DNA from: Acidimicrobiales bacterium mtb01
Lineage (GTDB): Bacteria; Actinomycetota; Acidimicrobiia; Acidimicrobiales; Ilumatobacteraceae
Reading direction: 5' to 3'
NCBI GenBank assembly: GCA_004379135.1
Contig: NBNI01000004.1
Span: 62,001-126,000, forward strand
DNA: 64,000 nucleotides
Below the pieces are notes generated by a model. The model worked only from the letters and a program-made list of their open reading frames with translations, searched no databases and had not been told where the DNA came from. The position numbers were made by a program, and so were the translations under genes. Shown piece after piece: positions 1 to 64,000 of the stretch (position 1 is its first letter; every line of letters starts with the position of its first letter).

Positions 1-350
1 GCGGTGCCCAGAGGATGATCGACGACGCCGTCGAGGAGTTCGTCGGTGATCTCCGGGCCCGACGTGCTTCGTCGACGATCGCCTCGGTTCGACGGAGCAT
101 CGATCGCATGATCGATGAGGAGGTTCGGCGAGTCGAGAAGCGCTTGGGACCGGCGGCGGCCGACGAAGTGAGGCGTTCGCTTCGGAAGTTGGCCAATTCG
201 ATTCTGCACGAGCCGATTGTTCGACTGAAGGACGGTGCACGATCCCGGGACGACGAAGCCTTCCATCGGGCGATGGACGAGTTGAATTGGCTGGCGAACG
301 TCGAAATCGGCCGCACACTGGTCGAGCAGGTCTCTGATGGCGATCACTGA
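1..350 (+). CDS. hemA: Glutamyl-tRNA reductase, C-terminal fragment (5' end outside window)
   Basis: The open frame enters from the left edge (first full codon at base 3) and gives about 115 residues. They match the C-terminal helical dimerisation domain of glutamyl-tRNA reductase: a charged helix, an arginine-rich stretch, then a segment like the family's 'L.N.ILHEP.VRLK' motif (here LANSILHEPIVRLKDGA). The enzyme reduces glutamyl-tRNA to glutamate-1-semialdehyde, the first step of C5-pathway tetrapyrrole synthesis. The stop lies 14 bases inside hemC, so the two are translationally coupled. The catalytic and NADPH domains are upstream and unseen, so the identity rests on this domain plus the hem gene order. 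Confidence 0.88.
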   Translation, partial: GAQRMIDDAVEEFVGDLRARRASSTIASVRRSIDRMIDEEVRRVEKRLGPAAADEVRRSLRKLANSILHEPIVRLKDGARSRDDEAFHRAMDELNWLANVEIGRTLVEQVSDGDH

Positions 351-1269
351 GGTACCACTTCGTCTCGGGACGCGGGGCAGCACCCTGGCTCTCGTCCAGG
401 CCCGCCTGGTCGCCGGGGAATTGCTCGCCGAGGTCGGTCTCGAGTCTCGAATCGACGTGATCTCCACCGAAGGCGACGACACAGCGACGTCGCTCACATC
501 TCCGGCTGCACCCGGTGTCTTCGTTTCCGGACTTCGTCGTGCTCTTCTTGCGGGCGAGGTCGACTTCATCGTCCACTCGTGCAAGGACCTTCCCTCGGGT
601 CCGGCCGCGGGAATCGAATTGGCCGCTCTGCTCCGGCGCGGTGATCATCGCGATGTCCTGGTGTCGCGCGATCGACTGACTCTGCGCGAACTCGCGCCCG
701 GTGCCGTCGTCGGAACGTCGTCGCCCCGGCGGGCGGCTCGGATGCGTTTCCTTCGCCCCGATCTCGAGGTTCGTCCGATTCGCGGCAACGTCGACTCCCG
801 ACTCGCCGCGTTGCGCCAGGGTTCCTTCGATGCACTCGTTCTCGCGGCGGCCGGCCTCGATCGACTCGGGCGGTTGGTCGAAGCCACTCACTACTTCGAG
901 CTCGACGATTTGGTTCCGGCTCCCGGCCAAGGCTGTCTGGCCGTCGAGTGTCGGACCGGCGACCTCTTCGCTCTCGAGCGAGTCGCGCGCCTCGACGATG
1001 CGGAAACACGGACGTGCGTCCTCGCCGAACGCGCGATTCTCGCCGCGCTCTCGGCCTCGTGCGCCACCGCGGTCGGCGCGTACGCCCGAGTGGCCGACCA
1101 GCGACTCGAAGTCGTGGCCGAACTGTCCGATCCGAACGGCCGACGACACGAGCGGTTCGTCGATTCGTGTCGCCTCGGGAACGACCCGGTTCGAAGTGCC
1201 GTCGAACTCGGAGGGTCGATCGGACGTCGACTGAAGGAGTCCGATCTCGGAAGGACTCTCGCTGGCTGA
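337..1269 (+). CDS. hemC: Porphobilinogen deaminase (hydroxymethylbilane synthase)
   Basis: A 310-residue cytosolic enzyme that polymerises four porphobilinogens into hydroxymethylbilane. The N-terminal 'LGTRGSTLALVQA' segment (residues 10-22) and 'VHSCKDLPS' are family signatures. The catalytic Asp falls at residue 84 and the dipyrromethane-cofactor Cys, in 'SASCATAVGAYA', at residue 242, the same numbers as in the E. coli enzyme. The length is normal. It starts inside hemA (14-bp overlap), and its stop overlaps the proposed hemD start, so it is the second gene of a tightly coupled hemA-C-D-B-L operon. There is nothing unusual in the protein. Confidence 0.96.
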   Translation: MAITEVPLRLGTRGSTLALVQARLVAGELLAEVGLESRIDVISTEGDDTATSLTSPAAPGVFVSGLRRALLAGEVDFIVHSCKDLPSGPAAGIELAALLRRGDHRDVLVSRDRLTLRELAPGAVVGTSSPRRAARMRFLRPDLEVRPIRGNVDSRLAALRQGSFDALVLAAAGLDRLGRLVEATHYFELDDLVPAPGQGCLAVECRTGDLFALERVARLDDAETRTCVLAERAILAALSASCATAVGAYARVADQRLEVVAELSDPNGRRHERFVDSCRLGNDPVRSAVELGGSIGRRLKESDLGRTLAG

Positions 1270-2026
1270 TACCCCGTCCCCGGTTCTCCTGATCCGCCCG
1301 ACCGGCAACGACGTCGATGCCGATGCTCTTCTCGAGTGGGGCATCCGATCGGTGCAGTGCCCCATGATCCGCATCGAGCCGAGCGGAGATCGAGTCGGGG
1401 CGCAGGCGATGCTCGATCGGATCGACCACAGCGAAACACATTCGTGGCTCGTCGCAACTTCGGTCAACGCCATCACGATGTGGGCGGCCGTCGTCGGTCT
1501 CGACACGTTGAAGGATTCGATCACCCGAGCATCCGATCTGCGCTTCGCCGCGATCGGTGACGCGACCCGCGAAGCACTGGTCGCCTTCGGTGCACGCGAT
1601 GTCGTCGTCCCCCCGGTGGCCGACGCCGCGACACTCGCTCACGCGTTGATCGACGGGTACGAGCCGGGCTTGGCGATCGTCCCGCGGGGTTCGTTGGCTC
1701 GGCCCACGTTGATCGACGCATTGTCGGAGGCGGGCTGGGCCATCGAATCGTCGGTGGTGTACCGGACCGACGTCGCAGATCCGGATCCGTCGATCGTCAC
1801 GCGATTGCTCGCAGGTGGTTTCGCGGCCGTCGTCGTCCGTTCGCCAAGTGCCGCGACCGCTCTCGCTCGGTGGGGTGCTCTCGCCTCGGCGCCGATAGTT
1901 TGCTCCGGGCAGGTCACGGCGACCGCGGTGAAGGACCTCGGCTCGACAGTGGCGGCCATCTCCGAATCACCACGACCGTCGGACGTCGCGAAAGCCGTCG
2001 CGAGATTGTTGGGAGTGGTGCGATGA
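1262..2026 (+). CDS. hemD: Uroporphyrinogen-III synthase, probable CTG start
   Basis: HemD cyclises hydroxymethylbilane to uroporphyrinogen III. The C-terminal half has the family pattern (VVVRSPSAATAL, then a 'CSGQVTATAVKDLG' segment). Codons upstream of the first GTG (1352) encode a good HemD N-terminus, 'PVLLIRPTGNDVDADALLEWG', so that GTG is too late. The frame is closed by a stop at 1232, and no ATG, GTG or TTG lies between it and 1352. The best start is CTG at 1262, six bases after a GGAAGGA ribosome-binding site and overlapping the hemC stop. That gives 254 residues. The product is secure and the start codon is inferred. The stop overlaps hemB as ATGA. Confidence 0.85.
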   Translation: MADTPSPVLLIRPTGNDVDADALLEWGIRSVQCPMIRIEPSGDRVGAQAMLDRIDHSETHSWLVATSVNAITMWAAVVGLDTLKDSITRASDLRFAAIGDATREALVAFGARDVVVPPVADAATLAHALIDGYEPGLAIVPRGSLARPTLIDALSEAGWAIESSVVYRTDVADPDPSIVTRLLAGGFAAVVVRSPSAATALARWGALASAPIVCSGQVTATAVKDLGSTVAAISESPRPSDVAKAVARLLGVVR

Positions 2027-3015
2027 CGCAGTGGGAACGGCCCCGTCGACTTCGCTCGAGTCGAGCCATGCGCCGACTCGTGCGAGAGTTCCGTGTCGAC
2101 GGCACGTCACTGATGCAACCGCTCTTCGTGAAGGAGGGGCTGGTCGACCCTGTGGCCATCGACGGGCTTCCAGGAGTTCTCCAGCACGGACCCGACAGCC
2201 TCCTCGAGGCAGTCGCGCGGGCCCATGAGGTCGGCGTGGGCGCGGTCATGATCTTCGGAGTTCCGCGCGATCGCGATGCGACCGGATCGGGTGCTCTCCA
2301 TCCCGACTCCGTTCTGGCGTCGTCGATTCGATCGATCCGCCAACGCTTCGACGACCGAATCGTCATCGCCGCCGACCTCTGCCTCGATGAGTTCACGAGT
2401 CACGGCCACTGTGGAGTGCTCGACCGCGCCGGTCGCGTCGACAACGATGCCACGCTCGAGATCTACGCGCGGATGGCCGTCGTCCTGGCCGAGGCAGGTG
2501 TTCATCTCCTCGGCACGAGCGGGATGATGGACGGCCAGGTCGGTGCGGTGCGGAGCGCTCTCGATTCCGCCGATCGAACCGACGTGGGAATCATGGCGTA
2601 CGCCGTGAAGTATGCATCGGCGTTCTACGGACCGTTCCGAGGTGCAGTCGAAAGCCGTCTCGAAGGTGATCGAACCACTTATCAACAGGACCCAGCCAAC
2701 TTCCGCGAGGCGATGCGCGAGGTCCGTCTCGACGTCGCGGAAGGCGCCGACATCATCATGGTGAAGCCGGGGACGATCTACTTCGACGTTCTCCGGAAGG
2801 TGTCCGAGATGGTGGACGTTCCGACCGCGACGTACATCGTCTCGGGAGAGACGGCCATGATCGAAGCGGCGGCAGCCAGCGGTTCGATCGACCGCGAAGC
2901 GGCGATCGACGAGATCATCACCTCGGCCCGTCGGGCCGGAGCCACGATCATCTGCACGTATTGGGCGACCGAGTTCGCACGTCGATCGTCACGGGATTCC
3001 CGAGAGCGTCGATGA
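2023..3015 (+). CDS. hemB: Delta-aminolevulinic acid dehydratase (porphobilinogen synthase)
   Basis: A 330-residue enzyme that condenses two 5-aminolevulinates to porphobilinogen. The substrate Schiff-base lysines are visible at K196 ('[13 protein letters not shown]') and K248 ('[12 protein letters not shown]'). The metal-site segment '[16 protein letters not shown]' has Cys120 and Cys130, but Asp replaces the middle Cys (position 122) of the three-Cys zinc site in E. coli-type enzymes, so the metal chemistry may be mixed. The start ATG at 2023 overlaps the hemD stop (ATGA), and longer in-frame extensions run through hemD and are rejected. The stop overlaps hemL in the same way. Confidence 0.96.
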
Positions 3016-4340
3016 CCGGATCGTCCGAGTGGTTCCAACGGGCTCGACGTGTGATCCCCGGGGGAGTGAGTTCGCCGGTTCGGGCCTTTCGCGCGGTGGG
3101 CGGCGTACCGCGCTATTTCGTTCGCGGGCGCGGATCGAGGGTGTTCGATGCGGACGGCCGCGAGTACGTCGATCTCGTGGGCGCGTGGGGTCCGATGATC
3201 CTTGGTCACGCTCATCCGGTGGTCGTGAGCGAGGTCGTCCGGGCGGTCGAAGCTTCACCGGCGTTCGGCGCCCCGTCGCCCGCCGAGGTGCTGCTCGCCG
3301 AAGAGATTGTCTCGCGAGTCGCAGCGGTCGACAGTGTGCGATTCGTGTCGAGCGGTACCGAGGCGGTGATGACCTCGCTGCGTCTGGCCCGTGCCGCCAC
3401 GGATCGTCGGATCATCGTCAAGTTCGCCGGCTGTTATCACGGCCATGTCGATTCGATGCTCGTCTCGGCGGGATCGGGCTCGGCCACACTCGGTCTCCCC
3501 GATTCGCCGGGCGTGACCCCCGGACAAGTCGGCGACACGGTCGTACTGCCCTACAACGACGTCGATGCCCTCGGTGAAGCCTTCGATCGGTTCGGATCGC
3601 AGATCGCGGCCGTGATCACCGAGGCGGTGCCGGCCAACATGGGGGTGGTTCCACCACTCGAGGGTTTCAATCGACTGATCGTCGATCTCTGTCGCCGTCA
3701 TGGGGCGTTGGTGATTCTCGACGAAGTGATGACGGGCTTTCGGATCGGGCCGGCTGGCTGGTGGGGCAGAGTCGGCGATGACGAGGGGTGGACGCCCGAT
3801 CTCTTCACGTTCGGAAAGGTGATCGGCGGCGGATTTCCGCTCGCGGCCGTCGGTGGGCGAGATGAGATCATGAATCTTCTCGCGCCGATGGGTCCGGTGT
3901 ATCAAGCCGGAACCCTGAGCGGTAATCCCGTTGCGAGCACTGCGGGACTGGCCACGCTTCGCCTCTGCGACGATTCGCTCTACACCGCACTCGACCGGCG
4001 GGCGCAGGAGATCCGCGAAGCCGTCGGACGGGGTCTGGAACGATTCGACGTTCCCCACCGAATGCAGTGGGCGGGAAATCTGTTCTCCTGTTTCTTCACG
4101 TCGTCCGAAGTCGTCGACTTCGACCAGGCCCGAAGTCAGGACACCCGAGCATTCGCGGTCTTCTTCCAGACGATGATGTCCGAAGGTGTGTCGCTTCCGC
4201 CCTCGGCGTACGAAGCCTGGTTCGTGTCGGGAAGCATGACCGACGCCGATGTCGAGGTGATCGGTGTCGCGGCCGAGAAGGCTGCCGGACGGGTCAGAGC
4301 TTGGCTCGACTCAGGCGCCGGCGCGATCGAGGACGTCTGA
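3012..4340 (+). CDS. hemL: Glutamate-1-semialdehyde 2,1-aminomutase
   Basis: A 442-residue PLP enzyme that turns the HemA product into 5-aminolevulinate. Recognisable parts are the N-terminal '[14 protein letters not shown]', the phosphate-binding '[15 protein letters not shown]', '[17 protein letters not shown]', and the PLP lysine K269 in '[12 protein letters not shown]'. The ATG at 3012 overlaps the hemB stop. An earlier in-frame TTG at 2961 lies inside hemB and is not needed. It is the last gene of the operon. Its final 30 bases overlap, in opposite orientation, the 3' end of the next minus-strand gene. Confidence 0.97.
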
Positions 4341-4703
4341 CAATCCGAGGCGGCCGGACCGAAGAGCATCCAGGAGGCTGGACTCGATCGCCGCTCCGCG
4401 ACGATGAGCTTCGGAGAGCAACTCGTACAGGCCGCTGACGACGAGCGGGTCCCGGTCGTTCGAAACGGGATGAACGATCGATCGATAGCTCGGTCGACCG
4501 ACGATCACCAGGACCTGCACACCGAAGGTGTCGATGCGCAACTCGGCCCGAGTGATGTCCTTCACCTCGAGGCGCCTGGTGAAGCCGAGTGATCGGGAGG
4601 AGATCCCGGACGAATCGGCGGTGATCGAATGGAAACGACCCCAGGTGAGAGCGATGATCGACGCTCCCACGGTGAGAATCACGTAGAGAAGGAAGTGCGA
4701 CAT
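4311..4703 (-). CDS. Small membrane-anchored PH-like protein of unknown function
   Basis: A 130-residue protein with one N-terminal membrane segment (about residues 4-22, [19 protein letters not shown]). A short beta-rich region follows ('[25 protein letters not shown]') that resembles the bacterial PH-like fold found in small actinobacterial membrane proteins; this is a resemblance only. The tail is helical. Its ATG overlaps the stop of the upstream dioxygenase gene (TGATG), so the two are co-translated. Its last 30 bases overlap the 3' end of hemL on the other strand. I cannot assign a role. Its only clear link is co-expression with the 2-oxoglutarate dioxygenase. Confidence 0.75.
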
Positions 4704-5614
4704 CAGCGAACCGCGACTTTCGGGTCGGTGGCGAGCTCGCTCGTGAATCCGGTCGGTCCTGTCGCAACGCCGCCGCGGATCGTGACCCGTCGCATCGCCC
4801 TGGCGGCATCGCCGTAGTCGTCGATCGCGTAGTGCATCGTCGAGCGGTTGTCCCACATCACGACGTCGCCCGGAGACCAGCGATGTCGCAGCGTGAACTC
4901 CGGCCGCGTCGAGTGTTCGTAGAGGAGACGGAGCAGATTCTCGCTCTCGATCCTGCTGAGTTGATCGATGTGCGACGTGAAGCCGGGGTTCACGAAGATC
5001 GAGCGACGACCCGTGTTGGGATGAACTCGCACGACCGGATGCGTTACGGGCGGAACGCGCTGGGCGTCGTCGTACAGTTTCTGGGCATCGTCTCGTGAGA
5101 GTGCGCTGTCGAACGGTTCTCCCCAGTAGGCGATGGGAGCGATCCGGTGAACCGCTCGCAGTGTGTCGATCGCGGCCCGAAGAGCGGGATGAAGAGCGTC
5201 GTAGGCCGCGCGAAGATCGACCCACTGGGTGTCGCCGCCCCACTCGGGCGTGTGGTCGGCCACCAACACCGAGGCCGCCGGGGGAGCGGGCACGAAAGTC
5301 ACGTCGGTGTGCCAACGAGCGTTCTTGCCGCCGCGTTGCGAGTCGAGTTCGAGGATTTCGGGATGGTCGGGATGCCCGGGAACGACCGGATGGGCCGGCG
5401 TGAGTTCACCCAGCCGGCGGGCGACCTGCACCTGGTCGGCGGGGGAGAGGAACTGGTTCCTGAAGACGAGCACTCCGTGCTCGTCGAGAAGAGTCCGCAG
5501 ATCGTCGGCGGACACATCGTCACGCAAGTCGAGACTCTCGAATTCGAGTCCGAACACTCCGGTCACCGGCCGACCGCTGGTCCCTACCTCGTTCAGAACA
5601 GTTTTCGTGGCCAC
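4703..5614 (-). CDS. TauD/TfdA-type Fe(II)/2-oxoglutarate dioxygenase, probable sulfonate or sulfate-ester oxygenase
   Basis: A 303-residue enzyme with the TauD facial triad: His102 and Asp104 in 'WHTDVTF', distal His261 in 'STMHYAIDD', and the 2-oxoglutarate-binding arginines near 275-280 ('RRVTIRG'). Known members hydroxylate taurine, alkylsulfonates or alkyl sulfates, releasing sulfite or sulfate. It is divergent from cysH, and a sulfite reductase lies downstream in that operon, so a sulfur-scavenging role fits; the substrate cannot be read from the sequence. The start is GTG 5614, which lies six bases after TAGGGT and is therefore probably leaderless. Other TauD-family roles remain possible. 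Confidence 0.85.
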   Translation of the reverse strand: MATKTVLNEVGTSGRPVTGVFGLEFESLDLRDDVSADDLRTLLDEHGVLVFRNQFLSPADQVQVARRLGELTPAHPVVPGHPDHPEILELDSQRGGKNARWHTDVTFVPAPPAASVLVADHTPEWGGDTQWVDLRAAYDALHPALRAAIDTLRAVHRIAPIAYWGEPFDSALSRDDAQKLYDDAQRVPPVTHPVVRVHPNTGRRSIFVNPGFTSHIDQLSRIESENLLRLLYEHSTRPEFTLRHRWSPGDVVMWDNRSTMHYAIDDYGDAARAMRRVTIRGGVATGPTGFTSELATDPKVAVR

Positions 5615-5620
5615 GGCGAG

Positions 5621-5626
5621 ACCCTA
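5621..5626 (-). promoter_or_regulatory. Predicted -10 element of the TauD-like gene (leaderless)
   Basis: On the minus strand TAGGGT is followed by six bases and the GTG start at 5614. Transcription would begin at or next to the start codon. Confidence 0.6.
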
Positions 5627-5671
5627 TCCGCCAAATCGCCCAAAGACGATAGGAATTGTCGGGAATACCCC

Positions 5672-5677
5672 TAACCT
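5672..5677 (+). promoter_or_regulatory. Predicted -10 element of cysH (leaderless)
   Basis: TAACCT is followed by six bases and the cysH ATG at 5684. The 69-bp region shared with the divergent dioxygenase promoter is where a sulfur regulator would be expected to bind. It contains the direct GGAAT repeats GGAATTGTC and GGAATACCC. Confidence 0.6.
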
Positions 5678-5683
5678 GGCCTG

Positions 5684-6334
5684 ATGAGTGTTGATCTCCC
5701 CTCCTCGCTGGCCGAGACCGATGCGGCGGGGGTCCTCGAATGGGCCGCCCACACGTACGGCGACGGCCTGGTCGTGACGGCATCCTTCGAGGATCCGGTG
5801 CTCGTCCACCTCGTGTCCGTTCATGCGCCGGTCGCGTCGATCGTTCTCCTCGACACCCAGTATCTGTTTCCCGAGACATGGGCCTTCGTCTCCGAGTTGC
5901 GTGACCGGCTCGGAATCACCGTCCGCGTGCAAGAGCCGCTCGCCGACGTGGTCCCCGACGATCAGTGGAAGAGCGATGTCAATGGCTGTTGTGCACGACG
6001 CAAGGTCGAGCCGTTGAATCGCTCCCTCCAGGGGGCGTCGGCGTGGGTCACGGGTTTGCGGCGGGTGGACGGACCGACGCGGGTCGGAACGCCGGTGGTC
6101 GAGTTCGACGAGCGGCGTTCGATCGTCAAGATCAACCCCCTCGCGGCGTGGAGCGATGAGGACATGGACGCGTACGTGGCCCGCCACGCACTGCCCGTCA
6201 ATCCTCTCGTCGCACGGGGATATGCGTCGATCGGGTGCTGGCCCTGCACCCGTCCGGTGGCGCCCGGGGAGGATCGGCGAGCCGGTCGCTGGTCGGGGTC
6301 CGAAAAGACAGAGTGCGGACTTCACCTGCGATGA
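5684..6334 (+). CDS. cysH: Adenylylsulfate (APS) reductase, Fe-S type
   Basis: A 216-residue cytosolic enzyme that reduces adenylyl sulfate to sulfite with thioredoxin. It has the two cysteine pairs that bind the 4Fe-4S cluster in APS-type reductases (Cys102-Cys103 in 'NGCCARRK', Cys185 and Cys188 in 'GCWPC') and the catalytic Cys211 in 'TECGLH'. PAPS-specific enzymes lack the cluster pairs, so APS is the likely substrate, consistent with no APS kinase in this operon. It is the first gene of the cysH-cysD-cysN-siroheme-sulfite reductase operon. The ATG at 5684 sits six bases after a -10 hexamer, and the stop overlaps cysD (ATGA). Confidence 0.95.
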   Translation: MSVDLPSSLAETDAAGVLEWAAHTYGDGLVVTASFEDPVLVHLVSVHAPVASIVLLDTQYLFPETWAFVSELRDRLGITVRVQEPLADVVPDDQWKSDVNGCCARRKVEPLNRSLQGASAWVTGLRRVDGPTRVGTPVVEFDERRSIVKINPLAAWSDEDMDAYVARHALPVNPLVARGYASIGCWPCTRPVAPGEDRRAGRWSGSEKTECGLHLR

Positions 6335-7251
6335 GCCTTCACCACATCGATGGTCTCGATCTCGGGATCGACGAACTGGAGGATGAAGCCGTCGAGATCA
6401 TCCGCGAGGTGGCCGCGGAATCTCGCAACCCGGTTCTTCTGTTCTCCGGTGGCAAGGACTCGGCGGTTCTGCTCCATCTCGCGTGGAAAGCCTTCCGTCC
6501 TGGGCGAATTCCGTTCCCCGTGATGCACGTGGACACCGGTCACAACTTCGACGAAGTTCTCGATTACCGAGATCGCATGGTCGAGTCCTACGGAGTCCGT
6601 CTCGTGATCGCCAGCGTTCAGGAGTCGATCGACTCCGGTCGAGTCGTCGAGGATCCGTCTCCGCGTTCGAGTCGGAACCGACTGCAGTCCGTCACCCTGC
6701 TCGACGCGATCGCCAAGCACGAGTTCTCCGCGGCGTTCGGCGGGGGGCGTCGTGACGAGGACAAGGCGCGGGCCAAGGAGCGCATCATCTCCTTCCGTGA
6801 TCGTTTCGGCCAGTGGGAGCCGCGCAACCAGCGGCCCGAACCGTGGAACATCCTCAACACCAGAACGCGACAAGGCGAGCACGTGCGGGCGTTTCCACTA
6901 TCGAACTGGACCGAGCTCGACGTGTGGCGGTACATCGGTCGCGAGCGAATCGAACTACCGGACATCTACTTCTCCCATCGACGTGTCGTGGTGGAGCGAG
7001 ACGGCATGCTCCTCGGGGTAGGTGGTCCGGTGGTGCCCGAACCGGGGGAGAGCGTCCGCGAATTGGTGGTGAGATACCGGACCGTCGGTGACGCGAGTTG
7101 TACCGGCGCCGTCATCTCCTCGGCATCGACGGTCGACGAGGTGATCGCGGAGGTTGCGGCGGCCCGCATCACCGAACGAGGCGCGACGCGCGCCGACGAC
7201 AACTTCAGCGATTCGGCCATGGAGGATCGCAAGCGAGAGGGCTACTTCTGA
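6331..7251 (+). CDS. cysD: Sulfate adenylyltransferase subunit 2 (ATP sulfurylase small subunit)
   Basis: A 306-residue protein of the PP-loop ATP pyrophosphatase superfamily, with SGGKDS at residues 39-44 and 'MHVDTGHNFDEVLDYRD'. With CysN it adenylates sulfate to APS, the substrate of the upstream CysH. The characteristic C-terminal 'MEDRKREGYF' ending is present. The ATG at 6331 overlaps the cysH stop. An in-frame extension back to 6235 lies within cysH and is rejected. The stop overlaps the cysN start by one base. Confidence 0.97.
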   Translation: MSLHHIDGLDLGIDELEDEAVEIIREVAAESRNPVLLFSGGKDSAVLLHLAWKAFRPGRIPFPVMHVDTGHNFDEVLDYRDRMVESYGVRLVIASVQESIDSGRVVEDPSPRSSRNRLQSVTLLDAIAKHEFSAAFGGGRRDEDKARAKERIISFRDRFGQWEPRNQRPEPWNILNTRTRQGEHVRAFPLSNWTELDVWRYIGRERIELPDIYFSHRRVVVERDGMLLGVGGPVVPEPGESVRELVVRYRTVGDASCTGAVISSASTVDEVIAEVAAARITERGATRADDNFSDSAMEDRKREGYF

Positions 7252-8504
7252 TGGTCCTCCGCATCGCAACGGCCGGTTCGGTCGACGACGGCAAGAGCAC
7301 ACTGATCGGTCGTCTCCTCCACGACACCAAGACGGTCTTCGAGGATCAACTCCGGGCCGTCGAGCGAGCAAGCCTGCGGTACGGCGACGGTTCCACGAAT
7401 CTTGCGTTGTTGACCGATGGCTTGCGGGCCGAGCGCGAACAGGGAATCACCATCGATGTCGCGTACCGGTTCTTCGGAACCCCGCGGAGGACGTTCGTCG
7501 TGGCGGACACGCCAGGTCATGCCCAGTACACGCGCAACATGGTCACCGGCGCGTCGGTGAGCGACGTGGCGATCGTTCTCGTCGATGCGCGTGTCGGACC
7601 CTCCGAACAGACCAAACGCCATCTGTTCATCTGTTCGTTGCTCGGCGTGCAGCGAGTCGTGGTCGCGGTCAACAAGATGGACCTGGTCGATTGGAGTCGG
7701 ACCGTTTTCGACGACATCGTCGCCGAAGTGACCGAACACATCGGACTGCTGCCGTACCCACTCGAGGTCGACTCGATTCCTCTCTCGGCACTCCTCGGTG
7801 AGAACGTGGTCGATCGCGGTTCGATGATGCCGTGGTACGAGGGCCCGTCCCTGTTGGAGCATCTCGAGGACATCGAGCCCCGTCGATCGGAGGCCTCGGG
7901 GGCACGCTTGGCCGTCCAGTACGTGATTCGTCCCCACGGAGTCGAGCACCACGATTACCGCGGATTCGCGGGTCGGCTGTTCGGCGGTTCTCTCGCCGTG
8001 GGCGACGAAGTGACCGTCCTGCCGGGCGGACGCACGTCGAAGATTTCGGCCCTCAGCCGCGCGGGCGTCGATGTGTTCGAAGCCCAGGCGGGTCAGTCGA
8101 TCGCCGTCCAGTTGGTCGACGACATCGACGTGGGCCGCGGCGACGTGATCGTGCCGTCATCGCCGGCGCTCCCCCTCGTCGCCGACGAGTTCCTGGCCGA
8201 CATTTCGTGGATGTCCGAGTCGGTGCTCTCCGAGGGTTCGCGCTGGACGATCAAGCACAACTCGCGGACGCTTCGTGCAATCGTGACGTCGGTCCGGCAT
8301 CGCTACGACGTGCTCGGAGGGAGTGTGGCACCGACCGATCGACTCGAACTCAACGATCTCGGCGTGGTGTCCATCGCGACCACCGCGCCTCTCGTCTGGG
8401 AGCCGTATGATCGTCGTCGATCTGGCGGAGCAGCGATCTTGATGGATGAGGCGACCGGAATGACGGTGGGTGCGATCATGTTGCGGGATCGGATCTCTTC
8501 ATGA
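7251..8504 (+). CDS. cysN: Sulfate adenylyltransferase subunit 1 (GTPase)
   Basis: A 417-residue EF-Tu-like GTPase that drives CysD by GTP hydrolysis. GTP motifs are GSVDDGKST (residues 9-17), 'DTPGHAQY' and 'NKMDL', followed by two beta-barrel domains. It ends without the APS-kinase (CysC) domain that is fused to CysN in many actinobacteria, which agrees with direct use of APS by the Fe-S CysH. The ATG overlaps the cysD stop (TGATG). An upstream in-frame extension to 7098 runs through cysD and is rejected. Confidence 0.97.
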   Translation: MVLRIATAGSVDDGKSTLIGRLLHDTKTVFEDQLRAVERASLRYGDGSTNLALLTDGLRAEREQGITIDVAYRFFGTPRRTFVVADTPGHAQYTRNMVTGASVSDVAIVLVDARVGPSEQTKRHLFICSLLGVQRVVVAVNKMDLVDWSRTVFDDIVAEVTEHIGLLPYPLEVDSIPLSALLGENVVDRGSMMPWYEGPSLLEHLEDIEPRRSEASGARLAVQYVIRPHGVEHHDYRGFAGRLFGGSLAVGDEVTVLPGGRTSKISALSRAGVDVFEAQAGQSIAVQLVDDIDVGRGDVIVPSSPALPLVADEFLADISWMSESVLSEGSRWTIKHNSRTLRAIVTSVRHRYDVLGGSVAPTDRLELNDLGVVSIATTAPLVWEPYDRRRSGGAAILMDEATGMTVGAIMLRDRISS

Positions 8505-9097
8505 TGCCTCAGTTCCCCGTGAACCTCGAGCTGTCGGGCCGCCGAGTACTGGTGGTCGGTGCCGGCCGCATCGCACTTCGCAAGACCGACCAGCTCCTGT
8601 CGTGCGGTGCGTCGGTGGTGGTCGTCGCACCGGCGTTCATCCCTGATTTCGCTTCGCGCCCCGTGGTCCGCCTCGAACGCCCCTTCGAAGTGAGCGACCT
8701 CGATGATGCGTGGTTGGTGATCACGGCCACCGGCGTTCGGGCCGTCGACCAACTGGTCCATGATGAAGCCAACCGTCGACGCATCTGGGTGAATTCGGCC
8801 GACGATCCCGAGCGCTGTTCGTTCACTCTGCCGGCAGTCGTTCGTCGCGGCCGTCTCATGGTCACGACCTCCACCGCTGGGGCGAGTCCGGCACTGTCGT
8901 CGTTTCTCCGGAGTCGGCTCGGTGAGATCCTGACGCCCGAGTGGTCCGATGTCGTCGAAGAGTTGTCGAAACGTCGCGATGAATTCCACCGCGATGGGAT
9001 CAGCACGGAGGACGTCGACTGGTCCCCGATTCTGGCCGAGGTACTCGATCGTTTCGGCGTTCGGCTTCCCGTGCCTCTCGGACGGATCGAAGCATGA
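8501..9097 (+). CDS. Precorrin-2 dehydrogenase / sirohydrochlorin ferrochelatase (CysG N-terminal type)
   Basis: A 198-residue protein like the N-terminal half of CysG and yeast Met8. A Rossmann fold opens with 'RRVLVVGAGRIALRKTDQLL', and 'TTSTAGASPALSSFLR' matches the family's 'T.G.SP..a...R' motif. It oxidises precorrin-2 to sirohydrochlorin and may insert iron to make siroheme for the sulfite reductase three genes downstream. The methyltransferase half of CysG is a separate gene immediately after it. Starts at 8501 and 8504 are both possible (ATGATG); 8501 overlaps the cysN stop as ATGA. Confidence 0.9.
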   Translation: MMPQFPVNLELSGRRVLVVGAGRIALRKTDQLLSCGASVVVVAPAFIPDFASRPVVRLERPFEVSDLDDAWLVITATGVRAVDQLVHDEANRRRIWVNSADDPERCSFTLPAVVRRGRLMVTTSTAGASPALSSFLRSRLGEILTPEWSDVVEELSKRRDEFHRDGISTEDVDWSPILAEVLDRFGVRLPVPLGRIEA

Positions 9098-9831
9098 CCG
9101 TGCACCTCGTCGGGGCCGGCCCGGGAGACCCCGGACTTCTCACCGTGCGAGCGGCTGAGTTGATCGGTTCCGCCGATGTGGTCGTCCACGACGCGCTCGT
9201 CGATCCTTCGATTCTCGAACTTGCCCGTCCCGATGCCGAGTTCTTCGATGTCGGCAAGTGGCCGGGCGGCGGAACATCGCAATCGGAGATCATGCAACTC
9301 CTGATCGAGCTCGGTCGTACGAGTCGATCCATCGTGAGGTTGAAGGGCGGAGATCCCTTCGTCTTCGGCCGAGGCGGGGAGGAGGCACAGGCCCTCGTCG
9401 AGGCTGGTATCGAGTTCTCGGTCGTCCCGGGGATCTCGTCGGCGATCGCCGCTCCAGCAGCAGCGGGAATCCCGGTGACGCAACGTGGCGTCTCGCTCGG
9501 ATTCGTGGTCGTGTCGGGTCACACCGACGGCACTCCCGGGCGCCGCGTCGAATGGGAGGCCTTGGCCCGCAGCGGTTTGACGATCGTCATCCTGATGGGT
9601 GTCGCGGAGCGCGGAGTGATCGCCGATCAACTGATCGACGGGGGTCTGGGACCTCGGACACCCGTGGCCGTCGTTCGGCACGGAACGAGAGCCGACCAGC
9701 ACGTGGTACGCACCGTCCTCGAAGAACTCGCTCTGATCGACGTCTCGTCACCCGCGGTCATCGTGGTGGGTGCGGTCGCCGACCTCGACGTGTTCTCCGA
9801 CCTCTATTCGGCTTCGGTGGGTCGCTCGTGA
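9094..9831 (+). CDS. cobA: Uroporphyrinogen-III C-methyltransferase
   Basis: A 245-residue SAM-dependent methyltransferase that converts uroporphyrinogen III, the product of the hem block, to precorrin-2. Family motifs are 'VHLVGAGPGDPGLLTVRA' at the N-terminus, 'VRLKGGDPFVFGRGGEE' and 'VVPGISSAIAAPAAAGIPVTQRG'. It is the free-standing form, complementing the preceding precorrin-2 dehydrogenase. It overlaps that gene as ATGA, and its stop overlaps the next small gene as GTGA. Confidence 0.96.
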   Translation: MTVHLVGAGPGDPGLLTVRAAELIGSADVVVHDALVDPSILELARPDAEFFDVGKWPGGGTSQSEIMQLLIELGRTSRSIVRLKGGDPFVFGRGGEEAQALVEAGIEFSVVPGISSAIAAPAAAGIPVTQRGVSLGFVVVSGHTDGTPGRRVEWEALARSGLTIVILMGVAERGVIADQLIDGGLGPRTPVAVVRHGTRADQHVVRTVLEELALIDVSSPAVIVVGAVADLDVFSDLYSASVGRS

Positions 9832-10085
9832 GACGATCCATCGACGACCACCAGATCGGAGAGGACGAATTGCCTCCCGGAGTCGACGATGTTGCTCCGA
9901 TCTCGTGGGCGGTCGCCGTGTGTGACGACTACGACGATGCGATCCCGCGGATCGTCCTGACGATCGAGGAAATCGGACGACCCGGAGCCGGCCTGATCGG
10001 CCACTTCGACGGTTCGAGCGCCCGACGGCTTCGCGCGGCACTACGCGACGCCCTCCGTGAAGTAGGCGAAGAGGTCGGCCCGTGA
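9828..10085 (+). CDS. Small conserved-context protein of unknown function in the sulfite reductase operon
   Basis: An acidic 85-residue protein with no motif I recognise. Its GTG start overlaps the methyltransferase stop (GTGA), and it ends 52 bases before the sulfite reductase gene, so it is translated as part of the operon. The N-terminal 20 residues are charged and probably disordered. A beta-rich core around 'ISWAVAVCDDYDDAIPRIVLTIEEI' and a C-terminal helix ('SSARRLRAALRDALREVGEE') follow. One cysteine is present. The position suggests an accessory role in siroheme delivery or sulfite reductase maturation, by context alone. Confidence 0.65.
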   Translation: MRRSIDDHQIGEDELPPGVDDVAPISWAVAVCDDYDDAIPRIVLTIEEIGRPGAGLIGHFDGSSARRLRAALRDALREVGEEVGP

Positions 10086-10137
10086 TGAGGATCGATGTCG
10101 TTCCGGTACCAACGTTTCCATTGAGAGGTGAGTATTC

Positions 10138-11919
10138 ATGACCACGCCCATCGTGCCCGTGCCCCGCGATCTGTACGAGGAGCAGCGCCGCGACATCGAG
10201 CGATTCGAGACCGCGATCTCGGAGTACTTGCGAGGCGAGATCCCCGAGGACGTGTTCCGTGTCATGAGACTCAACAATGGGATCTACGGGCAACGTCAGG
10301 GCGGAACGAATCAGATGGTTCGCATCAAGTTGCCGGCTGGTTCGATCTCGCCCGAGCAATTCGACGTGATGGCCGACATCGCAACCGAGTTCTCCCGCGG
10401 ATGGGGTCACATCACGACGCGGCAGAACATCCAGTTCCACTTCGTGGAGCTCACACGGATTCCCGAGTTGATGCGTCGTATCGCCGCGGTCGGACTCACG
10501 TCCCGGGAGGCCTGTGGCGACACCGTGCGCAATGTCATGGCGTGTCACCTCGCCGGCGCTTGCCCTCAGGAAATCGTCGACGTGACACCCTGGGCCGAGG
10601 CGGTGTTCCGGCACTTCGTGCGAAACCCGCTCGGCCAACGACTTCCCCGCAAGTTCAAGGTGAACTTCTCGGGCTGCAGCACGGATTGTGGTCAGGCGAT
10701 GTTCAACGACGTGGGCGTGGTCGCGGTTCGGCGCACTAGAGACGACGGAGTCATCGAGTCAGGATTCAGGGTCTACATCGCGGGTGGTCTCGGTGCCACC
10801 CCTCACCCGGCTCTGGCACTCGAGGAGTTCACGCCTCGCGAACTTCTGTTGCCCACGATCGAAGCCGTACTTCGCGTGTTCGACCAGACAGGAAATCGTG
10901 AGAACAAGCTGCGGGCACGTCTCAAGTGGGTCGTCGATCAGTTGGGAATCGACGAGGTTCGTCGTCGCGTCCTGAAGCTCCGTCACACGCTCCCGGCCTC
11001 GGCGAACTGGCCCGGTGGCATTCCCCCCGAGGTCGCGGCGGCGGGAGACGCGCCGGCCGGGCGCGACGGCGAGGTGACACCGATCGGCCAGGGTGTTGCC
11101 GTGTCGCTGCGGTCGCGTGATCCCTTCGAGCGATGGGTCGAGACGTCGGTGATTCGCGGAGCGGCGAGCGGTCTTGTTTCGGTGGTGGCCTACGCCGCGT
11201 TGGGTGACATCACCGCTGAACAGTTCCGCGGACTGGCGGCGATCCAACGTCGATTCGTCTCCGATGTTCGCCTCTCGAATCGGCAGAACGTGGTCTTCCG
11301 ATCGATCCGCCCCGACGATCTTCGCCCGCTCTACGAGGCCCTCGATGCCATCGGCATGGCGCGACCCGGTGCGGAGTTGGCGCGCGACGTGGTGTCGTGT
11401 CCGGGTGCCGATACGTGCAACATCGCGGTCACCCAATCGCGGGGACTGGCCAAGGCGATCGGCGAGAGGCTCGAGGAAGAGGGTCTGGCCGAAGTTGGTG
11501 GTGTTCGCATCAACATCTCCGGCTGCAGCAACAGTTGTGGGCAGCATCACGCATCGGACATCGGTCTCTTCGGTGCCGAACGGCGGGCGCATGGTCGCTC
11601 GCTTCCGGGGTATCAGCTGCTCGTCGGAGGTTTCGTCGGTGACGAGCAGATCCACTTCGGGCAGAAGGCCCTGCGACTCCCCGCACGCACTGTCCCCGAG
11701 GGAGTGGCGCGGGTGGTTCGGCGTTTCGCCGGCGAGCGTGATGCCGGCGAGACCTTCGCGTCGTGGCTCGACCGGGTCGGTGGGCCGGCTTCGATCGCCG
11801 AGTCGTTGCGCGACCTCGACGCGGTCCCGGACCCGGAGGTGTCTCCCGAGTACTTCATCGACTTCGACGAAACGAACCCGTTCGTGGCCGACGTTGCCGA
11901 ATCGGAGTGCGCGACCTGA
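10138..11919 (+). CDS. sir: Siroheme/4Fe-4S sulfite reductase (ferredoxin-type; nitrite reductase family)
   Basis: A 593-residue enzyme of the nitrite/sulfite reductase family. The cluster and siroheme cysteines are C421 and C427 ('CPGADTC') and C463 and C467 ('GCSNSCGQ'). The pseudo-symmetric N-terminal half carries 'GCSTDCGQAM'. By sequence it could reduce sulfite or nitrite. Placement after APS reductase, ATP sulfurylase and two siroheme genes makes six-electron reduction of sulfite to sulfide by far the likelier role. Unlike the coupled upstream genes it has a 52-base leader with a GAGAGGTGAG ribosome-binding site, giving independent translation initiation at ATG 10138. Confidence 0.93.
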   Translation: MTTPIVPVPRDLYEEQRRDIERFETAISEYLRGEIPEDVFRVMRLNNGIYGQRQGGTNQMVRIKLPAGSISPEQFDVMADIATEFSRGWGHITTRQNIQFHFVELTRIPELMRRIAAVGLTSREACGDTVRNVMACHLAGACPQEIVDVTPWAEAVFRHFVRNPLGQRLPRKFKVNFSGCSTDCGQAMFNDVGVVAVRRTRDDGVIESGFRVYIAGGLGATPHPALALEEFTPRELLLPTIEAVLRVFDQTGNRENKLRARLKWVVDQLGIDEVRRRVLKLRHTLPASANWPGGIPPEVAAAGDAPAGRDGEVTPIGQGVAVSLRSRDPFERWVETSVIRGAASGLVSVVAYAALGDITAEQFRGLAAIQRRFVSDVRLSNRQNVVFRSIRPDDLRPLYEALDAIGMARPGAELARDVVSCPGADTCNIAVTQSRGLAKAIGERLEEEGLAEVGGVRINISGCSNSCGQHHASDIGLFGAERRAHGRSLPGYQLLVGGFVGDEQIHFGQKALRLPARTVPEGVARVVRRFAGERDAGETFASWLDRVGGPASIAESLRDLDAVPDPEVSPEYFIDFDETNPFVADVAESECAT

Positions 11920-11940
11920 CAATCGGAGACCCCTGGTGAA

Positions 11941-11956
11941 TCGAACATATGTTCGA
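11941..11956. promoter_or_regulatory. LexA operator (SOS box)
   Basis: TCGAACATATGTTCGA is a perfect palindrome matching the actinobacterial SOS-box consensus TCGAAC-N4-GTTCGA. It abuts the predicted -10 element of dnaE2, so bound LexA would block RNA polymerase. Confidence 0.93.
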
Positions 11957-11962
11957 TAGTCT
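11957..11962 (+). promoter_or_regulatory. Predicted -10 element of dnaE2 (leaderless)
   Basis: TAGTCT directly follows the SOS box and is six bases upstream of the GTG start at 11969. Confidence 0.65.
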
Positions 11963-11968
11963 CGCCCT

Positions 11969-14900
11969 GTGGAGGGGTCGTCGGGTTCATCGAATGCATG
12001 GCGAATGCAGGGTCCCACCACCTGGGCCGAACTCGAGGCCCGATTGTCGGGCCGTCGGCCGGCCACTCCCGGTCGGGTGCGCCAGACCACTGAGTCTCCG
12101 GCTGGGCCTCCACCCGAACCGCCCGTACCGGAACCGCCCGCACCATCGGCTCGTGCCACGGTGCCCTACGCCGAACTGCATTGCCACTCGAACTTCTCGT
12201 TCCTCGACGGTGCCTCGCATCCCGAAGAACTCGCCGAAGAAGCGCATCGCCTCGGTCTGAGTGCGCTCGCGCTCACCGATCGCAACGGGTTGTACGGCAT
12301 CGTGCGTTTCGCCGAAGCGGCGCGCGCGGTGCAGTTGCCCACGGTGTTCGGCTCGGATGTCACGGTGCACGACGGCGATCGTGCACACCAGATCGTGCTG
12401 GTGGCCGACGGGCCGACCGGTTACGCGCACCTGGCGCGCGCACTGAGCCTGGCGCAACTCGCGGGCCGCAAGAACGAACCGCGTTGCACCATCGCCGATC
12501 TCGCGCGCGAAGGGGCCGGCCACTGGTGGGCGCTCACCGGCGAACGCGACGGTGCGGTGGTGTCGGCGCTCATGGCCGACGGCCCGTCGGCGGCGCGGCG
12601 CGAACTCGCCCGACTCGTCGATGCGTTCGGACGCGATCGCGTGCTCGTCGAATTGTGGGACCACGGCGATCCGCTCGATTCGGCGCGCAACGACGCCCTG
12701 GCCGAGATCGCCGCGCGATCCGATGTTCGATGCGTGGCCACCAACGCCGTGCGCTACGCAACTCCGGCGGCTCGTCGACTCGCTTCGGCCATGACGGCGG
12801 TGCGGCGGCGCGCCAGCCTCGACGAGGTCGACCCGTGGCTGCCGAGTTCGGCCAGCGCCCATCTGCGCAGCGGAGCCGAGCAGAAACGTCGGTTCGCGCG
12901 TTATCCGGGTGCGGTGGAGGCCGCGGCCGAGATCGGTGTCGCCGCCGCGTTCGATCTGTCGCTGGTGGCTCCGAAGTTGCCGCCGTATCCGTGTCCCGAC
13001 GGTCTCGACGAGATGCGGTTCTTGCGCCGCTTGGCCGAAGAAGGAGCCACGCGTCGTTACGGTCGGCGTCCGAGCGGCGGAGAAGACCTCAGTCTGCGCG
13101 CCCGCGCCTGGAACGCGATCGATCACGAGCTCGCGATCATCGAAGCGCTCGGCTTCCCGGGCTACTTCCTCGTCGTCTGGGACATCGTGCAGTTCTGTCA
13201 GCGCTCCGACATCTACTGCCAGGGTCGGGGCAGCGCGGCCAACAGCGCGGTGTGCTACGCGCTCGGCATCACCAAGGCCGATGCGGTGTCGCTCGGGTTG
13301 CTGTTCGAGCGTTTCCTGTCGCCCGAACGCGACGGCCCGCCCGACATCGACCTCGACATCGAGAGCGGCCGCCGCGAAGAAGTCATCCAGTACGTCTTCA
13401 ATCGCTACGGTCGCCATCACACGGCCCAGGTGGCCAACGTCATCACGTACCGCGTGCGCTCGGCCGTGCGCGACATGGCCCGCGCGCTCGGATATTCACC
13501 CGGTCAACAAGACGCGTGGTCGAAGCAGATCGACCGCTGGGGCCGGGTGCAGGGAGTGGTCGAGCAGATGGGGCCCGATGGTCGCCCCGATCACTCCATT
13601 CCGCCGGCCGTTCTCGATCTGGCCATGGAGATCGAGGACATGCCCCGGCATCTCGGTATCCACTCCGGTGGCATGGTCATCTGCGATCGACCCGTCATCG
13701 AGGTGTGTCCGGTCGAGTGGGCCACCATGCGCGATCGCAGCGTGCTGCAATGGGACAAGGACGACTGTGCGGCGGCCGGGCTCGTGAAGTTCGACCTGCT
13801 CGGCTTGGGCATGTTGTCGGCGTTGCACGGTGCGGTCGATCTGGTGGCCGAACACGAGGGCGAGCACATCGATCTGGCCACCCTGCCGCAGGACGATGAC
13901 GTGTACGCGATGCTCTGCCGGGCCGACACCGTGGGCGTGTTCCAGATCGAATCGCGCGCGCAGATGGCCACCTTGCCGCGGCTCAAACCGCGCCGCTTCT
14001 ACGACCTCGTGGTGGAAGTCGCACTCATTCGCCCTGGGCCCATCCAGGGCGGATCGGTGCATCCGTACATCCGCCGCCGCAACGGACAAGAACCCATCAC
14101 CTATCTGCATCCGCTGCTCGAGAACAGCCTCGGCAAGACGCTCGGCATTCCGCTGTTCCAGGAGCAACTCATGCAGATGGCCATCGACGTCGCCGGGTTC
14201 ACGCCGTCGGAGGCCGATCAACTGCGACAGGCCATGGGATCGAAGCGCAGCCAGTCGCGGATGCAGCGTCTGCGTCAGCGGTTGTACGACGGCATGGCCG
14301 AGCGCGGCATCGTGGGCGACGTCGCCGACGAGATCTTCGACAAGATGGCGGCCTTCGCCAACTACGGATTCCCCGAGAGCCACTCGGTGTCGTTCGCGTA
14401 CCTCGTGTATTCCTCGTCGTGGTTGAAGTTGCACAAACCGGCGGCGTTCTACGCGGGACTGCTCAACGCCCAACCCATGGGCTTCTGGAGCCCGCACTCG
14501 CTCGCCCAGGACGCGCGCCGCCACGGAATCGTGGTGCGCACACCCGATCTGCTCGCATCCGCCGCCGGGGCCGATCTCGAACGCGATGCGCAGAGCCACG
14601 GCGGGTTCGCGGTGCGACTCGGTCTCGAATCGGTGCGCGGTGTGGGCCACGACCTTGCCATCGCCATCTGCAACGAGCGCACCGAGCGCGGCGCGTTCGG
14701 CGGCATCGACGATCTCGTGCGCCGCGTTCCCGAACTCACGCTCGCGCATCTCGAAGCCTTCGCCACCGCCGGTGTGTTCGGCGAGTGCTTCGGCTTCGAT
14801 CGCCGCCAGGCGTTGTGGGCCGTGGGAGCGGCTCACCAGTCGCGTCCCGATCGGCTGCCCGGGCTCGCCACGGTGAACGCACCCACGTTGCCCGGAATGC

Positions 14901-15319
14901 AACCCATCGACGAGGCCATCGCCGATCTGTGGGCCACCGGTGTGGCACCCACCGGTCACCCCACGTCGTTCCTGCGCACGCAACTCGACGAGATGGGTGT
15001 GGTCACGGCCGAACGTCTGCCCACCATCGACGTCACCAAGGTGTGGGTGGCCGGTGTGGTCACGCACCGACAGCGGCCGTCGACGGCCGGCGGCACCACG
15101 TTCATGAATCTCGAGGACGAAACCGGCCTCATCAACATCGTGGTGTCGGTCGGTTGCTGGAAACGCTTCCGTCCGGTCGCGCGCGGCGCGTCGTCGTTGC
15201 TCATCCGCGGTCGACTGCAGCGTGTGGAGGGAGTGGTCAACATCGTGGCCGAGCACATCCGCCCGCTCGCCACACCCGCGGCGGCGAGCACCGCCACCTT
15301 CGTGCGCAACTTCCGCTAA
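11969..15319 (+). CDS. dnaE2: Error-prone DNA polymerase III alpha subunit DnaE2 (ImuC)
   Basis: A 1116-residue C-family polymerase used in SOS translesion synthesis and damage-induced mutagenesis. A proline-rich leader (about residues 30-65) precedes the PHP domain ('HCHSNFSFLDGASHPEELAEEA', near residue 70). The catalytic acidic motif PDIDLDIE is at 458-465, 'GLVKFDLLGLGML' follows, and an OB-fold lies at the C-terminus. The PHP-domain signature and SOS box favour DnaE2 over replicative DnaE1. The GTG start at 11969 is supported by the -10 spacing; ATG 12005 is the alternative. The usual partners ImuA' and ImuB are not in this window. The stop overlaps the convergent transporter gene by four bases. 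Confidence 0.95.
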   Translation: MEGSSGSSNAWRMQGPTTWAELEARLSGRRPATPGRVRQTTESPAGPPPEPPVPEPPAPSARATVPYAELHCHSNFSFLDGASHPEELAEEAHRLGLSALALTDRNGLYGIVRFAEAARAVQLPTVFGSDVTVHDGDRAHQIVLVADGPTGYAHLARALSLAQLAGRKNEPRCTIADLAREGAGHWWALTGERDGAVVSALMADGPSAARRELARLVDAFGRDRVLVELWDHGDPLDSARNDALAEIAARSDVRCVATNAVRYATPAARRLASAMTAVRRRASLDEVDPWLPSSASAHLRSGAEQKRRFARYPGAVEAAAEIGVAAAFDLSLVAPKLPPYPCPDGLDEMRFLRRLAEEGATRRYGRRPSGGEDLSLRARAWNAIDHELAIIEALGFPGYFLVVWDIVQFCQRSDIYCQGRGSAANSAVCYALGITKADAVSLGLLFERFLSPERDGPPDIDLDIESGRREEVIQYVFNRYGRHHTAQVANVITYRVRSAVRDMARALGYSPGQQDAWSKQIDRWGRVQGVVEQMGPDGRPDHSIPPAVLDLAMEIEDMPRHLGIHSGGMVICDRPVIEVCPVEWATMRDRSVLQWDKDDCAAAGLVKFDLLGLGMLSALHGAVDLVAEHEGEHIDLATLPQDDDVYAMLCRADTVGVFQIESRAQMATLPRLKPRRFYDLVVEVALIRPGPIQGGSVHPYIRRRNGQEPITYLHPLLENSLGKTLGIPLFQEQLMQMAIDVAGFTPSEADQLRQAMGSKRSQSRMQRLRQRLYDGMAERGIVGDVADEIFDKMAAFANYGFPESHSVSFAYLVYSSSWLKLHKPAAFYAGLLNAQPMGFWSPHSLAQDARRHGIVVRTPDLLASAAGADLERDAQSHGGFAVRLGLESVRGVGHDLAIAICNERTERGAFGGIDDLVRRVPELTLAHLEAFATAGVFGECFGFDRRQALWAVGAAHQSRPDRLPGLATVNAPTLPGMQPIDEAIADLWATGVAPTGHPTSFLRTQLDEMGVVTAERLPTIDVTKVWVAGVVTHRQRPSTAGGTTFMNLEDETGLINIVVSVGCWKRFRPVARGASSLLIRGRLQRVEGVVNIVAEHIRPLATPAAASTATFVRNFR

Positions 15320-16176
15320 TTGGCCCGAGCGCGACCGGCCAGGTACGCACCCCACAGCGTGATCGCGCAGCCGATCACCGACACGATCTCCACGACTTCG
15401 TCGAGAATGACCGCACCCAGGATCAACGACACGACGGGAATCAAGTACGTGGTGACCGATGCTCGCGTGCTACCGAACCGCCCCGCGTTGGCGGCCATGG
15501 CCACGTAGGCCAGAGCGGTGCCGAACACGCCGAGTCCGACGATCATGAGGAAGGGCTTCCAGGCGAAATCGACGTCGCCCACCTTGGCGAGGCCGAAAGG
15601 CGCGGTGAGAACGAAGGCCACCAACTGCGTGTTCCAGAGAACCGGCAGCGATCCGTACTCGCGCTGAAGAGGTGCGGCCAGGTCGAGCGCGAATCCGTAG
15701 CACGCGAGGGCGATGAAGATGAGTCCGAGTCCGATGGCGCTCGACGAACCGTCGTCGAGCGTGGGTAGCGCGATCAGAATCACGCCGCCGAAGCCGACCG
15801 CCAAGCCGTACAACTGCGATCGTGAGGGTCTTCGTTTGTACACGAGCGTCGCCACGGTCGCCACGAACAGAGGAATGGCGCCGTTCAGCATTCCCGACAC
15901 GCTGGACGCGACTCGTTCGCCGGCGAACGGGAACATGGTGAGCGGGACGGCCATCCAGATGAGGCCGAGCAAGAACAGGCGTGGCCAGGCCGAACGGGGC
16001 AGCCTCACGCGCGCGGCCGGGACGAACGACAAGGTGGCGAATCCGAGGCCGATGCGCATCGGCGTGATCATGATGGCCGGAAACGCGGCGAGCCCTTCGG
16101 CGATGAAATAGAACGACGTGCCCCAGATGAGTCCGGGAACGGCCAGACGGGCCAGATCGCCGCGCGCCTCGCTCAT
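15316..16176 (-). CDS. EamA/DMT-family membrane transporter
   Basis: A 286-residue integral membrane protein with about ten hydrophobic segments in two EamA repeats (drug/metabolite transporter superfamily). 'GLIWGTSFYFIAEGL' opens the first repeat and 'LIPVVSLILGAVILDEVVE' is typical of the second. The substrate is unknown; relatives export amino acids or other metabolites. The ATG at 16176 overlaps the stop of the DUF3054-like gene (ATGA). The longer in-frame N-terminus would run through that gene and is arginine/histidine-rich junk. It is the last gene of the ino1 operon. Confidence 0.87.
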   Translation of the reverse strand: MSEARGDLARLAVPGLIWGTSFYFIAEGLAAFPAIMITPMRIGLGFATLSFVPAARVRLPRSAWPRLFLLGLIWMAVPLTMFPFAGERVASSVSGMLNGAIPLFVATVATLVYKRRPSRSQLYGLAVGFGGVILIALPTLDDGSSSAIGLGLIFIALACYGFALDLAAPLQREYGSLPVLWNTQLVAFVLTAPFGLAKVGDVDFAWKPFLMIVGLGVFGTALAYVAMAANAGRFGSTRASVTTYLIPVVSLILGAVILDEVVEIVSVIGCAITLWGAYLAGRARAN

Positions 16177-16550
16177 GGTCTCGAACCCAAGCGCCAACGG
16201 TAGAGGGCGCGCCATCCGTTGAGCACGGCTCCCAGGAACACGGTGGCCACGATCACGAACGCGGTGGCGGTGCCGTCGTCGAACACCACTTTGCGCAGCA
16301 CCATGCCGAGGGCGACCGTGCCGATCCAGGTGATCGCACCCGAGCGCGGCGACAGCGGGTCGCGCCACACCACCGCGACGAGCCAGGTGACGAGAAGCGC
16401 TACCAGGAACGGCGCCGCGGTCTCGATCACACCGGCCGGGGCCACACCCTCATCGTGATTGCGTCGGCCGATGGCCACGAAGATCACGACCGACAGGACG
16501 TCGGCCACGAGGCACCAGGCGCGCACTCGCACCGCGGACGTGATGGGCAT
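16173..16550 (-). CDS. DUF3054-like four-helix membrane protein
   Basis: A 125-residue protein with four predicted membrane helices, resembling the DUF3054 family of small actinobacterial membrane proteins: 'ADVLSVVIFVAIGRRNHDEG' near the N-terminus, and a 'TWLVAVVWRDPLSPRSGAITW' loop between helices 2 and 3. No biochemical role is known to me. It starts four bases after the oxidoreductase stop and overlaps the EamA gene, so it belongs to this minus-strand operon. Confidence 0.78.
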   Translation of the reverse strand: MPITSAVRVRAWCLVADVLSVVIFVAIGRRNHDEGVAPAGVIETAAPFLVALLVTWLVAVVWRDPLSPRSGAITWIGTVALGMVLRKVVFDDGTATAFVIVATVFLGAVLNGWRALYRWRLGSRP

Positions 16551-16554
16551 GGGC

Positions 16555-18765
16555 TCAGGCCTTCTCGATCGACACGATCGCGTTGTAGTCGGGGATGCGG
16601 CTGGCGTCGTCGTTGAGTTCGGCGCTGATGAGCACGTTGCCCTCGGGCCAGTGCACCTGCACGCTGCGGCGCGGAAGTTGGACGATCTTGGCCGTGCCGA
16701 GCATGGCGCCGACCGCGCTCACGAGTCGCACGCGATCGCCCTCGCCGACCCCGAGATCACGGGCGTCGCGCTCGTCGATGTACACCGCGTCGCGCGTCGC
16801 TCCGGTGAGCGGATCGCGCTCGTTGAACACCATCGAGTTGAACTGCTTGCCGCGCCGGGTGCTCAGGAAGAACTGCCCCGCCGCGATCGCTGGCGGGCTC
16901 ACGTCGACCACGCTGAACCGCGCGCGGCCGTCGGGGAGCGGGAACTCGCCGCCGGCGCACAGGTGGCGGCCGCCGTACTGCACGGCATCGCCGGTGTCGT
17001 TCAACGTCTCGATGCCCGCGTACATCGGAACCACGCGGGCGATCTCGGCGCGCAGCGCCCGATTGTCGGCCCAGTCGAAGGCGTCGGCTCGTCGCGCGTC
17101 GGTGCGCACGGCGAGATCGGCGAAGATGCGCCACTCGCTGCGGGCTTCGCCGGGCGCGTCGATCACCTGCGGGCTGAACGCGATCTGCCGCTCGGTGGTG
17201 GTGGACGTGCCGCCGCCCTCCTGTTCGTAGCGCGTGGCTGCGGGGAGGAGGATCACGTCGTCGCCGTCGAGCAGCATCTGCGACGTGAGCACGATGTCCT
17301 GATGCACGCGCAGCGGAACGCGCTGCAATGCACGAGCGACCCGATCGGGATCGGGCATCACGTCGAGGAAGTTGGAGCCATCGAGATACAGCACGTCGAT
17401 CGAGTCGGACTCGGCGGCCAGAACCATCTCGGGTGCGGTGAGTCCGGGGCGATCGGGGACCGGGAAGCCCCACAGTTCCGACAACTCGCGGGCCGACTCG
17501 GCGCTCACCGGAACCGAACCGGGGAACGCGGTGGAGTAGGCGCCCATCTCGGCGCCGCCCTGGACACCCGAGTGACCGCGGATGGGCATGAGCCCGGCGC
17601 CGTCACGACCGACGTTGCCGCGCGCCAACGCCACGTTGACGATGGCCTGCACGCCCTCGACGCCGTGGCGATGCTGGGTGATGCCCATGCTCCAGATGAG
17701 CACCGCACCGCGCGCCGACGCGTAGAGATCGGCGAACGCGTTCAATTGCGCGGCCGTGACGCCAGCCGTGTCGAGAAGATCGCGGAAGTCGAGTGCGTCG
17801 AGGTGCGCGCACAACTCGCCCCAGCCGGTGGTGTGATCGCGCACGAACGTCTCGTCGATCGCGCCGCGTCGACGCAGTTCGATGAGCAGCGCGTTGGCCA
17901 GGGCCACGTCGCCTTCCGGACGCACCGGAACGTGCAGATCGGACAACTTCGTGCCGAACAGGAACGACTCGGGCTTGGACGGAACCCAGTAGCGCTCGAG
18001 ACCCGGTTCGAGGTACGGGTTCACGACCACGACCTTGGCGCCGTTCTTCTTGGCTTCGTACAGATACTTCGTGAACACCGGCTGGTTGTTGGCCACGTTG
18101 GTGCCCCATAGCACCACGAGGTCGGTGTCGATCACGTCTTGCAGACTGCACGTGCTCGCGGCCACGCCGATGGTCGACTTCAAGCCGATGGTGGATGGTG
18201 CGTGGCAGGTGCGCGCCGCCGAATCGATGTTGGCGACGCCCATCGCGCGGGCCGCCTTGCCGGCCGCGTAATACGCCTCGTTGGTGAGGCCACGACTGGT
18301 GAGATAGATCGCGGTGCGATCGGGGCCGGAGGCGCGGATGCGCGAGGCGACGGCGTCGAGGGCCTCGTCCCACGTGATGCGCTGGAATCCGGGTTCACCT
18401 CGTCGGCGCCGCATCGGGAAGGCCAGCCGTCCCATCTCGCGCAACTCGGTGCTCGATCGATTGCGCAACCACGAGACGTCGTGCAGAACCGAGTGATCGA
18501 ACGGTTCGGCGCAGTTGACCTCGAGCAACTTCAGGCGAGTGGTGCAGAGATGGATGCCGTCGAGCGTCCAGTCGTGGAAGCCGGCCACGCCCAGCGCGCA
18601 GCCGTCGCACACGCCCTTCGACAGGATGTTCCACGCCTTGCGCGGCGACTTGCGCACATGCAGAGCGACCTGGGCCATCTCGGCCAGGTGATTGGGTTTG
18701 GTGTGGCCGATTCCGTTGGGCGAGAGGCTCACCCACGATTTCGGATTCCAGAGCCGTGGCGCCAC
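16555..18765 (-). CDS. FdhF/YdeP-family molybdopterin oxidoreductase
   Basis: A large (about 736-residue) molybdopterin enzyme resembling YdeP and formate dehydrogenase alpha subunits. The N-terminus has the YdeP-type 'LWNPKSWVSLSPNGIGHTKP', then 'GVCDGCALGV', where two cysteines replace the full four-Cys Fe-S motif of FdhF. Molybdopterin-binding segments ('YLTSRGLTNEAYYAAGKAAR', 'VLWGTNVANNQPVF') and a C-terminal dinucleotide-binding domain follow. The substrate is unknown; the E. coli relative is linked to acid resistance. I place the start at GTG 18765, just after the ino1 stop. An ATG at 18822 would overlap ino1 by 50 bases. MoaA, MoaC and MoeA genes elsewhere in the window could supply its cofactor. 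Confidence 0.85.
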   Translation of the reverse strand: MAPRLWNPKSWVSLSPNGIGHTKPNHLAEMAQVALHVRKSPRKAWNILSKGVCDGCALGVAGFHDWTLDGIHLCTTRLKLLEVNCAEPFDHSVLHDVSWLRNRSSTELREMGRLAFPMRRRRGEPGFQRITWDEALDAVASRIRASGPDRTAIYLTSRGLTNEAYYAAGKAARAMGVANIDSAARTCHAPSTIGLKSTIGVAASTCSLQDVIDTDLVVLWGTNVANNQPVFTKYLYEAKKNGAKVVVVNPYLEPGLERYWVPSKPESFLFGTKLSDLHVPVRPEGDVALANALLIELRRRGAIDETFVRDHTTGWGELCAHLDALDFRDLLDTAGVTAAQLNAFADLYASARGAVLIWSMGITQHRHGVEGVQAIVNVALARGNVGRDGAGLMPIRGHSGVQGGAEMGAYSTAFPGSVPVSAESARELSELWGFPVPDRPGLTAPEMVLAAESDSIDVLYLDGSNFLDVMPDPDRVARALQRVPLRVHQDIVLTSQMLLDGDDVILLPAATRYEQEGGGTSTTTERQIAFSPQVIDAPGEARSEWRIFADLAVRTDARRADAFDWADNRALRAEIARVVPMYAGIETLNDTGDAVQYGGRHLCAGGEFPLPDGRARFSVVDVSPPAIAAGQFFLSTRRGKQFNSMVFNERDPLTGATRDAVYIDERDARDLGVGEGDRVRLVSAVGAMLGTAKIVQLPRRSVQVHWPEGNVLISAELNDDASRIPDYNAIVSIEKA

Positions 18766-18772
18766 GGCCCGA

Positions 18773-20101
<1,329 letters not shown>

Positions 20102-20154
20102 GGGAAGAGGCCTCTCTATGGCGCCAGTCAGGGCGACCGGCGGGCCGGATGTAG

Positions 20155-20160
20155 AGGCTA
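20155..20160 (-). promoter_or_regulatory. Possible -10 element of ino1
   Basis: TAGCCT on the minus strand would give a leader of about 46 bases containing AGAGAGG. It lies in the 90-bp region shared with the folD promoter. Confidence 0.35.
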
Positions 20161-20178
20161 GGCGGTCGCCCCCGCTCG

Positions 20179-20184
20179 TAGCAT
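20179..20184 (+). promoter_or_regulatory. Predicted -10 element of folD (leaderless)
   Basis: TAGCAT is followed by seven bases and the ATG at 20192. Confidence 0.5.
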
Positions 20185-20191
20185 CAACCCG

Positions 20192-21067
20192 ATGGACGCT
20201 CGGACCCCCGGTGGCGCACTCATCATGGATGGCAATCGCCTGCGTGACGAGATCGTCGCCCGTCTGGCCAGGGAGATCACCGCGGCCGGGTCGCCGGCGG
20301 TGTGCTTGGCCACGGTTCTGGTGGGCGACGACGGCCCGAGCCAGCGCTACGTGCGCAACAAGCACGCCCAGGCCGAGAAGGCGGGGATGGTCAGTCGCAA
20401 CGAGGTTCTGCCGGCGTCGGCGGGTCAGGCCGCCGTCGAGAGCGTGGTCGCGCGGCTGGCCGCCGACCCTTCGGTCCACGGCATTCTCGTTCAGAGTCCG
20501 CTGCCGGCCGGCTACGACGAAGAGGCCGTGCTGGCCCTCATCCCGGCCGACAAGGACGTGGACGGCCTCACCACCCAGTCGATGGGTCGGCTCATGCGCG
20601 GCCTACCCGGACTGGTGGGCTGCACTCCGCTCGGCGTGATGCGCCTGCTCGAGCGGTACGGCATCGCCACCGCCGGCCAGCGGGCCATCGTGATCGGCCG
20701 ATCGATGCTGGTGGGCCTGCCTCTCTCGGTGCTCCTGGCCCGCAAGGGGGTGGACGCGACCGTCACCATCGCCCACAGCCGGTCGGGTGACATCACCGAA
20801 CTGTGCCGCCAGGCCGACATCGTGGTGGGTGCGGCCGGCGTGCCGCGCATGATCACGGCCGCGCACGTGAAGCCCGGGGCCACCGTGATCGACGTGGGCA
20901 TCTCGCGCACCGACGCCGGCATCGTGGGCGACGTCGATTTCGACGCGGTGGAGGCCGTGGCCGGGGCCATCACGCCCATGCCGGGCGGGACCGGCCCGAT
21001 GACCATCGCCTGTCTGCTCGAGAACACGCTCACGGCGGCCCGCCTCCAGGGTGCGTTCCCCGCCTGA
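20192..21067 (+). CDS. folD: Methylenetetrahydrofolate dehydrogenase / methenyltetrahydrofolate cyclohydrolase
   Basis: A 291-residue bifunctional one-carbon enzyme linking 5,10-methylene- and 10-formyl-tetrahydrofolate. The catalytic Tyr-x3-Lys region is 'RYVRNKHAQAEKAGM', with the folate-site 'ILVQSPLPAGYDE' and 'KDVDGLTTQSMGRLMRG', the NADP loop 'VIGRSMLVGLPLSVLLARKG', and the C-terminal 'MPGGTGPMTIACLLENT'. The ATG at 20192 fits the promoter spacing; ATG 20228 (MDGNRL) is an alternative giving a more typical N-terminus. It stands alone, upstream of the ilv leader. Confidence 0.95.
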   Translation: MDARTPGGALIMDGNRLRDEIVARLAREITAAGSPAVCLATVLVGDDGPSQRYVRNKHAQAEKAGMVSRNEVLPASAGQAAVESVVARLAADPSVHGILVQSPLPAGYDEEAVLALIPADKDVDGLTTQSMGRLMRGLPGLVGCTPLGVMRLLERYGIATAGQRAIVIGRSMLVGLPLSVLLARKGVDATVTIAHSRSGDITELCRQADIVVGAAGVPRMITAAHVKPGATVIDVGISRTDAGIVGDVDFDAVEAVAGAITPMPGGTGPMTIACLLENTLTAARLQGAFPA

Positions 21068-21103
21068 TGCCGATGCGGGTTGTGATCGCTCGGTCGACCC
21101 TGG

Positions 21104-21109
21104 CAGACT
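21104..21109 (+). promoter_or_regulatory. Possible -10 element of the ilv leader
   Basis: CAGACT lies seven bases before the leader-peptide ATG at 21117. It differs from the window's usual TANNNT only at the first base. Confidence 0.4.
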
Positions 21110-21116
21110 CGAAGCG

Positions 21117-21167
21117 ATGTTCACCGTTGCTTCGATCCCGGCTCGCGCCCTCGTAGTAATCGTGTAG
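21117..21167 (+). CDS. ilvL: ilv operon leader peptide
   Basis: A 16-codon open frame, MFTVASIPARALVVIV-stop, ends in five consecutive branched-chain residues (Leu-Val-Val-Ile-Val) immediately before its TAG. The stop codon touches the 5' arm of a strong hairpin and is followed by a second, terminator-like hairpin upstream of ilvB. This is the arrangement of a transcription-attenuation leader peptide: a ribosome starved for Leu, Val or Ile tRNA would stall at the 3' end of the peptide and change the folding downstream. It is too short for ordinary gene calling. The assignment rests on codon content, position and the hairpins. Confidence 0.85.
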   Translation: MFTVASIPARALVVIV

Positions 21168-21191
21168 ACACGCTCGCCCATAGAGCGTGTC
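21167..21191 (+). promoter_or_regulatory. Pause hairpin of the ilv attenuator
   Basis: GACACGCTC (21167-21175) pairs perfectly with GAGCGTGTC (21183-21191) around a seven-base loop. Its 5' arm begins at the last base of the leader-peptide stop codon, so a ribosome stalled on the LVVIV codons would occlude it. Confidence 0.7.
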
Positions 21192-21195
21192 GTCC

Positions 21196-21224
21196 GGCCT
21201 CCCGAGTGGGAGGCCATTTCATTT
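21196..21224 (+). terminator. Attenuator terminator hairpin upstream of ilvB
   Basis: GGCCTCCC-GAGT-GGGAGGCC (21196-21215) is a perfect eight-bp stem with a four-base loop, followed by ATTTCATTT. A flanking seven-bp complement, TCGTCCG (21190-21196) with CGGACGA (21227-21233), could extend it or compete with it. It lies 43 bases before the ilvB ATG and should stop transcripts when branched-chain aminoacyl-tRNAs are plentiful. Confidence 0.75.
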
Positions 21225-21267
21225 CTCGGACGAGCATCACCCACCACCAGTCACGACAGGAAACGAC

Positions 21268-24583
<3,316 letters not shown>

Positions 24584-24605
24584 CCCATTTCCCGGGGTTG
24601 CTCTT

Positions 24606-24661
24606 GGGGTTCTGGGTCGTGAAAACCACCTTTTTAGGGTGATTCCGCGACCCAGAACTCC
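24606..24661. repeat. Long imperfect inverted repeat after ilvC, possible bidirectional terminator or dispersed element
   Basis: GGGGTTCTGGGTCG (24606-24619) pairs with CGACCCAGAACTCC (24648-24661), 14 bp with one G-T wobble. The 28-base centre holds CCACC, a T5 run and GGGTG. No T-run follows the stem, so it is not a canonical terminator. It could end ilvC transcription, or be a copy of an intergenic repeat family. Confidence 0.6.
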
Positions 24662-24690
24662 AGGGGGAAGCTCGAATTTTTAATTCCGAC

Positions 24691-24719
24691 TTGGAAGGTC
24701 GGGAATTAGTGGTTACAGT
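24691..24719 (+). promoter_or_regulatory. Predicted promoter of metY
   Basis: TTGGAA (24691-24696), a 17-base spacer and TACAGT (24714-24719) give a plausible -35/-10 promoter, with the start of transcription near 24725. Just upstream, AATTCCGAC and GTCGGGAATT form an imperfect inverted repeat around the -35 element. Confidence 0.5.
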
Positions 24720-24750
24720 GCCCTCCTCGTCGAATCGACCAGGAGGGCAC
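24718..24750. promoter_or_regulatory. Long palindrome over the metY promoter and Shine-Dalgarno
   Basis: GTGCCCTCCT (24718-24727) and AGGAGGGCAC (24741-24750) are exact complements, and the interior GTCG-AAT-CGAC extends the symmetry to 14 of 15 possible pairs. The right arm contains the AGGAGG ribosome-binding site of metY, and the left arm overlaps the predicted -10. It is either a repressor operator or, if transcription starts further upstream, an RNA hairpin hiding the ribosome-binding site. Confidence 0.75.
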
Positions 24751-24757
24751 GTCCTTT

Positions 24758-26068
24758 ATGTCAGCAGAGTGGGGTTTCGAGACCAGGCAGATCCATGTCG
24801 GGGGCGACCCCGATCCGGCCACGGGCGCCCGGGCCGTCCCGATCTACCAGACCACCAGTTACGAGTTCCGCGACTCGACGCACGCGGCCAACCTCTTCGC
24901 GTTGGCCGAAGTGGGCAACATCTACACGCGCATCATGAACCCCACGCAGTTGGCGGTCGAAGCGCGCGTCAATGCGCTCGAAGGCGGCGTCACCACCGCG
25001 ATCGGTCTTCCGGGCACGCTCGTCGTGTCGTCGGGTCAGGCCGCCGAGACTCTCGCGATCCTCACGCTCGCCGAAGCCGGTGACCACATCGTCGCGTCGC
25101 CGTCGCTCTACGGCGGCACGTACAACCTGCTGCACTACACGCTCCCCAAGATGGGCATCGCGGTGTCGTTCGTCGACGATCCGCACAATCTCGAGCAGTG
25201 GAAGGCGGCCGTGCGCCCCAACACCAAGGCCTTCTACGGCGAGGTGTTGGCCAACCCGCGCAACGACGTGTTCGACATCGAGGGCGTCTCGAAGGTCGCG
25301 CACGACGTCGGAGTACCGCTGATCCTCGACAACACGGTGCCGACTCCGTACGGCATTCGCCCGCTCGACTGGGGCGCCGACATCGTGGTGCACTCGCTCA
25401 CCAAGTTCGTGGGCGGACACGGCACCTCGGTCGCCGGCTCCATCACCGACGGCGGCAAGTTCGACTTCTCGAAGTCGGGCCGCTTCCCCAACTTCACCGA
25501 GCCCGACCCGAGCTACCACGGCCTCGCGTACTGGCCGGCCCTCGGCGCCGGTTCGTACATCCTGAAGGCGCGCGTGCAGTTGCTGCGCGACCTCGGCATG
25601 GCTGTCTCGCCCTTCAACGCGTTCTTGTTGCTGCAGGGTCTCGAGACGCTGTCGCTGCGCATGGAGCGCCACTGGAGCAACGCGCAGGCGGTGGCCGAAT
25701 TCCTCGCCAAGCACCCGCAGGTGGAGAGCGTCAACTACGCCGGTCTGACCTCGAGCCAGTGGCACGAGCGGGGCAAGAAGTACTTCGGCGGCCGCGGCTT
25801 CGGCTCGGTGCTCGCGTTCAACATCAAGGGCGGACGCGCGGCCGGTGAGAAGTTCGTGGCAGGACTCTCGCTGCACAGCCACGTGGCCAACATCGGCGAC
25901 GTGCGCAGCCTCGTGATCCAGCCGTCCACCACGACGCACAGCCAGCTCACGGAAGACGAGCAGAAGTCGGCCGGTGTCGACCCGGGCCTCATCCGCCTGA
26001 GCGTGGGCCTCGAGTCGATCAAGGACATCATCGCCGACCTCGAAGCGGGTTTCGCCGCCGCGAAGTAG
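24758..26068 (+). CDS. metY: O-acetylhomoserine sulfhydrylase (PLP)
   Basis: A 436-residue enzyme of the Cys/Met metabolism PLP family. The length and the 'SAEWGFETRQIHVGGDPDPATGAR' N-terminal region fit the long O-acetylhomoserine sulfhydrylase type rather than the roughly 390-residue cystathionine enzymes. The PLP lysine is in 'VHSLTKFVGGHG'; 'NPTQLAVEARVNALEGG' and 'RLSVGLESIKDIIADLE' are also characteristic. It would combine the sulfide made by the upstream sulfite reductase with O-acetylhomoserine to give homocysteine. The AGGAGG site ends 11 bases before the ATG and is buried in a palindrome. The stop abuts the convergent PAC2 gene with no gap. Confidence 0.92.
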   Translation: MSAEWGFETRQIHVGGDPDPATGARAVPIYQTTSYEFRDSTHAANLFALAEVGNIYTRIMNPTQLAVEARVNALEGGVTTAIGLPGTLVVSSGQAAETLAILTLAEAGDHIVASPSLYGGTYNLLHYTLPKMGIAVSFVDDPHNLEQWKAAVRPNTKAFYGEVLANPRNDVFDIEGVSKVAHDVGVPLILDNTVPTPYGIRPLDWGADIVVHSLTKFVGGHGTSVAGSITDGGKFDFSKSGRFPNFTEPDPSYHGLAYWPALGAGSYILKARVQLLRDLGMAVSPFNAFLLLQGLETLSLRMERHWSNAQAVAEFLAKHPQVESVNYAGLTSSQWHERGKKYFGGRGFGSVLAFNIKGGRAAGEKFVAGLSLHSHVANIGDVRSLVIQPSTTTHSQLTEDEQKSAGVDPGLIRLSVGLESIKDIIADLEAGFAAAK

Positions 26069-26938
26069 TCAGTCGTCGTTTCGACGCTCGTCGAGAAACT
26101 TTTGGAAGTCGGCCGCCAGGTCGTCGCCGGACGGAAGTTCGGCCTCGGCTCGGCGGTCGAACTCCGTTTCGAGCATGCGCACGTAGTGACGCGCCTTGTC
26201 GTCCTCGGCCACCGCGTCGTCATGCAGGGTTCGCCACCGCTCGATGTCGTCGGCCAGATCGGCGTGACGCGTCGGCACGCCCAGCACGTGCTCGAGATGC
26301 CGTAGCAACGCGGCCGACGACTGCGGGTGCTCGGCGTTGCCGAGGTAGTGCGGTACGCCCACGCGCAACGAGATGGCCGGCAGTTCCTCGCGCTCGAACT
26401 GCTCCTGGAGCACGCCGGCCACGCCGGTGATGCCCTGATACGACGGGCGCGACAGCCCGAGCGTTCGAGCGAGCACCGGATCGACGGTGCTGCCGACCAC
26501 CGGTGGCACACGCGTGTGCGGCACGGCATCGGCGGCCGCACCCACGGTGACGATGGCTTCGCAGCCGAGCCGGGTGTAGGTGGCGATGAGACATCGCACG
26601 TACGTGCGCCAACGCACGTGCGGCTCGGTCCCCGTCATCACGACGATGTCGCGGACGGCGCCGGGGAAGCGCACCGCGGTGATGTCGTTGGCCGGCCACA
26701 CGATCATGCGGTCGCCGTCATCGTCGAGCCTGGCCTCCGGCCGGACCTGTGTGAAGTCGTAGAACGGATCGGCGTCGATCGATCCGATCTCCTCCGACTC
26801 GTGGTTGTCGATCAGGTGGATGAGCGCCTTGGTTGCCGTCTGGCCCACGTCGAACCAGCCCGACATGGCCACAACGAGAACGGGCCGCCGTAGGGGAGCG
26901 GACACGCCCCGCCACTCGAGAACATCGGCGACTTCCAT
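26069..26938 (-). CDS. PAC2-family protein (proteasome-assembly-chaperone-like)
   Basis: A 289-residue protein of the PAC2 family. 'RPVLVVAMSGWFDVGQTATKALIHLI' near residue 19 is the typical opening, followed by 'DPFYDFTQVRP' and 'MTGTEPHVRWRTYVRCL'. Actinobacterial PAC2 proteins are widespread and poorly characterised, and archaeal and eukaryotic relatives assist proteasome assembly. No proteasome gene is in this window. The ATG at 26938 lies 13 bases after the serC stop, so it is the second gene of that operon. Upstream extension into serC is rejected. Confidence 0.87.
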   Translation of the reverse strand: MEVADVLEWRGVSAPLRRPVLVVAMSGWFDVGQTATKALIHLIDNHESEEIGSIDADPFYDFTQVRPEARLDDDGDRMIVWPANDITAVRFPGAVRDIVVMTGTEPHVRWRTYVRCLIATYTRLGCEAIVTVGAAADAVPHTRVPPVVGSTVDPVLARTLGLSRPSYQGITGVAGVLQEQFEREELPAISLRVGVPHYLGNAEHPQSSAALLRHLEHVLGVPTRHADLADDIERWRTLHDDAVAEDDKARHYVRMLETEFDRRAEAELPSGDDLAADFQKFLDERRNDD

Positions 26939-26951
26939 CGGGTCGAGTCTG

Positions 26952-30104
<3,153 letters not shown>

Positions 30105-30108
<4 letters not shown>

Positions 30109-31109
30109 CGCGAGAACCATTCGGTGAAAGTCGGAACGCGCGTGACGCCCGCGCAGGCCATGCGCACCAGCGGAACGGCCGCCATCGCGCCGCTCGCCTC
30201 GCCGAGGCGCAAGTCGAGATCGAGCAGAGGTTCGAGGCCCATGAGAGCGAGCAGTCGTCGATGACCCGGCTCGGCCGAACGGTGCCCGGCCCGGCAGTGG
30301 GCGAGGGCGTCGCGATCGTGATCGAGAAGGGCCGCCGCGGCCGCCGACACGACGTAGCCGTCGAGCAGAACCGGAAGCGATCGCTGACGCGCGGCCACGA
30401 TCGCCGCAGCCATCGCGACCAGTTCGAGTCCGCCCACCTCGGCCACCACGTCGATGCCCGACGCATCGGGGGCATCGCGTTCCATGCGGGCGACACCGCG
30501 AGCGACCGCTTGCTGCTTGCGCGCGAGACCGGCGTCGTCGACTCCGGTTCCGCGACCGACCCATTCGTGCACCTGCCCGCCGTACAACGCGTGCGCAACG
30601 GCGGCGGCCGCGGTGGTGTTTCCGATTCCCATCTCTCCGATCACCAGGAGATCGGTGTCGAGCGCGTCCACCGCGCGGCGGGCCTGTTCGATGACGCGAT
30701 CGACTCGTTCGGCGTCGACGGCTCGCATGGTTCGGAAGTCGTTGCTCGGTTCGGCCACTCCCACGTCGACCACGCTCACGGTGGCACCGGCGATCTCGGC
30801 GAACGCGGTGACGGTGGACGAGTGCGCCTCGAACGCCGCGACCATGGCAGCCGTGACCTCGACGGGATAGTTGCTGACTCCGGCCGCGGCCACGCCGTGA
30901 TTGGCGGCGAAGATCAATCCGACCGGCTGCGACACCGACGGCTGGGCCGAGTGCTGCCACGACGCGATCCAGATCGCGATCTCGTCGAGACGGGCCAACG
31001 CCCCCGTTGGCCGGAGGATGTCGTTCACGCGTTCGCGGGTGGCTTGCGCACTCGCCGCATCTCTCGGTGCGAGCGCCGCGAGTTGTTCGATCAGCCAAGC
31101 GCGACTCAT
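30105..31109 (-). CDS. cobT: Nicotinate-nucleotide--dimethylbenzimidazole phosphoribosyltransferase
   Basis: A 334-residue enzyme that activates the lower base of cobalamin to alpha-ribazole phosphate. 'RPTGALARLDEIAIWIA', 'FAANHGVAAAGVSNYP', 'IGEMGIGNTTAAAAV' and the catalytic Glu in 'DLRLGEASGAMAAVPLV' are classic CobT features. The ATG at 31109 overlaps the cobU stop (ATGA), and its own stop overlaps cobS. An extra five residues upstream are possible but would sit in cobU. Confidence 0.96.
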
Positions 31110-31630
31110 GACACGAGATCCCATGGGTCGGACAACCCGATGGCCCGGCCGGCCACCATGAACAGTGCGCGATCGGACGCGATCACCACACGCTGGTTCA
31201 CCCGTCCGAGTACATCACGGTAGCGACGCCCGAGATCGGTCTCCGGATGCACGCCGAGGCCCACCTCGTTGGTGACGGCGAGGACGGTGACACCCGGCGG
31301 AACCGAGGCCGCGAGAAGTTCGGCGGCCCGTTCGATCTCGGCGTCGGAATCGCCACGCCACATCAGGTTCGAGACCCACAGGGTGAGGCAGTCGATGATC
31401 ACGAGCGATCCGGCGGTTGCCGACGACACGACGGGTGCGATGTCGCACGGTTCTTCGACCGTGGGCCAATCGGGGCGCTCGGCGCGATGGCGATCGATGC
31501 GCACGCGCATGTCGTCGTCGACGCTGGGTGCGGTGGCCACGAAGACGACCGGGCCGGGGTGGCGGACTCCGTAGTCGACCGCGAACGTGCTCTTGCCGCT
31601 GCGAGCCCCGCCGGTGACGACTACGAGCAT
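31106..31630 (-). CDS. cobU: Adenosylcobinamide kinase / adenosylcobinamide-phosphate guanylyltransferase
   Basis: A 174-residue bifunctional enzyme that phosphorylates and guanylylates adenosylcobinamide. The P-loop GGARSGKST lies near residue 7, the guanylylated histidine in 'RIDRHRAERPDWPTVEEP', then 'IDCLTLWVSNLM' and 'TNEVGLGVHPETDLGRRYRD'. The ATG at 31630 overlaps the cobO stop by one base (TGATG). A longer in-frame N-terminus would be arginine-rich and within cobO, and is rejected. Confidence 0.96.
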   Translation of the reverse strand: MLVVVTGGARSGKSTFAVDYGVRHPGPVVFVATAPSVDDDMRVRIDRHRAERPDWPTVEEPCDIAPVVSSATAGSLVIIDCLTLWVSNLMWRGDSDAEIERAAELLAASVPPGVTVLAVTNEVGLGVHPETDLGRRYRDVLGRVNQRVVIASDRALFMVAGRAIGLSDPWDLVS

Positions 31631-32199
31631 CAGTAGTCGAGGCCGCGCTTGGCTGCGATACCGCGGTCGTACGCGTGCTTGACGTTCGTCATCGATGTGA
31701 CGGTGTCGGCCAATTCGACCAGAGGTTCGGGGGCGTCGCGTCCGGTGCAGATGACGCTGACGTGGCGCGGACGATGAGCGATGGTCGACACGATGTCGGT
31801 TGCCTCGACCCAGTTCCACGACATCAAGTACGTGACTTCGTCGAGCACGACGAGATCGAACTCACCCGACTCGATGATGCCGGCTGCCGTTCGCCACGCC
31901 TCGGCGGCCAGTGCGCGATCGTGCTCGATGTTCTTCGAATCCCAGGTGAAGCCGGCGCCGAGCGCGTGCCAGGTGACGCCCATCTGCTCGCACATCTTCT
32001 GCTCGCCCGATTGCCACTCGCTCGACTTGATGAACTGCACGACGGCCACTTTCCAGCCTCGCGCGACCGCGCGCAGCACCATGCCGAAGGCCGAGCTGCT
32101 CTTTCCCTTGCCGTCACCGGTGAGTACGAGCACGAGCGAGTCGGTGGTACGCAGTTCGCTGGGGCGCGGGTCTTCGCTGAGCGCCTCGGTTCGGGTCAT
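31630..32199 (-). CDS. cobO: Cob(I)yrinic acid a,c-diamide adenosyltransferase (CobA/CobO type)
   Basis: A 189-residue enzyme that transfers adenosyl from ATP to the corrinoid cobalt. The P-loop TGDGKGKSSSAFG (residues 28-40), 'VVQFIKSSEWQSGE' and 'LDEVTYLMSWNWV' are characteristic. It is the first gene of the salvage operon cobO-U-T-S. No corrin-ring genes are present here, so the operon with the divergent btuFCD fits uptake, adenosylation and nucleotide-loop assembly rather than complete synthesis. The predicted mRNA is leaderless. Confidence 0.96.
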   Translation of the reverse strand: MTRTEALSEDPRPSELRTTDSLVLVLTGDGKGKSSSAFGMVLRAVARGWKVAVVQFIKSSEWQSGEQKMCEQMGVTWHALGAGFTWDSKNIEHDRALAAEAWRTAAGIIESGEFDLVVLDEVTYLMSWNWVEATDIVSTIAHRPRHVSVICTGRDAPEPLVELADTVTSMTNVKHAYDRGIAAKRGLDY

Positions 32200-32205
32200 G
32201 CGCCG

Positions 32206-32211
32206 AGGCTA
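32206..32211 (-). promoter_or_regulatory. Predicted -10 element of cobO-U-T-S (leaderless)
   Basis: TAGCCT on the minus strand is followed by six bases and the cobO ATG at 32199. A leaderless cob operon could not carry its own B12 riboswitch, unlike btuFCD. Confidence 0.6.
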
Positions 32212-32291
32212 CGACCAGGTCGGCGGGGTGGGCGAGATCGTTCCCCACCATGCGTTCCGAGGATCCGCTTCCGTCGGCGGACCAGCGGTGT

Positions 32292-32297
32292 TATGGT
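32292..32297 (+). promoter_or_regulatory. Predicted -10 element of the B12 riboswitch-btuFCD transcript
   Basis: TATGGT is placed so that transcription would start around 32304, exactly at the first helix of the riboswitch (GCCGGCAATAGTCGGC). Confidence 0.5.
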
Positions 32298-32303
32298 CGA
32301 CGA

Positions 32304-32425
32304 GCCGGCAATAGTCGGCACGCACAGTTCAGCGAAGTCCGGTGAGATCCCGGCACTGTCCCGCAACGGTGGTTCGTCGCAGAATCCTGACGACGACGAG
32401 TCCGGTCGCCTGACCTGCGTGCGAG
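32304..32425 (+). ncRNA. Cobalamin (AdoCbl) riboswitch aptamer
   Basis: The core is unmistakable: 'GAAGTCCGGTGAGATCCCGG' followed by 'CACTGTCCCGCAACGGTG' (32334-32371) is the conserved receptor with its four-way junction, and 'GAGTCCGGTCGCCTGACCTG' (32398-32417) contains the B12 box. It occupies most of the 301-bp region between cobO and btuF; the remainder holds the cobO promoter and the expression platform. Bound adenosylcobalamin should reduce expression of the transporter. Confidence 0.95.
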
Positions 32426-32434
32426 ACAACCCTC

Positions 32435-32497
32435 GAGGCAAGGGTGGATCGCGAGACACTCTCGCACTCCTCTTGCCTCCTCAGGCTTGAGGAGGCC
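32435..32497 (+). promoter_or_regulatory. B12 riboswitch expression platform with two exclusive helices
   Basis: GCCTCCTC (32475-32482) pairs with GAGGAGGC (32489-32496), hiding the GAGGAGG ribosome-binding site of btuF. GAGGCAAG (32435-32442) pairs with CTTGCCTC (32472-32479), which shares five bases with the first helix's 5' arm; GCGAG/CTCGC (32451-32465) forms a hairpin inside it. Only one of the two long helices can form, a design for control of translation initiation. Confidence 0.8.
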
Positions 32498-32500
32498 CAC

Positions 32501-33415
32501 ATGAGAAAGTCACCGAATCGTCGACGATGGGTCGGCGTTTTTCTGTTTCTGGCCCTGGCTGCGTGCGGCTCGGATGGTGGCTCGACCACCGGGTCGGCGG
32601 GCGACGCGACGGTCGCCGCGACCGAGGCTCCCAGCACCGAGGTGCCGCAGCGCATCGTGTCGCTGTCGCCCACGCACACCGAGATGCTCTTCGCGCTCGG
32701 CGCGGCGGAGCAGGTGGTGGCGGTCGATTCGCTGTCGAACTACCCGCCCGAAGCGGCGGCGGTACTCACCAACCTGTCGGCGTTCGAGCCCAACGTGGAG
32801 GCCATCGCCGAGTACGAACCCGACCTCGTGATCATCGCGGACGACTCGATGGGCATCATGGCGCAACTCGAGGCGATCGACATTCCGGTGTGGATCGGAC
32901 TCCCGCCGGCCTCGATCGACGACGTGTACGCGCAGATCGTCGAGTTGGCGGCCGCGATCGGCCGCAGCGACCGGGCCGAGGAAGTGGTTGGGCTCATGCG
33001 TTCGGCCGTCGAGACCATCCTCGCCCAGGCACCCATGCTCGACGAGCCGCTGAGCTACTACCACGAGCTCGATGACACGTATTACTCGGTCACGTCGAAC
33101 ACGTTCGTGGGTTCGCTGTACGAGTTGTTCGGGCTCCGGAACATCGCCGATGCGAGCGAAGGCACCAGCGACTATCCGCAGTTGTCGGCCGAGTTCATCG
33201 TGAGTCAGGATCCCGATCTCGTGTTCCTGGCCGACACCAAGTGCTGCGGCGTCACACCCGAGACCGTGGCGGCTCGTCCGGGCTGGGAATCGCTCGGCGC
33301 CGTGGTGAACGGAAACGTGATCGCGATGGACGACGACCTGGCGTCGCGCTGGGGGCCGCGCATCGTCGACTACCTCTACGCGATCGGTGAAGCCATCGCC
33401 GGAGCGGTCGGCTGA
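32501..33415 (+). CDS. btuF: Cobalamin-binding lipoprotein of an ABC importer
   Basis: A 304-residue extracytoplasmic binding protein. A lipoprotein signal ends in the lipobox LAAC with Cys22. The mature part has the BtuF/FhuD fold pattern: 'QRIVSLSPTHTEMLFALGAAEQVVAVD' and 'EAIAEYEPDLVIIADDSM'. FeuA/FhuD-like siderophore binding would look similar, but the upstream B12 riboswitch and the divergent cob genes specify a corrinoid. The ATG at 32501 is four bases after the riboswitch-controlled site. An in-frame upstream GTG at 32444 lies in the regulatory RNA and is rejected. Confidence 0.92.
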   Translation: MRKSPNRRRWVGVFLFLALAACGSDGGSTTGSAGDATVAATEAPSTEVPQRIVSLSPTHTEMLFALGAAEQVVAVDSLSNYPPEAAAVLTNLSAFEPNVEAIAEYEPDLVIIADDSMGIMAQLEAIDIPVWIGLPPASIDDVYAQIVELAAAIGRSDRAEEVVGLMRSAVETILAQAPMLDEPLSYYHELDDTYYSVTSNTFVGSLYELFGLRNIADASEGTSDYPQLSAEFIVSQDPDLVFLADTKCCGVTPETVAARPGWESLGAVVNGNVIAMDDDLASRWGPRIVDYLYAIGEAIAGAVG

Positions 33416-33416
33416 C

Positions 33417-34457
33417 GTGACCGAGACGACGCGACGCTCGTGGTGGCTGCCCGGGGCCGGGTTGCTGCTCGCCGTCGCGTTCCTGTTCGGCGCGATGATC
33501 GGACCGGCCGGGCCCGAATGGTGGCGCGTGCCGCTCGAGTTGCTCGACCGGCTTCCGTTCGTGTCGATCGATTCGGGAGTCTCACCTCTCGAGAGCACCG
33601 TGCTGTGGGAGATCCGCATGCCACGCGTCGTCCTCGCCGCCCTGGTCGGCTCGATGCTCTCGCTGGCGGGTGCGAGCTACCAGGGCGTCTTTCGCAATCC
33701 GCTCGTCGATCCGTATCTGCTCGGTGTCGCAGCCGGGGCCGGCCTCGGCGCGACGCTCGTGATCGTGGTGAATCGTACGGCCACCGAATCGTGGCCGATC
33801 GATCCGCTGCCCCTGGCCGCGTTCATCGGCGGTCTGCTCGCGGTCCTGCTCACGTATCTCGTGGGCGCCGCGTTCGGCGCCGCCCGCGTGTCGGCCACTC
33901 TCGTTCTGGCCGGTGTCGCGGTCACTTCGCTGGCAACCGCCATCCAGACGTTCATCCTGCAGCGCAATTCGGAGGTGGTGCGCCAGGTGTACAGCTGGAT
34001 CCTCGGCCGTCTCTCCACCGCCACGTGGTCCGATGTCCGACTGGTCCTTCCCTATGTGATCGTGAGTTCGGGCGTGCTCCTCGCTCACCGTCGTCTGCTC
34101 GATGTCATGCGCATCGGCGACGACGAGGCGCAATCGCTCGGTGCGCGAGTGGATCGCATCCGTCTCACCGTGGTGGTGGCGGCCACGCTCGGTACGTCGG
34201 CGGTGGTGAGCGTCAGCGGCCTCATCGGTTTCGTCGGCATCATGGTGCCCCACCTCGTGCGTTTCCTGGCCGGTGCGAGTTATCGCCGCTTGCTGCCGCT
34301 CACCGTGATGGTGGGGGCGACCTTCCTCATCGTCGCCGACGTGCCCGGACGCATCCTGTCCGATCCGGCCGAAACACCCATCGGGGTGGTCACGGCCTTC
34401 CTCGGCGCTCCGTTCTTCATCATCGTCCTTCGTTCTCGGCAAGGAGCCCTTCGATGA
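33417..34457 (+). CDS. btuC: Cobalamin ABC transporter permease
   Basis: A 346-residue FecCD/BtuC-type permease with about ten transmembrane helices. Conserved segments are 'LWEIRMPRVVLAALVGSMLSLAGASYQGVFRNPLVDPYLLG' in part, 'TLGTSAVVSVSGLIGFVGIMVPH' in part, and 'GRILSDPAETPIGVVTAFLGAP'. I place the start at GTG 33417, two bases after the btuF stop; GTG 33387 would overlap btuF by 29 bases. The stop overlaps btuD as ATGA. Confidence 0.94.
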   Translation: MTETTRRSWWLPGAGLLLAVAFLFGAMIGPAGPEWWRVPLELLDRLPFVSIDSGVSPLESTVLWEIRMPRVVLAALVGSMLSLAGASYQGVFRNPLVDPYLLGVAAGAGLGATLVIVVNRTATESWPIDPLPLAAFIGGLLAVLLTYLVGAAFGAARVSATLVLAGVAVTSLATAIQTFILQRNSEVVRQVYSWILGRLSTATWSDVRLVLPYVIVSSGVLLAHRRLLDVMRIGDDEAQSLGARVDRIRLTVVVAATLGTSAVVSVSGLIGFVGIMVPHLVRFLAGASYRRLLPLTVMVGATFLIVADVPGRILSDPAETPIGVVTAFLGAPFFIIVLRSRQGALR

Positions 34458-35239
34458 CATCCCTCGCGTTCAGCAATCTGTCCGTGTCGTACGGCGACTC
34501 GGTCGCGGTCGAGTCGTTCACCGACACCGTCCGGCCGGGGGAGTGGCTCTGCCTCATCGGGCCCAACGGTGCCGGCAAGTCGTCGCTCCTGCGTTCGGTC
34601 GCCGGACTCGTGAAGTACGACGGTCAGATCACCGTCGACGGTGCGTCGCTCGACTTGAGGTCGACCCGTCGGCGCGCCGAGTTGATCGCACACGTTCCGC
34701 AGTCGCCGGCCCTGCCCGACGACATGACCGCGTTCGAGTACGTGTTGCTCGGTCGCAATCCGTACGTGAGCTACTTCGGCAGCGAGACCAAGCACGACCG
34801 CGAGTTGGTTCGCCAGATCCTCGAGCGGCTCGACGTGTCGGAGTTCGCCAAGCGCCGTCTCGGCACGTTGTCGGGTGGAGAACGTCAGCGCATCGTGATC
34901 GCCCGTGCACTCGCGCAGGAAGCGCCGATCCTCCTTCTCGACGAACCGACCAGCGCGCTCGACATCGGACATCAGCAGCAAGCGCTCGAACTCGTCGATC
35001 GACTCCGTCGTGAGCACGGCTTCACGGTGCTGTCGGCCATGCACGACCTCACACTCGCCGGGCTCTACAGCGATCGCCTGGCGCTGTTGCACCATGGCCA
35101 TTGCGTGTCGTCGGGCCCGGCCGACGAAGTGCTGCGCGCCGAGACGTTGTCGGAGTTCTACGGCGTGTCGGTCAGTGTGCACCGCGATCCCGACGGCACC
35201 GTCGTCGTCGTACCGCGACGCTCCGCTCCGCTGGCCTGA
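34454..35239 (+). CDS. btuD: Cobalamin ABC transporter ATP-binding protein
   Basis: A 261-residue ABC ATPase with Walker A 'GPNGAGKSS' (about residues 36-44), Q-loop 'HVPQSPALPDD', signature 'LSGGERQR', Walker B 'ILLLDEPTSALD' and the switch His in 'LSAMHDLTLAG'. It powers the BtuC permease. The ATG overlaps the btuC stop. It is the last gene of the riboswitch-controlled operon. Confidence 0.95.
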   Translation: MTSLAFSNLSVSYGDSVAVESFTDTVRPGEWLCLIGPNGAGKSSLLRSVAGLVKYDGQITVDGASLDLRSTRRRAELIAHVPQSPALPDDMTAFEYVLLGRNPYVSYFGSETKHDRELVRQILERLDVSEFAKRRLGTLSGGERQRIVIARALAQEAPILLLDEPTSALDIGHQQQALELVDRLRREHGFTVLSAMHDLTLAGLYSDRLALLHHGHCVSSGPADEVLRAETLSEFYGVSVSVHRDPDGTVVVVPRRSAPLA

Positions 35240-35248
35240 TCGTCCCGC

Positions 35249-35254
35249 TACCGT
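35249..35254 (+). promoter_or_regulatory. Predicted -10 element of the isomerase-like gene (leaderless)
   Basis: TACCGT is followed by seven bases and the GTG at 35262. Confidence 0.55.
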
Positions 35255-35261
35255 TCGGCGG

Positions 35262-35939
35262 GTGGAGACACCTTTCGATCCGACGGCGCTCAATCGCCAG
35301 GTGGAAGGTCTCGCCCGCGCCCACCAACGGCTCTTGTCGAGCCTCGCCGACCTGACCGACGAGATGATCGCCCGTCCTTCGCGATTGCCGAAGTGGTCCG
35401 TGGGTCACGTCCTCGCCCACATCGAGCACCAGGGCGACAGCATGGTGCGACTGGTCGATGCCGCCGAGTCGGGTTCGGTCGGCGAGCAGTATCCGGGTGG
35501 AATGGCGGCGCGGGTGGATGCGATCGAACGCGATGCCGTGCGATCGGCCGACGATCACGTGCGGGGAGTGCGTCGTTCGATCTACGCGGTGGAGGGCGCC
35601 TTCGCCCGTGCTCGCGACGCGTGGTACGGCCGCGGTCTCATGGTCTCGGGAGTCGAGGTCCCGATCTCCGATCTGCCGTTGCGGCGGTGGCGCGAGGTGG
35701 AAGTTCACTGCGCCGATCTCGGACTGTCCGAGATCGATCTCGATGGACCGTCATGCTGGTCGGCCGACTACGTGCGCGAGGATCTGCGCGTGATGACGAT
35801 GATGTACGTGTCGCGGACGTCGATGGGTCGCTCGCATCTGCCCGAGCCGGTGGCGCGACTCGAACCCGCCGAGCGGTTGGTGTGGCTGCTCGGTCGAGTC
35901 GTCGTCGACGGCGTCGAACCGGCGCGTCTGCTCGGCTGA
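35262..35939 (+). CDS. Maleylpyruvate isomerase / mycothiol-dependent DinB-like family protein
   Basis: A 225-residue protein with the N-terminal metal-binding four-helix domain of the mycothiol-dependent maleylpyruvate isomerase family. 'WSVGHVLAHIEHQGDSMVRLV' (about residues 44-64) provides the first His ligand, and 'RWREVEVHCADLGL' (near 143-156) matches the 'R..Ev.vH..DL' motif. Members are thiol-dependent isomerases or transferases of varied substrate, so the reaction here is unknown. The family implies a mycothiol-using organism, consistent with ino1 in the window. The GTG start is chosen from the promoter spacing. Confidence 0.82.
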   Translation: METPFDPTALNRQVEGLARAHQRLLSSLADLTDEMIARPSRLPKWSVGHVLAHIEHQGDSMVRLVDAAESGSVGEQYPGGMAARVDAIERDAVRSADDHVRGVRRSIYAVEGAFARARDAWYGRGLMVSGVEVPISDLPLRRWREVEVHCADLGLSEIDLDGPSCWSADYVREDLRVMTMMYVSRTSMGRSHLPEPVARLEPAERLVWLLGRVVVDGVEPARLLG

Positions 35940-35948
35940 GGGTCCCAC

Positions 35949-37631
35949 ATGAGAGACTGTCGCGTGCCTTCAGTTCGCCGTCGTGTCGCCGTGGTCGCCC
36001 TGGCCGCGCTCGCAGTGATCGGGTTCGGGGCTTCGCCCGCGAGCGCCCACGCCAGTCTCGATTCGTCCGACCCGTCGCCGTCGGCGGTGCTCGACTCGGC
36101 GCCGTCGGAGATCTTCCTCGACTTCAACGAACCGGTCACCCCGCAGGATGGTGCCGTCGAACTGGTCGATCAGACCGGTGCGGCCGTTCCGATCGACGAT
36201 GCAGTCGTTTCGCCCGACGACCCAACGGTCGTGGTGGCCGGTGGTGTTCCCGATCTCGCCGATGGTCTCTACGTCGTGGCGTGGCGCGTGGTGTCGAGCG
36301 ACGGACACGTCGCCCAGGGCGCGTTCACCTTCGAAGTGGGCGTGGGCGGCGCATCGGTCGATGCCGGGGCTCTGGTTGGCGACATCCTGTCGGGCCGTTC
36401 GGCCGCCAGCGGTATCGGCCTCGGTCTCGACATCGCCCGTTTCCTGGCCTACTTCGGCGCGATCGCCGCACTCAGCGGTCTCGCGTTCCTCGGCGCATTG
36501 GCCAACGTCCGTGCCGTGCGACGGTTGATCGGCGGCGGCCTCGTGGTGCTCGTGATCGGATCCCTCGCTCACTTCCTGTTGCAGGGTTCGTTCAGCGCCG
36601 GTGGTTCGTGGTCGGACGCCTTCGATTCCAACGCCTGGTCGAACGTGCTCGACACGCGACTCGGTCAATCGCTGATCGTCCGTCTCGTGCTCGCATGCCT
36701 GCTGGTCGTGTTGATGCTCGGCTCGGCTCCCACTCCCGACGACGATCGACGGGCTCGATTGACCACGTCGTGGTGGCGGTCGTCCACTGCGTTGGTTGGC
36801 GCCGGCGTGGTCGTCACGTTCTCGGCGGCCAGCCACGCCAGTGCGTCGTCGCCAGCCGGTGTCGCGGTGGCGGTGGACGCCCTGCACATGTCGGCCATCG
36901 TGTTGTGGGTGGGCGGATTGTTCGCCGTCGTGGCCGCACGGAACCTCGACGTGGTTCCCACGCTCTCGCGGGTGTCGACCATCGCGATGCCACTCGCCGT
37001 GGCCACGGGTGTGTGGCAGACGTGGCATCTCGGCGGCGGGCTCACGCAACTGTCCGACACCGAGTGGGGTCGCTGGCTGCTGGTCAAGGTCGCGCTGGCG
37101 GTCGTGGTCATCACGCTCGGTTTCGTGGCGCGCTTGGTGATCTCGCACGCGGCCGAACCGACCGACGCAGAACAGCTGGCCGCTGACGATGAACGCCGCC
37201 GTCGCGGTTTGCGCCGATTGATGGCGGTCGAGGTCGCGGTGGCCGTGTTGGTGCTCGGTGCCACCGCCACGCTGGTGGCCGAGTCGCCCGAAGTGCAGGC
37301 CGCACCCAACATCTTCTCGTCGCAGTTGATCCAGGGCGACCTGATCGCCGACATCACGGTCACACCGGGCAACGTCGGATCGAACGAGATCCACGTCTCG
37401 TTGTCGCCGAGCGGCGGAACCCTGCAACGCATGGAGAGCGTCACCATGCGCATGACGTACCCCGATCCGTCCTTGCCGCCGGTTGCCGTGCAGGTCACCG
37501 AGTCGGGACCCAATCACTACATCGGCCGAGTGGCGTTGTTGTCGGCCGGAACCTGGACCCTCGAAGTCCTCGTGCAGCCCGACCCGTCGCGGTCGATTCG
37601 CTTCGCGACCGACGTGCCCATCACTGGCTGA
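35949..37631 (+). CDS. CopC-CopD fusion, copper-resistance/import membrane protein
   Basis: A 560-residue protein. After a signal peptide ending near 'SPASAHA', a CopC-like beta domain (residues about 34-130) begins at the copper-binding N-terminal His and contains 'SDGHVAQGAFTFEV'. A CopD-like membrane domain with about eight helices follows, carrying 'VDALHMSAIVLWVGGLFAV' and 'TWHLGGGLTQLSDTEWGRWLLVK'. A C-terminal extracytoplasmic beta domain (about 450-560) completes it, an architecture like YcnJ. It probably binds copper outside and moves or senses it at the membrane. ATG 35949 is used; GTG 35964 would give a shorter signal peptide. It ends four bases from a convergent gene. Confidence 0.88.
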   Translation: MRDCRVPSVRRRVAVVALAALAVIGFGASPASAHASLDSSDPSPSAVLDSAPSEIFLDFNEPVTPQDGAVELVDQTGAAVPIDDAVVSPDDPTVVVAGGVPDLADGLYVVAWRVVSSDGHVAQGAFTFEVGVGGASVDAGALVGDILSGRSAASGIGLGLDIARFLAYFGAIAALSGLAFLGALANVRAVRRLIGGGLVVLVIGSLAHFLLQGSFSAGGSWSDAFDSNAWSNVLDTRLGQSLIVRLVLACLLVVLMLGSAPTPDDDRRARLTTSWWRSSTALVGAGVVVTFSAASHASASSPAGVAVAVDALHMSAIVLWVGGLFAVVAARNLDVVPTLSRVSTIAMPLAVATGVWQTWHLGGGLTQLSDTEWGRWLLVKVALAVVVITLGFVARLVISHAAEPTDAEQLAADDERRRRGLRRLMAVEVAVAVLVLGATATLVAESPEVQAAPNIFSSQLIQGDLIADITVTPGNVGSNEIHVSLSPSGGTLQRMESVTMRMTYPDPSLPPVAVQVTESGPNHYIGRVALLSAGTWTLEVLVQPDPSRSIRFATDVPITG

Positions 37632-37635
37632 TCAG

Positions 37636-38808
37636 TCAGAGGGGCGAGGTGCCGCCCGACTGAGCGAACGAACCGCCGCGGTCGGCGGCCGAGTCGAAGG
37701 CCACTCGCGTTCGCTCGAGTTCGTGCGCGAGGTCGTTGCTCACCCGGCGAGCCGATGATCCGATCCGGCCGCTCTTCACCGCGTCGTTCGCCACCGCTGT
37801 CATGGCGACGGTCGCGACGACGTTTCGCCGCGACACGGCTTCGCGGGCCACGCTGCGCTGATCGCTTCGGCGGTGATCGAGTCGGTGCACGAGCGTCGCG
37901 GCGGTGGTACCGGCGGCCACACCCGACGCCCACGAACCCCACGGCACCAACGCGACCAGATCGTCGAGTCGATCGAGGGGAGTGGCCGATCGACCGAGCA
38001 CGGCGGCGCCGACCGCGTCGATGGTTGCCCCCGATCCGGCCGCGACGTCGTCGATTCGTCGGCGACGAGCGAACTCGTCGGTGGGCAGATCGGTGAGCGC
38101 GCGATCGACCGCCATCGGAAGACCGGCCGCCACCGCGCTGGCGACGACCGGGATCGCCAGCATCTCCTGCAGCCTGTGCAATCCCTCCTGCGGCGTCCAA
38201 TCCCATTCGTGCGCCAGAGCAGTGAAGTGCAGCGCCCACGGTGCGATCACCAGCGCGAGGAGTTGATCGATGTCGCGCTCGCGCCGTTCGACGTCGGCCT
38301 GATGAGCGGCGAGCGTGGTGAAGATCGAACGGTCGGCGCGATGAGCGATGATCCCGTCGAGAAGACGACGGATGCGAGCACCAGCCACGTCGACCGGAAC
38401 CGTGCTCGGATCGGTGGCCCGCGTCCAGAAGTCGGCCACGACGGCGAAGTCGCTCACACCGTGGAGCAGGGCCACGTCGGCCCGGATGCGATCGGCGAAC
38501 GACTCCTCGGCCGAGTTGGCGATGACACGGCTCAGAATCGAGTCGGCCGCGGTGGACGACGTCACGAAGCGTTCGACCCACCAGGCCGTGCCGTCGGCGC
38601 CCCAGGCGTCGAACTCGACCGCGGCCATGCGCCCGTACGACAACTCGTGCCAGGTGCGTCGCACTCGGTCGAGATCGGCTTCCACCAGATCCAGTGCGCG
38701 GGCCACGCGCGGGTCGGCCGAGCGAACCGCGACGAGTTCGTCGCGCAGGCGAGTCAACGCCAGACCGAACGAATGCAGTCGATCGATGTCGGCGCCGAGC
38801 CAACTCAT
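37636..38808 (-). CDS. Uncharacterised alpha-helical protein, second gene of a two-gene unit
   Basis: A 390-residue protein I do not recognise. The first 90 residues are helical with an aromatic turn ('AVEFDAWGADGTAWWVERFV'), loosely like helix-turn-helix WXG100/LXG secretion domains. The middle contains 'WALHFTALAHEWDWTPQEGLHRL'. Two mildly hydrophobic Ala/Val-rich stretches ('IPVVASAVAAGLPMAV', 'WASGVAAGTTAATLV') follow, and the C-terminus is polar and Ser/Gly-rich. There is no signal peptide. The ATG overlaps the stop of the upstream 69-codon gene (ATGA), so the two are a coupled pair. A type VII-like secreted partner pair is a hypothesis, not an assignment. Confidence 0.72.
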   Translation of the reverse strand: MSWLGADIDRLHSFGLALTRLRDELVAVRSADPRVARALDLVEADLDRVRRTWHELSYGRMAAVEFDAWGADGTAWWVERFVTSSTAADSILSRVIANSAEESFADRIRADVALLHGVSDFAVVADFWTRATDPSTVPVDVAGARIRRLLDGIIAHRADRSIFTTLAAHQADVERRERDIDQLLALVIAPWALHFTALAHEWDWTPQEGLHRLQEMLAIPVVASAVAAGLPMAVDRALTDLPTDEFARRRRIDDVAAGSGATIDAVGAAVLGRSATPLDRLDDLVALVPWGSWASGVAAGTTAATLVHRLDHRRSDQRSVAREAVSRRNVVATVAMTAVANDAVKSGRIGSSARRVSNDLAHELERTRVAFDSAADRGGSFAQSGGTSPL

Positions 38809-39014
38809 CGCGGATCGATCGTCGCGGCGACCACGTCGCGGCGGAGTTCGTCGACCGCATCGGACAGCAAGTGGGCGACCAGGCGCAGGTCGTCGTCGAC
38901 CTGGTCGGCCAATGGGCCGCGCCACGTTTCTGAGCTCGACCAACGGCGGGCAGCCGGAAGTTCGTGGGCGATCAGGGCGGCCAAGCGCGCGAGCACGCGG
39001 TCATGTGGGGCCAA
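38805..39014 (-). CDS. Small helical protein, WXG100-like partner of the downstream gene
   Basis: A protein of 63-69 residues. A helix ('VLARLAALIAHELPAARRW') is followed by a turn containing Trp-Arg-Gly ('SETWRGPLADQ') and a second amphipathic helix ('DDDLRLVAHLLSDAVDELRRDV'). Helix-WxG-helix is the layout of WXG100 proteins, although this one is shorter than their usual 100 residues. The start is uncertain: TTG 39014 or GTG 38996. It overlaps the next gene as ATGA and lies 37 bases downstream of the oxidoreductase-acetyltransferase fusion gene, with which it may share a transcript. Confidence 0.6.
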   Translation of the reverse strand: MAPHDRVLARLAALIAHELPAARRWSSSETWRGPLADQVDDDLRLVAHLLSDAVDELRRDVVAATIDPR

Positions 39015-39051
39015 TGGGAGTGCCGACGGCGTCGCCGACGCCCGACACGAA

Positions 39052-40557
39052 TCAGAGATCGATCACGACCACGTGGTGGGGAAGTTGCGTGACGGTCTCG
39101 ATGAAGCCGTCGCCCACGACCGTGAACCCGTGCGCACCGTAGAAATCGAGGGCAGCGTCGCGGGCGTTGGCCCACACCATGCGCACACCGGCCTCGCGCG
39201 CGGCGTCGAGTCCGGCCCGCAGGAGTCGTCCACCCAGGCCCGTTCCCTGCAGCGTGCGATCGGTCGCCATGCCGCGCAATTGCCACGCCGTGGCGTCGGG
39301 TCGATGGGCGGCCGCTCGCGCCAGCCAGGTGGACGTGGCCACGCAACGACCGCGGTGATCGAACGCGGCCAGGTGAATGGTGCCGGGGTCGTCGTCGCCG
39401 TCGAACGCCACCGTCTGATTGGCCATGCCGCGCCGCAACACGTCGAGGCGAAGCGGACGCACCTCGTCGACCGTGGCGCGGCGAATCGTGAACGAAGAGG
39501 CGCCGACGGCCACCGCGTCGCCGCCCACCGCGGCCGAGCGATACATCGCATCGACCACCTCGTGGGCGCGCAGGGCCACGCGGGCTGACGGATACGCGGG
39601 CGTGCCGGCGAGCACCGAGCGCACGAACGCACCATCGGGATTGGCGTGTCCGGGCACCAACGCGGCGGTGGCCGCGACGAGTTCGTCGCCCTGCAGCGAA
39701 CCCGATGAGCCATCGGAGTCGGTCCACGTGACCGGCCCGAACCAGTCGCCTTCGATCGCGATGTATCGCTTCTCGCAGAAGATCTCGACGCGACGCAGAC
39801 TGGGTCGGGCCAAGTTGTCGTGCCAGATGCTCGTGAGCGATCCGGTGGCCGATGGTGCGGCCCCGTCGAACGAGATCGCGGCGGTGACGACGTCCTCGAT
39901 CCCGGCGATGCCGTGGAAGTGGGCCTGCCGCGCGCTCACCGAGCCGATCGGGCCGATCACGGCGTGCAGCATGTCGACGTCGTGGATGCTGTGCTCGATG
40001 AGGGTGCCCGAGCCGGCGCGATCGCGATCGGCGCGCCAGGTCGACCCGTAGTGCCCCTGGATGGGGATGAACTGATCGTCGCGGAACACCACCGTCATGA
40101 CGCGTCCGGCCCGCGTGTCGCGCACCAGATCGCGCGCCCACAGATAGGCGGGCGAATGACGGAGCACCAGGCCCACCTGATGGATCACGGCGCTGGTCTC
40201 GAGCACGTCGGTGAGCAGTCGCGCCGAATCGAGGTCGGGGGCCAGAGGCTTCTCGCAGAACACCGCCCGTCCGCGTTCGGCCGCCAGGGCGGCCAGGCGC
40301 AGGTGCTCGGACGTCCACGTGCACACGTAGACCGCGTCGCACGAGTCGATGACGGCGATCTCCGAGTCCATCACCGTGTGTCCGCTCGCGGCGGCGAACG
40401 CCTCGGCTCGCGAGCGGTCGACGTCGTGCACACCGGCTCGTACGACATCGACGCCGAGTTCGCCTTCGATGTCACGCGTGGCGTGACGCAGGCTCTTCGA
40501 GTGATACGTGGCGATGTGGCCGGCACCGAGGAAGCCGATGCGCAGAGCCGTGGACAT
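39052..40557 (-). CDS. Gfo/Idh/MocA oxidoreductase fused to a GNAT acetyltransferase
   Basis: A 501-residue two-domain protein. Residues 1 to about 345 are a Gfo/Idh/MocA dehydrogenase, with the dinucleotide loop 'GFLGAGHIATYHSKSL', 'EKPLAPD' at 102-108 and the catalytic-region 'GTLIEHSIHDVDMLH' near 184-198. Residues about 355-501 are a GNAT N-acetyltransferase with the acetyl-CoA loop 'LQGTGLGGRLL' (436-446) and 'ALDFYGAHGFTVVG'. The reading frame is continuous, so this looks like a genuine fusion. A sugar or amino-sugar that is both oxidised and acetylated is a plausible substrate class. It starts ten bases after the thiamine ATPase stop. Confidence 0.85.
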   Translation of the reverse strand: MSTALRIGFLGAGHIATYHSKSLRHATRDIEGELGVDVVRAGVHDVDRSRAEAFAAASGHTVMDSEIAVIDSCDAVYVCTWTSEHLRLAALAAERGRAVFCEKPLAPDLDSARLLTDVLETSAVIHQVGLVLRHSPAYLWARDLVRDTRAGRVMTVVFRDDQFIPIQGHYGSTWRADRDRAGSGTLIEHSIHDVDMLHAVIGPIGSVSARQAHFHGIAGIEDVVTAAISFDGAAPSATGSLTSIWHDNLARPSLRRVEIFCEKRYIAIEGDWFGPVTWTDSDGSSGSLQGDELVAATAALVPGHANPDGAFVRSVLAGTPAYPSARVALRAHEVVDAMYRSAAVGGDAVAVGASSFTIRRATVDEVRPLRLDVLRRGMANQTVAFDGDDDPGTIHLAAFDHRGRCVATSTWLARAAAHRPDATAWQLRGMATDRTLQGTGLGGRLLRAGLDAAREAGVRMVWANARDAALDFYGAHGFTVVGDGFIETVTQLPHHVVVIDL

Positions 40558-40563
40558 GGTTCG

Positions 40564-40569
40564 AAACTA
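40564..40569 (-). promoter_or_regulatory. Predicted -10 element of the dehydrogenase-acetyltransferase gene
   Basis: TAGTTT on the minus strand is followed by six bases and the ATG at 40557. It overlaps the TAG stop of the ATPase gene, so part of the match is imposed by that codon. Confidence 0.4.
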
Positions 40570-41214
40570 CCGGGACGGTGGTTCGAGAGCCGGGGGCATA
40601 TCGATGCGCGACTGGGCGATCGCCGCGACGTCGGCCGGATCGTGCGAGACGAGCAACGCGGTGGTGCCGGAGTCCCGCAGTACACGATCGACCATGACGG
40701 CCAGTTGATCGTGCAACGACCGGTCGAGTCCGGTGAACGGTTCGTCCAGAAGGAGCACGCGCGGTGACGGAGCGAGTGCGCGGGCCAGGGCCACGCGCTT
40801 GGCTTCGCCGCCCGACAACGTGGCCACGTCCTGGTCGCGCCGATCACCAAGTTGAACTCGTTCGAGCAGTTCGTCGACGCGCTGGCCGATCCGACCGGCG
40901 TCCCAGCCGAGTACCCGCAAGCCGTATCCGATGTTGCGGGCCACGTTCATGTGCGGGAACAACTGGTTGTCCTGGAAGACGAGGCCGATCGATCGGCGAT
41001 GGGTGGGCGTGCTCGTGATGTCGGCACCGTCGACTTCCACCGCGCCGGACCGCACCGGGACGAGCCCGGCGATGGCGCGCAGCAACGTGGTCTTGCCCGA
41101 ACCCGACGGCCCGCACACGGCGAGGGTGCGGCCGGTGTCGACGTGCAGTGAGACGCCGTCGATGATGCGACGGCCGTCGAGGTCGACCACGAGCGAGCGA
41201 ACCGCGAGGCTCAA
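40567..41214 (-). CDS. Thiamine ABC transporter ATP-binding protein
   Basis: A 215-residue ABC ATPase with Walker A 'GPSGSGKTT' (about residues 30-38), Q-loop 'VFQDNQLFPHM', signature 'LSGGEAKR', Walker B 'VLLLDEPFTGLD' and the H-loop 'LVSHDPAD'. It drives the ThiP-like permease. The start is TTG 41214, overlapping the permease stop as TTGA; any longer start would be inside the permease gene. It is the last gene of thiN-thiB-thiP-ATPase, a ThiQ/ThiZ-type component. Confidence 0.9.
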   Translation of the reverse strand: MSLAVRSLVVDLDGRRIIDGVSLHVDTGRTLAVCGPSGSGKTTLLRAIAGLVPVRSGAVEVDGADITSTPTHRRSIGLVFQDNQLFPHMNVARNIGYGLRVLGWDAGRIGQRVDELLERVQLGDRRDQDVATLSGGEAKRVALARALAPSPRVLLLDEPFTGLDRSLHDQLAVMVDRVLRDSGTTALLVSHDPADVAAIAQSRIDMPPALEPPSR

Positions 41215-42737
41215 GTGCGCACCGACCGATCGACCGCGGTCACCGCGACCACGGTGAGGACGAGCAATACCGAGGCGACCGCGAAGGCGGTCATGTGAGG
41301 CAGTGATCCGGCGCGGCCGAGAAGAGTGTCGACCACGATCGGCAACGTGGTGGTGTCGCGCCGGGTGAGAAAGCTGGTGGCACCGAATTCGCCGATCGAC
41401 ATCGTGAGCGAGAACGCCGACGCGGTGGCGACGGCCGGGCGCAGGAGCGGCAGATCGATGTCGATCCATCGGCGCCAGGGCGAGGCTCCGAGCGTCGCGG
41501 CGGCTTGGGCCAGGCCGGGGGGAATCGCCTCCACCATCGGAACGACCGCGCGGACGACGAAGGGGAGGGCGACGGCCGCATGCACAAGTGGGACGAGCCA
41601 CCACTCGCCGCGCACGTCGAGGATCCCGGTGTCGTAGGTGACGATGATGCCCAGACCCACCACGACCGCCGACGCACCGAGGGGTAGCGAGGCGACGAAG
41701 TCGGCGAGACGCGACGACGACGACACGGCGGCCCGCGCGAGGGCGACACCGAGCGGCACCGCGACCGACGCGGCGAGCACCGCGAACACGAGCGAGTTGA
41801 CGATCGCGTCACCGATGTCCACCGGCACACGCAAGCCGTCGCCGCCGGTGAACAACGCGCGCCAACCCGCGGTCGACCAACCGTCGGTGGATCGGAACGA
41901 CGCGAGCACGAGTGCGGCCGGCACGGCCATGAACGCCGCGACGAGAGCCCACACGGCGACACCGACGCCGATGGGTGCGCGGCGCCGGCGAGCCGTCGTG
42001 ATGCTCGAACGCCGCGCGGCCGAACGCGACCACACGGCGAACAACACGACGATCACCAGTGTTTGAGCGACGGCGAGAACCGTCGCACCCGACACATCGG
42101 CCAGATCGACGGCGCGTCGATAGATCTCGACGTCGAGAGTCGAGCGACCCGGGCCGCCGAGCAGCCGAACGACCCCGTACGACGTCGCACACATCACGAA
42201 CACCAATCCGGCCGCACCGGCCACGGCCGGACGCAGGAGAGGCCAGACGACGGTGCGCGCGACGGTGAGCGGAGACGCACCGAGCGTGCGCGCAGCATCG
42301 AGAAGATGTTCGTCGACAGCGGTCCAGGTCGGCACGACGGTGCGCACGACGACCGACACGTTGAAGAACACGTGGGCGAGCACGATCGCCAGCACCGAGC
42401 GGTCGAATCGATCGGGAAGGGCGGCGAGAAAGGCGGCGCCCACGACCACGGTGGGCAGAACGAACGGCACCGTGAGTGCGGCCAGTGCGACACGTCGACC
42501 GGGCAGGTCGAATCGCGACAACGCCCAGGCCGGAGCCAGGCCCACCACGACGGCGGCGAGCGTGGACACCACACCTTGCCAGAGCGAGAACCACACGGCT
42601 TCGCGCACTCCGCTGCGCGACCACACCGCGGTGATGTCGGATCCGCGGAGCGAGTCGACGGCCAGGCCGACGAGCGGTACCACAACCCCCACCGCCACCA
42701 GAGCGGTGGCACCGATCCAGCGCAGCCGGGCGATCAC
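41211..42737 (-). CDS. thiP: Thiamine ABC transporter permease (fused two-domain)
   Basis: A 508-residue permease with two repeats of about six helices each, each carrying an EAA-type loop ('DAARTLGASPLTVARTVVWPLLRP' region and 'QAAATLGASPWRRWIDIDLPLLRP' region). This double-permease architecture is typical of ThiP and of iron FbpB proteins. The TPP riboswitch and ThiN upstream favour thiamine. The start is GTG 42737, overlapping the thiB stop as GTGA; the extended start at 42770 lies inside thiB. Confidence 0.9.
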   Translation of the reverse strand: MIARLRWIGATALVAVGVVVPLVGLAVDSLRGSDITAVWSRSGVREAVWFSLWQGVVSTLAAVVVGLAPAWALSRFDLPGRRVALAALTVPFVLPTVVVGAAFLAALPDRFDRSVLAIVLAHVFFNVSVVVRTVVPTWTAVDEHLLDAARTLGASPLTVARTVVWPLLRPAVAGAAGLVFVMCATSYGVVRLLGGPGRSTLDVEIYRRAVDLADVSGATVLAVAQTLVIVVLFAVWSRSAARRSSITTARRRRAPIGVGVAVWALVAAFMAVPAALVLASFRSTDGWSTAGWRALFTGGDGLRVPVDIGDAIVNSLVFAVLAASVAVPLGVALARAAVSSSSRLADFVASLPLGASAVVVGLGIIVTYDTGILDVRGEWWLVPLVHAAVALPFVVRAVVPMVEAIPPGLAQAAATLGASPWRRWIDIDLPLLRPAVATASAFSLTMSIGEFGATSFLTRRDTTTLPIVVDTLLGRAGSLPHMTAFAVASVLLVLTVVAVTAVDRSVRT

Positions 42738-43783
42738 GGAAGCGCGATCTCCGACCACGTCTCGAGCCACGCGGTGCGATTGGCGGCGATCGTCGCGGAG
42801 TCGAGAACCAACGACGACGTGACGGTGGGTGCGTGGCGGACGAACGACTCGGGCAGCGCGGTGGAGGTGTTAGCCGGATACACGAAGAGGCTCTCGGGCA
42901 GCAGCGACTGGAATTCGTCGCTCACGAGGTAGTCGACGAGGAGGCGAGCGGCGTCGGCGTGATCGGTGCCGCGGAGGACACCAGCGAACTCGATCTGTCG
43001 GAAGCACGTGGACGTCATCACACCGGTGGGCGCGGCGGTGTCGGCGGGCAGAGGCGGATCGGCGAACAGCACCTCGGCCGGCGGGCTCGACGCGTAACTC
43101 AGCACGAGCGGACGGTCGCCGCCGTATCGACTGAACGCGGTGTAGTAGGCGTCGCTCCAACCGTCGACCACCAGTACGTCGTTGGCAACCAGGCGCGACC
43201 AGTAGTCGGGCCACGCTTCGTCGAATTGCACGATGGTGGCGAGGAGGAAGGCCAGGCCCGGCGACGACGATGTCGCACTCGGCACCACGAGCAGTCCCGC
43301 GTAGGCCGGATCGGCGAGATCGTCGAACGAGGTGGGTGCCGGCAACCCGAGCGCGTCGAGCGCCGCGATGTCGTAGTTGACGCAAACGTCGCCATAATCG
43401 ACTGGGGTGACGGTGTCGGCGCCGGCCGCGACGAGCGACGGCTCCAGCGGATGCGCGTTCGAGACGTAGGGGTCGAACACCTCGGCTTCGACTGCGCGCG
43501 ACAACAACGTGTTGTCGACCCCCCACAGCACGTCACCTTCGGGATTGCCGGCGGTGAGCGCGGCCTTGGCCACGAGTTCGCCGGCGTCGCCGCCGACCGC
43601 CACCTCGACCTCGATGCCGGTGGCCGCGGTGAACGCGTCGAAGGCACCATCGGGCGGAGTGAACGAGTCGTACGCCACCAGGACGAGACGCTCGGGCTTG
43701 GACGACGAGTCGTCGCCGCACGCGACGAGCGTGGCGAGCACCACTCCCACGGTGACGACCAACGGAATGCGTGAGTGCCTCAT
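42734..43783 (-). CDS. thiB: Thiamine-binding lipoprotein of an ABC importer
   Basis: A 349-residue substrate-binding protein. A lipoprotein signal peptide ends in 'LVACGDD' with Cys22. The rest has the ThiB-type layout: 'LVLVAYDSFTPPDGAFDAFTAATGIEVEV', 'NPEGDVLWGVDNTLLSRA', 'VDYGDVCVNYD' and 'PADTAAPTGVMTSTCFRQIEF'. It captures thiamine or a phosphate ester outside the membrane. The ATG at 43783 overlaps the thiN stop. It is under the TPP riboswitch together with thiN. Confidence 0.9.
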   Translation of the reverse strand: MRHSRIPLVVTVGVVLATLVACGDDSSSKPERLVLVAYDSFTPPDGAFDAFTAATGIEVEVAVGGDAGELVAKAALTAGNPEGDVLWGVDNTLLSRAVEAEVFDPYVSNAHPLEPSLVAAGADTVTPVDYGDVCVNYDIAALDALGLPAPTSFDDLADPAYAGLLVVPSATSSSPGLAFLLATIVQFDEAWPDYWSRLVANDVLVVDGWSDAYYTAFSRYGGDRPLVLSYASSPPAEVLFADPPLPADTAAPTGVMTSTCFRQIEFAGVLRGTDHADAARLLVDYLVSDEFQSLLPESLFVYPANTSTALPESFVRHAPTVTSSLVLDSATIAANRTAWLETWSEIALP

Positions 43784-44430
43784 GCGGTTCCTTTCGGCAG
43801 GACGACGCCGACGCAACCCGACGCGACCGACACGTTCACGGTCTCCGCGACGGCGACGTTGCTCACGCCGCGCGCGCGACTTCCTTCGAGTGATGCGTTT
43901 TCAAGGGTCCAACGCAGCCCGGTGGTGGTCACGCCGTGGGCCGAGCCGGCCAGTGGAACGAGGCTCACCGTTCGTCCGACTTCGGTGGTGAACCGCACCT
44001 GTCGACCGCCGTGCACGATATGCATGCGATCGTCGCCGACCCACGCGGTGAGACGTTCGAGACGGCCGAGGTCGGGTGCGGCCAGGGCGGCCAGGACACC
44101 GAGCACGTGATCGAATCGGTCGCCGCCGCCCCACAGAACCGTGAGAGACGTGGCGCCGTCGGCGAGCGCGTGGGCGAGAGCGAGTTCGGTGTCGGTGAAG
44201 TCCTTGTCGGGGTGGGCCTCCACGATTCGCGACCCGTGGGCGCGCGCCCTGTCGACGTCGGCGATCGAATCCATGTCGCCGATCACGACGTGCGGAACGA
44301 GGTCGAGACCCAGCGCATGGTCGAAACCCGAGTCGGCGCAGATGATGACGTCGACGGGTTCGATGCCGTCGAGGGCGTGGCGACGCGGAGCGTCACCGCC
44401 GATGACGAGAAGTGCGTGTCGTTGGTCCAT
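43780..44430 (-). CDS. thiN: Thiamine pyrophosphokinase
   Basis: A 216-residue enzyme that converts imported thiamine directly to TPP. 'CADSGFDHALGLDLVPHVVIGDMDSI' provides the substrate and magnesium residues, 'HPDKDFTDTELAL' is the second motif, and the beta-sandwich C-terminal half contains 'TTTGLRWTLENASL'. It is the first gene of the thiamine salvage operon. The ribosome-binding site GGAGGG, about seven bases before the ATG, is part of the 3' strand of the TPP riboswitch, so translation should fall when TPP is bound. Confidence 0.95.
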   Translation of the reverse strand: MDQRHALLVIGGDAPRRHALDGIEPVDVIICADSGFDHALGLDLVPHVVIGDMDSIADVDRARAHGSRIVEAHPDKDFTDTELALAHALADGATSLTVLWGGGDRFDHVLGVLAALAAPDLGRLERLTAWVGDDRMHIVHGGRQVRFTTEVGRTVSLVPLAGSAHGVTTTGLRWTLENASLEGSRARGVSNVAVAETVNVSVASGCVGVVLPKGTA

Positions 44431-44436
44431 CCGATT

Positions 44437-44520
44437 CCCTCCGCTGGAATTACCCAGATCAGGTTCTCGGGTCGGTGGCGGCGACCACCCTCTCAGCCCG
44501 CCGATCCAGCGAGCTCCCCG
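44437..44520 (-). ncRNA. TPP riboswitch (THI element)
   Basis: On the minus strand, 'GGGGAGCTCGCTGG', 'GGGCTGAGAGGGTGG', a GC-rich P3 hairpin, 'GAACCTGATCTGGGTAATTC' and 'CCAGCGGAGGGA' match the TPP riboswitch consensus closely. The terminal GGAGGGA doubles as the Shine-Dalgarno of thiN, pointing to translational control. Confidence 0.96.
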
Positions 44521-44529
44521 TCGAAGCCG

Positions 44530-44535
44530 ACCCTA
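44530..44535 (-). promoter_or_regulatory. Predicted -10 element of the TPP riboswitch transcript
   Basis: TAGGGT on the minus strand would start RNA near 44523, a few bases before the first helix of the riboswitch. Confidence 0.5.
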
Positions 44536-44618
44536 CCCAACGCTCGGGCCGAACGTGCGACCAGGACGACCGACTAGAACAAACGTGTCGAAGTGCTCGC
44601 GAGGGGATCGGGGGAGAC

Positions 44619-45407
44619 ATGCCAGGTCGAACGTCAGGTGAATTGTCGGGTCGGGTGGCGCTCGTGACGGGCGGTGGTCGGGGAATCGGCCGCGGCATCA
44701 GCGAACTGCTCGCCGCCCATGGTGCGAGTGTCGCCGTGAACTATCGACGCGATCGCGAGGCGGCCGACGAAACCGTGGCAGCCATCGCCGCCACCGGCGG
44801 GATCGCCCGCGCCTACGAAGGTTCGGTGGACGACCCCGATGCGGTGGCCGCCATGGTCGACCGTGTGGTGTCCGACTTCGGCTTCGTCGACATCCTGGTG
44901 TGCAACGCCGGTATCGCATCGCGCGGTCGTGCGGTGGCCGACACCGAACCGGGCGAACTCGCGTCGGTGATCGCCACGCACGCGCTCGGTCCGCATCACC
45001 TGTCGCGTTGCGTGCTGCCGTCGATGCGAACGCGTGGGCGTGGCGACATCGTGATGATTTCGTCGGTGGCCACGTCGCACATGTCGGCCAACGGTGCGCC
45101 GTACAACATGGGCAAGGCCGCGATGGAAGCGCTCGCGTCCACGTTGGCGAAGGAGGAGCGGCCCTTCGGTATCCACGTCAACGTGGTGGCCCCCGGCTTG
45201 GTGGAGACCGACATGGGCGTGCGTCTGGCTCGCGCGATGACCGGCCAGCGCGACCTGGCCGATCTGCGGAGTCTCGACGCGACGTCACCGTTCGGCCGGG
45301 TGTGCCAGCCGCTCGACGTGGCCAACGTGGTGCTGTGGCTCTGCGGCGAGGGCGCGTCGTACGTGACCGGCCAGCGCATCGAGTGTGACGGAGGCGGTCC
45401 TCGTTGA
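44619..45407 (+). CDS. Short-chain dehydrogenase/reductase (FabG-like)
   Basis: A 262-residue classical SDR. The cofactor loop is 'ALVTGGGRGIGRGISELL' (about residues 13-30), the NNAG-equivalent is 'LVCNAGIAS', and the catalytic serine and Tyr-x3-Lys are in 'ISSVATSHMSANGAPYNMGKAAM'. The C-terminal 'GASYVTGQRIECDGG' is standard. The substrate is not predictable. The ATG at 44619 has a GGGGAG site; an in-frame extension to 44412 passes through the TPP riboswitch region and is rejected. It is a single gene, followed by nfuA with its own promoter. Confidence 0.9.
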   Translation: MPGRTSGELSGRVALVTGGGRGIGRGISELLAAHGASVAVNYRRDREAADETVAAIAATGGIARAYEGSVDDPDAVAAMVDRVVSDFGFVDILVCNAGIASRGRAVADTEPGELASVIATHALGPHHLSRCVLPSMRTRGRGDIVMISSVATSHMSANGAPYNMGKAAMEALASTLAKEERPFGIHVNVVAPGLVETDMGVRLARAMTGQRDLADLRSLDATSPFGRVCQPLDVANVVLWLCGEGASYVTGQRIECDGGGPR

Positions 45408-45433
45408 CCCGAAAGGCCCGCCGAATCGAGCGG

Positions 45434-45439
45434 TAGCCT
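45434..45439 (+). promoter_or_regulatory. Predicted -10 element of nfuA (leaderless)
   Basis: TAGCCT is followed by six bases and the GTG at 45446. Confidence 0.6.
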
Positions 45440-45445
45440 GACCTC

Positions 45446-46084
45446 GTGAGTCCCACTCAGAGCCCCCTCGCTTCGTCGGCACCGGTTTCCGAGCCGATCA
45501 TCGAGATCACTTCGGCAGCCCACGCCGAACTCATCAAGTTGCGCGACGCGGAAGAAGACGCCGCTTCGCTCGGTCTGCGCCTCGAGATCGTCAGCGGCCC
45601 GGGCGAAGAGTTCAAGTACGACCTGTCGCTCGACGAGTTCCGCAAGGCGGCGTTCAGCGACGAGGTGCGAACCCACGACGGCTTGAAGGTCATCGTCCCG
45701 GCCAAGGACGTCGAGCTCCTGCAGGGAGCGGTCCTCGATTTCACCTCGTCGGGTGGCCTCGTCATCCGCAACCCCAATCGTCCGCAGGCTCCGGTGGTCG
45801 AAGGTCTCGTGAAGGACGACGAACTGTCGGCCGAGATCGAGTCGGTCATCGCCGTCGACGTGAACCCGGCCCTGGCCGCACACGGTGGCTTCGTCACCTA
45901 CGTGGGCCATGACGGCGAAGGCACCGCGTTCCTCACGATGGGCGGCGGCTGCCACGGTTGCTCCATGAGCCGCATGACCATGCTCGAAGGAGTCCAGACC
46001 ACGGTGGTCGAGAAGATTCCGGCCATCGCCCGCGTTCGCGATCTCACCGACCACACGTCGGGCGAGAATCCGTACTACCGCTGA
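45446..46084 (+). CDS. nfuA: Fe-S cluster carrier NfuA
   Basis: A 212-residue protein. Residues about 18-115 form an A-type (HesB/IscA-like) domain without the cluster cysteines, and residues about 125-200 form a NifU-like domain with Cys-x2-Cys in 'MGGGCHGCSMSRMTMLEG'. This is the E. coli NfuA layout: it receives 4Fe-4S clusters and passes them to apo-enzymes. Many Fe-S proteins in this window (APS reductase, sulfite reductase, MoaA) are possible clients. GTG is chosen from the -10 spacing. It ends 18 bases from a convergent gene. Confidence 0.93.
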   Translation: MSPTQSPLASSAPVSEPIIEITSAAHAELIKLRDAEEDAASLGLRLEIVSGPGEEFKYDLSLDEFRKAAFSDEVRTHDGLKVIVPAKDVELLQGAVLDFTSSGGLVIRNPNRPQAPVVEGLVKDDELSAEIESVIAVDVNPALAAHGGFVTYVGHDGEGTAFLTMGGGCHGCSMSRMTMLEGVQTTVVEKIPAIARVRDLTDHTSGENPYYR

Positions 46085-46102
46085 TCGCCCGCCGACGCGG
46101 CG

Positions 46103-47821
46103 TCAGTTCTGCGGACCGCGCACCAGACGGCCCGGCAGTTCGCCGGTGAACTCGTCGTTGTCGATCGTCTGCACTCCGTTCACGAAGGTTGCCACGTAGC
46201 CGCGCCCGTGCTGCACGAGACGACGCGCACCCGACGGCAGATCGAAGGCCATGCGCGGCACCTCGAAGCCGAGTGATTCGTAGTCGATGATGTTGACGTC
46301 GGCGCGCAGGCCCGGAGCGATGAGGCCGCGGTCGCGCAGACCGTAGAACTCGGCGGTCTGGCGGGTCTGGCGATGCACGACGTGCTCGAGCGGAAGTTTC
46401 GGGCCGCGCGAACGATCGCGCGTCCAGTGGGTGAGCATGAAGGTGGGCATTCCGCCGTCGCAGATCGCACCGCAGTGGGCTCCGGCATCGGAGAGGCCCA
46501 TGCGCGTGTGCGGATGCAGATGCGCCTCGTAGGTCATCGAGAGATCACCGTACGAGTAGTTGAAGAACGGCGCGTAGATCATTCCGTTGCCGTCGTCGGA
46601 GGTGAGTTGATCGAGGATGATCTCCTGCGTCGGGCGTCCGGTGCGGGCCGCGATTCCGGCGACGGAATCCTCGCGCTTCGGCTCGTAATCGATGTCGGCG
46701 CCGTTCACGAGCCACATGCCGTCGGCCTTCTCGAGCACGAGTTTGGCGAACAGGCCGCCATCGGCCGGCATGTCGTGGACGATGCGGCGCCGGCGTTCGG
46801 GGTCGGCGAGCGCGGCCAGTCGCTCGGGCATGGGAAGGTGCTGCACCTCGGCGTAGGCGGGGTGGAAGAGCAAGGGGTGAACGCTGCCGTGCAGGCAGTA
46901 CATGATGCCGATCGAGCGTCCGGCCACCTGCGTGTAGATGGGAATGCCATCGGCGTGGGCCTCGTGCAGGAGTCGAAGCACCTCGCGCCACAGAGCGGGC
47001 GACTGATCGGTTTGGCTCAGGTTCACGCTGATCGGCCGGCCGGTGCGTCGCACGAGTTCGCGCATCCACTCCCATTCCTCGAACGGAACGCGGATGTGCT
47101 CGGGCGAGAACTGGAAGTTGCCGTGGCCGACCCGGGCCATCGCATCGGCGATCGCGAACAACTCATCCGAGGCGACCATGGTGCCGGGCACGAGTTCGCC
47201 GCTCTTCGACTTGTGCAGCGGTGTCCGGCTGGTGGAGAAGCCGAGGGCGCCGGCGCGCAGCGCGTCCTCCACGAGGCGGGCCATACGCATCGAGTCGTCG
47301 ACGGTGGCCGGCTCGTTGTCGGCGCCGCGTTGGCCCATCACGTAGGCGCGCAGCGGTCCGTGGGCGATCTGCGTGCCGATGTCGAGCACGTACTCGCGAC
47401 CGCCCACGACGTCGAGGTATTCGCCGAAGGTTTCCCATTGCCAGTCGATGCCGTCGCTCATGGCCGAGCCGGGAATGTCCTCGACGCCTTCCATGAGTTC
47501 GATCAACCACTGATGCCGATCGGGGTGAGCCGGGGCGAAGCCCACACCGCAATTGCCCATCACGGCGGTGGTGACACCGTGCCACGAACTCGGCGTGAGC
47601 CACGGATCCCACGACACCTGCGCGTCGTAGTGCGTGTGCACGTCGACGAAGCCTGGTGTGACGAGGCGGCCGGCGGCATCGATGGTTCGCGTGGCGCAAC
47701 TCGCAACGCCCGGTTCGGTCACTTCGGCGATGCGACCGCCGTCGATCGTGATGTCGGCCATGCGCGCGGGCGCGCCGGAGCCGTCGACGAGATGTGCGTT
47801 GGTGATCGCGAGGTCGGCCAT
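46103..47821 (-). CDS. Amidohydrolase, N-acyl-D-amino-acid deacylase family
   Basis: A 572-residue amidohydrolase. 'DLAITNAHLVDGSGAPARMADITIDGGRI' is the beta-sandwich N-terminus, 'PGFVDVHTHYDAQVSWDPWL' gives the metal-binding HTHxD-type site, 'HEAHADGIPIYTQVAGRS' follows, and the C-terminal 'GLSDAGAHCGAICDGGMPTFML' carries a later catalytic Asp. The family includes D-aminoacylases and other deacylases; the substrate is unknown. The ATG at 47821 lies 13 bases after the hisN-like stop, so it is probably the third gene of dxs-hisN-amidohydrolase. TAGCGT ten bases upstream could be a secondary promoter. Confidence 0.88.
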   Translation of the reverse strand: MADLAITNAHLVDGSGAPARMADITIDGGRIAEVTEPGVASCATRTIDAAGRLVTPGFVDVHTHYDAQVSWDPWLTPSSWHGVTTAVMGNCGVGFAPAHPDRHQWLIELMEGVEDIPGSAMSDGIDWQWETFGEYLDVVGGREYVLDIGTQIAHGPLRAYVMGQRGADNEPATVDDSMRMARLVEDALRAGALGFSTSRTPLHKSKSGELVPGTMVASDELFAIADAMARVGHGNFQFSPEHIRVPFEEWEWMRELVRRTGRPISVNLSQTDQSPALWREVLRLLHEAHADGIPIYTQVAGRSIGIMYCLHGSVHPLLFHPAYAEVQHLPMPERLAALADPERRRRIVHDMPADGGLFAKLVLEKADGMWLVNGADIDYEPKREDSVAGIAARTGRPTQEIILDQLTSDDGNGMIYAPFFNYSYGDLSMTYEAHLHPHTRMGLSDAGAHCGAICDGGMPTFMLTHWTRDRSRGPKLPLEHVVHRQTRQTAEFYGLRDRGLIAPGLRADVNIIDYESLGFEVPRMAFDLPSGARRLVQHGRGYVATFVNGVQTIDNDEFTGELPGRLVRGPQN

Positions 47822-47834
47822 GCAGGACCGGACG

Positions 47835-48611
47835 CTAACAGAGGCGCGAAATGACCTCGTCGTGGAGTCGGCCGTTGGTGGAGACCGCCGAGTCGTTCTC
47901 GAACGTGCGGACTCCGGTGCGGTCGGTGAGTCGCCCACCGGCCGCTTCGACCACTGCTTGCACGGCGGCGATGTCGTACGGCGCGAGGCCGATGGCGTCG
48001 ATGGCGACGTCGATCGCCCCCTCGGCGACGAGCATGTGCTGCCAGAAGTCGCCGTATCCGCGGGCGCGGTACGACTGCTGCTGCAATTCGACCAGACGCG
48101 ACGTGAGACCGAGTCGATCCCAGCCGGCGTTGAACGTGATGCTCACTTGCGCGTCGGCGATGCTCGACGTGTCGGCCACGCGGATCGGGTGTCCGTTGGC
48201 GAACGCGCCCTCATCGGAGCTGGCCCACCAGCGGCGACCGAGAGCCGGTGCCGACACGACGCCCACCACCGGACCGCGATCGACGTGCGTGAGCGCGATG
48301 AGAGTGGCCCACACCGGAACGCCGCGCACGAAGTTCGACGTCCCGTCGATCGGGTCGATGACCCAACGCCATGGCGACGCGGACGAGCCGCTTGTGCCGT
48401 GCTCCTCGCCGAACACCGCGTGATCGGGACGATCGGCGACGAGACGTTCGACGATCGAGGCCTCGGTGTCGCGGTCGATCTCGGTGACCTCCGACTTGTC
48501 GGCCTTGCGCGACACCGAGAACGCCCGGGCCTCGAAGGCCGGGAGGGTGATCGCGTCGGCGAGATCGGCCAGGGCGAGACCGAGGCTCAGCTCGCCCGCG
48601 AGTCCGCTCAT
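47835..48611 (-). CDS. hisN: Inositol monophosphatase-family phosphatase (histidinol-phosphatase HisN or inositol-phosphatase)
   Basis: A 258-residue magnesium/lithium-type phosphatase. Metal motifs are 'VFGEEHGTSG' (about residue 68), 'WVIDPIDGTSNFVRGVPVW' (about 86-104) and 'GLAPYDIAAVQAVVEAAGG' near 210. The sequence resembles actinobacterial HisN, but inositol-1-phosphatase activity is equally possible and would link to ino1 in this window. The ATG at 48611 overlaps the dxs stop (ATGA). Longer upstream frames run through dxs and are rejected. Confidence 0.82.
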   Translation of the reverse strand: MSGLAGELSLGLALADLADAITLPAFEARAFSVSRKADKSEVTEIDRDTEASIVERLVADRPDHAVFGEEHGTSGSSASPWRWVIDPIDGTSNFVRGVPVWATLIALTHVDRGPVVGVVSAPALGRRWWASSDEGAFANGHPIRVADTSSIADAQVSITFNAGWDRLGLTSRLVELQQQSYRARGYGDFWQHMLVAEGAIDVAIDAIGLAPYDIAAVQAVVEAAGGRLTDRTGVRTFENDSAVSTNGRLHDEVISRLC

Positions 48612-50554
48612 GAACGAGCGGCTTCGACGGCCGCGACGATTCCGTCGGCGTCGAGTCCGAGTTGGCTCAACAGGCGATCGGGTTTGGCGTGGGGCAGGAA
48701 TTTGGTGGGCACGCCGAGAACGGTCACGCGCGTGTCGGTGCGACGTTCGGCGATCTGGCCGGCGATCGACGTGCCGATGCCGCCCTCGCGGATGCCGTCC
48801 TCGATCGTGACGACGAATCGGTGCGACGCGGCGTCGTCGATCATGTTCGGGTCGAGCGGTGCGCACGAGCGAACGTCCCACACCGTGACCGGAGTTCCGT
48901 CGGCACCCAATTGCTCGGCGGCCTTGAGGGCGGCGGCCACCATCTTGCCCACGGCGAGGATGGCCACACCGCCGTCGCCCTGCTGCAATCTGCGCGCTTC
49001 GAGGCCGGATCCGACGTCGTCGGTGGCGACTTGTCGAGCGGCGCCCTTCGGATAGCGGATGACAACCGGGCCGGCGTCGGCCAGGCGCAGTGCGTCGTGC
49101 AGCATCTGCTGGAGTTCCTGCGCGCTCGACGGAGCGAGCACGCGCATGCCCGGCACCTTGGCGAGCAGCGTCATGTCGTACACGCCGTGGTGGCTCGGGC
49201 CGTCGTCGCCGGTGATGCCGGCGCGATCGAGGCAGAACACCACGGGCAGGCGATGCAGTGCGACGTCGTACACGACCTGGTCCCAACCGCGCGACAGGAA
49301 CGTGGAATAGATCGCGACCACCGGACGGAGGCCGCCCATGGCCATACCGGCGGCGCCGGTGACGGCGTGCTGCTCGGCGATGCCCACATCGAAGAAGCGT
49401 TCAGGGAAACGCGATTGGAACGGCAGCAGGCCGGTGGGTCCAGGCATGGCGGCGGTGATGGCGACGATGCGCGGATCGGCTTCGGCTTCCTTGATGATCG
49501 CATCGGCGAACGCCTGGGTGTATCCGGTGGGAACGGCCTTGGGCGGGCCGACCGCCGGATCGAACACCGGAGCGTCGTGCAGGTGCTTCTCGTCGTCGTC
49601 CTCGGCCGGCGAGTAACCCTTGCCCTTCTGCGTGAGGACGTGCACCACGATCGGACCTTCGCCCGACAGGTCTTCGGCGTTGCGCAACGCGTTCTCGAGT
49701 TCGCGCACGTCGTGGCCGTCGATCGGACCGATGTAGCGCACGCCGAGCGCCTCGAAGAACGACGGCGGCTGCAGGAACTCGCGCACCGCGGCCTTGACGG
49801 CCTCGACACCCTTCTCGGCCTGCTGACCCACCACCGGCAGGTTCTGCAACCAGGCCTCGATGCGACGCTGACGTTGCACGTACACCGGGTTCATTCGGAT
49901 GCGAGTGAGGCCGGCCGACAACTTCTCGGTGATGCGGTCGGGGAGGGCGGTCCGCTCGACCGCGGCCGTCTCGGGCTCGTCGGGCGAGAGCTGCTGCGTA
50001 AGATTGGAGATGGTCGGCGCGTAACTGCGGCCGTTGTCGTTGAGGACCACGATCACGCGGCGCTTGCTGTGGCCGAGGTTGTTGAGGGCTTCGTACGCCA
50101 TGCCGCCGGTCATGGAGCCGTCGCCGATCACCGCGACGATGTGGCGATGCTGGTCGACACCGGCATCGCGCGCGACCGCGAGCCCGTAGGCGTACGACAG
50201 AACGGTGGACGCGTGGCTGTTCTCGATGTAGTCGTGACGGCTCTCCTCGCGGCTCGGGTAGCCCGAGAGGCCGTCGGCCTGACGAAGCGACGCGAAGCGG
50301 TCGGCCCGGCCGGTGACGATCTTGTGCACGTAGGCCTGGTGCCCGGTGTCCCAGAGAATCGCGTCGCGCGGCGAGTCGAACACGCGGTGGAGAGCGAGGG
50401 TCAGTTCGACCGCACCCAGGTTCGATCCGAGGTGGCCGCCGTTGTCGGCCACCGAGCGCACGATGAAGTCGCGGATCTCGCCGGCGAGTTCGTCGAGTTC
50501 GGGGTACGACATCCGACGCAGGTCGCTCGGCTGGCGGATCGATTCCAACGACAT
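48608..50554 (-). CDS. dxs: 1-deoxy-D-xylulose-5-phosphate synthase
   Basis: A 648-residue TPP enzyme, the first step of the MEP isoprenoid pathway. 'SVADNGGHLGSNLGAVELTLALHRVFD' and 'DTGHQAYVHKIVTGR' contain the catalytic histidines. 'VIGDGSMTGGMAYEALNNLG' binds TPP-Mg, and 'FDVGIAEQHAVTGAAGMA' is in the second domain. The length is normal. The ATG at 50554 follows TAGCGT by nine bases, so the leader is at most two or three bases. It heads the dxs-hisN-amidohydrolase unit. Isoprenoid output connects to uppP in the window. Confidence 0.97.
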   Translation of the reverse strand: MSLESIRQPSDLRRMSYPELDELAGEIRDFIVRSVADNGGHLGSNLGAVELTLALHRVFDSPRDAILWDTGHQAYVHKIVTGRADRFASLRQADGLSGYPSREESRHDYIENSHASTVLSYAYGLAVARDAGVDQHRHIVAVIGDGSMTGGMAYEALNNLGHSKRRVIVVLNDNGRSYAPTISNLTQQLSPDEPETAAVERTALPDRITEKLSAGLTRIRMNPVYVQRQRRIEAWLQNLPVVGQQAEKGVEAVKAAVREFLQPPSFFEALGVRYIGPIDGHDVRELENALRNAEDLSGEGPIVVHVLTQKGKGYSPAEDDDEKHLHDAPVFDPAVGPPKAVPTGYTQAFADAIIKEAEADPRIVAITAAMPGPTGLLPFQSRFPERFFDVGIAEQHAVTGAAGMAMGGLRPVVAIYSTFLSRGWDQVVYDVALHRLPVVFCLDRAGITGDDGPSHHGVYDMTLLAKVPGMRVLAPSSAQELQQMLHDALRLADAGPVVIRYPKGAARQVATDDVGSGLEARRLQQGDGGVAILAVGKMVAAALKAAEQLGADGTPVTVWDVRSCAPLDPNMIDDAASHRFVVTIEDGIREGGIGTSIAGQIAERRTDTRVTVLGVPTKFLPHAKPDRLLSQLGLDADGIVAAVEAARS

Positions 50555-50563
50555 GGTGTGGTC

Positions 50564-50569
50564 ACGCTA
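50564..50569 (-). promoter_or_regulatory. Possible -10 element of dxs
   Basis: TAGCGT on the minus strand lies nine bases before the dxs ATG. The spacing is slightly longer than at the leaderless genes of this window. Confidence 0.4.
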
Positions 50570-50623
50570 GCCCTGGTTCCCGGGGAGTGTCCGGCCCGAA
50601 TCGGACGTGTGACCGCTGGCTGG

Positions 50624-51526
50624 TCAGGTGTTCGCGAACCGGGCTTCGTGCGCGCGGTCGAGGCGATTCTGGTTCCAGCGGTGGAGCCCCCAGCCGAGCA
50701 ACGCACCCACTCCGAGGGCGAGTTGACCGCCGACCCCGTCGATCCAGTAGTGGTTGCCCGTGACCACGATGCAGAAGAGCGTCGCGGCGGGATAAAGAAG
50801 CATCGCGATCTTGGTCCATCGTCGTCGCAGGAGCGGCCACATGGCGAACGCGCACCAACTGGCCCATCCGATGTGCATGCTCGGCATGGCGGCGTACTGG
50901 TTGGAGATCGACTTCATGGTGTCGGAATCGAACGTCCACAAGGCCGCGCCGTACTCGGGCAACGTATCGACGAATCCGAACGTTCCGTCGTCCTCGGTGC
51001 CCACCAGACCGTCGGCTCCAGTGTCGCGCAACGGGCTCTCGATGCAGGCGCCGCCGTAGCCGCCGCGCACCGGATCGGGGCACTGTGCGTCGAGCAGGCG
51101 AGGTGGCATGACGGGAAACAGCGAGAAGCCGACGATGCCGAGGGCCGTGGTGATGGCGAGAGTGTTGCGCCACTGCGGGAACACGCCGGGTCGCTTGAAG
51201 AACAGGATCCAGAACACCGCGAGCGTGACCACGAAGTGAGCCGTGCCGTAGTAGACGTTCCAGAAGCGGATGAACCAGTCCCAACCGAGGAACCAGTCCT
51301 GAACGCTTTCCTCGTGGTATAGGCCGATGAAGCGTTCGAGGCGGATGAGCCGCTCGGCATTGTTGAAGGCTTGTTCGGGGACGCCGTCGGCCGCGATGTA
51401 TGACGAACCGAAGAGGTTGCGTGTCCAGGAGTACACGACGTAGAAGGCGCCCATGATGAGCGCCTCTTTCCACCAGAACGTGCGGTGAACACGTGCCGGG
51501 ACGGCTTCGGTCGCCGCAGTTTCCAC
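50624..51526 (-). CDS. PAP2-superfamily membrane protein (inositolphosphotransferase/phosphatase-like)
   Basis: A 300-residue membrane protein with about six helices and the PAP2 catalytic motifs. 'NQYAAMPSMHIGWASWCAFAM' carries the P-S-M-H motif (about residue 210) and 'GNHYWIDGVGGQLALG' the distal His-x4-Asp-type motif (about 256). Before them is a large exterior loop with 'CPDPVRGGYGGACIESPL', whose two cysteines may pair. The layout resembles the PAP2_3 group, which includes Aur1-like transferases and phosphatases. Lipid phosphate or inositol-lipid chemistry is likely but unproven. GTG 51526 is chosen from TAGATT-N6-GTG spacing. Confidence 0.85.
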   Translation of the reverse strand: METAATEAVPARVHRTFWWKEALIMGAFYVVYSWTRNLFGSSYIAADGVPEQAFNNAERLIRLERFIGLYHEESVQDWFLGWDWFIRFWNVYYGTAHFVVTLAVFWILFFKRPGVFPQWRNTLAITTALGIVGFSLFPVMPPRLLDAQCPDPVRGGYGGACIESPLRDTGADGLVGTEDDGTFGFVDTLPEYGAALWTFDSDTMKSISNQYAAMPSMHIGWASWCAFAMWPLLRRRWTKIAMLLYPAATLFCIVVTGNHYWIDGVGGQLALGVGALLGWGLHRWNQNRLDRAHEARFANT

Positions 51527-51532
51527 GCCTGG

Positions 51533-51538
51533 AATCTA
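51533..51538 (-). promoter_or_regulatory. Predicted -10 element of the PAP2 gene (leaderless)
   Basis: TAGATT on the minus strand is followed by six bases and GTG 51526. Confidence 0.6.
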
Positions 51539-51615
51539 GGTCGCTGGGCGCCTCGCCGACCCCATGCGGAACCGGGCGGGGCTCCGGGCGAGGCGACCAC
51601 TCGGTGGCCCATTCC

Positions 51616-51621
51616 TAGAAT
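51616..51621 (+). promoter_or_regulatory. Predicted -10 element of tldD (leaderless)
   Basis: TAGAAT is followed by six bases and GTG 51628. The 101-bp region between the PAP2 gene and tldD contains both leaderless promoters and nothing else that I can recognise. Confidence 0.65.
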
Positions 51622-51627
51622 CGTTCC

Positions 51628-53019
51628 GTGATCGACAACGACGTCCTCGAACGAGTCCTGTCGGCGGCCCTGCGCACGGGCGCCGACTTCGCCGAAATCT
51701 TCGCCAGCGACTGGCGTGGAACCGGGGTGGGTCTCGACGACGGGCGCATCGAGCAGATGTCGACCGGTCGTAACCGTGGAGCCGGTATTCGCGTCATCAG
51801 CGGCGAGACGACCGGCTTCGCCCATACGGCCGATCTCACCGAAGCCGGTCTCGTCGCCGCCGCGCGAGTGGCCGCCGACGCCGCGCGCCAAGGCGGCGGC
51901 GGTACGCGTGTCGTGGCGTTGACCGCGCAACCTTCGCGCGTCGTGAGTCCGATCGACATCGATCCGTCGACGGTCGCCAAGGCGGTCAAGGTCGAACTTC
52001 TCCGTCGCGTCGACGACGCCGCGCGTTCGGCCGGCGGCGCGATCTCCCAGGTGTCGGCCGGTTACTCGGATGGGCGCACGATGATCGTGGTGGCCAACTC
52101 CGACGGCTTGGTCGCGCGCGACGAGCGCGTGCGCACGCTGTTGCGCGTGAGCGCGGTCGCCAACGGCGACACCGGTATGCAGACCGGATTCGATTCGGTG
52201 GGCCACACGATGGGGTTCGAACTCTTCGACAAGATCCAGGTGGAGGACGTCGCGCGCACCGCGGCCACACGGGCGCTCACCAAGTTGAAGGCGCGGCCCG
52301 CACCGTCGGGTTCGATGCCGGTGGTCATCAAGGCCGGCAGCGGAGGGGTGCTGTTCCACGAGGCGTGCGGACACGGTCTCGAGGCCGATCTGGTGGCCAA
52401 GGGGGCCAGCGTGTACCGCGGCAAGGTCGGAGAACTGGTCGCGTCGCCGCTCGTCACCTTGGTGGACGACGGGACGATGACCCACGAATGGGGTGCCATC
52501 GCGATCGACGACGAGGGTCATCCGTCGCAATACAACGTCCTCATCGAGAACGGTGTGCTCACCGACTACATGTGGGACTACTTGCGCGCGCGCAAGGAGG
52601 GACGCCGCCAGAGCGGAAACGGTCGTCGTCAGTCGTACAAGGATCTTCCGATGGTGCGCATGACCAACACGTACGTGCTGAACGGCACGGAGGCTCCCGA
52701 CGACATCATCCGCGACACCGAGTCAGGCGTGTACGTCGCCCATCTCGGAGGCGGAAGCGTCAACACCGCGACCGGCGACTTCGTGTTCGGCATGACCGAG
52801 GCGTACCTCATCGAGAACGGCGAGATCACCGAACCGCTCCGCGAGGGCAATCTCATCGGAAACGGTCCGCAGGTCCTGCGCGACATCGACCGACTCGGCA
52901 ACGACTTCGCCATGGGCAATCCGGGCACGTGCGGCAAGGACGGACAGGGTGTTCCGGTGGGGGACGGCCAGCCCACGCTGCGCGTGAAGGCCCTCACCAT
53001 CGGCGGCACCGCGTCATGA
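51628..53019 (+). CDS. tldD: TldD, metalloprotease subunit
   Basis: A 463-residue catalytic subunit of the TldD/TldE (PmbA) protease, which processes small peptides such as microcins and other modified peptides. The zinc motif HExxxH is in 'LFHEACGHGLEADLVAKGAS' (about residues 250-255) and the third-ligand Cys in 'MGNPGTCGKDGQGVPVGDGQP' near the C-terminus. The GTG start fits the -10 spacing. The stop overlaps pmbA as ATGA, so the heterodimer subunits are made together. No peptide precursor gene is evident nearby. Confidence 0.96.
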   Translation: MIDNDVLERVLSAALRTGADFAEIFASDWRGTGVGLDDGRIEQMSTGRNRGAGIRVISGETTGFAHTADLTEAGLVAAARVAADAARQGGGGTRVVALTAQPSRVVSPIDIDPSTVAKAVKVELLRRVDDAARSAGGAISQVSAGYSDGRTMIVVANSDGLVARDERVRTLLRVSAVANGDTGMQTGFDSVGHTMGFELFDKIQVEDVARTAATRALTKLKARPAPSGSMPVVIKAGSGGVLFHEACGHGLEADLVAKGASVYRGKVGELVASPLVTLVDDGTMTHEWGAIAIDDEGHPSQYNVLIENGVLTDYMWDYLRARKEGRRQSGNGRRQSYKDLPMVRMTNTYVLNGTEAPDDIIRDTESGVYVAHLGGGSVNTATGDFVFGMTEAYLIENGEITEPLREGNLIGNGPQVLRDIDRLGNDFAMGNPGTCGKDGQGVPVGDGQPTLRVKALTIGGTAS

Positions 53020-54368
53020 CCGGCCGCAGCGGCGAGCTCCTCGCCATCGCCGACCGGGTGGTGGCACTCGCGCAGTCGGGCGAGCAGGTGGAGGCATACG
53101 TCAGCCGCAGCCTGTCGACCGATGTTCGCGTGTACGAGGGCGAAGTCGAGCACTTCGTGTCGGCGCAGAGCGAGGGCATCGGAATCCGCGTGATTCGCGA
53201 CGGCCGTACCGGGACCTCGTACGCCGGAACCCTCGATCCGGCCGTGATCGCCGACGTGCTCGCCGAGGCGCGCGACAACCTCGGATACGGCGAGGTCGAC
53301 GAGTGGTCGGGTCTGGCCGAACCCGATGGTGTGGCCGTCACACCGCAGGTGCTCTGGAGCGATCGCCTGGAGAACGTTCCGACGGCGCGCAAGATCGAGT
53401 TGGCCAAGGAACTCGAACGGCTCGCACGAGCGGCCGACTCGCGCGTGCGCGTGGACGACTCGAACTACTCCGATGCGTTCGGAGAGGCGGCCGTCGCCAC
53501 CACCACCGGAATCCGTGTGAGCGGTCGCGAGAACGGCTGCTACCTGAGCGTCGGAACGCTCGCCGACGACGGCGACGAGACGCAGACCGGATTCGGCTTC
53601 TCGGTCGGACGCGACGTCGACGAACTCGACGTCGAGAAGGCGGCCCGCGAGGCGGCCGATCGCGCGACGCGATTGCTCGGGGCCACCAAGCCGGCGAGCC
53701 GTCGCGTGACCGTGGTGCTCGACCCGTTCGTGACCGCGCAGTTCCTCGGCATCATCGGTGGCACTCTCAACGGCGACAGCGTGGTGAAGGGCCGCAGTCT
53801 GTTCGCCAATCGTCTCGGCGATCAGGTCGCGAGTCCGCTCGTCACGTTGGTGGACGACCCGACCAATCCGCTCGCGTACACCGCAACCGACATCGACGGC
53901 GAAGGTCTGGCCGCGCGGCGCAACGTCCTCATCGATCGCGGAACGCTCGGCATGTTCGTGCAGTCGTCGTACTCGGCGCGTCGCATGGGTGTGTCCACGA
54001 CCGGCAATGGAACACGGGGCGGTTACGCGGGTTCGCCCGGCGCCGGCTGTCTCGCATTGCAAGTGGCGCCCGGAACTCGTTCGCAGGCCGAGATCGTGGC
54101 CGGCATCGACGACGGCATCCTCATCCAGCAGGTGCAGGGCCTGCACTCGGGTGTGAATCCGGTGTCGGGCGACTTCAGCACCGGTGCGGCCGGCATCACC
54201 ATCACCAACGGCGCGCTCGGTGCTCCGGTCCGCGAGTTCACCATCGCGTCGACTCTCCAGAAGATGCTGCTCGACATCGCCGAGGTGGGCGGCGACCTCG
54301 AGTGGCTGCCCATGCGGGCCACGGGAGTGTCGCTCGTGATCCACGATGTCACCATGAGCGGCGCCTGA
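53016..54368 (+). CDS. pmbA: PmbA/TldE, non-catalytic protease subunit
   Basis: A 450-residue partner of TldD. 'VEAYVSRSLSTDVRVYEGEVEHFVSAQSEGIGIRV' in part, 'VVLDPFVTAQFLGIIGGTLNG' and 'GNGTRGGYAGSPGAGCLALQVAPG' match the TldE family. The HExxxH motif is absent, as expected for this subunit. The ATG at 53016 overlaps the tldD stop. Longer frames through tldD are rejected. Confidence 0.95.
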   Translation: MTGRSGELLAIADRVVALAQSGEQVEAYVSRSLSTDVRVYEGEVEHFVSAQSEGIGIRVIRDGRTGTSYAGTLDPAVIADVLAEARDNLGYGEVDEWSGLAEPDGVAVTPQVLWSDRLENVPTARKIELAKELERLARAADSRVRVDDSNYSDAFGEAAVATTTGIRVSGRENGCYLSVGTLADDGDETQTGFGFSVGRDVDELDVEKAAREAADRATRLLGATKPASRRVTVVLDPFVTAQFLGIIGGTLNGDSVVKGRSLFANRLGDQVASPLVTLVDDPTNPLAYTATDIDGEGLAARRNVLIDRGTLGMFVQSSYSARRMGVSTTGNGTRGGYAGSPGAGCLALQVAPGTRSQAEIVAGIDDGILIQQVQGLHSGVNPVSGDFSTGAAGITITNGALGAPVREFTIASTLQKMLLDIAEVGGDLEWLPMRATGVSLVIHDVTMSGA

Positions 54369-54373
54369 CCTGT

Positions 54374-54379
54374 CAGGCT
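54374..54379 (+). promoter_or_regulatory. Possible -10 element of uppP (leaderless)
   Basis: CAGGCT is followed by six bases and the ATG at 54386. The first base departs from the TANNNT pattern. Confidence 0.4.
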
Positions 54380-54385
54380 GACGGC

Positions 54386-55216
54386 ATGCCGATCCTGCAC
54401 GCCATCGTTCTCGGCATCGTGCAGGGACTCACCGAGTTCCTTCCCATCTCGTCGAGCGGACACTTGATCGTGGTGCCCTGGCTCTTCGGGTGGGACGACC
54501 TGTCGGATCAGGGAATCAAGAAGGCCTTCGACGTCGCGTTGCACTTCGGGACGCTCGTCGCGGTCGTCGCCTACTTCCGCCGCGACGTGGTGTCGCTCGT
54601 GCGCAACGGTCTGCGTGCGGTGTTCGTGCCGTCGGCGCGAGCGAATCCGGAAGGACGGTTGGCCTGGCTCCTGGTGCTGACATGCGTGCCGGCCGCGCTG
54701 GTGGGCGCCCTCTTCGAATCGTGGATCGACGACACGCTCGGCGGGCCGATCGTCATCGCGGTGTCACTCGTCGTGTTCGGATTGGTTCTCGCCTGGGCCG
54801 ACCGTCGTTCGGGTTCGCGTTCGCTCGATTCGCTGAACCTGCGCGATTCCGTGCTGGTGGGTGCGGCGCAGGTGCTCGCACTCAATCCGGGTACGTCGCG
54901 ATCGGGCATCACCATGTCGGCCGCCCGCGCGTTGGGTTACGAGCGCGACGCCGCGGTGCGACTCTCGTTCCTCATGAGCCTGCCGGTCATCCTCGGCGCG
55001 GTCGTGGTGAAGGTGGGCGGATTGGCGGCCGACGGCATCCCGGACGGTCTCCTCGCACCGATGATCGCGGGTGTGATCACCGCCGGCGTTTCGGGATGGC
55101 TCGCGGTGTGGGGACTGCTGCGCCTCGTGCGCACCCGCACCTTCGATCCGTTCGTGCTGTATCGCGTCGCACTGGCCGCGCTGATCGTGCTGGTGGCCGC
55201 GGCCGGCTGGCGCTGA
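54386..55216 (+). CDS. uppP: Undecaprenyl-diphosphate phosphatase
   Basis: A 276-residue membrane enzyme (BacA) that recycles the lipid carrier for peptidoglycan synthesis and confers bacitracin tolerance. 'VLGIVQGLTEFLPISSSGHLIVV' (about residues 8-30) holds the first active-site motif and 'ALNPGTSRSGITMSAARALG' the second (about 173-192), among about eight helices. The start is ATG 54386, 17 bases after pmbA. Upstream in-frame extension lies inside pmbA and is rejected. Confidence 0.96.
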   Translation: MPILHAIVLGIVQGLTEFLPISSSGHLIVVPWLFGWDDLSDQGIKKAFDVALHFGTLVAVVAYFRRDVVSLVRNGLRAVFVPSARANPEGRLAWLLVLTCVPAALVGALFESWIDDTLGGPIVIAVSLVVFGLVLAWADRRSGSRSLDSLNLRDSVLVGAAQVLALNPGTSRSGITMSAARALGYERDAAVRLSFLMSLPVILGAVVVKVGGLAADGIPDGLLAPMIAGVITAGVSGWLAVWGLLRLVRTRTFDPFVLYRVALAALIVLVAAAGWR

Positions 55217-55230
55217 TCGGGCGCGCCGCG

Positions 55231-55560
55231 TCAGGCCGACGCCGACGAACTCGACGCCGACGAACTCGACGCCGTTGAACTCGACGACGAGTCGCTCGAC
55301 GACGTGGACGATGTGGTGCTCGAACCCGAGTCGGTCGACGCACCGGACGAACTGCTCGACGAACTGGATGATCCGCGCGAATCGGTCTTGTAGAAGCCAC
55401 CGCCCTTGAACGTGACGCCCACGGGCTGGAAGACCTTCTTCACCGGGCGCATCTTCCCGTCGGCGGGGTGCGGGGCTTCGGTGAGCGCGTCGTCGGAGAA
55501 CGCCTGTTGGATCTCGATGGTCTCACCGGTGTCGATGAACTTGTACACGTAGGTCGGCAT
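55231..55560 (-). CDS. FmdB-like small protein lacking zinc cysteines, with a serine-rich tail
   Basis: A 109-residue protein. Residues 1-63 align with the FmdB zinc-ribbon family ('MPTYVYKFIDTGETIEIQQ' at the start, 'PVGVTFKGGGFYKTDSRG' at the end), but there is no cysteine at all, so the usual Cys4 zinc site is gone. Residues 64-109 are almost entirely Ser with Ala, Thr, Asp and Gly, a low-complexity tail. A GGAGAG site ends seven bases before the ATG, so unlike its neighbours this gene has a leader. The function is unknown; FmdB proteins are annotated as regulatory without firm evidence. Confidence 0.85.
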   Translation of the reverse strand: MPTYVYKFIDTGETIEIQQAFSDDALTEAPHPADGKMRPVKKVFQPVGVTFKGGGFYKTDSRGSSSSSSSSSGASTDSGSSTTSSTSSSDSSSSSTASSSSASSSSASA

Positions 55561-55582
55561 GGGGGTTCTCTCCAGGGGCGGA

Positions 55583-55592
55583 AGTCTAGGGT
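55583..55592. promoter_or_regulatory. Overlapping divergent -10 elements of the FmdB-like gene and galU
   Basis: AGTCTAGGGT reads TAGGGT (55587-55592) toward galU, with six bases to its GTG, and TAGACT (55588-55583) toward the FmdB-like gene. The two hexamers share two base pairs, so polymerase cannot use both at once. Confidence 0.55.
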
Positions 55593-55598
55593 TGGCTC

Positions 55599-56471
55599 GT
55601 GCCGAGCGCCATCCGCACCGCCGTCGTACCCGCCGCCGGGCAGGGAACGCGCATGCTTCCTGCCACCAAGGCCGTGCCGAAGGAGTTGCTCCCGATCCTT
55701 GAGATACCGGCGCTGCAATTCATCGTCGATGAAGCGGTCGGCGCGGGGGTCGACCATGTGGTGATCGTCACCAGTCGGACCAAGCCGGCGATCGAGGCCT
55801 ACTTCGAGCGCAATCCCTCGATCGAAGCCATTCTCGAGAAGCAGGGGCGCGGCGGGCTCGCCGATCGACTTCGCCGTTACGGATCCGACGTGCGCGTGTC
55901 GTTCGTGTTCCAGGACGAACCGCTCGGACTCGGTCACGCCGTGGCTTGCGCGCAGCCGGCCGTGGGGGACGAACCCTTCTTCGTCATGCTTCCCGACGAA
56001 TTGATGGGCGACTCTTCGTTGCTCAACGGTTTGGGCGCGGTCGTCGAGGCCACCGGTGTTCCGGCCATCGCGCTCAAGCGCATGGAGCGCCACGAACTGT
56101 TCCGATACGGCGTGGTCGACCCGGTGGGCGACGCACGGTCGGTGGCCGGGGCCGACGTGGTTCCGTTCGCATCGGTGATCGAGAAGCCGAGCGGCGACGC
56201 GCCGAGCGACCTCGTGATCATCGGTCGCTACGCGCTGCTGCCCGACGTCTTCGACGACCTGGTGGAACTCGGACCATCCGCAACGGGCGAGATCCAACTC
56301 AGTGACGCTTTGTCGGTGCAGGCGGCCCGTCGTCCGCTCAACGGCGTGATGTCGAACGTGAGCCGCCGCGACATCGGCAATCCGGTGGGTTGGTTGCAGG
56401 CCGTCGTCGAAGTCGGTCTCGAGCATCCCGAGTACGGTCCGGCTTTCAAGGCCTGGTTGACGACGCTCTGA
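55599..56471 (+). CDS. galU: UTP-glucose-1-phosphate uridylyltransferase
   Basis: A 290-residue nucleotidyltransferase making UDP-glucose. 'TAVVPAAGQGTRMLPATKAVPKELLPI' contains the nucleotide-binding GxGTRxLP..K signature, followed by 'PALQFIVDEAVGAGVDHVVIVTSR' in part, 'DEPLGLGHAVACA' and 'FVMLPDELM'. GTG 55599 is chosen from the -10 spacing. The galU-moeA neighbourhood is conserved in many actinobacteria. Confidence 0.96.
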   Translation: MPSAIRTAVVPAAGQGTRMLPATKAVPKELLPILEIPALQFIVDEAVGAGVDHVVIVTSRTKPAIEAYFERNPSIEAILEKQGRGGLADRLRRYGSDVRVSFVFQDEPLGLGHAVACAQPAVGDEPFFVMLPDELMGDSSLLNGLGAVVEATGVPAIALKRMERHELFRYGVVDPVGDARSVAGADVVPFASVIEKPSGDAPSDLVIIGRYALLPDVFDDLVELGPSATGEIQLSDALSVQAARRPLNGVMSNVSRRDIGNPVGWLQAVVEVGLEHPEYGPAFKAWLTTL

Positions 56472-56502
56472 AACGGCCGTCGGGTCGCACTTGGGTCGTG
56501 CC

Positions 56503-57075
56503 TCAGGCCGTGCGGCGGAAGTGACCGGGTAGATCGAGCACCAAGCCGTAGTGATCGACCTCGAACTCGTGTGATGCCGCATCGTCGTCGCGGTGAACGA
56601 CCCAGACGGAGTGATCGAGCCGGGTGTAGTCGAGGCGCGCGCGCTGGATCGACAACGTCTCGGTGTCGACGGTGATCGATTCGACGTCGGCCGACTGGCC
56701 GATGGGCAGATGCAGCCGACGGATGGCCATCGTGCGCGTGAACGGACTGCAGAGCAGATCGATGTCCTGGCAGCCGCCGAGTTCGCGCCGCTGGGCTCCG
56801 TTGACCTCGCCCCACCGTCCGCGACCGTCGTTGGCGAGCCACAGGTCGGGGTCGTCCATGTCGCGGAACAAGAGCATCTGCTGGAGTTGCCACGACGCGG
56901 TGAAGCGGAACACGTACTGGAGGTCGGCGCCTTGAACGAGGCCTTCGGCGGTCCAGGCCTCGTTCTCGAAGCGGAGCGTGAGGGTCTCGCGGAATCGGCC
57001 GTCGTCGGTGACCCAGGCCGCGGTCAAGCCGTCGAGCGGAAGTCGCGAATACTCCGAGCGATCGTCGCGGGTCAC
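56503..57075 (-). CDS. Putative glycolipid-binding family protein (DUF1089-like)
   Basis: A 190-residue protein matching the putative glycolipid-binding family: a Leu/Val-rich 'AWVTDDGRFRETLTLRFENEAW' opening, 'DPDLWLANDGRGRWGEVNG', 'LGGCQDIDLLCSPFTRTMAIRRL' in part, and 'QRARLDYTRLDHSVWV'. Its biochemical role is unclear. GTG 57075 lies six bases after CACACT and is preferred; GTG 57105 would add ten residues but sit against the moeA promoter. Only 46 bases separate it from the divergent moeA start. Confidence 0.8.
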   Translation of the reverse strand: MTRDDRSEYSRLPLDGLTAAWVTDDGRFRETLTLRFENEAWTAEGLVQGADLQYVFRFTASWQLQQMLLFRDMDDPDLWLANDGRGRWGEVNGAQRRELGGCQDIDLLCSPFTRTMAIRRLHLPIGQSADVESITVDTETLSIQRARLDYTRLDHSVWVVHRDDDAASHEFEVDHYGLVLDLPGHFRRTA

Positions 57076-57081
57076 GGTTCG

Positions 57082-57087
57082 AGTGTG
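57082..57087 (-). promoter_or_regulatory. Possible -10 element of the glycolipid-binding-like gene
   Basis: CACACT on the minus strand is followed by six bases and GTG 57075. Confidence 0.35.
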
Positions 57088-57108
57088 CCAGCAATCGGGC
57101 CGCACCGG

Positions 57109-57114
57109 TACCGT
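57109..57114 (+). promoter_or_regulatory. Predicted -10 element of moeA (leaderless)
   Basis: TACCGT is followed by seven bases and the ATG at 57122. Confidence 0.55.
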
Positions 57115-57121
57115 CTCGGGA

Positions 57122-58375
57122 ATGTTGCCGATCGAAGAGGCCCGTCGCCACGTCTTCGACCGTTGCGCCGTTCTTCCCGCTGTCTCGATCCATGTTCACG
57201 ACGCCACGAGATCGGTTCTCGCTGCTGACGCCGTCGCCACCGAGGACGTTCCTCCTTTCGCCAACACCGCCGTGGATGGTTACGCGGTGCGGGCCGTCGA
57301 CACCGCCGGTGCGTCGAACGCGCCGATTCGACTGCGGGTCATCGGCGAGATCGCGGCCGGCGCGGCCGGCGACATCGCGGTCGAGGCCGGAACCGCGGTG
57401 CGCATCATGACCGGTGCACCTATGCCGCGCGGTGCCGACGCGGTGGTGATGGTGGAAGACACCGAGTTCGCGGGTGATCGTGCGCTCTTCGACGGATCAC
57501 AGTCGGTGGAGATCCGGCGCGAGGTGGGGCGGGGTTCCGGAGTACGCGGTGCCGGTGACGACGTTCGAGCCGGCACAACGGTGTTCACGGCCGGCACCGA
57601 GATCACCCCTGCCGTCGCCGGCGTGCTGGCCTCCATCAACGTTCGCGAGCCGCGTGTGATCAAGCGTCCGCGGGTGGCGGTGCTGTCCACCGGCGACGAA
57701 CTCGTCGACGACGGATCGCCGCTCGCGCCCGGGCAGATCCGCGAGAGCAACAAGACGATGCTCATCGGCGCGGTGGATGCCAGCGGAGCGATCGCCGTCG
57801 ACTACGGCATCGTGCGCGACGACGAAGCGGCGCTCGAACAGACCCTGCGACTGGCCGCGTCCGAGTGCGACGCGATCGTCACGAGCGGCGGTGTGAGCAT
57901 GGGCGACTACGACGTCGTGAAGGCCGTCCTGTCGCGCATCGCCGACATGTCGTGGATGCAGATCGCCATCAAACCGGCCAAACCCTTCGCCTTCGGATTG
58001 CTGGCCCGGCGCGCCGGCGGCTCGGTGCCGGTGTTCGGGCTCCCCGGCAATCCGGTGAGCTCGCTCGTGAGCTTCGAACTCATCGCCCGCCCCGCGCTGC
58101 GCAAGATGGCCGGCCATCGGGCCGAGGTGTGGGATCGTCCGCATGTTCGCGCGGTGTGCGACGCCGAATTGAAGCGTTCGCCCGACGGCAAAGTGCACTA
58201 CCAGCGCGCGGTGGCCCGGTTCGCCGACGACGGACGCGTGCACGTCACGCCGGTCTCGGCCCAGGGCAGTCACCAACTGGCCGCGACCGCGCTGGCCACG
58301 GCCATCGTGGCCGTTCCCGACGGCCCGAGCGTGCCGGTCGGGGGCGAAGTGGACGCGATCCTCCTCGTATCCTGA
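57122..58375 (+). CDS. moeA: Molybdopterin molybdotransferase MoeA (gephyrin-like; possible Glp)
   Basis: A 417-residue protein that inserts molybdate into molybdopterin-AMP. 'PPFANTAVDGYAVRA' (about residues 44-58), 'IMTGAPMPRGADAVVMVE', 'RVAVLSTGDELVD', 'VTSGGVSMGDYDVVK' and 'FGLPGNPVSSLVSFEL' are family motifs including the active-site acids. Actinobacteria often encode several MoeA copies, one of which (Glp) works in cell division with the membrane protein GlpR. The galU-moeA-glpR grouping here raises that possibility, while the adjacent moaA and moaC favour cofactor synthesis. ATG 57122 is chosen; the extension to 56978 overlaps the divergent gene. Confidence 0.92.
   Translation: MLPIEEARRHVFDRCAVLPAVSIHVHDATRSVLAADAVATEDVPPFANTAVDGYAVRAVDTAGASNAPIRLRVIGEIAAGAAGDIAVEAGTAVRIMTGAPMPRGADAVVMVEDTEFAGDRALFDGSQSVEIRREVGRGSGVRGAGDDVRAGTTVFTAGTEITPAVAGVLASINVREPRVIKRPRVAVLSTGDELVDDGSPLAPGQIRESNKTMLIGAVDASGAIAVDYGIVRDDEAALEQTLRLAASECDAIVTSGGVSMGDYDVVKAVLSRIADMSWMQIAIKPAKPFAFGLLARRAGGSVPVFGLPGNPVSSLVSFELIARPALRKMAGHRAEVWDRPHVRAVCDAELKRSPDGKVHYQRAVARFADDGRVHVTPVSAQGSHQLAATALATAIVAVPDGPSVPVGGEVDAILLVS
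58368..58373 (+). promoter_or_regulatory. Predicted -10 element of moaA (leaderless)
   Basis: TATCCT is followed by six bases and the ATG at 58380. It ends on the first base of the moeA stop codon, so moaA may have its own start of transcription as well as read-through. Confidence 0.5.
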
Positions 58376-58379
58376 CCCC

Positions 58380-59408
<1,029 letters not shown>

Positions 59409-60089
59409 TCAGGCGCGCTGCAGCCACTGGATGCCGACGTCGACACCCGGGCTGAACAACACGTGCGGCTCGCCCTGCGGAGCCGGTAGCCCAGCCGCGG
59501 TCAGAAGTGAGTCGTCGAGGTGCAGGACTTCGCCGGTGTGCAGCGGCCACGCCCCGTGTTCGACCGCGCCGTAATTGAATCCGCCGCCGTAGCGCGGCGC
59601 GACGAGTCCCCAGCGATCGGTGAGGAAGTGCTCGAAGTCGCCGACCTCGCTCAGCGGGGCGCCCACGCGCAGTGCGAGCGATGTGCTCGTTCGATCGGGC
59701 CAACGTCGCGACACCTCGCTCGTGAGCACCGCACCGTCGCCTTCGCCGGCGAGCGTCACCGAACTCGGTCCGAAGCAGTACGGAAGACGGAACGCGACGC
59801 GGGCTCCGATGGTGGGCAGCAGTTTCGGTGTGTCGAGCGAGAAGAACCACACGGCCGGTCGGCCGCGCGAACGCACGTAGGTGCGCACGTTGATCTCGGG
59901 GAAGTCGCTCGTGCCGGGGATCTTCGGCAGTCGAGTGACTTGCAGATCGCGCATCTGGAAGGGCACCAGGGCCACGTAGGCCTTCCCCTCGAACGTGTCG
60001 AGTTCGACGCCCTCGGGCAGGAGGCGAGCCACCTGTTCGGGCTCGTACGCCCAGTGCAGGAAGGCCAGGTTCTGCCACCGCTGAGTCAT
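59409..60089 (-). CDS. DUF2071 (YqjF-like) protein
   Basis: A 226-residue protein of the DUF2071 family: 'RWQNLAFLHWAYEPEQVARLLPEGVELDTFEGKAYVALVPFQM' in part, 'FPEINVRTYVRSRGRPAVWFFSLD' in part, and a C-terminal 'FSPGVDVGIQW'. The family is widespread and uncharacterised, with a structural resemblance to acetoacetate decarboxylase. ATG 60089 or GTG 60092 may start it. It ends flush against the moaA stop and is divergent from moaC with 46 bases between the starts. Confidence 0.88.
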   Translation of the reverse strand: MTQRWQNLAFLHWAYEPEQVARLLPEGVELDTFEGKAYVALVPFQMRDLQVTRLPKIPGTSDFPEINVRTYVRSRGRPAVWFFSLDTPKLLPTIGARVAFRLPYCFGPSSVTLAGEGDGAVLTSEVSRRWPDRTSTSLALRVGAPLSEVGDFEHFLTDRWGLVAPRYGGGFNYGAVEHGAWPLHTGEVLHLDDSLLTAAGLPAPQGEPHVLFSPGVDVGIQWLQRA

Positions 60090-60122
60090 CACGCGCACGA
60101 CTCCATTGTGGGGGAGCGGCGG

Positions 60123-60128
60123 TACCCT
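60123..60128 (+). promoter_or_regulatory. Predicted -10 element of moaC (leaderless)
   Basis: TACCCT is followed by seven bases and the GTG at 60136. Confidence 0.55.
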
Positions 60129-60135
60129 CGTCTCC

Positions 60136-60633
60136 GTGGCGACGAACGACCACCCCTTCACCCACCTCGACCCGCTCGGCCGGGCCCGCATGGTGGACGT
60201 GACTCCGAAGGAGCCCACGTATCGCCGTGCCGTGGCGCGCTGCAAGGTGTTCATGACCCCCGAGACCACCGCGGCCATCGCCAATCGCGAGGTCAAGAAG
60301 GGTGACGTGCTGGCCGTGGCCCGCGTGGCCGGTATCCAGGCCGCCAAGCGCACCAGCGACATGATCCCGCTCTGCCATCCGCTCCTGGTGGGTGCGGTCA
60401 CCGTGAACTTCGAGATCGGCGACGACCACGTGGCGGTGGAAGCCCAGGTGGAGACGGTCGAGCGCACCGGAGTGGAGATGGAGGCCCTGCACGCCTGCTC
60501 GGTGGCCGCTCTGACCATCTACGACATGTGCAAGTCGGCCGACCGGGCCATGGTGATCGGCGAATTGACCCTCTGGGAAAAGACCGGCGGGCGATCGGGC
60601 ACGTACCGCCGCGACGCCGATCCATCCGCCTGA
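60136..60633 (+). CDS. moaC: Cyclic pyranopterin monophosphate synthase
   Basis: A 165-residue hexameric enzyme that acts on the MoaA product. 'FTHLDPLGRARMVDVTPKEPT' at the N-terminus, 'IPLCHPLLVGAVTV' (active-site Cys-His), 'ERTGVEMEALHACSVAALTIYDMCKS' in part and the catalytic Lys region 'KTGGRSGTY' are diagnostic. GTG 60136 is chosen; the upstream extension enters the divergent promoter. Its last codons lie in an 18-bp tandem repeat and a terminator follows. Confidence 0.97.
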   Translation: MATNDHPFTHLDPLGRARMVDVTPKEPTYRRAVARCKVFMTPETTAAIANREVKKGDVLAVARVAGIQAAKRTSDMIPLCHPLLVGAVTVNFEIGDDHVAVEAQVETVERTGVEMEALHACSVAALTIYDMCKSADRAMVIGELTLWEKTGGRSGTYRRDADPSA

Positions 60634-60671
60634 CCCGTTCGACCCGCCTGACCCGTTCGACCCGCCTGACC
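60626..60671 (+). repeat. 18-bp tandem repeat over the moaC stop codon
   Basis: CCGCCTGACCCGTTCGAC occurs exactly at 60626-60643 and 60644-60661, followed by a partial copy (CCGCCTGACC) at 60662-60671. Copy 1 contains the moaC stop and the partial copy forms the 5' arm of a terminator hairpin. Confidence 0.85.
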
Positions 60672-60682
60672 AGGCGGTTTGT
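60662..60682 (+). terminator. Intrinsic terminator after moaC
   Basis: CCGCCT-GACC-AGGCGG (60662-60677) is a six-bp GC stem with a four-base loop followed by TTTGT. The remaining 180 bases up to the next gene hold a short AT-rich patch (60735-60753) with a possible -10 TACGGT at 60752-60757. Confidence 0.65.
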
Positions 60683-60862
60683 GGAGCCCGTCACACGGGC
60701 GGCCGGAGGCGCCTCGATCCCGCCGGGCCGGGGCAAATGTTGCTAAATTGTTACGGTCCGTCCGGAACCCTCAGGGGACCGGCCGGGCGTCCGATATCGA
60801 ATCGACACAATGCGCCCTCGGGCGACGCGGCCAGCAGCCGTGAGAAGCGAGAAAGGAGAGCG

Positions 60863-61357
60863 GTGAGCCAGATCATCTTGTTGGTCGTCGGAGCCGCGTG
60901 GGCCGCCGTGCTCATTCCTCCGCTCGTGCGCGGTCGTTACGAGAATCGCCCCAACTCGTCGGTCGTCGACTTCCGCCGTCAGCTCTCCACTCTGCAGCGC
61001 TCCAACCCGGTTCGCGGTGCCAGCCCGCTGCGCATCGCGCGTCCGCTCGCGCAGGCCCCGGTTCGCCCGGTGATGGCCCGTCAGGCCGTCGCCCCCACCC
61101 GTTCGATGCGCGCTCCGGTTCGCGGCATGACTCGCCAGCAGATGATCCGCCAGCGTCGTCAGAACGTCGTGCTCTCCCTCACGCTCGTGACGCTCGGTTC
61201 GGCCTTCATCGCCTTCACCACCAAGAGCGATCTCTTCATCTACGTGTTCGTGCTCGCGGCCATGTCGCTCGTCGGGTACTGCTACAAGTTGTCGCAGATC
61301 CGCCGTTTCCAGAGCGCCACGCAGGCCTACCGCCGCGACTGGATTCGCGCCGCCTGA
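60863..61357 (+). CDS. glpR: GlpR/SepX-like actinobacterial membrane protein (cell division)
   Basis: A 164-residue protein with one N-terminal membrane helix (residues about 3-22, 'IILLVVGAAWAAVLIPPLVR') followed by 'VVDFRRQLSTLQR'. A disordered basic Pro/Arg/Ala-rich linker (about 50-100) and two C-terminal helices ('VVLSLTLVTLGSAFIAF', 'FIYVFVLAAMSLVGYCY') complete it. This layout and the galU-moeA neighbourhood match the actinobacterial membrane protein known as GlpR in corynebacteria and SepX in Streptomyces, which works at the division septum with the gephyrin-like Glp. Assignment is by architecture, the N-terminal motif and gene order. GTG 60863 follows an AAGGAGAG site; a long upstream extension is rejected. 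Confidence 0.7.
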   Translation: MSQIILLVVGAAWAAVLIPPLVRGRYENRPNSSVVDFRRQLSTLQRSNPVRGASPLRIARPLAQAPVRPVMARQAVAPTRSMRAPVRGMTRQQMIRQRRQNVVLSLTLVTLGSAFIAFTTKSDLFIYVFVLAAMSLVGYCYKLSQIRRFQSATQAYRRDWIRAA

Positions 61358-61378
61358 GTCGGCTGGCGCACCCGCGGG

Positions 61379-61384
61379 TAGAGT
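61379..61384 (+). promoter_or_regulatory. Possible -10 element of the tRNA-Ala gene
   Basis: TAGAGT lies 35 bases upstream of the mature 5' end, a normal distance for a tRNA promoter with a short 5' leader. Confidence 0.45.
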
Positions 61385-61419
61385 CGTCATCCGTCGTCGG
61401 TTCGCCGGCGATCACCCTC

Positions 61420-61492
61420 GGGGGTGTAGCTCAGTTGGCAGAGCGCAACAATCGCACTGTTGAGGCCAGGGGTTCAATTCCCCTCACCTCCA
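61420..61492 (+). tRNA. tRNA-Ala (anticodon CGC)
   Basis: A 73-base cloverleaf. Acceptor GGGGGTG pairs with CACCTCC and includes the G3-U70 wobble that defines alanine tRNAs. The D-arm is GCTC/GAGC, the anticodon arm CAACA-ATCGCAC-TGTTG has anticodon CGC at 61453-61455, and the T-arm is AGGGG-TTCAATT-CCCCT. The discriminator is A, and the 3' CCA is not encoded. It reads GCG codons, which are frequent in this GC-rich sequence. Confidence 0.95.
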
Positions 61493-61530
61493 CCCGAGAA
61501 CCCGGGCGACCCATCGGGCGCTCGGGTTTC
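61493..61530 (+). terminator. Probable terminator of the tRNA gene
   Basis: CCCGAG (61493-61498) pairs with CTCGGG (61521-61526), with further complementarity inside (CCCG/CGGG), and is followed by TTTC. Confidence 0.5.
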
Positions 61531-61542
61531 GTGTTTCACGGC

Positions 61543-61548
61543 TAGGTT
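61543..61548 (+). promoter_or_regulatory. Predicted -10 element of the CoA-transferase gene (leaderless)
   Basis: TAGGTT is followed by six bases and the ATG at 61555. Confidence 0.6.
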
Positions 61549-61554
61549 CGCGCC

Positions 61555-62766
61555 ATGCCCGGGCCGTTGCATGGAGTTCGCGTCGTCGAACTCGGTGTCT
61601 GGATCGCCGGTCCGGCCGCCTCCGGAGTGCTCGGCGACTGGGGCGCCGACATCGTCAAGATCGAACCGCTCGCGGGCGACCCGTCTCGCCTGTTCAGGCG
61701 CATGCTCAGTCTCACCCGCGACGACAATCCGATCTTCGAACTCGACAACCGCAACAAGCGCGGTATCGCCGTCGACGTGTCGACGGCCGAGGGCCGCGCC
61801 ATCGTCCTCGATCTCGTGCGCGAGGCCGACGTGTTCGTCACCAACGCGCGGGCCGAGTCGGTGGCGCGCGCGGGCCTGGATTACGAGTCGTTGCGCGCGG
61901 TGAACTCGCGCATCGTGTACGGGCAGATCACCGGGTACGGACTCGAGGGACCCGAAGCAGATCGTCCGGGTTTCGACATCGCCGCGTACTGGGCACGATC
62001 GGGTCTGGCTCATCTGCACACTCCCGACGACGGCGAACCGCCGATCCTGCGCGGCGGCGTGGGCGACCATTCCACCGGTGTCGCGTTCGCCGGCGCGATC
62101 GCCGCGGCGCTCTTCCACCGTGAGCGAACCGGCGAGGGCCAGATGGTCTCCACGTCGCTCTTCCGCCAGGGCGTGTACACGCTCGGCTACGACTTGAGCC
62201 TCGCGTTGAGTTGGGGTCGGTATCCGCCGGTGACGCGACGGGCCGATGCGCCCAGCCCCACCGCCAACAACTATCGCACCGCCGACGGGCGCCGCTTCTG
62301 GGTGGTGGGAGTGGAGGCCGATCGGCACTGGCCGCCGCTGGCGCGGGTGGCTGGTCACCCCGAATGGATCGACGATCCGCGTTTCGCGACCGCGCGCGAC
62401 CGAACCGTGAACGCGCGCGAATTGATCGGCCTGCTCGACGCCGTGTTCGCGTCGAGGACGTTCGACGAATGGGCGGAGATCTTCGCGACCGAACCCGACA
62501 TGTTCTGGGCGCCGTTGGCCACGCCCGAGGAAGTGCTGGCCGATCCGCAGACCCGGGCCGCCGGCGGAATCGTCGACGTACCCCACGGTGAGGGTGCGGT
62601 GCCCATGATCGCGTCACCGGCCGACTTCCACGGCACGCCGGGCGAGCAACGTTCGATCGCGCCTCGCATCGGACAGCACACGCGCGACATCCTGCGTTCG
62701 CTCGGACGCTCCGACGCCGACATCGACGTCCTGGCCGCGGCCGGCGTCATCGTCGTCGACGGCTGA
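61555..62766 (+). CDS. CaiB/BaiF (family III) CoA-transferase
   Basis: A 403-residue enzyme that swaps CoA between carboxylic acids. 'LHGVRVVELGVWIAGPAASGVLGDWGADIVKIEP' in part is the N-terminal signature, 'NRNKRGIAVDVSTAEGR' follows, and the catalytic Asp is in 'DRPGFDIAAYWARSGL' (about residues 138-153). The substrate is unknown; relatives act on carnitine, bile acids, formyl/oxalyl or acyl groups. It is a single gene, ending three bases from a convergent gene. Confidence 0.93.
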   Translation: MPGPLHGVRVVELGVWIAGPAASGVLGDWGADIVKIEPLAGDPSRLFRRMLSLTRDDNPIFELDNRNKRGIAVDVSTAEGRAIVLDLVREADVFVTNARAESVARAGLDYESLRAVNSRIVYGQITGYGLEGPEADRPGFDIAAYWARSGLAHLHTPDDGEPPILRGGVGDHSTGVAFAGAIAAALFHRERTGEGQMVSTSLFRQGVYTLGYDLSLALSWGRYPPVTRRADAPSPTANNYRTADGRRFWVVGVEADRHWPPLARVAGHPEWIDDPRFATARDRTVNARELIGLLDAVFASRTFDEWAEIFATEPDMFWAPLATPEEVLADPQTRAAGGIVDVPHGEGAVPMIASPADFHGTPGEQRSIAPRIGQHTRDILRSLGRSDADIDVLAAAGVIVVDG

Positions 62767-62769
62767 CCG

Positions 62770-63270
62770 TCAACGCAGTCGATCGACGATTCGATCGACC
62801 AGGTCGACCACTTCGTGCGCGCAGGCGATGAAGTCCTCGACTTCGCCGCCACCGGGATCGACGATCTCTTCCCACGGTTCGAGATCGACCGCGTGGAGTG
62901 CGAGAGCCTCGAGGCGCTCGCCGATCGGGCCGTCGGCGGACAGATCGCGAACGAGCCGCTTCAGCGTGGCGGTGCGGGGCGCGGCGTGCGGATGTTCCCT
63001 TCGGATCCACGCGACGTGTTCGGGAGCCATGGCCAGAACGAGATCGGCCGCGGCCACGTGTTCGGGAGCGATCTGCTGGCTGCGATGGTGGCGCGCACTC
63101 AGGTCAACGCGTTGAAGCGCTTCGCGCGTGCGCCAACTGATGGGCTGGCCGTCGACGCTGAAGGTTCCGGCCGTGACGATCGTGAGCGACGGTTCACGGT
63201 CGGCGAGCGCGGCTCCGGCCATCACCGAACGCGCGGCGTTGCCAGTGCAGATGACCAAGAGCGACGTCAC
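62770..63270 (-). CDS. Low-molecular-weight protein tyrosine phosphatase family protein
   Basis: A 166-residue protein with the phosphatase loop Cys-x5-Arg at residues 8-14 ('VICTGNAARS'), 'DLVLAMAPEHVAWI' and a late 'IVDPGGGEVEDF' segment in which the Asp-Pro pair is the general acid. It removes phosphate from tyrosine residues, or acts as an arsenate reductase in some relatives; the family is certain and the target is not. It starts at GTG 63270, seven bases after the SDR stop on the same strand, so they form an operon. Confidence 0.87.
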   Translation of the reverse strand: MTSLLVICTGNAARSVMAGAALADREPSLTIVTAGTFSVDGQPISWRTREALQRVDLSARHHRSQQIAPEHVAAADLVLAMAPEHVAWIRREHPHAAPRTATLKRLVRDLSADGPIGERLEALALHAVDLEPWEEIVDPGGGEVEDFIACAHEVVDLVDRIVDRLR

Positions 63271-63277
63271 GGGCGAA

Positions 63278-64000
63278 TCAGGTGGGAACGCCGCCGTCGA
63301 CGGTGAACACCGCGCCGGTGGTGTAGCTGCCGGCGTCGCTCGCGAGGAACAAGGCGGCGCCGACGATCTCGTGCGGTTCGCCCACGCGACGCAAGGCGAC
63401 GCGCTTCATCTGCTGGTCGACCATCTTCCAGTCCCATGCCTTCGAGATGTCGGTGCGGAACGAGCCCGGCATGATGCAATTCACGCGCACGTGCGGGCCG
63501 AACGTCTGGGCGAAACCGATGGTGATGGCGTTCAGACCGGCCTTGGCCGCGGTGTACGGGATCACGTCGGGCGTGGGGTGAATGGCGGCGATGCTCGAGA
63601 TGTTGATGATCGAACCGGAGCGCCCGGTTTCCTTGGCCCGTTCGATCATGCGCGTGCCGAGGAGGGCCGAGAGACGGAACGGCCCTTTCAGATTGAGTCC
63701 GAGGACCGAGTCCCACAATTGCTCGTTCACGTTCACGACGCTGTCGTACAGAGGCGACTTGCCGGCGTTGTTCACGAGGATGTCGACGCCGCCCAGTTGC
63801 GACCAGGCCGCGTCGGCGAGCCCGTCGAGTTCGTTCCAGCGACCGATGTGGCACGCGTAGGGGATGGCGCGACGGCCCGTGACCGCCTCGACCTCGCGCG
63901 CGGTTTCCTCGCACGATTCGAGCGAACGACTGGCGATCATCACGTCGGCACCGGCGGCGGCGAAGGCCAACGCCATCTCGCGACCGAGGCCGCGACTGCC
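63278..64000 (-). CDS. Short-chain dehydrogenase/reductase, N-terminus beyond the window
   Basis: An SDR running off the right edge; about 240 residues are visible. It begins within the cofactor loop (GSRGLGREMALAFAAAG), continues with 'ILVNNAGKSPL', the catalytic serine and Tyr-x3-Lys in 'NISSIAAIHPTPDVIPYTAAKAG', and ends with 'GSYTTGAVFTVDGGVPT'. An internal ATG at 63976 is not the true start because the glycine-rich loop lies before it. The substrate is unknown. It is followed by the phosphatase gene. Confidence 0.9.
   Translation of the reverse strand, partial: GSRGLGREMALAFAAAGADVMIASRSLESCEETAREVEAVTGRRAIPYACHIGRWNELDGLADAAWSQLGGVDILVNNAGKSPLYDSVVNVNEQLWDSVLGLNLKGPFRLSALLGTRMIERAKETGRSGSIINISSIAAIHPTPDVIPYTAAKAGLNAITIGFAQTFGPHVRVNCIMPGSFRTDISKAWDWKMVDQQMKRVALRRVGEPHEIVGAALFLASDAGSYTTGAVFTVDGGVPT

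What the first reader, a model, noticed from the sequence alone, without database searches (positions are those of the whole stretch)
37636..39014. Coupled two-gene unit with a WXG100-like small partner and an unrecognised 390-residue protein
The small protein has helix-Trp-Arg-Gly-helix architecture. The overlapping (ATGA) larger protein begins with a helical, aromatic-turn domain and contains two Ala/Val-rich stretches but no known enzyme motif. Paired WXG-type proteins encoded together are typical of type VII-like secretion substrates. No secretion ATPase is in this window, so if real this is an orphan substrate pair, perhaps of a new family. It is the best candidate here for an undescribed system.
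Basis: inference. Interest (0 to 1): 0.6.

Follow-up and report, generated by a model that had tools for sequence, protein, structure and literature searches.

The report
Scattered type VII secretion partner pair
Two overlapping genes in an uncultured actinobacterium encode a WXG-type helical hairpin and a large all-helical partner that tend to be kept or lost together with an unlinked secretion motor and WXG100 gene, which points to an undescribed, scattered kind of type VII secretion.

Summary
Both genes evolve as coding (dN/dS 0.08-0.37) and overlap by ATGA. The pair recurs at one chromosomal site across the family: large-protein profile hits in 73 of 221 genomes (18 of 27 genera); a small partner just upstream at 54 of 58 inspected loci. 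Both proteins are predicted helical and resemble WXG100 hairpins weakly, above shuffled controls. "Orphan" needs revising: the genome encodes an FHA-bearing EssC-like ATPase and a WXG100-type protein at two other loci. The three tend to co-occur; of 79 good genomes 30 have all three, 30 none, 19 a mixture. In one lineage the motor is undetected, the pair site is empty and the WXG100 gene is decayed. Best reading: a heterodimeric, substrate-like pair of a dispersed type VII-like system. EssB was not found; EccB was not found with an uninformative control; other published subtypes were not tested. Export is not shown; three good genomes with a long pair match lack a detected motor; the large protein's body has no detected relative outside the family, known fold or enzyme motif.

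The parts
38805..38996 (-). small gene, 63-aa WXG-like helical hairpin, GTG start (upstream TTG at 39014 not conserved)
38913..38924 (-). codons for W25-R-G27-P28 in the inter-helix turn
   Evidence: sequence; alignment; model
37636..38808 (-). large gene, 390-aa all-helical protein; residues about 1-71 form a helical hairpin, the rest a helical-repeat-like body
38805..38808 (-). ATGA stop/start overlap of small and large genes
   Evidence: overlaps or near-overlaps in other genera
39052..40557 (-). Gfo/Idh/MocA oxidoreductase fused to GNAT acetyltransferase, conserved upstream neighbour (GNAT part)
   Evidence: Pfam
40567..43816 (-). ABC transporter genes (ATPase, permease, solute-binding protein) of the same operon-like run
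35949..37631 (+). CopC-CopD protein, convergent downstream neighbour; a similar gene directly follows GNAT in several relatives without the pair

Best explanation
The two proteins most likely form a helical heterodimer in the manner of EsxA-EsxB, PE-PPE or LXG-Lap pairs: the small W-x-G hairpin packs on the N-terminal hairpin of the large protein (inferred). The complex is recognised by an EssC-like motor (FHA-like domain, membrane segment, FtsK/SpoIIIE ATPase domains) encoded elsewhere in the genome and is moved to or across the membrane together with, or dependent on, a separate WXG100-type protein encoded at a third locus (inferred). What is shown: the pair, its conservation, the presence of the other two genes, their correlated presence and, in one lineage, joint loss or decay, and the predicted folds. 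Because the large protein is found at one place in most genomes (two in G006 and G147), at a recurrent site, with no immunity-like gene beside it in the loci read and no recognisable enzymatic domain, I think it is more likely a constitutive co-secreted or surface/structural component than a polymorphic toxin.
For: Pair at a recurrent site across the family. Small-protein relatives hit PPE (5 of 23 members, best E 0.0012), WXG100 (2 of 23, 0.0025), EspC (2), T7SS_signal (1) and TIGR03930 (2, 0.0012) weakly. Against a profile of the family's WXG100-type protein, 17 of 25 small proteins and 9 of 23 large N-termini exceed the 99th percentile of shuffles, 0 of 23 for an inner stretch of the large protein; the set means (6.0 and 3.1 bits) exceed all 200 shuffled-set means. 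hhalign registers W-x-G-P on W-x-G-P and the large N-terminus on the WXG100 N-terminus. EssC-like ATPase at G000:C2:339896-343210; for a longer relative the nearest solved chains include EccC, YukB and EccC5. WXG100-type gene at G000:C4:60802-61074. Three-way co-occurrence. Genus g14: two genomes without detected EssC (G091, G096) have an empty pair site and a decayed WXG100 gene, while six EssC-bearing genomes of that genus have a small gene and an overlapping long frame at the same site.
Against: No secretion data. Four good genomes have pair-profile and WXG100 hits but no EssC found: G219, G229, G231, and G029, where only the large N-terminus aligns. Of 11 good genomes with EssC but no profile hit for the pair, six show a diverged pair, one only the small gene (G034), one is unclear (G138), one has no pair at the site (G131), one unresolved (G100), one had no GNAT match (G134). 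No W in the recognised small proteins of G029 and G138 or in the upstream frames of G013, G016 and G023. No conserved Y/FxxxD/E signal: 1 of 25 small proteins. Foldseek matches of both models are not significant. hhalign probabilities are only 21-26%, and single shuffles reach higher bit scores than the best real sequence. PF06013 itself finds nothing in the window's genome. Co-occurrence statistics ignore shared ancestry. EssB absent in 24 of 24 genus genomes with a ringing control, EccB in 24 of 24 with a silent control.
Confidence: 0.58

Rival explanations
1. The pair is an apparatus part or adaptor of the EssC/WXG100 machine (for example a scaffold replacing the missing EssB/EccB-type components), not a substrate.
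For: Mostly one locus per genome, recurrent site, absent where the motor is absent at the 11 such sites read; EssB not found; helical-repeat-like body with no fold or enzyme match.
Against: No clear membrane segment (highest 19-residue mean hydropathy 2.06 in the window protein, 0.92-2.05 in 22 relatives); three good genomes keep a long pair match without a detected motor; the C-terminal region diverges so far that in distant genera mostly only the first 60-100 residues align.
Confidence: 0.25
2. The pair belongs to the ABC transporter/GNAT operon beside it and has nothing to do with secretion; the WXG look is a generic helical hairpin.
For: Same-strand position after the GNAT gene, and after ABC transporter genes in many of the loci read; Foldseek and VIA rows of the small model include unrelated hairpins.
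Against: All 11 readable sites in genomes without detected EssC and without a pair-profile hit keep a GNAT gene but show no pair; W-x-G in 42 of 54 recognised small proteins; similarity to the family's WXG100-type protein above shuffles for both partners as sets.
Confidence: 0.12
3. The large protein is an LXG-like effector (toxin) and the small protein its Lap-type targeting factor.
For: Gene arrangement resembles Lap-LXG loci as described in PMC9600955 (passages read); fast-evolving C-terminal part.
Against: No LXG Pfam match, no immunity-like gene next to it in the loci I read, no PDB sequence or fold match, mostly one copy at one site rather than a polymorphic set.
Confidence: 0.05

Closest known systems
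T7SS subtypes a-j (PMC11217815; abstract, outline and 12 passages seen)
   Same: EccC/EssC-type ATPase plus WXG100 protein are the shared core; the passages state FHA domains on the ATPase of T7SSb and of the new systems other than c, g and h; extra small WXG100-related proteins beside candidate substrates
   Different: there the subtypes rest on gene clusters; here motor, WXG100 and pair lie at three separate loci; EssB was not found, EccB not found with a silent control; of the ten subtypes only a and d are placed in Actinomycetota, and the parts special to d were not searched here
LXG effectors with Lap1/Lap2 targeting factors (PMC9600955, passages seen)
   Same: small WXG100-like helical protein encoded next to a larger protein with a helical N-terminal part
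   Different: no LXG match, one small partner, W-x-G mostly kept in the small one, no conserved FxxxD, no toxin or immunity gene recognised
PE-PPE and EsxA-EsxB heterodimers (PMC3935865 passages; structures listed)
   Same: two-gene unit, helical hairpins, W-x-G; PPE is the commonest weak Pfam hit of the small-protein family
   Different: large partner is all-helical over 390-612 aa with no PPE match, no conserved Y/FxxxD/E, not beside ESX genes in the loci read

Membership tests
WXG100 (PF06013), small protein | Pfam or NCBIfam score over the curated cut-off | tested here: not met
   window protein 0 hits; 2 of 23 members reach only E 0.0025 at best (PF06013) and 2 of 23 E 0.0012 at best (TIGR03930)
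WXG100 (PF06013), small protein | helix - W-x-G turn - helix | tested here: met
   model (one protein); W-x-G in 42 of 54 recognised small proteins, W in 52 of 54; three more genus members show an upstream frame without W
WXG100 (PF06013), small protein | about 100 residues | tested here: not met
   63 aa here, 63-66 in the 13 genus members aligned, 82-109 in the 12 from other genera
WXG100 (PF06013), small protein | forms a dimer and is exported by a T7SS | not testable with these tools
   no complex prediction or secretion data available
LXG domain, large protein | match to the LXG profile | tested here: not met
   no LXG hit for P0001 or the 23 members of A3
PPE, large protein | match to the PPE profile | tested here: not met
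   0 of 23 large proteins; weak PPE hits fall on the small proteins instead
T7SS in general | EccC/EssC-type membrane ATPase in the genome | tested here: met
   1104-aa protein with FtsK_SpoIIIE 1.1e-31, a 46-residue hydrophobic run at 139-184, FHA-like start below the curated cut-offs (FHA 0.0083, Yop-YscD_cpl 1e-4; the latter over cut-off in relative L105); below the TIGR03925 EccC_b cut-off
T7SS in general | WXG100 protein in the genome | tested here: met
   G000:C4:60802-61074, E 6.4e-49 to profile A6; PF06013 finds 0 in this genome and two genus orthologues reach it at 1.3e-4 and 4.2e-4, below its cut-off
T7SSb | EssB/YukC | tested here: not met
   0 of 24 genus genomes, control B. subtilis rings
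T7SSa | EccB | tested here: inconclusive
   0 of 24 genus genomes, but no control rang
T7SSd | kinase TsdD, TsdH and TsdI clustered with TsdA and TsdC | not tested
   no profile for these components was searched; no such cluster noticed in the stretches read around the ATPase

The most novel reading that the evidence does not exclude
An undescribed type VII secretion subtype of actinobacteria whose parts are scattered over the chromosome: an FHA-bearing EssC-like motor, a WXG100 protein and a WXG-like heterodimer whose large partner carries a new all-helical body, seen by profile in 18 of 27 genera of one family, kept at one site and lost as a set in several lineages.
Probability: 0.45. Interest if true: 0.75.

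Novelty: new variant of a known kind. Interest (0 to 1): 0.6.

Why it matters
The survey I saw (PMC11217815) finds type VII systems through gene clusters. If a working system can be scattered over three loci, such surveys miss it, and the minimal set of parts (motor, WXG100, partner pair, no detected EssB) becomes testable. The pair also gives a group of uncultured actinobacteria a concrete candidate for a surface or secreted protein; my full-text searches for type VII secretion together with Acidimicrobiia or Ilumatobacter, names I connect with this family from memory only, found no paper.

Tried and rejected
Pfam and NCBIfam scans of the large protein (window and 23-member alignment) gave nothing meaningful. 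PDB sequence searches with the small and large profiles gave nothing below E 0.19. Foldseek and VIA-align of the large model gave generic helical rows (best Foldseek E 0.038, best VIA Z 8.2 at 11.1 A). Foldseek of the small model lists 3fav, HP0062 and EsxGH, but at E 3-6, mixed with unrelated hairpins; VIA gives Z 6.7 for EsxGH and 6.5 for CFP10-ESAT6, tied with unrelated rows. Outside the family, the large-protein profile found one weak hit (E 7e-4, 108-aa frame) in a 397-genome sample of the order, with at most 3 candidates scored per genome; I take it for chance. Pair presence in G012 by the single-sequence search (E 4.9e-4) was dropped because the profile search did not support it. A conserved Y/FxxxD/E motif was looked for and not found. 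Homology of the small to the large protein was not supported (P 0.35). A paper search with Acidimicrobiales needed only 2 of 4 terms (754 papers, 8 listed, none of the 8 with that word) and says little.

Rows dropped before counts: the small-protein alignments A2 and A4 were assembled from loci where I had already seen a W-x-G, leaving out L032, L037 and L038, so their 100% W-x-G is a selection effect; one search is the fairer count (58 loci for which I held the region, not all 73 profile-positive genomes; 54 with a small partner at E <= 1e-3, part of them in the training alignment; the exceptions are G013, G016, G023 and one of two loci of G147). In one search one of the 43 W-x-G flags (G147a, E 0.88) is a spurious hit and is not counted. 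The EssC list (85 of 221) uses my own cut-off of E < 1e-50, because FtsK alone gives about 1e-21 to 1e-29; a fragment at a contig end (G103, E 3.5e-29, C-terminal part) is therefore counted as absent. Lists were typed by hand from the tables into the scripts. In one search the first row began one codon early (64 aa); the scans used that row; one search corrected it. One search treated minus-strand loci in the wrong orientation; one search replaces it.

Full report
What is there. On the minus strand the window holds a small gene and a 390-codon gene that overlap by ATGA. The small gene's TTG start at 39014 is not conserved; an in-frame GTG at 38996 is shared by the two nearest relatives, giving a 63-residue protein. 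Between the window and those two relatives dN/dS is 0.13-0.17 for the large gene and 0.08-0.37 for the small one; the other two forward frames give 1.9-3.9 (large) and 1.0-1.9 (small), and the antisense frames of the large gene 1.9, 0.30 (the mirror frame, as I read it) and 3.9. The genes follow, on the same strand, an ABC transporter (solute-binding protein, permease, ATPase) and a Gfo/Idh/MocA-GNAT fusion; a CopC-CopD gene faces them from the other side.

Structure. The AlphaFold2 model of the small protein is a hairpin, helices 2-18 and 28-60, with W25-R-G27-P28 in the turn (pLDDT 84.2). The large model is entirely helical: a long hairpin (8-31, 33-71) followed by a helical body (pLDDT 81.5, pTM 0.77, low around 280-304). 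No PDB fold matches the large model below E 0.03; VIA rows are generic. Foldseek rows of the small model include CFP10-ESAT6, HP0062 and EsxGH but are not significant.

Relatives. With the window protein alone, 19 of 61 genomes match, all 19 among the 24 genomes of the window's genus, one of them weak and later dropped. A profile of 15 genus members reaches 34 of 221 genomes of the family, 19 of them in the genus, and a profile of 23 reaches 73 of 221 in 18 of 27 genera. In the most distant of these mostly only the first 60-100 residues align; the large frames of other genera are about 560-615 aa in most cases read. In 397 genomes sampled from the order, one weak hit lies outside the family. 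A profile of the small protein finds a partner just upstream at 54 of 58 inspected loci (E <= 1e-3; part of these were used to build the profile). W-x-G is kept in 42 of the 54, W in 52; G013, G016 and G023 of the window's own genus show an upstream reading frame without W. The two genes overlap or nearly touch in most loci where I fixed both ends. The upstream neighbour is a GNAT gene in the loci where I could read it (one search was cut).

Is it WXG-like? Formal membership fails: no curated cut-off is reached. Weak hits of the small-protein relatives nevertheless include several type VII families (PPE in 5 of 23, WXG100 in 2, EspC in 2, T7SS_signal in 1, TIGR03930 in 2) among unrelated single-member hits. 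Compared with a profile of the family's own WXG100-type protein, 17 of 25 small proteins and 9 of 23 large N-termini score above the 99th percentile of shuffled copies, and the means of both sets exceed all 200 shuffled sets; an inner stretch of the large protein does neither (0 of 23). Single shuffles can score higher than the best real sequence, so no one sequence is significant alone, and related sequences are not independent votes. Profile-profile alignment places W-x-G-P on W-x-G-P (P 7e-4) and the N-terminus of the large protein on the N-terminus of the WXG100 (P 1e-3), with probabilities of only 21-26%.

The rest of the machine is elsewhere in the genome. A 1104-residue protein at contig 2 (G000:C2:339896-343210, minus strand) has an FHA-like start (FHA 0.0083, Yop-YscD_cpl 1e-4, both below cut-off), a 46-residue hydrophobic run at 139-184, long enough for two membrane helices, and FtsK/SpoIIIE domains (1.1e-31). 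For a longer relative (L105) the nearest solved chains are an FtsK/SpoIIIE-type protein 4nh0 (7e-68; known to me from memory as an actinobacterial EccC), YukB and EccC5. A WXG100-type gene lies on contig 4 (G000:C4:60802-61074, E 6.4e-49), although PF06013 itself does not find it. I noticed no recognisable type VII genes beside either in the stretches read; the ATPase has a divergently transcribed neighbour, GerE/LuxR-like over cut-off in one genome. EssB was found in 0 of 24 genus genomes while the control rang; EccB in 0 of 24, but its control was silent.

Co-occurrence. By profile, pair, EssC-like ATPase (my cut-off) and WXG100 are present in 73, 85 and 88 of 221 genomes; 56 have all three and 118 none. 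Among the 79 genomes at least 90% complete, 30 have all three, 30 none, 9 ATPase and WXG100 only, 4 pair and WXG100 only, 2 pair and ATPase only, 2 WXG100 only, 2 ATPase only. Fisher tests on the 79 give P 1.6e-8 (pair-ATPase) and 1.6e-10 (pair-WXG100), ignoring shared ancestry. I then asked what lies behind the GNAT gene in 34 pair-negative genomes: 26 had a match and 20 sites could be read. Of 11 without the ATPase, none shows a pair; an opposite-strand gene, CopC-CopD-like or another, follows directly. Of 9 with the ATPase, 6 (all genus g14) show a small gene and an overlapping long frame too diverged for the profile, 1 shows the small gene only (G034), 1 is unclear (G138), 1 has no pair (G131). 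In g14, G091 and G096 lack a detected ATPase and the pair, and their WXG100 gene is decayed, as is that of G092, whose site was not read. In the window's genus, G015 has no pair at the site, and neither ATPase nor WXG100 was found (77% complete).

Results against. G219, G229 and G231 are 93-97% complete and have a long pair-profile match and WXG100 but no detected ATPase; G029 has WXG100, no ATPase and only an N-terminal match. Export was not and could not be tested. No Y/FxxxD/E signal is conserved (1 of 25 small proteins). No membrane or channel part other than the ATPase was identified.

Comparison with what is known. The 2024 survey (PMC11217815; abstract and 12 passages seen) describes ten subtypes by gene clusters, with the ATPase throughout and a WXG100 protein in all but possibly subtype i; only a and d are placed in Actinomycetota. 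The present set has the shared core, but not in a cluster, and fails the EssB test for subtype b; a is inconclusive, and d was not tested for its own parts. It would work most like LXG-Lap (PMC9600955, passages) or PE-PPE pairs but is a member of neither by profile. My searches for type VII secretion with Acidimicrobiia or Ilumatobacter found no paper; placing this family near those names is recall, not a tool result. The two named close records are titled 'MAG: Actinomycetota bacterium'.

Verdict. The most likely role is a heterodimeric, co-secreted or surface component of a dispersed type VII-like system; an apparatus or adaptor role is the main rival.

Noticed in passing
G000:C2:339896-343210 (L102:2897-6211, minus): EssC-like FHA-FtsK ATPase at a locus without other recognised type VII genes; only the first ATPase domain has a canonical Walker A (GTTGSGKS) by my pattern.
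   Followed up: yes
L105:11109-11915, L108:2228-3028, L104:11255-12061: A 266-268-aa gene, GerE/LuxR-like over cut-off in one genome and only weakly so in two others, is divergently transcribed next to the EssC-like gene; possible regulator.
   Followed up: partly
L200, L201, L202 (G091, G092, G096): The WXG100-type gene is decayed (frame break, stop, or unrecognisable N-terminal third) in three genomes of one genus in which no EssC-like gene was detected.
   Followed up: yes
G134:C19, C20, C23: One genome of the family has an EccC over the curated TIGR03925 cut-off and five PF06013 matches, three over the cut-off, so a canonical-looking type VII system may exist in the family too.
   Followed up: no
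L025 and L028 (G006:C91 and C166); L149 and L150 (G147): G006 carries two different copies of the small-large pair; G147 has two loci with a large-protein N-terminal match, one without a recognised small partner.
   Followed up: no
window 39052-40557: Gfo/Idh/MocA dehydrogenase fused to a GNAT domain; in many of the other genomes searched only the GNAT part matches, as a shorter frame.
   Followed up: partly
L164:2595-2831: A 78-aa gene follows the WXG100-type gene; it has no Pfam match but from memory looks like a thiamine-binding-type small protein, while the pair sits beside a transporter that from memory looks like thiamine/iron type.
   Followed up: partly
L032, L037, L038 (G023, G013, G016): The reading frame upstream of the large gene keeps a G-P but lacks the tryptophan of W-x-G.
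   Followed up: partly
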